The position numbers and the translations under genes are program-made. From Spirochaetales bacterium (GTDB lineage: Bacteria > Spirochaetota > Spirochaetia > SZUA-6 > JAFGRV01): a stretch of DNA of 36,650 bases. The notes beneath the pieces were generated by a model. The model was given only the letters and a program-made list of their open reading frames with translations, did not search any database and was not told where the DNA came from. Location: assembly GCA_016928415.1 (NCBI GenBank), contig JAFGKU010000181.1:1-36650 (forward strand), written 5' to 3'. Below are positions 1 to 36,650 of this stretch, one piece after another (positions within the stretch are counted from its first letter, which is position 1; the number at the start of each line of letters is the position of its first letter).

Positions 1-1926
1 GGGATCCTGGAATACCATCTTGTCATAACCGGCCGGTCCGGCAATGGTGAGGAGTTTGCCCGCAGGCAGTTTGCTGCGCATGGTCTGGAGAAGCAGCGTC
101 CAGTTTTGCTTGTCTTCCGGTCCAGCGGGGTTGCCAGTGTCATTGGGATTGTCGACAAGGTCGGGGTCCCTCGGTATGCCTGGGTATTCCCAGTCAATGT
201 CAACACCGTCGAAGAACGGGTAGGTATTGAGGAACGCGACGCAGCTGTCGGCAAACGCGTTTCGTGTGGCATCCGTGCTGGCTATGGTGTGGAATTCACC
301 TGATAGCGTCCAGCCGCCCACTGAGATAAGTATTTTCACCTCCGGGTGAGCCGCCTTTTGTACGGCGAACGAGCCGAACGTGCCGGCATATCCGTCCACG
401 ACCGATCCGGTGGCAGCCCATGAATCGAAGAGGGCAATCTGGCCGCCGGAGGTCCGCGCGAAGGCATACAGCACGTGCGTTATGGAATTCCACGGTATGT
501 TGGAGGGGTAATACATGTTATGCGCCGAATAGATGCTCCATTCGGTGTAGTACCCGACAATGCGTTTAACGCTGACGTTTCCGGCAGGCGTCGGGGTTCT
601 CGTCGGTGTGGCTGTTGGGGTTGCTGTGTTCTGGGTGGGACTTGTTGGTGTCGCGGTAACCGAACCGGTTACCGTGCCCCAGAGTTCCCATTCGGCCAGT
701 TGGAGAATCGTTCCCGAGTTGTTCGTCATGTTCAGCCGGTAGTAGTTGTAGGATGTTGAGTTGGAGAAAGTGAATGTCCTCAGCTGGAACCTGTTGGGGA
801 AGTCCTCGCCGCTTCGCGAATCGAGGGTAACCCAGCTGGAACCGTTCGTCGAACCCTGCAGGGTCCACGTATACGGGTCCCTTTCGGCAGCGTCGTTTGC
901 CGAGGTAATGGTGTACTGGGTAACCACGGACAGGGAGGTTTGCGAGAGTTGCACCCATCCCGAAGCGTGGAATGTCAGGTATTTTGTGGAAGAGGAATTA
1001 TCGATCAATTTATCAATTTCCTCGCCGGATGGTGAATCGTAATACTGGGCGGAAACGGTTCCGGCCAGGTTCGTTATATCCACAAGATTCGTTACGGGTG
1101 TCGGCGTATTGACCGTCACCGATGTGTTGCTGGGGGTAGGTGTATTAACGGTTCCGCCGGTTGTTCCCCAGAGTTCCCATTCGGCCAGTTGGAGAATCGT
1201 CCCGGAATTGTTCGACATGTTCATCCTGTAATAGGTGTAGGCGGTTGAGTTGGCAAATGTGAATGACCGCGTCTGGAACCTGTTGGGGAAGTCCTCGCCG
1301 CTTCGTGAATCAATGGTTGTCCAGGTGGAGCCGTTGTTCGAACCCTGGAGGGACCATGTATACGGGTCCCTTTCGGCCGCGTCATTGGCGGATGTTATTG
1401 TGTACTGCGTAATGACGGATGTGGTTGTCTGCGAGAACTGGACCCATCCGGATGCGTGGAAGGTCAGGTATTTGGTGGAAGAGGAATTGTCGATCAATTT
1501 GTTGATGTCTTCCCCGGAGGGTGAATCAGTGTATTGCGCCGAAATGGTGCCGGGCAGGTTGGTTATGTCAACAAGGGTGGTCCCTTGCGTGGGTGTCGGT
1601 GTCGAGGTTGAAACCGCCTGTGTCCGTGTCGGGGTTGAAGTGTTGACTGACTGCGTCCATGTCGGTGTAGATGTGGCAACCGCCTGTGTCGGAGTGGCCG
1701 TGGCAGAGGTGCCTCCTGCAATCCATAACGCAGGCACATTGGATGGTTCCCATCCCGGCAGTGAAGTATGGGATTGCCGGCATGTGTAACTCGCTCCATT
1801 GTAGGTTACCACGGTCCCGGCCGAATAATACGTGTAGGGTGCCCATTCGGCGGCATTGAGGACCGTCGTAATGAGCATTAATAATAAGGCCAGGCAAAAA
1901 ATAAAACTTTTTTTCTTTAGAGGCAT
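1..1926 (-). CDS. Secreted GH18 chitinase-like glycoside hydrolase with CBM5/12 and two F5/8C domains (3' end outside window)
   Basis: The frame is open from an ATG at 1926 to the left edge (642 codons, no stop), so the C-terminus is missing. Residues 1-26 form a signal peptide (basic start, hydrophobic core, cleavage near NAA). Residues 27-68 fit a CBM5/12 chitin-binding module (AEWAPYTYYSAGTVV..., W59, W68). A Thr/Pro-rich linker leads to two F5/8 type C (discoidin) domains at about 118-255 and 281-419. A second TPT linker precedes a GH18 domain from about 455, with the SVGGW motif and DGVDIDWE at 573-580; E580 is the expected general acid of the DxxDxDxE motif. The family hydrolyses chitin or other N-acetylglucosamine beta-1,4 polymers; here the enzyme would act outside the cell. 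A GAAAGGAAAA ribosome-binding site precedes the ATG. Fold and motifs are clear; the exact substrate is inferred. Confidence 0.93.
   Translation of the reverse strand, partial: MPLKKKSFIFCLALLLMLITTVLNAAEWAPYTYYSAGTVVTYNGASYTCRQSHTSLPGWEPSNVPALWIAGGTSATATPTQAVATSTPTWTQSVNTSTPTRTQAVSTSTPTPTQGTTLVDITNLPGTISAQYTDSPSGEDINKLIDNSSSTKYLTFHASGWVQFSQTTTSVITQYTITSANDAAERDPYTWSLQGSNNGSTWTTIDSRSGEDFPNRFQTRSFTFANSTAYTYYRMNMSNNSGTILQLAEWELWGTTGGTVNTPTPSNTSVTVNTPTPVTNLVDITNLAGTVSAQYYDSPSGEEIDKLIDNSSSTKYLTFHASGWVQLSQTSLSVVTQYTITSANDAAERDPYTWTLQGSTNGSSWVTLDSRSGEDFPNRFQLRTFTFSNSTSYNYYRLNMTNNSGTILQLAEWELWGTVTGSVTATPTSPTQNTATPTATPTRTPTPAGNVSVKRIVGYYTEWSIYSAHNMYYPSNIPWNSITHVLYAFARTSGGQIALFDSWAATGSVVDGYAGTFGSFAVQKAAHPEVKILISVGGWTLSGEFHTIASTDATRNAFADSCVAFLNTYPFFDGVDIDWEYPGIPRDPDLVDNPNDTGNPAGPEDKQNWTLLLQTMRSKLPAGKLLTIAGPAGYDKMVFQDP
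672..1086 (-). repeat. F5/8C (discoidin) domain, copy 2
   Basis: This encodes residues about 281-419 of the GH18 protein. It is closely related to copy 1 in both protein and DNA; for example the stretch coding for TILQLAEWELWGT and the stretch coding for SRSGEDFPNRFQ recur in both. Such domains usually bind carbohydrate or surfaces. The high DNA identity points to recent internal duplication or ongoing conversion. Confidence 0.85.
1162..1575 (-). repeat. F5/8C (discoidin) domain, copy 1
   Basis: This encodes residues about 118-255. It starts with LVDITNLPGT and ends with WELWGTT, matching LVDITNLAGT...WELWGTV in copy 2. It is the domain nearer the N-terminus and follows the first Thr/Pro linker. 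Confidence 0.85.
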
Positions 1927-2168
1927 TTTAATTTTCCTTTCATTTAATTCCCATTTTGTAATTCCCTTTTGGTGGATTCCCGTATAAAGAATCCACGGTA
2001 ACTCTTCAGGTCATCTATAAAACAGAGGCTTGAATCGTTACATGTGATTATTAGACCATCGCACCTCCTTTCCCGACAGGAATGATGGGGATGTTTGGTT
2101 TTTTTTCCCGCCAGATGAAAATGCCGAATAAAGTTTTTTGTTAGTTGGATTTTAGAATCAACTAACTA
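1927..2168 (-). promoter_or_regulatory. Long structured 5' leader of the chitinase-like gene
   Basis: About 240 nt separate the predicted transcription start from the ATG at 1926. The leader holds a hairpin with 8-bp arms at 1972-1979 and 1989-1996 (GTGGATTC/GAATCCAC) and one at 2141-2165 (TTAGTTG/CAACTAA, extendable with a bulged G). It also holds an AAAGGAGGTGCGATG sequence that starts a two-codon reading frame (Met-Val-stop) near 2058. I could not match it to a known riboswitch; conserved c-di-GMP-I aptamer sequences were not found by eye. The rest of 2169-2329 is AT-rich with no gene seen. Confidence 0.4.
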
Positions 2169-2174
2169 ATTAGT

Positions 2175-2203
2175 ATTATATAATTGATTTGGTAAAAACA
2201 CAA
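2175..2203 (-). promoter_or_regulatory. Predicted sigma70-type promoter of the chitinase-like gene
   Basis: On the minus strand a TTGTGT -35 (2203-2198) is followed by a 17-nt spacer and a perfect TATAAT -10 (2180-2175). The start point would be near 2168, at the edge of the hairpin at 2141-2165. Confidence 0.55.
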
Positions 2204-2329
2204 GTTTTATTTTTTATAAAATGGATGTTTTAGATCAAGGTTTGTTCACTAAATCAAAAACTGGAAATCTTCGCGGCGCTCATGTGCTTTTTCATTGAAA
2301 ATATTTTATAGTATATAAACGGGGAAACA

Positions 2330-2671
2330 ATGCCTTTTGTCGGGATATTCTGGTATCTTGAAGACAATCTGCTCTTTACCAAAAAGGAACTTCCATCGCC
2401 TGAAATAGAAACGGAAATCTCCATTGATTCCCGGTATTCGCATTTCGATACCTGGGAGGAAGTGAGGGCGAAAATCCCCGTGCTCCGTGACATCGAAGAA
2501 TACGATTCGGTTCCGCGTGGCCGCATTGTTTTCCTCAAGGCGGAAGGTACCTTCAGGATCTATCACGGCGTTCAATTGCATAAGAAAGTGTTGAAAGCGC
2601 TTGTTGACGAATTTGATTTATCGGGAAGCCCCTGGGAAGCGATGTCCGATGAACACTACCTCCCGTTCTAG
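2330..2671 (+). CDS. Conserved-looking protein of unknown function (113 aa)
   Basis: I do not recognise this small soluble protein. It has no signal peptide or membrane segment and is acidic, with a compact mixed alpha/beta appearance: N-terminal MPFVGIFWYLEDNLLF, central SRYSHFDTWEEVR, and a GRIVFLKAEGTFRIYHG stretch that looks like a beta hairpin. An upstream GGGGA lies at suitable spacing from the ATG. Codon use resembles neighbouring real genes. The GH18 gene diverges upstream and the gene at 2779 lies downstream behind its own promoter, so this gene appears monocistronic. Confidence 0.7.
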   Translation: MPFVGIFWYLEDNLLFTKKELPSPEIETEISIDSRYSHFDTWEEVRAKIPVLRDIEEYDSVPRGRIVFLKAEGTFRIYHGVQLHKKVLKALVDEFDLSGSPWEAMSDEHYLPF

Positions 2672-2717
2672 TGGGAATACGCCTGCTTGTAGTCGATCAA
2701 AACCTCATCCGCTTCTT

Positions 2718-2746
2718 TTGACAAATCAACCGGGATGGACTAAACT
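2718..2746 (+). promoter_or_regulatory. Sigma70-type promoter before the 2779 gene
   Basis: TTGACA at 2718-2723, a 17-nt spacer and TAAACT at 2741-2746. The start would lie near 2753, giving a ~25-nt leader with a GGAGGT ribosome-binding site before the ATG at 2779. No convincing separate promoter was seen before the tRNA locus, so this promoter may also drive it. Confidence 0.65.
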
Positions 2747-2778
2747 TCATTGGAAACAGGAGTATTGGAGGTCACTCA

Positions 2779-3522
2779 ATGGCTGGAAGACAAATTAAAC
2801 TGAACCAGATAATCGCCATAGGCAACGGGGAAAAGAGCCGGGCCAAGAAGGTGCTCACTTCGATATACCAGAAACTCGACAAGGATGCCCTTTTTTCAGG
2901 CATTTCAAAAACATATGAACCGATGGATGAGGAGGGCGAACAGCTTCCCAAGGATGAGAAGTATGTCCAGGTAACGGTAAAGAATGCCATTGCGGAGGTG
3001 ACGGATGCGTTAAAGGACATGTTCAACATAGTCGCCACCCAGGACCTGGCCAATTGCGTAGCCAGGGCCAACATAGTGGTTGACGGCAAAACATTGCTGG
3101 AGGAAGTTCCGGTTACCCATATGCTGTTTCTGGAAAAACAGCTGGAAGACCTCAACACGTTCATCAACACGCTCCCCGTTCTGGACCCGTCGGAAAAATG
3201 GACCTTTAATGCGGAGGCTAACTGCTATATAAGCGAGGAGAAGAAAAGTATCCGGACGAAAAAAGAGCCGCAGGTCATCGTGAAATACGAGGCCACGGAC
3301 AAGCATCCGGCCCAGACCGAGCTTATTTACATCGACAAGCCGGTCGGGTACTGGCACACGGTGAAATTTTCGGGCGCCATCTCAAAGAAAGAGAAAGATG
3401 CCCTTCTGGAAAAGGTGAGAAACCTGCAAAAGGCGGTTAAATTCGCCAGGGAGGAAGCGAATAATACGGAGATCGGCAAGTCGGAATACGGTGACCGGAT
3501 TTTAAAATATTTATTTGAATAA
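2779..3522 (+). CDS. Conserved protein of unknown function, DUF7873-like (247 aa)
   Basis: The protein closely resembles, from memory, a family of unknown function common in actinobacteria (labelled DUF7873). Shared hallmarks are KSRAKKVLT, the SGISKTYEPMDEEGEQLP segment, DGKTLLEEVPVTHMLFLEKQLEDL, LPVLDP, EATDKHPAQ, PVGYWHTVKFSG and KAVKFAREEAN. It is soluble, with no signal peptide or membrane segment, and full length for the family. GGAGGT lies 7 nt before the ATG. The stop is 75 nt upstream of the first permuted tRNA half with no clear promoter between, so the two may be co-transcribed down to the terminator at 3914-3953. Its function is unknown; a link to RNA or tRNA is only suggested by position. 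The patchy phylogenetic spread suggests horizontal transfer. Confidence 0.88.
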   Translation: MAGRQIKLNQIIAIGNGEKSRAKKVLTSIYQKLDKDALFSGISKTYEPMDEEGEQLPKDEKYVQVTVKNAIAEVTDALKDMFNIVATQDLANCVARANIVVDGKTLLEEVPVTHMLFLEKQLEDLNTFINTLPVLDPSEKWTFNAEANCYISEEKKSIRTKKEPQVIVKYEATDKHPAQTELIYIDKPVGYWHTVKFSGAISKKEKDALLEKVRNLQKAVKFAREEANNTEIGKSEYGDRILKYLFE

Positions 3523-3530
3523 AAGAGGAA

Positions 3531-3558
3531 GTCTTTTTGGGGGCAACCCCTCAAAGAC
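3531..3558 (+). other. GNRA-capped hairpin upstream of the permuted tRNA locus
   Basis: GTCTTT (3531-3536) pairs with AAAGAC (3553-3558). Inside, GGGG (3539-3542) pairs with CCCC (3547-3550) around a GCAA tetraloop, with a small internal loop between the helices. No T-run follows, so it is not a classical terminator. It could protect the end of the upstream mRNA or be part of the pre-tRNA 5' flank. Just downstream, CTAAG (3560-3564) can pair with CTTAG (3577-3581). Confidence 0.6.
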
Positions 3559-3595
3559 CCTAAGTTTAAACTCAGTCTTAGACTAAAAATGAATG

Positions 3596-3681
3596 GTGAT
3601 ACGGGTTGAGGGGCCCGTGCAGGTTCGAATCCTGCTCCCCGCAATCGGGTGGGGATGGCGGAACGGCAGACGCGGTATCAC
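3596..3681 (+). tRNA. Circularly permuted tRNA gene 1 (leucine-like, class II)
   Basis: The 3' half comes first: anticodon-stem strand GATAC (3598-3602), a long variable arm (GGG...CCC, 3603-3618), T arm GCAGG-TTCGAAT-CCTGC (3619-3635), acceptor strand TCCCCGC (3636-3642) and A73 (3643). A 5-nt linker (3644-3648) leads to the 5' half: acceptor strand GTGGGGA (3649-3655), T8 G9, D arm GCG-GAACGGCAGA-CGC (3658-3673), G26 and GTATC (3675-3679). The acceptor strands give 7 pairs (one G-U). GTATCAC (3675-3681) is perfectly complementary to GTGATAC (3596-3602). The D arm, variable arm and A73 are leucine-like. CCA is not encoded. The anticodon is uncertain: after the 7-bp helix the 5' half continues GTTCAAAT (3682-3689), holding either UCA or CAA. 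Strict 5-bp numbering would break the U33 rule. The break lies in the anticodon loop. Confidence 0.85.
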
Positions 3682-3758
3682 GTTCAAATCAGGCTTAGAT
3701 TATTCCTCTAATTTAAGCATTCTTGCTGTTGCCGCAATCAAACGGCAGGGCGCGGGCA
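3682..3758 (+). other. Spacer between the two permuted tRNAs, with two hairpins
   Basis: This 77-nt spacer carries the 3' flank of tRNA 1 and the 5' flank of tRNA 2. TTAGA (3695-3699) pairs with TCTAA (3707-3711), and TGCCG (3730-3734) with CGGCA (3743-3747). TTCA (3683-3686) can pair with TGAA upstream of tRNA 1 (3590-3593), continuing the anticodon helix after a small internal loop. GGGCA (3754-3758) can pair with TGCCC downstream of tRNA 2 (3864-3868). The spacer is too short to hold halves of two group I introns. Confidence 0.5.
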
Positions 3759-3859
3759 TAATCGATCGTGGGTTCGAATCCCACCCTTTGCACCGATCGG
3801 GCGGCGGATGAGCCCCATGGGTGCAAAGGTGGCCAAGCGGAAAGGCGGGTTATTACAGA
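3759..3859 (+). tRNA. Circularly permuted tRNA gene 2 (class I, amino acid uncertain)
   Basis: The 3' half is TAATC (3759-3763), a 4-nt variable region GATC, T arm GTGGG-TTCGAAT-CCCAC (3768-3784), acceptor strand CCTTTGC (3785-3791) and A73 (3792). A 30-nt linker (3793-3822) leads to the 5' half: GCAAAGG (3823-3829), T8 G9, D arm GCC-AAGCGGAAA-GGC (3832-3846), G26, GGTTA (3848-3852) and T32 T33. The acceptor strands pair perfectly, and the complement extends 3 bp into the linker (CCTTTGCACC with GGTGCAAAGG). GGTTA pairs with TAATC with one G-U. If the whole loop is in the 5' half it reads TTACAGA (3853-3859), anticodon ACA with purine 37. The D arm and 4-nt variable region resemble Cys/Gln tRNAs, but A73 does not fit Cys, so identity is open. 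CCA is not encoded as such. Confidence 0.83.
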
Positions 3860-3862
3860 TTG

Positions 3863-3898
3863 ATGCCCTGTCTTAAACGGATACCGTGCGGCATGACA
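3863..3898 (+). other. Possible H-type pseudoknot after permuted tRNA 2
   Basis: ATGCC (3863-3867) can pair with GGCAT (3890-3894) while TGTC (3869-3872) pairs with GACA (3895-3898), and ACGG-ATA-CCGT (3877-3887) forms an internal hairpin. The first helix competes with the alternative TGCCC/GGGCA (3754-3758) extension of the tRNA 2 anticodon stem, so the two states may be exclusive. It is short and not verified by covariation. Confidence 0.3.
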
Positions 3899-3913
3899 AT
3901 TCAGCAAGCATCC

Positions 3914-3953
3914 GGCCCCTTCTGGTAGGTTACAACCATTAGGGGCCTTTTTT
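3914..3953 (+). terminator. Intrinsic terminator of the permuted tRNA transcript
   Basis: GGCCCCT (3914-3920) pairs with AGGGGCC (3941-3947), followed by six T (3948-3953). TGGT (3923-3926) can pair with ACCA (3935-3938) inside the loop. It ends 21 bp before the next ATG, which has no visible promoter of its own, so some read-through may feed the radical-SAM genes. Confidence 0.88.
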
Positions 3954-3974
3954 ATCAAAGAGGATGGAAAGAAA

Positions 3975-5219
3975 ATGATAGCACCTTCCCGGCAGACCTT
4001 CTGGACGCGGAAGACAATCAACCTTCTCACGAACAGGGCCAAGGACACCACGTATCATTTTGCCCCGTTTCCCGAATACACTTTTAACAAGAATTACGGC
4101 ATTTACGTTCATGTGCCGTTCTGCCGATCTTTCTGCAGGTTTTGCCCGTATTACAAGGAAACGTATGATAGGGAATCCGAAGGCCGTTATGTGGCTGCCC
4201 TGGAACGGGAGATCGCCATCAGGGATTTTTCGGCACAGCCCAAATGGATGTACTTCGGGGGAGGAACGCCCAACACGCTGAGCCTGGGCAGCCTGGAAAG
4301 GATCCTGTCCGCCTTTTATAAAAAAGTGAGTGTCCGCAATATCGGTATGGAGGTATCCCCTGCGCAGCTGGATGAATCCTATTTGAAGGGGCTGGCCGGA
4401 ATGGGTATCAGGAAGGTGAGCATCGGCATAGAAAGCTTTTCCCGCGAATTGCTGAAGCGGGAAAACCGGTCAGCAATAACGGTGAGGGAAGCGGCGTGGC
4501 TCCTTGAACAGACGGAAAAGGCCGGGCTGTGGGTCAACATTGATATGATGGTGGGTTTTGAGAACCAGAAGGTCTACCATTTCAGGAAGGATATGGATGC
4601 CATCCTGCGTCTGCGCCCCAACCAGCTGACCATTTACCCCGTCATGACGATCCGCGGAACGCAGATCAACAGGCAGACCATGGATGACCTTGTGCAGTTC
4701 AGGATAATCGAACAGGCCGACAGGCGATTGAAGCGGGAAGGTTACAGGAGGAAGACGCTCTGGACGTTCGGCCGGGATTCGGGCCTTTACGATTCCTCCT
4801 ACGATGAACTGGGCAGCGACTACATGGGGTTTGGTCCGAGCGGCATTTCATCCACCCGGGGATGGGTGGCGGTGAACCTTCCTCTTGACGGATACCTGAA
4901 GTCCATGGAGGAGAAAAAGCACAGGGCCTTTGTCAACCGTCATGTCAAGATTTCAGCGCATGAGGCCTGGCGTCGCTTCGGCATGATGCTTTACGAGAGG
5001 AAACTCGGGAAACGCCTCTCCTATCCGCTCTACATGAACCTGTTTATATCGTTCCTGCAAATGTCCGGCTATGCCTTTTTCGGCCGCCTGACACCGAAGG
5101 GCTATTTATACGCGCACCGCCTGACCAAGGCTGTCGTGGAGACCAAGTCGTTTCCTCTGCAGCATCATGGCTGTGTCGCCAACTGGAGTGAATATGAAGA
5201 TTACGCACGGAAAGAATAA
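3975..5219 (+). CDS. HemN/HemW-like radical SAM enzyme
   Basis: This 414-residue protein has the radical-SAM cluster motif CX3CX2C at C50, C54 and C57 (VPFCRSFCRFCPYY), followed by MYFGGGTPN (92-100), typical of the coproporphyrinogen dehydrogenase / HemW group. Further family-like segments are RKVSIGIESF and a Tyr/Gly-rich YMGFGPSGIS stretch near the substrate side. It would bind a 4Fe-4S cluster and S-adenosylmethionine in the cytosol. No other haem genes are nearby, so anaerobic coproporphyrinogen oxidation, haem chaperoning or another radical reaction are all possible. An unusual ~40-residue N-terminal extension precedes the usual YVHVPFC start. A GAGGATGGAAAG ribosome-binding region precedes the ATG. 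The next gene, also radical SAM, starts 10 nt after the stop and probably shares the transcript. Confidence 0.88.
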   Translation: MIAPSRQTFWTRKTINLLTNRAKDTTYHFAPFPEYTFNKNYGIYVHVPFCRSFCRFCPYYKETYDRESEGRYVAALEREIAIRDFSAQPKWMYFGGGTPNTLSLGSLERILSAFYKKVSVRNIGMEVSPAQLDESYLKGLAGMGIRKVSIGIESFSRELLKRENRSAITVREAAWLLEQTEKAGLWVNIDMMVGFENQKVYHFRKDMDAILRLRPNQLTIYPVMTIRGTQINRQTMDDLVQFRIIEQADRRLKREGYRRKTLWTFGRDSGLYDSSYDELGSDYMGFGPSGISSTRGWVAVNLPLDGYLKSMEEKKHRAFVNRHVKISAHEAWRRFGMMLYERKLGKRLSYPLYMNLFISFLQMSGYAFFGRLTPKGYLYAHRLTKAVVETKSFPLQHHGCVANWSEYEDYARKE

Positions 5220-5229
5220 GGAACAGGGA

Positions 5230-6567
5230 ATGAAGATACTCCTGATACTAGCATCCGACATCTATTATAAATCGACTACCAGGATAGTGATTAACCGCAT
5301 CATCAACCTGGAACCCGTTATGCTTTCCACCCTGGCCGCCCTCGTGCCGAAGGAATTGAACGCCCGTGTCAGGATCGTGGATGAAGGCATTGAAAAAGGG
5401 GACTACAGGGGAAAACTGTACGATGTTGTCGGTATTTCCTGCTGCACCGCCTCCGCGCCCAGGGCATACGCCCTCTGCCGGTACTGGAAAAAGAAAGGCG
5501 CTCACGTCGTACTGGGCGGAGTCCATCCCACGCTAAACCCGGAAGAGGCTTCGCAATACGCCGATACGGTCATTACCGGCGCGGCGGAAAAGACGTGGCC
5601 GCAATTCCTGCTTGATTTCAAAAACGGCACGCAGAAGGCGTTATACGAACAGGACGGATCGGAACCCCTCTCGTCACCGGTGCCGGATAGGAGTGTTGCG
5701 GGAAGCGGTTACACGCCCATACCCAGCGTGATTGCCAACCGGGGGTGCACCTTTACCTGTGAATACTGTACCATTCAATCCGTGTGGCGTAAAAGACCAC
5801 ACACCCGCCCCATAGGGGAGGTCGTGGAGGAAATCAAGTCCCTTCGCTCGAAGTACGTTATCCTGCTCGACCCAGGTCCTTCGTCCGACAGGGAGTATAT
5901 GCGGGAGCTGTACGAGGCCATCCGTCCCCTGAAGGTCTGGTGGGGATGCCAGTCAACGGTGGACACGGGGTTCGATCCGGACTTGTTGGAAGCGATGCGT
6001 CAAAGCGGCTGCATCGCGTCTTTTTTGGGGTTTGAATCGTTTTCGCAGGAAGGGTTGGACTCCATAGGTAAAAAGAGAAACACGGTAGACCGTTACAAGG
6101 AAGCTGTTACCAATTTCCACGAAAAGGGAATCACGATTGTGGGCGCATTCATGATCGGGTTTGATACGGACACGCATGAAAGCATCCGGGAGCTGCCCCG
6201 CCTGATTGCCGAAATCGGTGTGGATTTTCCCCGTTGCGCCGTGTTGACGCCGTATCCCGGCACCCCGTTTTTTAATCGGATGGAAAAGGAAAAAAGGCTG
6301 CTTCATAAGCAATGGCATCTCTATGATTCCCTGCACGTCGTGTTCAAACCGGCCAACATGACCCCGCAGGAACTGCTCAGGCATTTTCATACCGTTTGGG
6401 GCAGTTTTTTCAAATGGGGTAAAATGGTAAAAAGGGTTATTTCCAACAAGACAATGCCCAAGTACCTTTACAGCGCGGTCAACATGGGCTTCAGGCGTTT
6501 TGTAGGCAAGGTTGTCCGCCTGTCGGACAAGCCGTATGACCCTGAGTACAATTTGCACAGGTATTGA
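5230..6567 (+). CDS. B12-binding-domain radical SAM protein
   Basis: The 445-residue protein starts with an N-terminal cobalamin-binding-like Rossmann domain (MKILLILASD, DVVGIS, then VVLGGVHPT at 93-101, a hallmark of this class). It then has the radical-SAM motif CX3CX2C at C173, C177 and C180 (NRGCTFTCEYC), followed by FLGFES and MIGFDTDTHES of the TIM-barrel part. Members often perform methylations or ring modifications on poorly defined substrates. The ATG at 5230 is preferred because it follows AAGGAACAGGG and begins exactly at the domain start; a longer version from 5167 would overlap the upstream gene by 53 nt. The gene abuts the convergent gene at 6568 with no spacer. The canonical DxHxxG cobalamin motif is not evident, so cobalamin binding is uncertain. 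Confidence 0.88.
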   Translation: MKILLILASDIYYKSTTRIVINRIINLEPVMLSTLAALVPKELNARVRIVDEGIEKGDYRGKLYDVVGISCCTASAPRAYALCRYWKKKGAHVVLGGVHPTLNPEEASQYADTVITGAAEKTWPQFLLDFKNGTQKALYEQDGSEPLSSPVPDRSVAGSGYTPIPSVIANRGCTFTCEYCTIQSVWRKRPHTRPIGEVVEEIKSLRSKYVILLDPGPSSDREYMRELYEAIRPLKVWWGCQSTVDTGFDPDLLEAMRQSGCIASFLGFESFSQEGLDSIGKKRNTVDRYKEAVTNFHEKGITIVGAFMIGFDTDTHESIRELPRLIAEIGVDFPRCAVLTPYPGTPFFNRMEKEKRLLHKQWHLYDSLHVVFKPANMTPQELLRHFHTVWGSFFKWGKMVKRVISNKTMPKYLYSAVNMGFRRFVGKVVRLSDKPYDPEYNLHRY

Positions 6568-7203
6568 TTAATACGTATTCTCATCCATATTCTGGAAATC
6601 CCGGCGGACCTTTTCAATCCTGGCTAAGTGCACGCTGATGATTTCATGGTAGTTTAAATCCTTAGTCACGATGCGGAACCATTCATCCTCCCAATGCTGG
6701 ATCTGTTCCAGGTGGAACCGCAATCGGGGAATCCTGGCAGCCCACTTCAGGGTTTCGGTCCAGTAATCCAGGGCGACCCTGAACGGTCTTTCCGCCAGTT
6801 CCAGGCTTTTCAGGTTGGCTTCCTTCCAGGGGGCATTGTAAAAGTAGGCCACCTGCTTGTTGTACTTGCTTCCCAGGATGAGGTACTGCTGGATGAGAAG
6901 CAGGTTAACGTGCATTTTAAAGAGGTAGCGGTACTGTTCCCATTCCTGTTTGTTGGTGATCCTGGCCAGGGCATAGAGGGGATTGCAGAAATCCGCTTTC
7001 AGCGCCTCCTCCAGGTAAGAGATGTTTTCCATCGTATCGTCCGGATACCGGTAGAAATGGTCATGGAACAGCTTGTAGTACTGCTCCGCGTAGAGGATAC
7101 GCCATCCGTATGCCGGTACGGCAAACAGGGAGAACAGGCAGATTAAGGATAAAACCAGTTTCTTCACGTTTTCATTATCGGCAGGGAGCCTATAATTTTC
7201 CAT
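6568..7203 (-). CDS. Exported or membrane-anchored protein of unknown function
   Basis: Up to 211 residues. A hydrophobic segment (VKKLVLSLICLFSLFAVPAYG) looks like a signal peptide and is followed by an aromatic-rich helical domain (YAEQYYKLFHDHFYRYPDD, QYLILGSKY, HWEDEWFRI). Two starts are plausible. The ATG at 7203 has AGGTGG upstream. A GTG at 7167 would overlap the tmk stop as GTGA, giving 199 residues that begin directly at the signal peptide. Either way it is translationally coupled to tmk. No family recognised; a role near the cell surface is inferred from the signal peptide only. Confidence 0.75.
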   Translation of the reverse strand: MENYRLPADNENVKKLVLSLICLFSLFAVPAYGWRILYAEQYYKLFHDHFYRYPDDTMENISYLEEALKADFCNPLYALARITNKQEWEQYRYLFKMHVNLLLIQQYLILGSKYNKQVAYFYNAPWKEANLKSLELAERPFRVALDYWTETLKWAARIPRLRFHLEQIQHWEDEWFRIVTKDLNYHEIISVHLARIEKVRRDFQNMDENTY

Positions 7204-7790
7204 ACTAAATTGGCCACCTGCTCCCGGCTCTGCGTGCCGTCAATCCTGTGAATTTGCATGCCGGAATGAGCGTAATCCTTTAAAATCCGGTTGTAACAGT
7301 CCAGTACTTTTTTCTGGAATTCCGTTTCTTCGAAGATTTCCTTCTCTGTCCTCCCTGACATTCGTCTGAGACATACGTCAAGGGGTGTATCGATGAAGAT
7401 GAGGCGGCCCGGCAGGGGAAAATCGGCATTCAGCTTGAAAACCCGTTCATAGTCGTTCTCGACGGACTGGTACGCGAGGGAGGAAAAGAGGTACCTGTCG
7501 CAGACGATAATTTCACCGTTTTCATGGCGCGTCCTGATACCCGTTTCTTTGTGGAACACATGTTCATATCTGTCGGCGGAAAAAAGAAGGGCAATCGTCC
7601 AGGGGGTGGCAATCTCCCTGCCTTTCAGGATATTGCGGATCGTTTTGCCTATACCGCTTTCCGTGGGTTCAAATGTAATAAAATACGGCTTGCCCGTCTT
7701 TTTAAGCCGGTCAGCAGCCATCTGGAGCTGGGTGGTGGTGCCGGACCCGTCCAGGCCTTCCAGTACGATAAAATTTTCCAGTATTTCCAT
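7164..7790 (-). CDS. tmk: Thymidylate kinase
   Basis: This 208-residue enzyme of normal length phosphorylates dTMP to dTDP with ATP in the dTTP pathway. The P-loop is GLDGSGTTT (12-20). FEPTESGIGKTIR carries the dTMP-binding Arg/Glu region, VCDRYLFSSLAYQ is the DRY-type motif, and RMSGRTEKEIFE is the LID region. Following FIVLEGLDGSG, the thymidylate kinase assignment is preferred over other P-loop kinases. It is the upstream partner of the exported protein at 6568-7203, which overlaps its 3' end. Confidence 0.95.
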   Translation of the reverse strand: MEILENFIVLEGLDGSGTTTQLQMAADRLKKTGKPYFITFEPTESGIGKTIRNILKGREIATPWTIALLFSADRYEHVFHKETGIRTRHENGEIIVCDRYLFSSLAYQSVENDYERVFKLNADFPLPGRLIFIDTPLDVCLRRMSGRTEKEIFEETEFQKKVLDCYNRILKDYAHSGMQIHRIDGTQSREQVANLVWKIIGSLPIMKT

Positions 7791-7839
7791 GGTGTTCCTT
7801 TACAGGGTTTTCGCCGGATTGTAACGGATGCCGGCCCTG

Positions 7840-8040
7840 TCAGTCAATCATTTCCATCATTTGCTTGTATCTGTTAATCAGTTTTTTTCTGATATACGCT
7901 TCGTCCCGGCCTTTCATGTATAATTTGAGCTTGTAAAGCATCAGCTGTTTATATTTTTCTTCACGGCTTTTGATTTTTCCTCTTTTAAAGGCAAGAAAAT
8001 ATACAAGAACAATGACGGCGGGTATGAAAGCTATCCACAT
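7840..8040 (-). CDS. Small single-pass membrane protein (66 aa)
   Basis: The N-terminal 18 residues (MWIAFIPAVIVLVYFLAF) form a membrane segment, followed by a strongly basic, probably helical cytosolic tail (KRGKIKSREEKYKQLMLYK...). The ATG lies 1 nt after the stop of the 1004-residue protein upstream, which suggests translational coupling and a joint role. No family recognised. Confidence 0.7.
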   Translation of the reverse strand: MWIAFIPAVIVLVYFLAFKRGKIKSREEKYKQLMLYKLKLYMKGRDEAYIRKKLINRYKQMMEMID

Positions 8041-8041
8041 A

Positions 8042-11000
8042 TTACAGTTCCTTCCCGTTTTGGGTTACTGCTGAACAGAATGAATCGATAAGGGGAAGCA
8101 TTTCCCGCACTTTGTTTGGATCATTGTTGCTTTCCACGTCTTGGAGAACCCAATCCGGGGTGCTTCCACTGCTTATAAAAACCGGTTGCCCCTTATAGGC
8201 AAGTGTTTTGAAGATTTTAACAGCTTCAGCGAGATATTCTTTCGCCGTTTCAAAATAGGCATCCTTGATAATCCGCGTACCAATGATATTCATCCCTTCC
8301 ATTATTTTCCGTTTTGCTTCCTGCAGCAGCCGGTAAAGTCCCTTTTTCGCCTTTATTTTAAAGGCATCACTGTTATTTTCCCTGTTCAAGCTGTAAAAAT
8401 AATGCTTTATCCCGTAAAGGTTCCGGTAATAGCCGGTTTTGAGCCGGTTGGTATAGGTGACCTGGCTCATTGTGTTATAAATGCCCCATAAGTCGCTTAA
8501 CGCGCGTCCGTCGGCTAAATCATTTAAAGCCGGACATTCGTAAGCTGTTAGGTGAATACTGAAAGTTTCGCCTGTAGTTAATGTTAGGCGGAACTGCTTT
8601 CCGTCGAACGCATTGTAGTTGTTAGTCGATTTCGTTCCGTGGATTGCCCTGATGTGATTTTGTTTTTCTTTGATTTTTTTTAGAATAGCGGATAACGTTT
8701 GTTTGCCGGTACCGTCCTTCCCTGCCTGGTGAATGAGGGTGAATATGTCCTTCAGTGCATTATCCGTCATTTCCAGGGCCAGGTCAATTCCTTTAAGAAT
8801 CTGGAAATCTTTTTGTGTATCCTGTTTTTCTGAGAACAGAATTGCCGCACCGGTGCTTGATTTATCTTCTTCCATGGAAATTCCGGCTTTAATCCCATTG
8901 AGAATATTTTCCATCTGTTTTTTTATATTCAGCATCATGATTCCGGCGCTGGCTGCCTGTTCGCGTTCCGTATCTGACGGCTCGAATTCCATAAAAAAAT
9001 TGTTTATCGATTCATTCAATAATTTTAATTTGGTGATTACGGGTGAAAATAATTCATCTTCTCCGATGTTATTTTCAGTAACTTGCAGAAAAATATCCAT
9101 ATCAGCCAAGGCGGAACATGTTATCAATACATGCTCGTAAATATTTTTTCTGTCTTCTTCGGTATAGATACCGGAAGATGCGGCCCATAAATAGTAATAC
9201 GCGCGGTCTGTTACCTGTAGTAATTTGGTGATTAATTCATTTATGACTTTTTTTACTTTCCCCTTTTCAGGTATTTCTGAAAGCGGATTCCAGGTTGCTG
9301 CTATATCATTTTCATATGAATGATAGATAAATTGAGAATAACAATTGTTTTTTGCTTCCTGTAGTACCATCATTGCCCAGTCTGCCATTCCAATGGCACG
9401 GTTAGCTTCATCTATGGAACTTAATTGGATGTCCCGTCTTGAAATATGCATCGAATCTGGAGTCAGGGACGGGAAAGGCAAAAACAGGCTCTTATCCCGG
9501 TTTTTTAATTTAACCGATATCTCTATCGTATATTCTTCGGTCACTTTTTTTTGTAGATCCGGAATTTCATGCGTCAAAACTTTTCCATCCAACAAGCTCA
9601 CCGAGTTGAATGTCGTGGACTTTATGATATTTTCCATGGCGAGAAATTCCTTTTCAGCACGCTCTGTAAAGTCCAGTCGGTCATTATCCGTGTACGCCGA
9701 ATTCCTCGCCTCGACGGCATACTCCCTTATCTTGACCATGTGCTCCAGCATTTTATCGATAGCCTGTTCGGCCATTTTATAAGCCATCATTGCCTGTAAA
9801 TGCGGCGAATCGGACGGTTTGGCCGTCCACGTAAAGCCGGCGGTCCATTTCTTTGGCATTTTTTTATTGGCCAGGGTTTCAATGGGGTCCTTTAAACGCG
9901 GTGTCGACGGGTCTTTATCCAGTGCCTTCACCTTGGTAGACAAGGCATCAAGTCCTTTGACCTTATCGTTTAAAAATTTCAGCTTGACGTCGATTTCTTT
10001 TGTCAGGTTTTCTATTGTTTCTTCTGTGGATAATGCTTTTTCCACGTCCCATTCCCAGTTCTTAAAGGGAATGGCTTTTGTCAGGTTCTCGTGCGTTGTG
10101 ATACTGTCAAGGACAAGCTCCGTTTTATTGTCCGTAAGGGGACCTGAATTGAGAATAAATGGTTTCACCCAGGGGCTGTCCGGGTATTTGTTTGAAAACC
10201 GTCCGGTAAGTAACGACATACCGTTGAAACTGGCGTAGGATGCCAGCCGGTCCAAATCGTCAATCGTGTTTTCAATGGAGAAGCCCGCCTTGAATTCCGT
10301 ATTCCCGTCCGTCATATCTTTCAGCCGGATGCCGGCCTGTTTTTTTATTTCCCCAAGAAGATCCATGGTGAGATGCAGATAATCTTTTGTCCGGTCTATG
10401 AAATTAACCTGGTGTTCGGTGACAGGGACGGTAAGGAGATTTCGTTTTATCGTGTAATGCGTCCCGTCCCTCCTGTCCAGGATCTCAAGGTATTTGTCAA
10501 CCACGTCCAGTTTCTTCAGATACACCTCTGCTTTGGCTGTTTCTTTATCAAGGATCCGTATATCTTCCTCGATAATCGTTTTCAGCTTTTCAGGATTTCC
10601 GGCAATATCGATTTCCTGGAGGCGAAGCCCGGCGACTGTCATTTTTTCATCCATTTTTGCGTCGAGTCGTGTTCCGAAACGAAATCTTCGCATCTGGTCC
10701 ATGTTGATCCCGCAGGCAACACGAAAATTGTAAAGCGGACTGTACCAGTAGTCTGTAAACAGGCTTTGTGCGCTGCGATAAAGGGAGGTGCTTAACTTTT
10801 CCTCAATGGATTGAACGGCCGCTTTTGTTTCCTTGACCAGTTTTTTCCTGTTTTTTGATGTAGAATACGATTCACTGTATTTTTTTATGGTCTTCAGGTC
10901 GCCCCGCATGGCCTTTAAATCATTTAAGAGGGACAACAGCACGGCCCTGTTTTTATCCGTATTAAAGACAGGAGGAAGGGGAGTGACCACCGTGCGTTCT

Positions 11001-11056
11001 TCACCAAGTTGATTTCCCTGAAATTCCTGTTGATCTTCTTCATAAATCATTTCCAT
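8042..11056 (-). CDS. Large helical protein with several degenerate flagellin-like segments (1004 aa)
   Basis: No signal peptide or membrane segment. Several regions resemble the conserved helical hairpin of flagellin/FlgL. Residues 419-492 are clearest (AYKMAEQAIDKMLEHMVKIR..., AYTDNDRLDF, then FNSVSLLDGK). Others are 224-287 (LHLTMDLLGEIKKQAG, ending FNGMSLLTGRFS), 605-665 (LLQVTDRAYYYLW, SSGIYTEEDRKNI) and 755-827 (IDLALEMTDNALKDIF, ending NAFDGKQFRLTL). Residues 547-580 (IDEANRAIGMADWAMMVLQEAKNN) resemble the flagellin C-terminal helix. The usual N-terminal flagellin start (INHNxxA..) is absent, so ordinary flagellar export is not evident. A strong AGAAGGAGG site precedes the ATG. The function is unknown; a cytosolic scaffold, a flagellin-derived structural protein or a filament-associated factor are possibilities. 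Confidence 0.85.
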   Translation of the reverse strand: MEMIYEEDQQEFQGNQLGEERTVVTPLPPVFNTDKNRAVLLSLLNDLKAMRGDLKTIKKYSESYSTSKNRKKLVKETKAAVQSIEEKLSTSLYRSAQSLFTDYWYSPLYNFRVACGINMDQMRRFRFGTRLDAKMDEKMTVAGLRLQEIDIAGNPEKLKTIIEEDIRILDKETAKAEVYLKKLDVVDKYLEILDRRDGTHYTIKRNLLTVPVTEHQVNFIDRTKDYLHLTMDLLGEIKKQAGIRLKDMTDGNTEFKAGFSIENTIDDLDRLASYASFNGMSLLTGRFSNKYPDSPWVKPFILNSGPLTDNKTELVLDSITTHENLTKAIPFKNWEWDVEKALSTEETIENLTKEIDVKLKFLNDKVKGLDALSTKVKALDKDPSTPRLKDPIETLANKKMPKKWTAGFTWTAKPSDSPHLQAMMAYKMAEQAIDKMLEHMVKIREYAVEARNSAYTDNDRLDFTERAEKEFLAMENIIKSTTFNSVSLLDGKVLTHEIPDLQKKVTEEYTIEISVKLKNRDKSLFLPFPSLTPDSMHISRRDIQLSSIDEANRAIGMADWAMMVLQEAKNNCYSQFIYHSYENDIAATWNPLSEIPEKGKVKKVINELITKLLQVTDRAYYYLWAASSGIYTEEDRKNIYEHVLITCSALADMDIFLQVTENNIGEDELFSPVITKLKLLNESINNFFMEFEPSDTEREQAASAGIMMLNIKKQMENILNGIKAGISMEEDKSSTGAAILFSEKQDTQKDFQILKGIDLALEMTDNALKDIFTLIHQAGKDGTGKQTLSAILKKIKEKQNHIRAIHGTKSTNNYNAFDGKQFRLTLTTGETFSIHLTAYECPALNDLADGRALSDLWGIYNTMSQVTYTNRLKTGYYRNLYGIKHYFYSLNRENNSDAFKIKAKKGLYRLLQEAKRKIMEGMNIIGTRIIKDAYFETAKEYLAEAVKIFKTLAYKGQPVFISSGSTPDWVLQDVESNNDPNKVREMLPLIDSFCSAVTQNGKEL

Positions 11057-11153
11057 ACCAACCTCCTTCTTATTTAACTATAATTGTGTCAATTTACCGT
11101 GAATTTTCAATCAACATTTATTGTAATATTCAACATAAAATTCTCCACTAACA

Positions 11154-11202
11154 GACTCCTGATTCCTGACTCCTGATTCCTGACTCCTGATTCCTGATTC
11201 CT
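11154..11202. repeat. Tandem 7-bp repeat (7 units)
   Basis: Seven heptamers in tandem, GACTCCT or GATTCCT, alternating in a 14-bp super-period with the last two units both GATTCCT. It lies in the 258-bp gap between divergent genes. Such GAATCAGGAGTCAG-type repeats are prone to slippage and occur in many genomes. It is too short and lacks spacers for CRISPR. Confidence 0.9.
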
Positions 11203-11314
11203 GTTGCCCCACGGCGCAAAATTTCATATAATCCGTATATAATGACTGGACCTGTTGCCATTCATACAATCGGCAAAATCGGGATTGAACCGGTAAGGGG
11301 AGGTGAATTTGGAT

Positions 11315-11590
11315 ATGGAACAAAAAGAAGGTAGAATTTTACAGATAATGAAACGAAGAAAGGCAATGCGCAATATAATGATCGGCGCCGCTCTTGTGGT
11401 GGCCGGCATAGCCGTTGCTATTATTACGTTTTCGATTAATATCGTCAGCGGATCGGGTTTTCTGCTTCTGCTGGTAAGCACGGTGGTGGCGGGTTCCATC
11501 GTATTTTATTCAGGTTATTCGAAGATAAAAAGCGGTTCCGGTGAAAAGCAGATCGCTTTGAAAACGGAAGACGAAAATCCGGAAGAATGA
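11315..11590 (+). CDS. Small two-helix membrane protein
   Basis: 91 residues with two membrane segments (MIGAALVVAGIAVAIITFSI and GFLLLLVSTVVAGSIVFYSGY), a basic N-terminus and an acidic C-terminal tail (ALKTEDENPEE). GGGGAGG is well spaced for the ATG at 11315; a GTG at 11303 in the same frame would sit inside that site. The last third is repeated as a fragment at 12493-12603. No family recognised. Confidence 0.7.
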   Translation: MEQKEGRILQIMKRRKAMRNIMIGAALVVAGIAVAIITFSINIVSGSGFLLLLVSTVVAGSIVFYSGYSKIKSGSGEKQIALKTEDENPEE

Positions 11591-11635
11591 AAGTCTGGTT
11601 ATCCAATACACATTAATTAAAACGGAGGCATGTAA

Positions 11636-12439
11636 ATGAGGATATTTATTTTTTACGTATTAATCATTTTGCTGATTTTATCCGGCTGTGCCAGTGACCC
11701 CTATTATAATGCTCTGTCAAAAGGCGATCTGGACAAGGTCCGCGGAATCATCGAGGCAAACCCGGAAATGGCTACGGAATATTTTGAGAACGGTGCGTAT
11801 CCCCTTCATGTCGCGGTAGCTTATCATAAGCCGGATGTTGTCCGTTATTTACTGTCCGTGGGTGCTGACCCGAATGAACAATATGAGGGTAATGGATTAA
11901 CTCCCTTGATGAAGGTATGGCCGAATGATCTTGAATGGATGCAATCCCTTTTCCGGAAATACTTCCCCGTGGATGCGAAGGTTTCACAACGTGATTATCT
12001 GTTGGCAATAATAGAAATATCCTCGATGGTGGATAAAAAATTACTGGAAGCACGCGCCGCCGGTTCGGAAGGTGATAATACGGCACTGATACTGCTCAAC
12101 GCGGGGGCGGATATCAATGCGGTTGATTCCGAGGGGAGGAATGCCCTCTGGCATGTAATAGGCAGATACGGGCCGGTTACCCTGCAGCTATTGCTGGAAG
12201 AAGGCACGAAAGACCTGCAGAAACCTTTGAATGATATTAAAATTGATATTGATAAATTAGTAAATGAAACAATAACCTATTCCGATCTTGGGATTCATGA
12301 AAAATTCTGGCTTGATTACGGATATCATGATCAAAAGTACGTCATCCGTATCATGGCTTTTTCCAGACAGCTTTCGTATTATCTCATTCAGCGGGAAATT
12401 TTGAGGCGTGGCGGTGTTGAAAATGTCGGTATCCGGTAA
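11636..12439 (+). CDS. Ankyrin-repeat lipoprotein
   Basis: 267 residues. The signal peptide ends in a lipobox LSGC with C18 as the expected lipidated residue. Ankyrin-type repeats follow: ALSKGDLDKVRGIIEANPEMA, YPLHVAVAYHKPDVVRYLLSVGADPN, and later ALILLNAGADINAVDSEGRNALWHV. The C-terminal ~70 residues (KLVNETITYSDLGIHEKFWLDYGYHDQ...) have no repeat signature. Ankyrin repeats mediate protein contacts; the lipid anchor places it at a membrane, with its partner unknown. CGGAGG precedes the ATG. It follows the small membrane protein by 45 nt, possibly in one operon. Confidence 0.85.
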   Translation: MRIFIFYVLIILLILSGCASDPYYNALSKGDLDKVRGIIEANPEMATEYFENGAYPLHVAVAYHKPDVVRYLLSVGADPNEQYEGNGLTPLMKVWPNDLEWMQSLFRKYFPVDAKVSQRDYLLAIIEISSMVDKKLLEARAAGSEGDNTALILLNAGADINAVDSEGRNALWHVIGRYGPVTLQLLLEEGTKDLQKPLNDIKIDIDKLVNETITYSDLGIHEKFWLDYGYHDQKYVIRIMAFSRQLSYYLIQREILRRGGVENVGIR

Positions 12440-12450
12440 GGGCCCCGGCG

Positions 12451-12485
12451 CACTTGGCTAACTATAAAATTAAGGTTAATTCACG
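12451..12485 (+). repeat. Copy A of an interspersed upstream element
   Basis: CACTTGGCTA and TATAAAATTAAGGTTAAT match CACTTGACTA and TATAAAATTAGGGTTAAT at 15722-15767, with the spacer between the two blocks shortened by about 12 nt. It sits directly before the gene fragment at 12493. Confidence 0.55.
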
Positions 12486-12492
12486 TTTTGTT

Positions 12493-12603
12493 GTAGTGGC
12501 AGGTTTCATCGTTTTTTATTCCGGTTATTCGAAGATAAAGGGTAATTCAAATCCGGCACAAATAACCGATGAACCGGATGACGACAGTCCGAAAAATGAT
12601 TAA
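12493..12603 (+). pseudogene. Truncated duplicate of the two-helix membrane protein gene
   Basis: The frame encodes VVAGFIVFYSGYSKIKGNSN... and ends at TAA 12601-12603. It matches the C-terminal part of the protein at 11315-11590 (VVAGSIVFYSGYSKIKSGSG). The N-terminal half, including the first membrane segment and start codon, is missing. It indicates local duplication and decay around the ankyrin lipoprotein gene. Confidence 0.8.
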
Positions 12604-12636
12604 ACCGGTGCCATATATGCCGGAAATATAATCCCT

Positions 12637-13485
12637 TTACGACAGCTTATCATCCAGCCAATTTATCAACAGGTTGGTTTCCTCATAATCATTGAGGAAT
12701 ACCCTTGCCAAATCGGAATGATGCCTGTTTTTGATCACCCTTAATTCAGCCAGGTCTTTTCGTTGTTCCCTGATTTTATTGATAAAGGATTCCGAGCGGT
12801 TGATTTCAACAACCGGGTCCCGGTCACCGTGAATGCACAGAACCGGAATTTTTTCCCTGCCGGTAATATGATGGAGCGGGCTGGCTTCACGGCGGTTCTT
12901 TTCCGTTTGCGCATATTCCCTGTACATTTTTTCATTACCGGGGCTCTGGCTGGGCTTTGAAATATCCAATGCGCCGCTGATTGACAGAAAACCGCGGAAA
13001 AAATCGGAATTTATCCCAAACTTCCTTTGTGCCTTGCTGTTAAAGGCCAATAAACCGGCCAACTCGCCGCCGGCCGACTGTCCGGCCAGGATTGTTTTTT
13101 TGGAGTTTAAACCCAATTCACCGGAAACTGAGAGATACTTTAAATAGGCATTAAACACGTCCTCCATTTGTGCGGGAAAACGGTAATTCGGAACCAGCCT
13201 GTACCCGGGCATAACGGTCGGAAAACCGTATCTGGCGAAAAAATACCCGATGAACCGCATGGCTTCCGGATTGAACAGTCTCCAGGCTCCGCCGTGTATG
13301 AAAAAGACAACACCGGGTTTCCGTATTTCCGGGTCCGGTAAAAAGACCAGTATGTATTGATTTTCCACAGGTCCGTACGGGATCTTTTGTTTGACGATTT
13401 TTTTATCCGCCTGCCAGTTTTCCTTCAGGATGTCGAAAATGACGGCCGGACTCTCCAGTAATTCCTCCAGTGTCCATAAAAGCAT
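12637..13485 (-). CDS. Alpha/beta hydrolase (esterase/lipase, HSL-like)
   Basis: 282 residues. The oxyanion-hole motif HGG is at 64-66 (VVFFIHGGAWR) and the nucleophile elbow GQSAGG at 135-140, with S137. The likely acid is D223 in HGDRDPVVE and the likely base H255 or H256 in KNRHHSD, so the triad looks complete. Family members hydrolyse carboxylic esters. There is no signal peptide, so it is cytosolic. It is the last of three same-strand genes with a zinc-ribbon membrane protein and an acyltransferase-like protein, which suggests an ester or lipid substrate handled jointly. Confidence 0.92.
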   Translation of the reverse strand: MLLWTLEELLESPAVIFDILKENWQADKKIVKQKIPYGPVENQYILVFLPDPEIRKPGVVFFIHGGAWRLFNPEAMRFIGYFFARYGFPTVMPGYRLVPNYRFPAQMEDVFNAYLKYLSVSGELGLNSKKTILAGQSAGGELAGLLAFNSKAQRKFGINSDFFRGFLSISGALDISKPSQSPGNEKMYREYAQTEKNRREASPLHHITGREKIPVLCIHGDRDPVVEINRSESFINKIREQRKDLAELRVIKNRHHSDLARVFLNDYEETNLLINWLDDKLS

Positions 13486-13503
13486 ATCAGAGCCTCCGTA
13501 TGG

Positions 13504-14223
13504 CTATAAATGAAAAAAACGTTTGAATTTTATTTTTTTCTTTAAAAGGTATTGAAGGAGCAGTAAGAATAGCGCAAGAGGAAAAAGCGCCGATATTACA
13601 ATGGTAGACCATGTCGGGATGATTTTGTTTGAGGTGTATGCGGAAAAAAGTATATCCATCCCGATGCAGAAAATTCCTGAGGCTATCATGATGAAAGCCC
13701 CGATATTCAGGCCTTTCTCCTTAACCCGGGTGGAAACCATAACCACCGCGGTGGAAAGAACGTAGAAGAGCAGCAGCAGGGGAAGCCCGACGGGAAAAAA
13801 CCAGGTGAGCCCGCCCCTGAGAAAATCAAAACAGAATAATAAAATTCCCAAAGACACCATGATGCATGTCGTAGCAATAACCGGACGTTTCCTCAAAAAG
13901 AAGATTATTGTTCCGCAAATCCATGCCGCAACCAGAGAGAATACCGGGTATCCGGCCCAGGTGTCCAGGGCATTCAGCTGGATGCCTATTGTCAGTATAA
14001 CGAATAAGGGGGTGAACAGCGCAACGGAAAGTATCATCCAGCCAAAATAAACGGCGTGCTTGTCCATCTTCCTCCTGTCGGCGCCCTTATCGGGATCGGA
14101 TACGGGGTAATTTGTCAGAGACGGCTGTTCGCTTTCCGGTAATTTCTGAATCGGCGTGTTACACAGTGGGCATTTTGCGGTAAAATCATCCACTTCCACG
14201 CCGCATTTTGTGCAAAATGGCAT
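13504..14223 (-). CDS. Zinc-ribbon integral membrane protein (DUF6320-like)
   Basis: 239 residues. An N-terminal zinc ribbon (CTKCGVEVDDFTAKCPLC) is followed by a polar linker and about six membrane helices (from HAVYFGWMILSVALF to LFPLALFLLLLQYLL). The layout fits, from memory, a family labelled DUF6320 often found beside condensation-type acyltransferases and hydrolases. Its role is unknown, perhaps the membrane component of an acyl-transfer cluster. It lies 10 nt after the acyltransferase-like gene and 18 nt before the hydrolase gene, so one operon is likely. Confidence 0.85.
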   Translation of the reverse strand: MPFCTKCGVEVDDFTAKCPLCNTPIQKLPESEQPSLTNYPVSDPDKGADRRKMDKHAVYFGWMILSVALFTPLFVILTIGIQLNALDTWAGYPVFSLVAAWICGTIIFFLRKRPVIATTCIMVSLGILLFCFDFLRGGLTWFFPVGLPLLLLFYVLSTAVVMVSTRVKEKGLNIGAFIMIASGIFCIGMDILFSAYTSNKIIPTWSTIVISALFPLALFLLLLQYLLKKKIKFKRFFHL

Positions 14224-14233
14224 AAGGTCCCCC

Positions 14234-15556
14234 TTAATTGGTCAGTATTTTCAATGGAATTCCCATTTTCATCAATATGTTAAAAAAATGTTTTTCTATT
14301 TCCGCTTCCCGGATATTTCGTCCAAAAGAGATAAAAATTTTTCCGTTGAAGCTGATCAGTCCGCAGTTGCATTTTGTTTTCGGACCCGGTGCCGGTATAA
14401 AATCGAATCCTTCGATGTGTTCGGCAATCCTGTCCGGGAGGTTCACGATGCCGAGATTTGAAATGCTGCTGGTGTTGGGGGTTTCCCCCACCGCATTGAA
14501 TATTGTGTTAAGGAGAATGTCTTTTATAAAACGCGGGATGAGCCTGACTATAAGGTTTCTTTCCCCCCGGACGTTTCGGGCCATATCCGGCTGAACCGAT
14601 TTCCGGTTGTTTCCCAAAAGAATGAGATAGTGGACCCGTGATAAAATTTCATCAAAGGAATATTTTCCCAGCGCGGGGTTAATATCCGGGGCAGTGTATA
14701 GCGTAAAGTTTCTCATGGTCCTGGACGGGAAAAGCCGCCTGAGGTTGATCGGTACAATGACGCGTATGGGGAAAGCAGGTTTTCTGAAACCCGATTGGTG
14801 ATGCCGGAAATATACTTCTTGAAAAGCGGCAAGGAGAACGGACACCATCAGGTCATTGATCGTCACTTTTTTTTCTTTTGATATCCCGCTTATTTTTTCC
14901 AGGGGCATTATCCCCGTCAGAATATTATAGATACCCGGTGCTTCCCTTTTGTACGGCAAATGGAAGGCCCTTGTCATTTTAACGGGCCGGGGTGCATCCC
15001 TGTTATAATGTTTTATAAAGGAGTCCTCCGATTCTTCGGGATCCGGCTTTTGACCTGGCCGGAAAATGCCATAAGTGCTTTCCTCGGGTCCGGTACTTTT
15101 GTCATAAGGCCCAAAGGCCTGGTACACGTATTCCGTTATCAGGGCTTTCAGAAAGGTCAAGGAACCCGTCCCATCCGTTAATATGTGGGAGAACTCGACG
15201 GCAATCCTTTTATTGTACGCCTTGATCCTGAAAAGAAAAGTGCCTTTCCGCTTGATGTCTATTTTCCTGCACGGAGACCTGGTATCGGGTAAAATCACGG
15301 GTATCCTGTCCGTTTCTTCCAGGTAATACCAGAAAAACCCCTTGTGAAGATACACACGGAAATAGGGAAAACGTACAATAATGTTTTTAAGGGCATTCCT
15401 TAACGGGGTAATCTTCACAGGCTGTTTTAACGAGACGGATATCCTGTGGACCGTAGTCATTTTATCGGAAGCGACGGATGTGAAAATTTTTCCCGCATTG
15501 TCCAGTCTGTACCAGGGATCGGGAATATGCATGATGTTTTCACTTTTTGTTTTCAA
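14234..15556 (-). CDS. Condensation-domain-like acyltransferase
   Basis: 440 residues of the chloramphenicol acetyltransferase / condensation / alcohol acetyltransferase superfamily. The catalytic HxxxDG motif is H124-ILT-D128-G129, followed by GTGSLTFLKAL. The N-terminal part (WYRLDNAGKIFTS...) and FPYFRVYL match the usual acceptor-tunnel segments. It probably transfers an acyl group to an alcohol or amine. The best start is TTG at 15556 with AAAGAAGAAG upstream; an ATG eight codons later (15532) lacks a good site. It is the promoter-proximal gene of the three-gene minus-strand operon. Confidence 0.85.
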   Translation of the reverse strand: MKTKSENIMHIPDPWYRLDNAGKIFTSVASDKMTTVHRISVSLKQPVKITPLRNALKNIIVRFPYFRVYLHKGFFWYYLEETDRIPVILPDTRSPCRKIDIKRKGTFLFRIKAYNKRIAVEFSHILTDGTGSLTFLKALITEYVYQAFGPYDKSTGPEESTYGIFRPGQKPDPEESEDSFIKHYNRDAPRPVKMTRAFHLPYKREAPGIYNILTGIMPLEKISGISKEKKVTINDLMVSVLLAAFQEVYFRHHQSGFRKPAFPIRVIVPINLRRLFPSRTMRNFTLYTAPDINPALGKYSFDEILSRVHYLILLGNNRKSVQPDMARNVRGERNLIVRLIPRFIKDILLNTIFNAVGETPNTSSISNLGIVNLPDRIAEHIEGFDFIPAPGPKTKCNCGLISFNGKIFISFGRNIREAEIEKHFFNILMKMGIPLKILTN

Positions 15557-15592
15557 TTGACTTCTTCTTTAACATAGCATAATTAAAAATTA

Positions 15593-15621
15593 ATTATAAG
15601 ATTATTTTTGAATTTATTCAA
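15593..15621 (-). promoter_or_regulatory. Sigma70-type promoter of the acyltransferase/hydrolase operon
   Basis: On the minus strand TTGAAT (15621-15616), a 17-nt spacer and a perfect TATAAT (15598-15593). The start would be near 15586, leaving a ~30-nt leader before the TTG codon at 15556. Confidence 0.7.
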
Positions 15622-15892
15622 AAGAACCGGTGATCAGCCTGCAATTTCCTTATGTCCCTTTTTTGCCTTAACGGTTTTGCTACAGTCCGGATAAAACCGT
15701 TGAGGGCTGCACGCCGCAACTCACTTGACTAAAATTTCTATAAGTATAAAATTAGGGTTAATCTACGGTAATGATAAATTAAAGCCTGATTAAAATAGCG
15801 GGCAACACCTGGAAACTCCGGCCGTTTGAGGATGTTTGAATCGGAGAATTTATTGTTGAGGAAATTTTTTGAAACTCAATATATGAGTACCA
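15622..15892. other. Intergenic region between divergent operons
   Basis: No gene seen. It carries copy B of the interspersed element (15722-15767) and the leader of the CNNM genes. A GAGGAA at 15857-15862 is too far from the ATG at 15893 to act as its ribosome-binding site. Confidence 0.5.
15722..15767 (+). repeat. Copy B of the interspersed element, possible promoter
   Basis: It matches 12451-12485 in two blocks (CACTTGACTA and TATAAAATTAGGGTTAAT). TTGACT (15725-15730) with TAAAAT (15747-15752) at 16-nt spacing could be a promoter for the CNNM genes. The 12-nt shorter spacing in copy A would abolish that. Confidence 0.45.
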
Positions 15893-17170
15893 ATGGATAA
15901 AGACAGTCTGGAAATACTCCTTTTATCGCTTTCCATGATTCCGTTTCTTTTCTTTTCCTTTTTTTTCTCCGGAACGGAAACGGCCCTCTTTTCGATGAAC
16001 AAGCTGGAAAGGGAAACGTTTAAAAAAAAGCATTCCATTAAACAGGCGAATTTCATAAAAAAAATTTTTTCCACACCGGACCAGATCTTGGTAACCATAT
16101 TGACGGGGAACATGATCATCAATGTCCTGACCACGGATTTTTTTTCTTCCATGCTGTCCGAGAAAATTTCGGTATTTTTGGGTCATTTTGACCCCGATTT
16201 TTTCTCGATAATGATTATGACTCCCATTATTCTCATTTGCGGAGAAATGACACCCAAGAATATAGCCATGCGGTATCCCCTCAAATTCGCCAATTTCGCG
16301 ACGGTGCCTTTAAAGATGCTTCATACCGGCTTGAGACCGATTACCGCCGTGCTGAATGCCATCCGGATGAAGCTGATGGCCGATATCCCCCACACGGAAA
16401 CGGATAAAAAGGAACTGCTCGGCAACATGGTGTCTTTTGTAAGAAAATTCGGGTACAAGGCGGGCATCATTAACCGTTTTGAACTGGAACTTTTCGAGTC
16501 GTATTTTGAACTGCAGAACAACACCGCATCGGACGTCATGAGTCCGAGGATTGAGTTAAACGGTGTCGATGTTTCAACGGAACTTCCGGCTTTGCTTAAA
16601 ATGGTGGGGACTGATCCGCGTTTCATGGATGAAACGTATATTTACGTGTACCGGGACAATCTCGACAATCTGCTTGGTTATATTGATGTCAAGGACCTTC
16701 TCCCCTACAAGTATGGCCTGAAAAAAGAGAATTGGATCACTTCCGTGATGAAGCCGTTCTACCTTATCCCTGAAACAAAAAAAATCAATGCGCTTTTGGT
16801 GGATTTAAAGGAATCCGGCAGTGAAATTGCGCTGGTAATTGACGAGTACGGCGGAACGGCCGGCATCATCACCTTCCATAATCTCGTCAAGAACATGCTG
16901 GACTACTTTTATGAAAACAACCCGGAAGCGGTGATGAAAGTGGCGGATAACTGTTATTTTGCGGACGGGGCCATGGAAATCGACGCTTTGAAGGACCTGA
17001 TCGATGTGGAATTCGTTTCCGAAAAACGCACCATCTCCGGAATCATCATTGAACATCTGGGGGAAATCCCGGAAGTGGGTACCAATGTTAACATCCAGGG
17101 TGTCGAATTTGAGGTGGTCAAGGTGGATAAAAATAAGGTTTTAGGGGTGCGGATATGGTACAGGAGGTAA
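15893..17170 (+). CDS. CNNM/CBS-domain membrane protein (CorC/HlyC family), paralogue 1
   Basis: 425 residues. The CNNM transmembrane domain spans about 1-170, with GTETALFSMNKLER and the PIILICGEMTPKNIA motif. A CBS pair covers about 200-325 (DVMSPRIELNGVDVS, DNLLGYIDVKDLL, IALVIDEYGGTAGIIT). A C-terminal CorC_HlyC domain follows (TISGIIIEHLGEIPEVG). Members are linked to magnesium/divalent cation efflux and were once called hemolysin-like. No clear ribosome-binding site precedes the ATG. The paralogue begins 1 nt after the stop, so translation is likely coupled. Confidence 0.92.
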   Translation: MDKDSLEILLLSLSMIPFLFFSFFFSGTETALFSMNKLERETFKKKHSIKQANFIKKIFSTPDQILVTILTGNMIINVLTTDFFSSMLSEKISVFLGHFDPDFFSIMIMTPIILICGEMTPKNIAMRYPLKFANFATVPLKMLHTGLRPITAVLNAIRMKLMADIPHTETDKKELLGNMVSFVRKFGYKAGIINRFELELFESYFELQNNTASDVMSPRIELNGVDVSTELPALLKMVGTDPRFMDETYIYVYRDNLDNLLGYIDVKDLLPYKYGLKKENWITSVMKPFYLIPETKKINALLVDLKESGSEIALVIDEYGGTAGIITFHNLVKNMLDYFYENNPEAVMKVADNCYFADGAMEIDALKDLIDVEFVSEKRTISGIIIEHLGEIPEVGTNVNIQGVEFEVVKVDKNKVLGVRIWYRR

Positions 17171-17171
17171 A

Positions 17172-18404
17172 ATGATTCTTTTGGCCATATTGCTCTGCAT
17201 CATTTTCGCCTCTTTTTTTGCCGGGATGGAAACGGGCCTTATTTCCGCCGACCAGTTCCTATTGTATACGAAAAAGGAAAAGAAAATCCCTTATGCCATG
17301 GCGGCGGATTTTCTCCTGTTAAAGCCGGAACGTCTCCTGTCCACAACACTGATAGGTACCAATATCGCCATCGTATCGGCCGCCGTTTTCCTTAAAAGTT
17401 TCCTCCGGGATGCGGGCATTCCGGTCTGGGGCACGTGGTTTGCCAGCCTTTCCCTGAGTATCGTCCTTCTCATTTTTTCGGAAATCATTCCCAAGACCTT
17501 TATGAGGCGTTATGCGGATTCGATCACCGTGCGGCTTGCTCCCGTATTGGTCGTTTTCTATTTTCTTTTCCTTCCCCTCGCCGTTTTCCTGAATGCCCTG
17601 GTCAACGTCATCCTGTTCGTTTTCAGGCAGCATAAGGTAAAGAGAATGCCGAAATCACGCGAGGACCTGAGAATGCTCCTTAAACTCATGAGCCGGGAAG
17701 CTGGCATCCGCCTGCCTGATCTGAGGGTGTTGGACGATATTTTCAACTTCAAGGAGAAAATGGCCAGGGAAGTGATGATTCCCTATTTTTCCATTCCCGA
17801 CTGTTCTGTGGAATCGGGAATCAACAACCTGATAAGTCTTTTCCAAAAGTCAAAGGCCCGGTTTTTCATCATCTATACGGGACGGTCGGACAATATTGTC
17901 GGGTACGTCGATATCGAGGACCTGCTGGTCAAGCAGGCGAATTCCATAGATGAATATATCCGCCCTGCGGTATATTATCCCGAAACAAAAAGGATTCCGG
18001 ACCTTCTCCTTGAAATGAACCGGAAGGAGCAGGAAATCGCCTTTCTTTCCGATGAATACGGCATTATTTCAGGTATGATCACGCCGGATGAAATCGCTTC
18101 AGAAATTGTAGGCTATATTCCGGGAGAAAACGGCAAATATGATGAAGAGATCATCGAAATTGACAAGGGGGTCTACCATGTCCCGGGTATAACGGACATC
18201 CATGAGTTACAGGACGTGACCGGCATCAAAATCAAGAAGGGATCTTTTGATACGATCGGCGGGTTCATCTGCGAGCGGCTCGGGGAGATTCCAGGATTCG
18301 GGAAGGTATTCGAAGAAGACGGGATATCATACAAGGTCATTGACAGGGACGACCGTCATATCAAGATGGTGGAAATCAAAAAGACGAAAACCGACGATTT
18401 TTAA
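17172..18404 (+). CDS. CNNM/CBS-domain membrane protein (CorC/HlyC family), paralogue 2
   Basis: 410 residues with the same domain order: a CNNM domain from residue 1 (GMETGLISADQF, LLIFSEIIPKTF), CBS domains (EVMIPYFSIPD, IVGYVDIEDLL, IAFLSDEYGIISGMIT) and CorC_HlyC (DTIGGFICERLGEIPGFG). It starts with GGAGGTAAAATG, overlapping the end of paralogue 1. The two proteins are clearly homologous but diverged, so they may form a heteromer; CNNM proteins are known to be dimeric. Confidence 0.92.
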   Translation: MILLAILLCIIFASFFAGMETGLISADQFLLYTKKEKKIPYAMAADFLLLKPERLLSTTLIGTNIAIVSAAVFLKSFLRDAGIPVWGTWFASLSLSIVLLIFSEIIPKTFMRRYADSITVRLAPVLVVFYFLFLPLAVFLNALVNVILFVFRQHKVKRMPKSREDLRMLLKLMSREAGIRLPDLRVLDDIFNFKEKMAREVMIPYFSIPDCSVESGINNLISLFQKSKARFFIIYTGRSDNIVGYVDIEDLLVKQANSIDEYIRPAVYYPETKRIPDLLLEMNRKEQEIAFLSDEYGIISGMITPDEIASEIVGYIPGENGKYDEEIIEIDKGVYHVPGITDIHELQDVTGIKIKKGSFDTIGGFICERLGEIPGFGKVFEEDGISYKVIDRDDRHIKMVEIKKTKTDDF

Positions 18405-18585
18405 AATATCTGTAACCTATTTTTATCCGGACAATTTTATATTTGTTATTAATATGTCAAGGTCTGGATTTTTTACTAATATTGTGTAAAGGTTATTAAT
18501 GGGGAAATTTCAAAAAATCCCCGTAATATGTGTGATTTTGAATCGGAATACTTTTTAAAAAGGGTTTTTCGGACAGTGAAGGATT

Positions 18586-21500
18586 ATGGGCCTGACAATA
18601 CGTTTGAACAAGATGGTTTTTATGATTTGCGCATGGATGGTACTTATTATCCTCACAATTTACCTTTTTTTTCTCCTGGACAATGAATTCTCGCAGAAAA
18701 TGGGTATTCTCAAGCAGGACCTGATTACCTATTTTGAAAAGAAACTCGATAAAAAAATCCTTTACCAGAGTATATCCCCTTCCATCCTGATGACGATAGA
18801 GATACGGGACCTGCGGATAGTGGATAAAACCGACCTGCATTCCGATTTATACAGGATTAAAAAATTACAGGTAACCTATAACCTTTTCCAGCTCCTGTTT
18901 TCCCCGGACCCGCTTGATTCTGTCGGCGAAGTAAGGCTTGAGAATTCCCTGTTCAAGTTTGCGCTCTCTGAGGCCCAGCCGCTTGATTTGAGCATTTTCG
19001 ACTACAATTTTAAAATATCCGGTTCCAATATTGGTTTTGACATTACAACGGACAAATACAATATGAACATTTCCGACTGCTTTTTTGATTTTGAATCGAT
19101 GGACGGCTCTTTAAAACTGGACTGCAGGAAGGGGAAATCAAAGATAGTTTTTCTTAATGACGAAAACACCGATAATTTCTGGATGTTCTCGAATTTCAAG
19201 TTAAGGGGAACATTTAATTCCGATCTTCAATACTCGGAGTTATTCGTCAATTTTCTCACCTTTTCCTCCCCGTATTTTGCGTTGAAAAAGCAGACATTCC
19301 AGGTGACACTGAAAGACAATATAATAGATGTGCGGAAAATAATGGACAAGGCTCCCCTCGATGTTCAATTCCTGTACGATTTGAATACGGAAGACATCAT
19401 GGTAAAATTCGAAACGGAAAAAATGCGGTTCTCGGACATGATTACGCTTTCAGGACCGCTGCACTCTTATAATAAATGGCTTGAATCATCGGTTACCTCG
19501 GACGGAAAATTAACCGCCAACCTTAAAAATAACACGCTTGACTACGTTGTAAAATCGGATATTGACACTCCCGATTTTCTGGGCCTGTCCCGGATCAGCA
19601 TCCGTTCGGACATATCAGGTGATGAAAAGCAGATATCCTTTAACCCATTGAAAATCAAAGCCCGGCAGGGTTTCCTGGAATTCATGGGTAACATACTCTA
19701 TGAAAATTTTTTTCCCGAGGGAATACTCCATCTGGTGGATGTAAAGATGATCCCTGGCAAGGAATTAGATGCCTCGTTCGATCTGAAAAGGCAGACGAAC
19801 CGTCTCTATCTGAAAAGCGTCAAACTCTCCATAGGAGCCACTTCGCTCGATATGTTTACCGTAGAGCTTTACCCTATAGTCGACGGTCTTGGATTTGATA
19901 TGCTTGCTTCTTTTGCCGGATCGGAAAATGATACCCTGTCGACAAAGGGAAATGTCCTGTTTCAGCCAGTACTCGACGTCCGGACCGAAACGTCGATCAG
20001 GAATGTTTCCGCTGCGTCGTTTTACAGGCTCATAGCGCCCACATCGTTTTATAGCGGCTATGCGGATGATTTCTTCGCTGATTATACGGTTGACACTAAC
20101 TTTACGTTTAACACGGACTTTACAACGTATGACGCCGTATCGCCCGGTTTTAAAATGCAGGATTCAAAAAATAAGGATAACTTCTTTTCTCTGGGATTCA
20201 GGATCAGCAATGAAAAAATCGCATTCCGCGATCTTAACTTTAACTGGAACCGGTATACGTTCAAGGGAGACGCCGATTTTGACTTTCATAAAAGCGGGCG
20301 TATGGATTTTGTCACGGCGGCCACGGTCAATGATATTCCTTACGCACTGAACGGGAAGTATTTGCCTTCACAGGGTCTGTTTATTACGGGAAGCTATGAA
20401 CTGGATGTGGCGGTCATTTTTTCGGGAAATAATGATTTTACCTTTAATGCAAGGGCTGCAAAATTCCCGCTCCCGCTGCGGATGGATGAAGACAGGATTG
20501 TCTACAGCTCTTTCAATATGAACGGTATTTTCCCCGCTTCCGGAAAATGGCAGATTGTGTCCCCGGAAACCAGGATTCATAATATCCCCCTGCTTAACTC
20601 AAAACACAATTCCCTGGATGTTTCCTTTACGCTTAACAAAGAGGAATTTTATTTAAACAGCATGGTTTTCGAGGATGAAATATCGGCGCTTTTAGGAAGC
20701 GGGAGGGTGAAGTTTCCTGCTGCCGTTGATTCCGATCTCTCCGGAGATGTCTACCTGAGGAATGAAAGGACGGATGAAGCGTACCACCTGCTGGCTTTGA
20801 TGAACAGGAGCCGGCTGGATTTCCATTGTGAGTTTTCCAAGGCGCCGACCGAACGTATCGGGAAACTCCCGTTCACAGGGGTATTGACCGGTACGGTAAA
20901 CGCCTCAGGAGAGTTTTCGTCCCTGAAAATGGGCGGGAAAGTAGCGCTGGAAGGCGGCAGGATTTATACCGACCCCCTTGATCTGAGGTTCGCATTCGAT
21001 TTAAACTCACAAGAGCTGTCGGTAAGGGATTTGTACCTGAATTATATTAATATTACCCTGGCCGGGGGAGAAGGGGCTCTGAATCTGGAATCGGGTACAA
21101 TTTCACTGACTTCAACCTGCGAGATGAACTGGTTTTCGAAAAATGTGCATTCCACTCTCAATTACATGGGTAATTTTGCCATTGACGGTGAAGCTCAAAC
21201 CCTCGATAAGATCCTGCAGGGCAACCTGAAGAGTACATTATATGTAACCGGTCTTTCGGTAGACAAGGAGGAGCTTGCACCCTGGTCAATAGACATCAAC
21301 CAGTCCAATGGCCTGTTTTCCCTGTCCGGCGGTCCGGATAATGCGGTAAGGGCGGCGATAGACGGAAACGGTGAATTTTTCTTTCACCTCATACCCCCTT
21401 TCCCGATCGTCATAACGATGAATGGCGTTATAAGGGAAAATGATATTGACGCCACTATTGAAAATGTCTGGGTTAATTCAACGGTTTTAAATGTGGTGCT

Positions 21501-22887
21501 TGCCAATGACATGATCAGGTTCGTAAAAGGCTATGCCAAGGGCAATAACCTGAAAATAAAGGGAATCGTTACCGACCCCGACTACGCGGGTAAACTGGAT
21601 GTCACCAACCTGAAACTGTCCTTTTCCCTGCTTGACCAGGAAATCAAGCCGATCAGTGCCATTTTACGGATTGAAAACCGTTATTTGAAAATGCCGACTC
21701 TGAGAATCAAGGTCGGTGACGGTGTTCTTCTGGGAAATGCACAATTCGCGATAGAACGCTGGATTCCGAAAGACTTCAGGTTTAAATTGACCACTGATGA
21801 AATTACCGGTGTGCATATCGTGAATAATATGGGACCGGTTCTTGTTGAAGGGTATGCCAAGGGAGACGTTGAAATATACGGCACGAGTGAAAATGTATCC
21901 ATTGAAGGCTCGCTTCGAGTCAGAGACTGCAAAATAGCGCTTAACAATGAATCAAGAGCAAAAGCCGGTCAGAATACATTGGATTTGAATACTAAGCTGG
22001 ATATTTTGCTCGGTAAAAGGGTGGAATTCTACTGGCCTTCTCTTGATCTGCCTGTTTTACGTTTTTTTGCCGCAACGGGATCAAAACTGTCTCTGGATTA
22101 CGACGGTAGAACGGAAGATTTGAGGTTTTTCGGGGATGTTGCCATTAAAGGCGGGGAGGTTTTTTATTTTAACAGGAATTTTTACCTCAGGGAAGGTAAT
22201 ATATCATTCAAGGAGCAAAGAGGTATATTTGATCCAAGGATCTCCCTGAGAGCCGAAATCAGGGAAATGGATGAAAATAATGAAGATATAAGGATTTACC
22301 TGGTGGTGGAAAACCAGAGGTTAAGCGAATTTTCACCCCATTTCGAATCAAATCCCTCAATGAGCAATGAACAGATAATAGCCCTTTTAGGCGGTCCCAT
22401 TAAAAACCAGTTTGAGGAGAGTGGTTTCGGGCCGTCTATTGTACTTCTTTCAACCGATATTTTTAGCCAGTTCGGAATTTTCAGACCGATTGAGCAGAAA
22501 ATCCGTGATTATCTGAATATAGATATTTTTTCCATCAGGACCCCGATTGTGCAGAATTTCCTGCTGGATAAAATTATAAATACCAGTTCCGAACCGACTT
22601 CTCCCTCCACGCTTGGTAAATACATAGACAATACAATGATAACGATGGGCCAGTTTTTGGGTGAGGACATCCTTCTTACGGGTGCCCTGAGGTTCAGGGA
22701 TGTCAATAATTATCCTGATTTTGTCGGGCTTGGTTTTTTTGGCGTGCTTATGGAATTTGAACTGAACATGGACTGGCCGACGCCTTTTTTCGATCTTGAG
22801 TGGTCGTTTAACCCGAAATTGGATCACCTGGATGATTTTTTTCTGACAGATAATTCTATTAAATTTGAGTGGAGTTTTTCATATTGA
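18586..22887 (+). CDS. tamB: TamB-like (AsmA/DUF490) intermembrane lipid-transport protein
   Basis: 1433 residues. An N-terminal membrane anchor (about 10-32, MVFMICAWMVLIILTIYLFFLL) precedes a very long beta-rich body of repeating strands, which in this superfamily forms a hydrophobic groove bridging inner and outer membranes. The C-terminal TamB domain has SMSNEQIIALLGGPIKNQF and ends in an alternating aromatic segment (IKFEWSFSY). TamB moves phospholipids to the outer membrane and was first linked to outer-membrane protein assembly. It lies directly upstream of bamA, as in Treponema. AAGGA sits close to the ATG. Confidence 0.9.
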   Translation: MGLTIRLNKMVFMICAWMVLIILTIYLFFLLDNEFSQKMGILKQDLITYFEKKLDKKILYQSISPSILMTIEIRDLRIVDKTDLHSDLYRIKKLQVTYNLFQLLFSPDPLDSVGEVRLENSLFKFALSEAQPLDLSIFDYNFKISGSNIGFDITTDKYNMNISDCFFDFESMDGSLKLDCRKGKSKIVFLNDENTDNFWMFSNFKLRGTFNSDLQYSELFVNFLTFSSPYFALKKQTFQVTLKDNIIDVRKIMDKAPLDVQFLYDLNTEDIMVKFETEKMRFSDMITLSGPLHSYNKWLESSVTSDGKLTANLKNNTLDYVVKSDIDTPDFLGLSRISIRSDISGDEKQISFNPLKIKARQGFLEFMGNILYENFFPEGILHLVDVKMIPGKELDASFDLKRQTNRLYLKSVKLSIGATSLDMFTVELYPIVDGLGFDMLASFAGSENDTLSTKGNVLFQPVLDVRTETSIRNVSAASFYRLIAPTSFYSGYADDFFADYTVDTNFTFNTDFTTYDAVSPGFKMQDSKNKDNFFSLGFRISNEKIAFRDLNFNWNRYTFKGDADFDFHKSGRMDFVTAATVNDIPYALNGKYLPSQGLFITGSYELDVAVIFSGNNDFTFNARAAKFPLPLRMDEDRIVYSSFNMNGIFPASGKWQIVSPETRIHNIPLLNSKHNSLDVSFTLNKEEFYLNSMVFEDEISALLGSGRVKFPAAVDSDLSGDVYLRNERTDEAYHLLALMNRSRLDFHCEFSKAPTERIGKLPFTGVLTGTVNASGEFSSLKMGGKVALEGGRIYTDPLDLRFAFDLNSQELSVRDLYLNYINITLAGGEGALNLESGTISLTSTCEMNWFSKNVHSTLNYMGNFAIDGEAQTLDKILQGNLKSTLYVTGLSVDKEELAPWSIDINQSNGLFSLSGGPDNAVRAAIDGNGEFFFHLIPPFPIVITMNGVIRENDIDATIENVWVNSTVLNVVLANDMIRFVKGYAKGNNLKIKGIVTDPDYAGKLDVTNLKLSFSLLDQEIKPISAILRIENRYLKMPTLRIKVGDGVLLGNAQFAIERWIPKDFRFKLTTDEITGVHIVNNMGPVLVEGYAKGDVEIYGTSENVSIEGSLRVRDCKIALNNESRAKAGQNTLDLNTKLDILLGKRVEFYWPSLDLPVLRFFAATGSKLSLDYDGRTEDLRFFGDVAIKGGEVFYFNRNFYLREGNISFKEQRGIFDPRISLRAEIREMDENNEDIRIYLVVENQRLSEFSPHFESNPSMSNEQIIALLGGPIKNQFEESGFGPSIVLLSTDIFSQFGIFRPIEQKIRDYLNIDIFSIRTPIVQNFLLDKIINTSSEPTSPSTLGKYIDNTMITMGQFLGEDILLTGALRFRDVNNYPDFVGLGFFGVLMEFELNMDWPTPFFDLEWSFNPKLDHLDDFFLTDNSIKFEWSFSY

Positions 22888-23137
22888 GAATTTGTTATAA
22901 CATAATGAGAACTCTAAAAACTGTTGATTTATTGCGGGTAACCTTTAAAAACCCCGATTTTTTAATGCTTTTTAGGGGAGCCTGTATAGAAATTATTTTT
23001 AAAAGAATATATAGTGGACCGGTCCACGAATACAAGTTAAGGATCGCTTTATAGTCGGCTCCAAACCAAATTACCCGGGTATGTTAATATAACGGCATAA
23101 TCATACACGTTGAGCCAGAAGCGTAGAAGGAGTTCAT

Positions 23138-25603
23138 ATGAGAAAAATCTTAATTGGAATCGTAATTTTATTATTGTCACAGGCAATCCTTGTAGCGCAG
23201 GATAACGAATCCTGGTTTGTGGGAAAACCGATAAAAGATTTTGTTTTCAAAGGATTAAATACAGTTTCCGTCAATGAGATTAGACCCATTGTCAGGGACT
23301 ATATAGGTCAGATATTAACTCTTGAATTATTTTGGGAAATCTGGGACAAATTATGGGCATTGGAAAAATTTGATAACGTGGAAAGCGAGGCCAAACCCGG
23401 GGATGACAACAGGGATTCGGTCATTATAGAGTTTACCGTGGTGGAAAAGCCCATTATTTCAATGATTACCCTCAAGGGGAACAACTGGATCAGCAGGAGT
23501 GATATCCTGGAAAAAGTGGTTTTAAAAGAAGGCGATTATAAAAATGATGCCCAGATAAGCATTGATGAGGAGAAAATCAAGGAATTATATATCAGCAAGG
23601 GATTCGACAAGGCGCAGGTGAAATCGGATACTGTCTTGAATGCGGAAAATAATACGGTTGAGCTTATATTTACCATTGCCGAAGGTTACAAAACAACAGT
23701 TAAATCCATTCAGTTTTCGGGTAACATCTTCGCATCCACCAACAGTTTAAAAGATGTCATGGAAACCAAGGAGAGCGGTTTATTCAGCCCCGGTGTTTTT
23801 GAAGAAAACATTTTTATAAAGGATCAGGAGAAAATTAAGCAGTATTATCACGACAGGGGTTTCATTGATGTTAAAATTGAAAAAATAGACCGTTCCGTCG
23901 AAGTGGTGGAAACCGAGGCACGGAATTACCTTAATATAACAATTTACATTGTGGAAGGGAATCAATACACGATCGGAGAAGTCTCGTTTGAAGGCAACAC
24001 GATTTTTTCTTCGGATGAACTTCAGGCGCTTATCCGGTTGAAACCCGGTAAAATTTTCAGCAAGGAAAAATTTGAATCGGATTTTCAGGCAGTTGTCAAC
24101 AAGTACATGAACAGCGGCTATATTTATAATGAAATTACGAAAGAAGAAAAAAGGGATGAATTGAATAAAATTGTTCGTTACCTCATCAAGATTGTGGAGA
24201 GGGACAAGGCCCACATCGAGAAAATCATTATAACGGGCAATATGAAAACAAAGGATTATATTATCCTCAGGGAATTACCGTTGGAGGTAGGCGATGTATT
24301 CAGTCTTGAAAAATTGCAGTCCGGATATTATAACCTGATGAACACCCAGTACTTCAGAACCATAAACATCAAGCCGGAAGCGGGGAGTTCGGAAGGCTTG
24401 ATGGACCTCGTTATCAATGTCGAGGAAGACAACTGGGCGGACTTTAAATTCGGATTTGTTTTTTCAGGAAGCGATTACCCCATTTCAGGCCAGATTGGAT
24501 GGAATGACAAGAATTTTCTGGGCCTTGGGTATTCCATCGGGGCTGACGTAGAAGTTTCCAATCTCAAGCAGGGATTCGAATTCAGGTTCCAGAATAATTA
24601 TTTGTTCGGAAAGAATTGGGGAGGGGGCGCAACGCTTTCCTTTTACCATACGGTATATCAAAACGCCATGCAGGACATCATGGGTCCCGTGTTTTCAACG
24701 GAAAACATCCCGGACCCCTATACCAGCCTTGAAGAATATGAAAACGCCATTAACAATGTTCAGGAAATGAATAAGGCGCTGCTCATGGAGTACGACAGCT
24801 ACGATATCGAATTGGCTGTTAATTCGGGAAAATATTGGCCGACTGCTTTGGGACGCCTGGGGATCTCTGCTCAATATGCAATAACAGCCACATACGTCTG
24901 GTATGACAGCTCCATTTACAGGCATTACAACAAGGCGGTACGGGACAATTTAAATATTTTCAGCTTCGTAAACCTTTTAGGAGCCACGCTTTATCTTGAT
25001 GCGAGAGACATTTATTACAATCCGGAAAACGGATATATCCTTTCCCAATATGCCGGTATAGGGTTCGGGAACAGGGAATACATCACTACGAAATCCCGTT
25101 TTGAATACTTTCTTACGCTTTTCAAAATCCCCGTCACGGACGATTGGGATTTCCAGACGGTTTTTGCGTTTCATTCAGGCCTTTCCTTTATTTTCCCTTC
25201 GTTTACCGGCAACTTGATCGCAACGGAGAAGGAAAAACTGTATATAGACGGTATGAATACAGCCCGCGGCTGGCCGATTGAAAGAGAGAAGGAAGCATTG
25301 CTCGATTTTAATGTGGAACTGCGTAATCCCCTTTCCAGACAATTTCTCTGGTTAATCTGGTTTTTTGATGCAGCTGCGGCTTTCCAGCAACGTGAAAATT
25401 TTGAAAAAATAAATTTAAATGATTTTTATTTCAGTTTCGGACTCGGTTTGCGTTTGACTATTCCGGGTCTGCCATTGAGAATGTATTTCGCCCAAAGGTT
25501 CAAGTATACAGACGGTGTGCTTGACTGGATGACGGGAGATTTTTCGATGGGGCCGTTGAATCTTAAATTTGTCCTGGCCATCCAGATGCCGGGAGGATTT
25601 TAA
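23138..25603 (+). CDS. bamA: Outer membrane protein assembly factor BamA
   Basis: 821 residues. A signal peptide (MRKILIGIVILLLSQAILVAQ) is followed by five POTRA-like repeats up to about 430 (for example IKDFVFKGLNTVSVNEI, IISMITLKGNNWISRSDIL, VKSIQFSGNIFASTNSL, IGEVSFEGNTIFSSDEL, IEKIIITGNMKTKDYII). A C-terminal beta-barrel ends in a terminal phenylalanine (IQMPGGF), the usual assembly signal. NTARGWPIERE corresponds to the loop-6 VRGF motif. It inserts beta-barrel proteins into the outer membrane. AGAAGGAG precedes the ATG. It is followed by the chaperone gene skp. Confidence 0.96.
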   Translation: MRKILIGIVILLLSQAILVAQDNESWFVGKPIKDFVFKGLNTVSVNEIRPIVRDYIGQILTLELFWEIWDKLWALEKFDNVESEAKPGDDNRDSVIIEFTVVEKPIISMITLKGNNWISRSDILEKVVLKEGDYKNDAQISIDEEKIKELYISKGFDKAQVKSDTVLNAENNTVELIFTIAEGYKTTVKSIQFSGNIFASTNSLKDVMETKESGLFSPGVFEENIFIKDQEKIKQYYHDRGFIDVKIEKIDRSVEVVETEARNYLNITIYIVEGNQYTIGEVSFEGNTIFSSDELQALIRLKPGKIFSKEKFESDFQAVVNKYMNSGYIYNEITKEEKRDELNKIVRYLIKIVERDKAHIEKIIITGNMKTKDYIILRELPLEVGDVFSLEKLQSGYYNLMNTQYFRTINIKPEAGSSEGLMDLVINVEEDNWADFKFGFVFSGSDYPISGQIGWNDKNFLGLGYSIGADVEVSNLKQGFEFRFQNNYLFGKNWGGGATLSFYHTVYQNAMQDIMGPVFSTENIPDPYTSLEEYENAINNVQEMNKALLMEYDSYDIELAVNSGKYWPTALGRLGISAQYAITATYVWYDSSIYRHYNKAVRDNLNIFSFVNLLGATLYLDARDIYYNPENGYILSQYAGIGFGNREYITTKSRFEYFLTLFKIPVTDDWDFQTVFAFHSGLSFIFPSFTGNLIATEKEKLYIDGMNTARGWPIEREKEALLDFNVELRNPLSRQFLWLIWFFDAAAAFQQRENFEKINLNDFYFSFGLGLRLTIPGLPLRMYFAQRFKYTDGVLDWMTGDFSMGPLNLKFVLAIQMPGGF

Positions 25604-25644
25604 TTAAAATTTAATATAAATTTGTGTAAAAAGGAGCTGATTGT

Positions 25645-26172
25645 ATGAACCGAAAAAAAATACTTTTATTACTGATTATTTTCCACCTATCCGCGGTTTT
25701 ACTTTATGCAGCCCAGGAAATTACAAAAATCGGCGTGATAGACATTTCGGAAATTTATACCACGTATTTCAAAGATTCCAGGGCGGTTAGGGAACTTGAA
25801 GAATTAAAACAGGCTTATTCAAAAACCATTGAGAATACCAATAAACTTATTAACGACCTTGAAAATAAAAAACTGGAAGCCTCCAGGGCGGGAAAAGATG
25901 ATGAAGTTTTAAAATATGGCCAGCAAATTCAGGATAAAACGGATTATTTGAGAGATTTTCGAAGGATCAAGAGTCAGGAAATTAAGAGCAAGGAACAAAA
26001 GCTTAATATATCCAATGAATTTTTACAGGAAATAGCCGATGCTATCCAAAAAGTAGCCGAAACCGAAGGGTATTCCCTGATATTAAAAAAGAACGATCCT
26101 TATATCGTGTATCAGACAAATGAAACGGATATTACAGCAAAGGTTTTGGAATACCTTACAAAAAACAAATAG
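25645..26172 (+). CDS. skp: Periplasmic chaperone Skp/OmpH family
   Basis: 175 residues. A signal peptide (MNRKKILLLLIIFHLSAVLLYA) is followed by a family-type start (KIGVIDISEIYTTYF), long charged coiled-coil arms (ELEELKQAYSKTIENTNKLI... to KSKEQKLNI) and a C-terminal strand (YSLILKKNDPYIVYQ). Skp trimers hold unfolded outer-membrane proteins for BamA, encoded just upstream. AAGGAGCTG precedes the ATG. The length is normal. Confidence 0.93.
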   Translation: MNRKKILLLLIIFHLSAVLLYAAQEITKIGVIDISEIYTTYFKDSRAVRELEELKQAYSKTIENTNKLINDLENKKLEASRAGKDDEVLKYGQQIQDKTDYLRDFRRIKSQEIKSKEQKLNISNEFLQEIADAIQKVAETEGYSLILKKNDPYIVYQTNETDITAKVLEYLTKNK

Positions 26173-26180
26173 GACTTTTT

Positions 26181-26597
26181 GTGGGAAGAATTCTCTCTCT
26201 GGATCTTGGGGAAAAGCGTATTGGTTTCGCGTTATCCGACCCGGGCCGAATTATAGCGTCTCCTGCCGGTATGATCCGTTTTGATAACAAGGCATCTCTT
26301 TTTTTAGAAATTGAAAAAATAATTGATGAGAAAAATGTTGACCTGCTTGTTATAGGTATGCCTATCCGTGAGGATGGCAGGGAGGGAACCGGGTGCGCCT
26401 TTTCCAGGGAGGTAGCGGATTATTTTATAGGAAAAAAAATGAAAACCGTCCTCTGGGATGAGAGGTATTCAAGCAGAACAGCTGAGAAGGTTCTACGGGA
26501 ATGCCATACAAGGAAAAACAAGATTAAATTAAAAATAGACAGCCTTGCCGCCGCTGTTATTCTGGAAGATTATATGAAGCATATGAGTAAACCGTAA
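26181..26597 (+). CDS. ruvX: Putative Holliday junction resolvase / pre-16S rRNA nuclease YqgF
   Basis: 138 residues, normal for the family, with an RNase-H-like fold. The first acidic motif is LSLDLGEKRIGFALSD, then LLVIGMPIREDGREG, and VLWDERYSSRTAE supplies the later acidic site. YqgF processes the 5' end of pre-16S rRNA in E. coli; a Holliday-junction role was proposed earlier. The start is GTG at 26181, 9 nt after skp, with AGGA six nt upstream. Confidence 0.93.
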   Translation: MGRILSLDLGEKRIGFALSDPGRIIASPAGMIRFDNKASLFLEIEKIIDEKNVDLLVIGMPIREDGREGTGCAFSREVADYFIGKKMKTVLWDERYSSRTAEKVLRECHTRKNKIKLKIDSLAAAVILEDYMKHMSKP

Positions 26598-26607
26598 AAA
26601 TCTCTTA

Positions 26608-27114
26608 TTACTTGTTTTTGGATTTTCTATTTTTTTCTTCGATTTGTTTTGTAAGCATTTCCTTGACCTTCAGGAATTTTTTTCTGTTTTCTTCGGTGAG
26701 TTCCATAAGGTCTTCATGGGCCTTTAATACAAATTCGGCCGGTACTTTTTCCTTTTGCGAAACAATTTCCATTTTAACGGGGAAGGACATATCTTTTTCA
26801 CTGTAAGCCAGTATTTTATCCAGGCCTAAATCGGCAAGATGGAGCTTTGATTCCTTCGAAGGCTGGATAATGTATAATTGTTTTTGATACATTTGTTCAA
26901 GTTTTTTATTGAAACCGATAAGCAATCCCATGAAAGTGGAATCCATGTAATCACAGCCTGACAAATCCGCATATATTCCGTTGATTTCGGTATTTATGTC
27001 GAAACGGTTAAACACCTTCTGCCTTAAGCCGTAGCATAGGGGAGCCGTAATGTGTCCATGGGCCCTGATGAAAATTTTATTATCTTCTTCTGAATAAAAT
27101 ATCGTATTCTGCAT
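26608..27114 (-). CDS. STAS-domain protein (anti-sigma factor antagonist-like)
   Basis: 168 residues. A STAS domain covers about 1-110 with the phosphorylation-site region GCDYMDSTFMGLLIGF (S59/T60 candidates). A Lys/Glu-rich helical tail of about 50 residues (KAHEDLMELTEENRKKFLKVKEML...) is longer than in SpoIIAA-type proteins. Such proteins switch partner kinases or sigma regulators by reversible phosphorylation. Its partner is not in the window. It converges on ruvX with a 10-bp gap and no terminator evident. Confidence 0.88.
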   Translation of the reverse strand: MQNTIFYSEEDNKIFIRAHGHITAPLCYGLRQKVFNRFDINTEINGIYADLSGCDYMDSTFMGLLIGFNKKLEQMYQKQLYIIQPSKESKLHLADLGLDKILAYSEKDMSFPVKMEIVSQKEKVPAEFVLKAHEDLMELTEENRKKFLKVKEMLTKQIEEKNRKSKNK

Positions 27115-27166
27115 ATACTCGTCAGCTTGATCATTTATCCTAAACTGCCCTTAAGAGTATAATTTT

Positions 27167-27319
27167 TCACGCGAATAAGTCAACTACTCTGGGCGGTTCC
27201 TGGTCCTCTTTGTTATCAACAGGGGGAATCTCCGTATTGGGCTCGATTTTTTCCTGTTTTTCGGTTTCCTCGATTTCCCTGTTTTCAATTGGATAAGGCT
27301 CTATTCCTTTAATTTCCAT
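27167..27319 (-). CDS. Small acidic peptide divergent from mutS (50 aa)
   Basis: 50 residues, MEIKGIEPYPIENREIEETE... ending ...RVVDLFA. It is strongly acidic and proline-rich and is probably disordered. The ATG at 27319 is chosen because AAAGGAGGAGGAC sits directly upstream; a longer frame would run into the mutS start. The VDLFA C-terminus could be a short binding motif (inference). No family recognised. Confidence 0.65.
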   Translation of the reverse strand: MEIKGIEPYPIENREIEETEKQEKIEPNTEIPPVDNKEDQEPPRVVDLFA

Positions 27320-27358
27320 ATTGTCCTCCTCCTTTATATATAATATACTCATTGTCTT

Positions 27359-29938
27359 ATGACTACGGCAACTCCGATGATGATCCAATATAAAAAAATC
27401 AAGGAGCAGCACAAGGATTCCATCCTTTTTTTCCGTCTTGGCGATTTTTATGAAATGTTCGACCGGGACGCCATCGAAGCATCCTCGATCCTGGATTTAA
27501 CCCTTACCAAAAGGAATAAAGTGCCCATGTGCGGAATTCCCTATCATGCTTCCAGTAATTACATATCCAGGCTGATCAAGGCCGGTAAAAAGATAGCCAT
27601 CTGCGAACAGGTATCCGAACCCCGTCCGGGTAAAGGAATCGTGGAGAGGGAAGTGATTGAAGTCATTACACCGGGAACCGTACTGGATGAAGGTATGCTG
27701 GACAAAAAATCGAATAATTACCTGGTGTGTATCGCCGGTATCAATGATTTTCTTTCTTTTTCTTATATAGACCTGTCTACATCCGAATTTTTTACCACTG
27801 CCTATCCGTTTGAAGAAAGGGAGATGAAATTAAAGAGGGAACTCCTGAGGTTGACTCCCAGGGAAATCATCATCCAGGAATCCCTGTTGGATGAGGACGC
27901 GGTCATAAAGAAAATCCTTTATGAAAGGGAAGATATTGTTTTAAACAGGTATCCCGACTGGTTTTTCAGTCTGGATGTAAACCGGAAAAAATTATTGGAC
28001 CAGTTTAACGTATCCAACCTGAAGGGATTCGGACTGGACGCGGAAGCGCCGGAAATCATAACTGCCGGATGCATCCTTGAATATATAGAAGAAACTTCAA
28101 AAAACATTATGCCGCACATCAGGAGTATCCAGGCTTATTCGGACTCCCATTTCGTCTATATAGACGAGTCTACCCAGAGAAACCTGGAGATTGTGCAAAA
28201 CCTGCAGGACGGAGGCAAGAAATTCACCCTGCTGGACATCCTTGACCATACCAAAACGGCGATGGGAAGCAGAAAACTCAAAAAATGGATTTTGAATCCC
28301 CTGTTGGACAAGGAGCAAATTGAACGGCGGCTGGATGCCCTTGATTTTTTTTACAGGAACCAGATACTGCTTTCAAACATAAGGGAGCACCTGGGAAAAA
28401 TTCTCGACCTTGAAAGACTGTCTGCTAAAATCGCCATGGACCGGGCCAATGCCAAGGATCTGGTTGCCGTCAAGGTGTCGCTTTTCAGCATTCTCGAATT
28501 GTATGAATTACTCTCCGGGTACCCGGAAATCATCGTGTTTTTCGGGATCAGGGACAAGGTTGTTTCGGAGATCAGGCAGCTGTCCGCATTACTGGATAAA
28601 GCGATTTTAGAAGAGCCTGCCGTTCTTATTACGGAAGGAGGGTTGATCCGGGAAGGCTATTTACCCGAACTGGATAAACTGCGCCGTGTTAAGGACAATG
28701 CAAGGGAAGTACTGGAGGCGTATGCCGAAAAGGAGCGGAAAGATACGGGAATAACGTCCCTGAAGCTGAAGTACAACCGGATAATCGGTTATTTCCTTGA
28801 AGTGACAAAGACGAACCTGCATCTTGTTCCTTCACACTTTTTAAGACGGCAGTCAATTGTATCGGGTGAACGTTATTCCACCAATGAACTTGCGGAAAAA
28901 GAATCGGAAATCAATTCAGCCTATGAAAAGATCATTGATATTGAAAGGGAATTGTTTCTTGAAATTCGGAATACGGTAAAAGAACGGATCCCGGACCTCC
29001 AGGATATATGCCATTTTGTTTCTTCCATGGATATTATTCAATCATTTGCCTATTCCACGACTCTGCACGGCTATACAAGGCCTCAATTAATGGATGATAC
29101 CTGTCTTTTGATCAAGGAAGGACGGCATCCCGTGGTGGAAGCAAACCTGCCCGGAGGGTCCTTTATTCCCAATGATATCACGTTAACCGGCCACACGGGT
29201 AATTTCATACTTTTGACAGGCCCTAATATGGCAGGTAAATCCACGTTCCTCCGGCAGACGGCGCATATAGTACTGATGGCGCAGATGGGCTGCTTTGTTC
29301 CCGCGGCTTCCGCTCAAATAGGCATGGTGGACCGTATTTTCTGCAGGGTGGGGGCCTCGGATAACGTGGCAAGGGGGGAATCCACTTTTTTGGTTGAAAT
29401 GAATGAAACGGCGCATATTTTAAGATCAGCGACCCCCAAAAGCCTCCTGCTGCTGGATGAAGTGGGCAGGGGAACCAGCACGAATGACGGTTTGTCCATT
29501 GCGTGGGCCGTTACCGATTATATTCTTGATAAAATAGGTGCTAAAACAATTTTTGCTACCCATTTTCATGAGCTGACCGCAATAAATCATCCCTCCCTGG
29601 TCAATTTTTCAATGGACGTACTTGAACAGGACGGGGAGATCATTTTTCTGAAAAAAATCAAAAAAGGCCCTTCCAGTAATTCCTATGGCATCCATGTGGC
29701 ACGGCTGGCCGGTTTACCCGGAGAAGTTATTCACGCGGCAAACAGGATATTAAATGAAATCAGCTTGAAAAGGTCACAGGCCGTTTCAATATTGGAGGAA
29801 AGGAACAGGGACAGGCAGCCTTCCCTGTTTGCACCCCAGGATATTATCATTGACGAAATTCGCAACATAAATGTTAACAGCATTACCCCTCTGAAGGCCA
29901 TTAACCTTTTATCGAAATGGAAAGATGAATTGTCATAG
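27359..29938 (+). CDS. mutS: DNA mismatch repair protein MutS
   Basis: 859 residues, normal length. The mismatch-reading Phe-X-Glu is in FRLGDFYEMF (domain I). Connector, lever and clamp domains follow, with ETSKNIMPHIRSIQAY and YNRIIGYFLEVTKTN. The ATPase has Walker A GPNMAGKST at 621-629 and DEVGRGTST from 700, and THFHELTA is the conserved histidine motif. It detects mismatches and starts repair in the cytosol; no mutL is in the window. No ribosome-binding site is visible before the ATG, and TATAAT lies 14 nt upstream, so the mRNA may be nearly leaderless. Confidence 0.97.
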   Translation: MTTATPMMIQYKKIKEQHKDSILFFRLGDFYEMFDRDAIEASSILDLTLTKRNKVPMCGIPYHASSNYISRLIKAGKKIAICEQVSEPRPGKGIVEREVIEVITPGTVLDEGMLDKKSNNYLVCIAGINDFLSFSYIDLSTSEFFTTAYPFEEREMKLKRELLRLTPREIIIQESLLDEDAVIKKILYEREDIVLNRYPDWFFSLDVNRKKLLDQFNVSNLKGFGLDAEAPEIITAGCILEYIEETSKNIMPHIRSIQAYSDSHFVYIDESTQRNLEIVQNLQDGGKKFTLLDILDHTKTAMGSRKLKKWILNPLLDKEQIERRLDALDFFYRNQILLSNIREHLGKILDLERLSAKIAMDRANAKDLVAVKVSLFSILELYELLSGYPEIIVFFGIRDKVVSEIRQLSALLDKAILEEPAVLITEGGLIREGYLPELDKLRRVKDNAREVLEAYAEKERKDTGITSLKLKYNRIIGYFLEVTKTNLHLVPSHFLRRQSIVSGERYSTNELAEKESEINSAYEKIIDIERELFLEIRNTVKERIPDLQDICHFVSSMDIIQSFAYSTTLHGYTRPQLMDDTCLLIKEGRHPVVEANLPGGSFIPNDITLTGHTGNFILLTGPNMAGKSTFLRQTAHIVLMAQMGCFVPAASAQIGMVDRIFCRVGASDNVARGESTFLVEMNETAHILRSATPKSLLLLDEVGRGTSTNDGLSIAWAVTDYILDKIGAKTIFATHFHELTAINHPSLVNFSMDVLEQDGEIIFLKKIKKGPSSNSYGIHVARLAGLPGEVIHAANRILNEISLKRSQAVSILEERNRDRQPSLFAPQDIIIDEIRNINVNSITPLKAINLLSKWKDELS

Positions 29939-29947
29939 GACCCGCCG

Positions 29948-30658
29948 ATGAAATCTGCGTTATTCTTACGTATTCTGTCGGATCTCGTTCTGCCGCAGCA
30001 TTGCGCCGGGTGCGGTGACGCCCTGTTATTTAACAGAGGGTCCATTTTCCCCGTTTGTGCAAACTGCATTACAAAAATCAAACGAATCAAGGGTAAACGC
30101 TGCCCCGTCTGCAGTATCGACCTTGTTTCCGAAGATGACATTTGTACCCGTTGCCGTGATAAAGCGTTCTATTTCCGAAAAAACGTATCACTGTTCGTTT
30201 TTTCAGGTTTGATTAAAGAGCTGATTTATCAATACAAATTCAAGAAGGTCAAGCCGTTGGCCCATTTTTTTGTTCGGGAATTATTCATGAACTGGCAAAG
30301 TTATAACGGGAACACCGTTGTTGTTCCCGTACCGTCCAGGCCCAGGAAGGGGTTAAGGAAAAATTTTATGCACCTTGAATATTTATCCGGAATCCTTAAA
30401 AAAACGTATAAAATCAATATCCGTAACCTTCTTGGGCGATTGCCCGGCAGACAGATGAAGGGTCTTACCCGTGAAGGGCGGCAGCTCAATATATCCGGCA
30501 GAATACTGTTAAAAAGCCTTCAGGCGGATTTACCCGAATCCGTTATCCTTCTGGATGACATTTTTACAACCGGGGCAACGGCAAACGAGTGTGCAAGGGT
30601 TTTGACGGACGCTGGCGTAAAACAAGTCGATGTCTTTACCATTGCGATGGAGTATTAA
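29948..30658 (+). CDS. comF: ComF family phosphoribosyltransferase-like protein
   Basis: 236 residues. Two N-terminal CXXC pairs (CAGCGD, CANC; CPVC, CTRC) form the ComF double zinc ribbon. A C-terminal PRTase domain has VILLDDIFTTGATANE with the PRPP-binding loop. ComF acts in DNA uptake during competence in Bacillus and Haemophilus, with an unclear chemical role. It starts 9 nt after mutS, so the two are likely co-transcribed. Confidence 0.93.
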   Translation: MKSALFLRILSDLVLPQHCAGCGDALLFNRGSIFPVCANCITKIKRIKGKRCPVCSIDLVSEDDICTRCRDKAFYFRKNVSLFVFSGLIKELIYQYKFKKVKPLAHFFVRELFMNWQSYNGNTVVVPVPSRPRKGLRKNFMHLEYLSGILKKTYKINIRNLLGRLPGRQMKGLTREGRQLNISGRILLKSLQADLPESVILLDDIFTTGATANECARVLTDAGVKQVDVFTIAMEY

Positions 30659-30685
30659 AATACGGGAAATCAAAAATATTAAAGC

Positions 30686-30714
30686 TTGACACAAATCACG
30701 CATGATATTATATT
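30686..30714 (+). promoter_or_regulatory. Sigma70-type promoter of the rimP-nusA-infB operon
   Basis: TTGACA at 30686-30691, a 17-nt spacer and TATATT at 30709-30714. The start near 30721 leaves about 20 nt before the rimP TTG codon. It is the strongest promoter match in the window and fits a highly expressed operon. Confidence 0.8.
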
Positions 30715-30739
30715 TAAACGTAATATTTTAACGTAGGCT

Positions 30740-31213
30740 TTGGAAAGGTCTATACACGAAGTAAGGTACAGATTGCACGATACCGTTCTGGAAGATATTA
30801 TAGTAAAGGAAATTGAGCCTGTTGTATCGGGATTGGGTTTTTCGATAGTTGAATTGAAAGTGGGATACAGCACGAATCTTGTAAGCATTTCCCTGGTAAT
30901 TCATAGTCCTGGAGGCGTTACCGTGAATGATTGCGCGAAAGTCTCCCAGACTATTCATCCGATACTCGATCTGATTGAGAACTGCGGGAATTTTACGCTT
31001 AAGGTAATGTCCCCCGGTGTTGGACGGGTGGTTAAAAATATCAGGGAATACGGGATTTTTATTAACAGGCGAATGAGGTTTTTATTGACTGAAAAGAAAG
31101 ATTGGATAACAGGTACCATAAAAAAAGCCGAGGATGACGGAATTTGGGCTGATGTTGACGGCGGGAGCCAGAAAATTCCTTATACAAATATAAAAAAGGC
31201 TATATTAGATTAA
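30740..31213 (+). CDS. rimP: Ribosome maturation factor RimP
   Basis: 157 residues. The N-terminal domain is IEPVVSGLGFSIVELKV, followed by SPGGVTVNDCAKVSQTIHPILD. The conserved VMSPGVGRVVKN matches the family SSPGxxRPL motif, and an Sm-like C-terminal domain follows. It aids 30S subunit assembly. The start is TTG; only a weak TAGG lies upstream. It is the first gene of the operon, 19 nt before nusA. Confidence 0.92.
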   Translation: MERSIHEVRYRLHDTVLEDIIVKEIEPVVSGLGFSIVELKVGYSTNLVSISLVIHSPGGVTVNDCAKVSQTIHPILDLIENCGNFTLKVMSPGVGRVVKNIREYGIFINRRMRFLLTEKKDWITGTIKKAEDDGIWADVDGGSQKIPYTNIKKAILD

Positions 31214-31232
31214 ACGGGAGGCAATGTAAGAG

Positions 31233-32783
31233 ATGATATCTGAAATGGCGTTAGCCATAAAATCTCTTGTACAGGATACGGGAATATCCGAAGAACTGGT
31301 ATTAAAAACAGTCGAGGAAATTCTTTTTGCCGCATACAAGAAAAAATTCGGAACAGATGAAAATGCCGTTGTGAAATTCAGTGATGATATGAGTGAAGTC
31401 ACCATTTACGCTCAAAAAAGAATAGTGGAGGAAGTGGAAGATCCTGTTCTGGAAATATCGTTGGAAGACGCTTTGGTATACAATACTGAATGTGAAGTTG
31501 ATGACCAGCTTTTAATAGAGATCAACCCCAAGGATTTTGACAGGATTGCCATCCAAAGCGCCAAACAAAAGGCAAAGCAGAAATTGAGGGAAATCCAGAA
31601 AGACACGCTTTATTCCGAATTCAAGGAGAAAGTGGGTGAAATGGTAATAGGGTATTACCAGCGGGAACGGAACGGCAACATATACGTCGACCTGGGAAAA
31701 ACGGAAGGAATTCTGCCGAAAAAGTACCAGTCGCCAAGAGAAGTGTACCACTTGAATGACAGGATAAAGGCCCTCATATATGAAGTGACAAAAACACCGA
31801 CCGGTTTGCAGATAGTCCTTTCAAGAACGCATCCTGAATTCGTTAAACGGATTTTCGAATTGGAAGTACCGGAAATTTACGACAAAACCGTCGACATTTT
31901 CAAGGTGGTCCGGGAACCGGGCTACAGGACTAAAATTGCCGTGTATTCCAACAGGGATGATGTTGATCCCGTGGGTGCCTGCGTGGGCCTGAAGGGGGTC
32001 CGGATCCAGGCCATCGTCAAGGAAATGGAAGGCGAAAAAGTAGATATATTAAAATATGATGTGGATCCCAAGGTATTCATCAAGAACGCGTTATCACCGG
32101 CGGAGATAGTTGATGTTTTAATACTTGATGAGTCCAAGAAGCAGGCCCTCGTTATTGTAACGGAGCAGAATTTCGCCCTGGCCATCGGCAAACAGGGTTT
32201 GAATGTCCGGTTGGCGAATAAACTGGTGGATTGGAATATCGATGTAAAAACGGAAGCGCAGTTCGCGGAGATGGATATTGCGGCCGAGACTAAAAAGGCC
32301 GTCTCGGCATTGTTTGGTGATATTAAGGAAGAAATAAGCAAGATATCGGAGCTGCCGGGTATCAGCCCGCGGATCATCGAGCTCCTCAATAAAAATAATA
32401 TAGACCTCATAGAGGATATTGTATCGCTTTCACCGGAAGAAATATCAGGTCTTAAAGGTGTTACCGACGAGGATGCAAAAGAAATAATGAAAATTATTGA
32501 GGATAATATTGAAATTGTCGAAGAAGAGGAAGAAGAGGCGGAGGTAGAGGCAGAAGCAGAGGAAACATCCGCGGAACAGGCGGATAGGGTAGTTGATGAA
32601 GAAGCTGAGCAGGCGGATATCGAAGAGGAAGAAGAGGGACAGGAACAGGAAACCGGGGAAGAAGAAGATACATATGAATGTCCGATGTGCGGGACAGCAG
32701 TTTCTCCTGATATGCAGAATTGCCCGAAATGCGGAGTGGGCTTGAGTTTCGAGGAAGTAGAAGAGGAAGGAGAAGCGGAATAA
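31233..32783 (+). CDS. nusA: Transcription factor NusA with a C-terminal zinc ribbon
   Basis: 516 residues. Domain order: NusA N-terminal domain (about 1-130), S1 (IGYYQRERNGNIYVDLGKTEGILPKK), then KH1/KH2 (DPVGACVGLKGVRIQAI, ALAIGKQGLNVRLANKL). An HhH region around 375-430 (ISELPGISPRIIELLN) precedes a long Glu-rich tail. Residues 483-500 then form a zinc ribbon, C483-X2-C486...C497-X2-C500, which is not part of standard NusA. NusA modulates RNA polymerase pausing, termination and rRNA antitermination. GGGAGG precedes the ATG. Confidence 0.95.
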   Translation: MISEMALAIKSLVQDTGISEELVLKTVEEILFAAYKKKFGTDENAVVKFSDDMSEVTIYAQKRIVEEVEDPVLEISLEDALVYNTECEVDDQLLIEINPKDFDRIAIQSAKQKAKQKLREIQKDTLYSEFKEKVGEMVIGYYQRERNGNIYVDLGKTEGILPKKYQSPREVYHLNDRIKALIYEVTKTPTGLQIVLSRTHPEFVKRIFELEVPEIYDKTVDIFKVVREPGYRTKIAVYSNRDDVDPVGACVGLKGVRIQAIVKEMEGEKVDILKYDVDPKVFIKNALSPAEIVDVLILDESKKQALVIVTEQNFALAIGKQGLNVRLANKLVDWNIDVKTEAQFAEMDIAAETKKAVSALFGDIKEEISKISELPGISPRIIELLNKNNIDLIEDIVSLSPEEISGLKGVTDEDAKEIMKIIEDNIEIVEEEEEEAEVEAEAEETSAEQADRVVDEEAEQADIEEEEEGQEQETGEEEDTYECPMCGTAVSPDMQNCPKCGVGLSFEEVEEEGEAE

Positions 32784-32803
32784 TTAAAGGTAAAAGAGGA
32801 TCT

Positions 32804-35221
32804 ATGTCTGAAAAAACAGATAAAAAAGAAAAACCTAAAACAACTCTGATTAAACAGAAGAAAGCCGTTAAAACTTCTGATGATAAAGACGAGTCAACGA
32901 AACCGGACAAGAAAAAGATAGTTGTTGTTAAAAAAAAGGTGGTTAAGGTAACCAAAAAGGTAGTGAAATCCGACAAAAAGGAAAAATACGAATCAAAGGA
33001 CAGGGACGCCGTAAAAAGAAAAGACAACAGGTTTGAGCCGGATAATAAAGAAAAGTCCAGATATGAAAAAAGAGATTTTCATGCAAAAACCAATTATACC
33101 AACAGGCTGAAGACGGGAGATAAAAAAACGGGAGAGACCGGGACCTATCGTAAAAGGAATTTTAAATCGGATAAGGACGATACACGGAACAAGACCGGAA
33201 ATTACACGGATAAAAGATATCAATCCAACAAGCAAAACAAGACCACTCAAACGGGAGATCATTTCGCAAAAGATAAATCCCAGGGGCTTACGGAAAAGAA
33301 ACAGTCCGGCAGAAAATTTTTCAAAACGAAAAAGAAAGACGGTAACTACCAGAAAAGAAATAAAGAAGAAAAATTTGAGAAAATTATCCAGCAAAAGAAG
33401 AAAAGCCATCAAACGACAAACCCCATTCCCAAATCCATATCCATCATGGAGGTTATCACCATTTCGGAACTTGCCAAGAAAATGAATATCAAGGCATCGG
33501 AATTGATAGCCAAGTTGATCACCATGGGGATGATGGTAACGATCAATCAGCAGATTGACGCGGAAACGGCCACCATTCTCGCGGATGAGTACGGCTGTAA
33601 GGTTAATATAGTATCCCTTTATGATGAGATAGTCATTGAAAACGAAGAGGACAAGGAAGGCGATTTAAAGCCCAGGCCGCCGATAGTGACGGTCATGGGG
33701 CATGTCGACCATGGAAAAACCAAGCTGCTGGACGCCATCCGGACCGCCGATGTTGTCGCTTCGGAATTCGGCGGGATCACGCAGCATATAGGCGCCTATA
33801 CGGTAAATATTCCGAAGGGAACAGTGGTATTCCTGGATACACCGGGACATGAAGCATTCACCAAAATGCGCGCGAGGGGCGCCCAGATAACTGATCTCGT
33901 TATTTTAGTCGTGGCTGCCAATGACGGAGTAATGCCACAAACCATTGAAGCCATCGATCATTCCAAGGCGGCCGATGTCCCCATTCTCATTGCGATAAAT
34001 AAAATAGACCTTCCCGATGCCAATGTCGAGAAAGTGAAGAAACAGCTTTCCGATTACGGTTTGATCCCTGAGGAATGGGGCGGCCATAATCTTTTCAACG
34101 AAATAAGTGCCCTTAAAAAAGAAGGCATTCAGGCACTTCTTGATAATATTCTTCTGACGGCTGAAATGCTTGAACTGTCGGCAAATTACAACTGCCGTGC
34201 GCAGGGAACCATTCTGGAATCGAAGATAGACATGGGAAGAGGTATTGTGGCTACCGTTCTGGTGCAGAGGGGTACACTCCGCGTAGGAGATTCCTTTGTG
34301 GCAGGTATTTATCCCGGTAAAATAAGGGCCATGTTCAATGACAAGGGTGAAAAGGTCAAGGAGGTGACTCCCGGCCTGCCCGTTGAAATCATAGGTCTTT
34401 CAGGCGTCCCCGACTCAGGTGACCCGTTCCAGGTAACGGATAACGAAAAAACAGCCAAGATAATAGGGACAAAGCGCCAGGAACTCAAAAAACTGGAAGA
34501 ATCCAGGAATATCAAGAAAGTTACCCTGGACAACCTTTACGATAAAATCAAGGAAGGTGAAGTCAAGGAACTCAAGGTTATCATCAAGGGCGATGTTCAC
34601 GGCTCGGTGGAAGCCCTCAAGAATTCACTTGAAAAACTGTCAACTTCGGAAATAAAGCTCACTGTTATCTCGGCTTTGGCCGGTGCCATCAATGAAGGAG
34701 ACGTCAATCTTGCCGCAGCATCCGATGCCATAGTCATCGGTTTTCATGTCAGGCCGACGCAGAACGCTCAAACGGTGGCGGAACGTGAAAAAGTGGAAAT
34801 CAGAAAATATAACATTATTTACGACGCCATCGAAGACATTAAAAACGCGATGGAGGGCCTTCTTTCCCCGGAATTGCGGGAAGAAGTTATCGGTACGGCG
34901 GAAGTCAGGCAGCTTTTCAAGGTGCCTAAAATCGGTACCATCGCCGGCTGCTTCGTTCTTTCAGGCAGAATTAAGAGAAACGCGGAAGTCCATATTATAA
35001 GGGACGGCATAGAAATATATAAGAGTAAAATCAATTCGCTGAAACGGTTCAAGGATGATGCGCGGGAAGTTGAAAAGGATTTCGAATGCGGAATTGGTGT
35101 CGAAAATTTCAACGATTTAAAGGAAAAGGACGTTATTGAAGCTTTCGAGGTCAGGCAGATTGCGAAGAAATTGAAAAAGGAAAACAGCGACAATGAACGA
35201 AATAAGACAAAAGAGAATTGA
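32804..35221 (+). CDS. infB: Translation initiation factor IF-2
   Basis: 805 residues. About 210 N-terminal residues are very Lys-rich and probably disordered. The IF2 N-domain follows ([19 protein letters not shown]). The GTPase has GHVDHGKT at 299-306, DTPGHEAF (G3) and NKIDLP (G4), and then the C-terminal beta-barrel domains ([13 protein letters not shown]...). It positions initiator tRNA on the 30S subunit. The ATG at 32804 is chosen because AAGAGGATCT lies upstream; an earlier in-frame start at 32720 would overlap nusA and lacks this support. It overlaps rbfA by 29 nt. Confidence 0.97.
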
Positions 35222-35540
35222 AAGCATCATCAAGGAGAAAATCAGCCAAATTATTCTTCAAAACAAGGTAAAAGATCCCCGGGTTGACAAACTGATAAGC
35301 ATTACCGAAGTGGCATTGTCTAGGGATTCAAAATACGCCAAAGTATATGTTTCCTATTTCGGCGAAAAGGAAAATCATGGAGAGGTTGTTGATGCCCTCA
35401 ACCATGCCGCGGGTTTTATCCAGAAAACAATGGGGAAAACCCTGCAGATCAAATCAATGCCGAAATTGACATTTATCCTGGATAATTCAATTGAACACGG
35501 GTTCAATATTATTCAAAAATTGAAGGATCTGGTACCGTGA
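35193..35540 (+). CDS. rbfA: Ribosome-binding factor A
   Basis: 115 residues, normal length. Family features are the basic start ([23 protein letters not shown]), KDPRVDKLISITEVALSRDSKYAKVYVS and the C-terminal KLTFILDNSIEHGFNI. It matures the 16S rRNA 5' end in the 30S subunit. Its ATG lies inside the infB 3' end, suggesting translational coupling. Confidence 0.95.
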   Translation: MNEIRQKRIESIIKEKISQIILQNKVKDPRVDKLISITEVALSRDSKYAKVYVSYFGEKENHGEVVDALNHAAGFIQKTMGKTLQIKSMPKLTFILDNSIEHGFNIIQKLKDLVP

Positions 35541-35543
35541 GAA

Positions 35544-36422
35544 ATGCAGAAAAACGGTATTATACTTCTCGATAAACCTGCCGGTATTACATCGTTTAAC
35601 GTGTTAGCAGGTATTAAAAAGAAATTACAGACGGGAAAAGTGGGGCACGCCGGTACGCTTGATAAATTTGCAACCGGTCTTCTGATTGTTTTAACCGGTT
35701 CCTGCACCAGGATTACACCCCTGTTTTTAAATCTTGACAAGGAATATGTGGCGGGAATCAGGTTCGGCATAGAAACGGACACGCTTGATCCTGAAGGAAA
35801 AATCGTCGATAAACAACGGGTTCCCGTTTTCCGGGAAATTGAAAGAGCCATTCCCCGATTCATTGGCGATGTTTCACAGATACCTCCCGATTATTCCGCT
35901 GTTCATGTAAACGGGAAACGGTCCTACCAAATCAAGAGAAACGGCGATACTCCGAAGCTCAATAAAAGAAAAGTCACTATCCATGGGCTGACCGTATTGA
36001 GCTATGACGCGGGTGAGCTTGTTCTTAATGTCAAATGCTCAAAAGGTACTTACATACGTGCTTTGGCCAGGGACCTGGGGCGTGCTGCGGGATCCTGTGC
36101 CCATGTGAATAGCCTGAGAAGGATTGCTATCGGGCCGTTTAGTGCGGAAAATGCCGTTACCCCCGAACAATTCGATCCTGTGAAAGATGTCGGTAAGCCG
36201 TACCGGTTTATTTCAGGGCTTTCAGTAATAAAAGAAGCGGTTATAAAGGAGGACCAGATAAACAGCATAAAGCAGGGCCGGATAATCAGGGAGGAATTCT
36301 TTGAATCAATTAGTTCCGGTGAAGGAGATTATGCCGTTTTTGACAGGCACTTGAATCTGCTTGCCATTATCGAAAGGATGGACGGGTCATTCAATTATAA
36401 GGCCGTCCTGGTTGAATCGTGA
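35544..36422 (+). CDS. truB: tRNA pseudouridine(55) synthase TruB
   Basis: 292 residues. The catalytic Asp is D40 in GHAGTLDKFATGLL; the residue after it is Lys where most homologues have Pro. Further motifs are LDKPAGITSF, QIPPDYSAVHVNGKRSYQ and CSKGTYIRALARDLG. It makes pseudouridine 55 in the T loop; both permuted tRNAs in this window carry the TTCGAAT T loop that TruB recognises. It follows rbfA by 3 nt and ends in TGA just before ribF. Confidence 0.95.
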   Translation: MQKNGIILLDKPAGITSFNVLAGIKKKLQTGKVGHAGTLDKFATGLLIVLTGSCTRITPLFLNLDKEYVAGIRFGIETDTLDPEGKIVDKQRVPVFREIERAIPRFIGDVSQIPPDYSAVHVNGKRSYQIKRNGDTPKLNKRKVTIHGLTVLSYDAGELVLNVKCSKGTYIRALARDLGRAAGSCAHVNSLRRIAIGPFSAENAVTPEQFDPVKDVGKPYRFISGLSVIKEAVIKEDQINSIKQGRIIREEFFESISSGEGDYAVFDRHLNLLAIIERMDGSFNYKAVLVES

Positions 36423-36430
36423 TAGATGAA

Positions 36431-36650
36431 ATGAATATCATTAAGTGGGATACCCTGACAACTGGAAAAAATCGGCAAAAACAGTATGTAGCGATAACAA
36501 TCGGTACTTTTGACGGGATTCATACAGGGCATCAGAAGCTTATAGCTTCTGTTTTGAAGGCCGATTCCGGAATAATGCCTTTGGTAGTGACATTCAGCGA
36601 AAATCCAGCGCTCATTTTGAAAAAACCGGGGTATTTAGGTGATATCACGA
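36431..36650 (+). CDS. ribF: Riboflavin kinase / FAD synthetase (5' part only)
   Basis: The window holds the first ~73 codons. The FMN adenylyltransferase nucleotide-binding motif is ITIGTFDGIHTGHQKLI, followed by VVTFSENPALIL. The full enzyme makes FMN and FAD from riboflavin. Start options are ATG 36431 or GTG 36419, which would overlap the truB stop as GTGA. It is typically the next gene after truB in bacterial operons. The 3' end is outside the window. Confidence 0.93.
   Translation, partial: MNIIKWDTLTTGKNRQKQYVAITIGTFDGIHTGHQKLIASVLKADSGIMPLVVTFSENPALILKKPGYLGDIT

Follow-up and report, generated by a model that had tools for sequence, protein, structure and literature searches.

Tandem tRNA halves arranged in reversed order raise the question of whether a bacterial locus encodes tRNAs that have to be rearranged before they can work, or an RNA of another kind. 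The locus considered here lies on contig JAFGKU010000181.1 of a Spirochaetales bacterium, of which we analyzed a stretch of 36,650 nucleotides (the window; all features below are on its + strand). A first-pass annotation of its letters had described positions 3596-3859 as a tandem pair of circularly permuted tRNA genes. The analysis presented here indicates that this locus probably encodes one structured RNA with two tRNA look-alike arms, and that functional tRNA genes in rearranged form are the less likely reading.

Two permuted units within a larger structured element

Reading of the DNA letters between 3000 and 4500 confirmed the order and the sequence of the T and D arms given in the first-pass annotation. 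Two permuted units lie within 3590-3860, each running from a T arm through the 3′ acceptor strand, a linker and the 5′ acceptor strand to a D arm, and both have a seven-pair acceptor stem. The acceptor strands do pair in the permuted order, as had been proposed (GTGGGGA with TCCCCGC, including one G-U, and GCAAAGG with CCTTTGC; 7/7 pairs in each unit), and the anticodon-stem strands GTATCAC/GTGATAC and GGTTA/TAATC pair as well. Unit 1 (3590-3686) contains a T arm (3619-3635), an acceptor stem (3636-3655, formed by 3636-3642 and 3649-3655, with discriminator A3643 and a short linker) and a D arm (3656-3673), carried by a basal, anticodon-type stem that pairs 3590-3602 with 3675-3686 and has its core strands at 3596-3602 and 3675-3681. 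Unit 2 (3759-3852) stands on a basal stem formed by 3759-3763 and 3848-3852 and comprises a T arm (3768-3784), an acceptor stem (3785-3829, formed by 3785-3791 and 3823-3829, with A3792 and a linker) and a D arm (3830-3846).

The element as a whole spans approximately 3531-3947, from a 5′ hairpin through a terminator-like hairpin, and exceeds the region originally noted. It follows a gene for a DUF7873 protein of 247 amino acids (2779-3522; Pfam PF25283, E 3.4e-99), the upstream partner through which related loci were found. The 5′ hairpin (3531-3558), which is present in the fold including the centroid and at whose place a GCGC...GCGC was seen by eye in many actinobacterial loci, precedes a strand with a period-six pattern, ARNYTN, which we call strand X (3561-3595). 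Between the units lies the core motif M1 (3692-3718), a hairpin in the fold, whose pattern recurs in 108/173 loci. Unit 2 is enclosed by two covarying helices, Pb (3730-3893; strands 3730-3736 and 3887-3893) and Pa (3744-3872; strands 3744-3753 and 3863-3872), which flank a conserved internal loop (3737-3879) made of 3737-3741 (AUCAA) and 3873-3879 (UUAAACG). A recurrent YTNAR-type strand, strand Z (3853-3865), was recognized by eye in related loci between the unit 2 stem and Pa. At 3914-3947, sequence and fold indicate a hairpin followed by a T run, which is terminator-like, and two radical SAM genes come next. A functional link to these genes was considered and dropped; in a related locus (L077) the open reading frame after the RNA is of the periplasmic-binding-protein type instead, and the radical SAM genes are consequently taken as chance neighbors.

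The energy fold of 3528-3958, computed with no permuted structure imposed, was much more stable than those of shuffled sequences (z −5.76; 0/100 shuffles as stable), and for this reason the structure of this region is considered to be beyond chance. In the minimum-energy fold, unit 1 forms in full, as do the 5′ hairpin, Pb and the hairpin at M1; of unit 2, it contains the T arm and the acceptor stem. The centroid fold drops the basal stem of unit 1, and for Pa, the unit 2 basal stem and the unit 2 D arm the registers of the energy fold differ from those of the comparative model, the window fold alone favoring another register for Pa. In the window, ARAGORN called 0 tRNA genes and Rfam (release 15) gave 0 matches at the gathering score.

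Distribution of DUF7873 and of the permuted units

A DNA similarity search of 198 genomes, the genome of the window included, gave matches in 22, namely in that genome itself, in two with long matches and in 19 with short matches of 20 to 41 bases. The long matches (L032 and L033) come from another genus of the same family and are 69% identical. Both follow a DUF7873 gene and hold two permuted units each, the acceptor sequences of which differ from those of the window yet still pair. DUF7873 was found in 3/26 genomes of the order (the same three), in 2/392 genomes spread over the phylum, including that of the window, in 73/50,697 phage records, whose names refer to Vibrio, Gordonia, Rhizobium, Klebsiella, Serratia, Arthrobacter, Pseudanabaena, Rhodococcus and Microcoleus, and in 4 plasmid-collection records from Streptomyces and Nonomuraea. 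Relatives are present at at least 570 places in a genome collection with one genome per species and at at least 379 places in viral contigs; the best 80 of each were analyzed. Among the matches listed, bacterial carriers include many genome contigs, above all from Streptomyces and relatives.

In the phage regions that we read, DUF7873 lay among or beside annotated tRNA genes in 5/8, and the stretch after it was free of annotated genes in 6/8, while a small hypothetical open reading frame covers it in Ziko and K479. The predicted structure of DUF7873 is confident (mean pLDDT 90.6, pTM 0.65). Comparison with PDB and viral entries gave nothing at E 0.001 or better, the best viral match, an unnamed one, having E 0.0025. 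Because the fold has no clear relative, RNA binding by DUF7873 does not draw support from homology. Pfam lists the family as of unknown function, and it is named in no paper that we found in the open-licence literature. In one viral contig the DUF7873 frame (L177:2501-3220) has one in-frame stop with table 11, and owing to this stop in the translation L177 was excluded from the DUF7873 protein alignment. Three further observations concern single loci: a planctomycete contig has an EF-Tu-like gene with GTP_EFTU domains upstream of DUF7873 (L079:263-1462), a Nocardia genome has a gene with an RNA ligase domain (PF09414) downstream of the RNA (L090:4347-5117), and ARAGORN labels one tRNA of a viral contig (L224) as tRNA-Pyl.

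The 900 nt after DUF7873 were searched at 173 loci by a script for the succession of T arm, acceptor, linker, acceptor, D arm and basal stem; this set contains near-identical contigs, which were thinned to 125, and four loci with less than 350 nt after the gene. Under strict settings a unit was found downstream of DUF7873 on the sense strand at 144/173 loci, compared with 0/173 on the antisense strand and 1/173 upstream, with two units in 72 loci, one in 72 and none in 29. In the thinned set, 100/125 loci had a unit, 40 of these had two, and both the antisense and the upstream counts were 0. A looser search (score 38), which has a higher false rate (4/173 antisense, 9/173 upstream on the sense strand), gave 100 two-unit loci, 57 with one unit, 15 with none and one with three. 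The arrangement of unit and DUF7873 is carried by spirochaetes, actinobacteria, planctomycetes, chloroflexi and phages. In the apical linker of unit 1 of one locus (L236, after DUF7873), what appears by eye to be a complete ordinary tRNA is present.

Covariation and the conserved core

Acceptor strands were picked by the T and D arms alone, with pairing ignored. They were 7/7 complementary in 111/158 distinct cases, whereas swapped partners reached this in 0.9%, and each of the seven acceptor positions uses several pair types across loci. The anticodon-type basal stem, also chosen blind to pairing, was 5/5 paired in 94/154 cases versus 11.4% for swapped partners. The first-pass annotation had argued from the shared permutation and the intact stems for function over decay, and had named compensatory change in homologous loci as a check. 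The related loci bear this out, in that position and compensatory change agree, the compensatory changes are massive and the stems are conserved.

The helices Pa and Pb were compared within and between loci, for which 89 of the 100 two-unit loci could be anchored and 50 were kept after thinning. In these 50 non-redundant loci, Pa reached a score of at least 14 in 76% within a locus versus 11% between loci, and the values for Pb were 82% and 35%. The survey of conserved strands used 58 loci, kept after thinning from the 93 of the 100 that passed a length filter. RNAalifold, applied to 27 sequences, gave 40 pairs, 32 of them with two-sided changes. Besides Pa and Pb, it recovered an outer helix and, within the unit, the stems of the T arm, the acceptor and the D arm. 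In an alignment of 83 matches, which was fitted to the model, drawn from 70 chosen sources and enriched for good matches, 95.9% of cells were paired and the covariation score was 0.776, compared with 59.9% and 0.190 after shuffling. The 70 sources consist of 66 from the search with model R1 (below) and four model rows (L080, L089, L105 and L114); first units or partial matches account for 14 of the 83 rows.

Covariance scoring, also suggested at first pass, was carried out with a model (R1) built from 26 loci (alignment A6), none of them a spirochaete sequence. In the window R1 matches 3725-3907, next to DUF7873, over its full length (model positions 1-158) with 57.5 bits and E 4e-14; unit 1 scored 24.5 bits. 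Matches at E 0.1 or better were found in 92/100 sources, none of which are model rows, and near-full-length matches at E 2e-8 or better in 79/100, counted by hand; one of the sources (L057) is not a DUF7873 locus. The eight sources with no R1 match were L064, L072, L088, L121, L157, L158, L159 and L215. L064 ends just past the DUF7873 gene, L072 and L157 nevertheless have units found by the script, and L088 and L121 have DUF7873 with neither units nor an R1 match in the stretch analyzed. In a Microcoleus phage the match (L073:5789-5930) does not adjoin DUF7873 but is found about 2 kb further downstream. A search of 61 related genomes with R1 gave matches in 18. The match was full-length in two carriers, the genome of the window (G000) and G002, while under strict filters R1 missed the DUF7873 locus of the third carrier, G004. 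Most of the other genome matches cover the T-to-D part only, a part that a Y RNA or a pair of adjacent ordinary tRNAs could yield as well. One weak full-length match (G020:C137:3906-3986, 27.9 bits) is in a genome with no DUF7873 match.

Strand X fits the ARNYTN pattern with a mean of 14.16 of 16 over 100 loci, compared with 9.38 for shuffled sequences. Its third and sixth positions are free, and the strand is readable as alternating basic and hydrophobic codons. AGA and AAA codons are rare in Streptomyces, and because the GC-rich Streptomyces loci use them in X, as judged by eye, a coding role was considered unlikely. Pairing between X and M1 was also considered and is not claimed, because swapped partners pair about as well (87%) as strands of the same locus (94%). 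Comparison of the loci shows a conserved core, consisting of X, M1, Pa, Pb and the AUCRA/UUAAACG loop, that carries one or two, perhaps three, tRNA-shaped arms. Both the structure and the link with DUF7873 are well shown.

The units differ from decoding tRNAs

As expected of a permuted tRNA gene, the 3′ half precedes the 5′ half in each unit, and the acceptor, T and D stems are intact. An anticodon loop with U33 that is restored on joining the halves was found neither as a rule of the 100 two-unit loci nor in the window fold. With a 5-pair stem assumed, position 33 is T (U) in 21/100 first units and 24/100 second units. In unit 1 of the window, 3590-3602 and 3675-3686 form 12 pairs with one bulged G in the minimum-energy fold, and because this helix is continuous, unit 1 is predicted to lack an anticodon loop. 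In addition, the tRNA body is not kept at unit 1 throughout the 108 loci with M1. In 14 of them, ten Streptomyces-type and four viral, the T-arm motif is absent, and in 13 of these 14 (the exception is L227) a plain hairpin replaces the unit; by eye, the replacement shares its base with unit 1. Because of this replacement, we regard the unit 1 arm as an exchangeable part of a larger RNA. A self-splicing intron or a bulge-helix-bulge was considered and set aside; the flanks were judged by eye, no Rfam intron family matched, and the minimum-energy fold of the window shows an uninterrupted basal stem.

These results revise the initial description of the locus. The permuted order in the tandem pair stands, while the notion of two independent genes does not; because conserved sequence joins the units, they are treated as one element. 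The proposal that the units are permuted elongator tRNA genes is not supported, in view of the inconsistent anticodon loop, the continuous helix, the replaceable unit 1 and the conserved core around both units.

CCA sequences and matches to known RNA models

A CCA directly after the discriminator is present in 46/156 non-redundant units of two-unit loci, against a background of 1.5%. In phages it was found in 20/45 first units and 16/44 second units, and in bacteria in 9/32 first units and 1/27 second units, with 0/8 in spirochaetes. Among viral loci whose ordinary tRNAs mostly have no CCA, 22/54 units still carry it, and no significant link was detected between CCA in the units and the habit of the neighboring ordinary tRNAs (Fisher p 0.28). 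We take the excess of CCA over the background, also in such viral loci, as a sign that CCA may matter inside the RNA; RNase P or a true 3′ end might require it. The discriminator is A in 64/81 first units and T or G in 66/75 second units. A common aminoacylation identity was considered and is not claimed, because the discriminator base and the first acceptor pairs vary. Bacterial units have a median linker length of six bases.

The tmRNA model matched the T arm only in the window region (model positions 346-363 and 347-363). In the genome of the window no tmRNA exceeded the family cut-off; this assembly is 85% complete, and the absence may therefore be a gap. The model of the bacterial Y RNA YrlA (Rfam RF02553) did not match positions 2500-5000 of the window at E up to 10, and 8 further loci gave nothing at the gathering score. 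The Ro60/Rsr (TROVE) protein was not found in the 85% complete genome of the window; it is present in 4/20 carrier records and was not found in the other 16/20, some of the records being plasmids, incomplete genomes or fragments. Although the element shares with YrlA a permuted tRNA-like module on a basal stem, we do not assign it to that family, because of the absence of a YrlA match, the failure to find TROVE in this genome and in 16/20 carrier records, the two heads and the different core. A second, single-headed permuted tRNA-like RNA is present elsewhere in the same genome (G000:C220, approximately 13090-13320; L057:1400-1640, minus strand). It has a sub-threshold YrlA match of 29.9 bits and adjoins a gene for a Band_7/SPFH protein.

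Discussion

The most likely reading of the locus is, in our view, an RNA with several tRNA-mimicking heads that is partnered by DUF7873 and would act as a scaffold offering tRNA mimics to tRNA-recognizing factors. We assign this reading a probability of roughly 0.68; the mechanism is proposed by analogy with YrlA. The locus would give rise to a single structured non-coding RNA, about 400 nt in length, from the same strand as the DUF7873 gene and just after it, and DUF7873 may bind the core of this RNA. Each arm would hang on what would be its anticodon stem in a tRNA, and because a tRNA-shaped arm attached in this way has its T half before its D half, the permuted order would result. The arms are predicted to fold like the elbow and acceptor of a tRNA and might recruit tRNA-recognizing proteins or nucleases, as the YrlA module is reported to do with PNPase. 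A particle with two arms could bind two of these partners at once, or one of them with a firmer grip, and the arms would not be spliced into decoding tRNAs. Transcription, binding by DUF7873 and the identity of the partners are predictions from sequence comparison and from the YrlA analogy. A CCA after the discriminator counts against this reading, because it would be expected of a mature and perhaps charged 3′ end more than of an arm that is closed. The loci with no strict unit or no R1 match, the weak full-length match in a genome with no DUF7873 match, and the X-M1 pairing that does not exceed that of swapped partners also weigh against it.

Debris from recombination in tRNA arrays, to which the resemblance of the pieces to tRNA halves might point, is refuted by the compensatory changes and the conservation described above, and we attach virtually no weight to it. 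Permuted tRNA genes of the algal and archaeal type, which give codon-decoding products once the two halves have been linked within the anticodon loop, probably by way of a circular intermediate, would explain the order of the halves, the intact stems and the CCA encoded in part of the units. They are very improbable here in view of the scarcity of T33, the continuous basal helix of the window's minimum-energy fold, the loci in which unit 1 is without its T-arm motif, the conserved core that surrounds the units, and the 44 matches to ordinary tRNAs in an incomplete genome. Membership in the Ro60 (Rsr) Y RNA family, with Ro60 as the partner and a particle that steers PNPase, appears quite doubtful. 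The YrlA consensus has the same permuted T-acceptor-D order and some carrier records do encode TROVE; on the other hand, the YrlA model does not match, the neighbor is DUF7873, there are two heads, and TROVE was not found in this genome or in most carrier records, although some records are partial and a phage could use the Ro60 of its host.

Three proposals that give the heads another task are unlikely to a similar degree. A two-headed tmRNA-like RNA, with heads cut by RNase P, ending in CCA and aminoacylated, might act on the ribosome or in amino-acid transfer. The excess of CCA, also in viral loci with mostly CCA-less ordinary tRNAs, and the EF-Tu-like gene upstream in one planctomycete favor this proposal, while the near absence of CCA from bacterial second units, the short bacterial linkers, the lack of a common charging identity, the restriction of the tmRNA match to the T arm, and the fact that no tag reading frame was identified make it improbable. 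Little more can be said for a bolder version, a new class of ribonucleoprotein in several phyla and large phages, in which DUF7873 would hold an RNA with two or more RNase P-cut, CCA-ended tRNA heads and thus present charged or protein-bound mimics side by side, like a double-headed tmRNA. The arms might also serve as decoys; with no anticodon loop that can be cleaved, they would soak up nucleases that attack tRNAs, or other defense proteins that bind them. The position of DUF7873 among or beside tRNA genes in most of the phage regions read is in line with this, as is a similar role, that of a competitive inhibitor, suggested for YrlA by the authors of PMC7790460. The many bacterial genome contigs with DUF7873 and a conserved core that a decoy does not need speak against it, and we consider a decoy function an outside chance.

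The few natural tRNA mimics on record are extended here by an apparently undescribed RNA family, which has two heads where the others have one. In the titles and abstract openings listed from the open-licence literature on permuted tRNA, tRNA-like and Y RNA, we found no description of such an element. The new part is the RNA beside DUF7873, with the neighboring protein as its likely partner, and DUF7873 gains a testable role as a candidate RNA-binding protein. The pair looks like an unstudied RNA-protein machine of several bacterial groups and phages, and tractable hosts exist in Streptomyces and actinophages. It also offers a reason for apparent permuted tRNA genes in bacteria that does not imply tRNA splicing there.

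Comparison with known systems

Permuted two-piece tmRNA has adjacent acceptor strands with a short linker and a tRNA-like head on a larger RNA, and the element described here resembles it in these respects. It differs in having two heads and anticodon-type stems, and in a tmRNA model match that is limited to the T arm. Permuted two-piece tmRNA is described in PMC3978253, as are the permuted tRNA genes of algae and Thermofilum pendens, in which the gene order of the halves is the same as here. Compared with the latter, the present units follow no anticodon-loop rule, unit 1 is replaceable, the units are embedded in a conserved larger RNA, and the flanks, judged by eye, give no evidence of splice sites.

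Among known systems, YrlA comes closest with its tRNA-like module. The YrlA consensus (RF02553, positions 23-86) has the same permuted order of T arm, acceptor stem closed by a loop and D arm, set on a stem, and YrlA is likewise a non-coding RNA encoded near the gene for an RNA-binding protein. The primary papers on YrlA are reportedly those of Chen 2014 and Wang 2018. According to PMC8394870, the basal stem of YrlA binds Rsr, and its tRNA-like domain, which DusA and TruB modify, binds PNPase; PMC7790460 notes this domain and suggests possible inhibition of the anticodon nuclease. The present RNA usually has two heads, a different core and DUF7873 instead of TROVE as its neighbor, and it resembles YrlA in the way in which it probably works.
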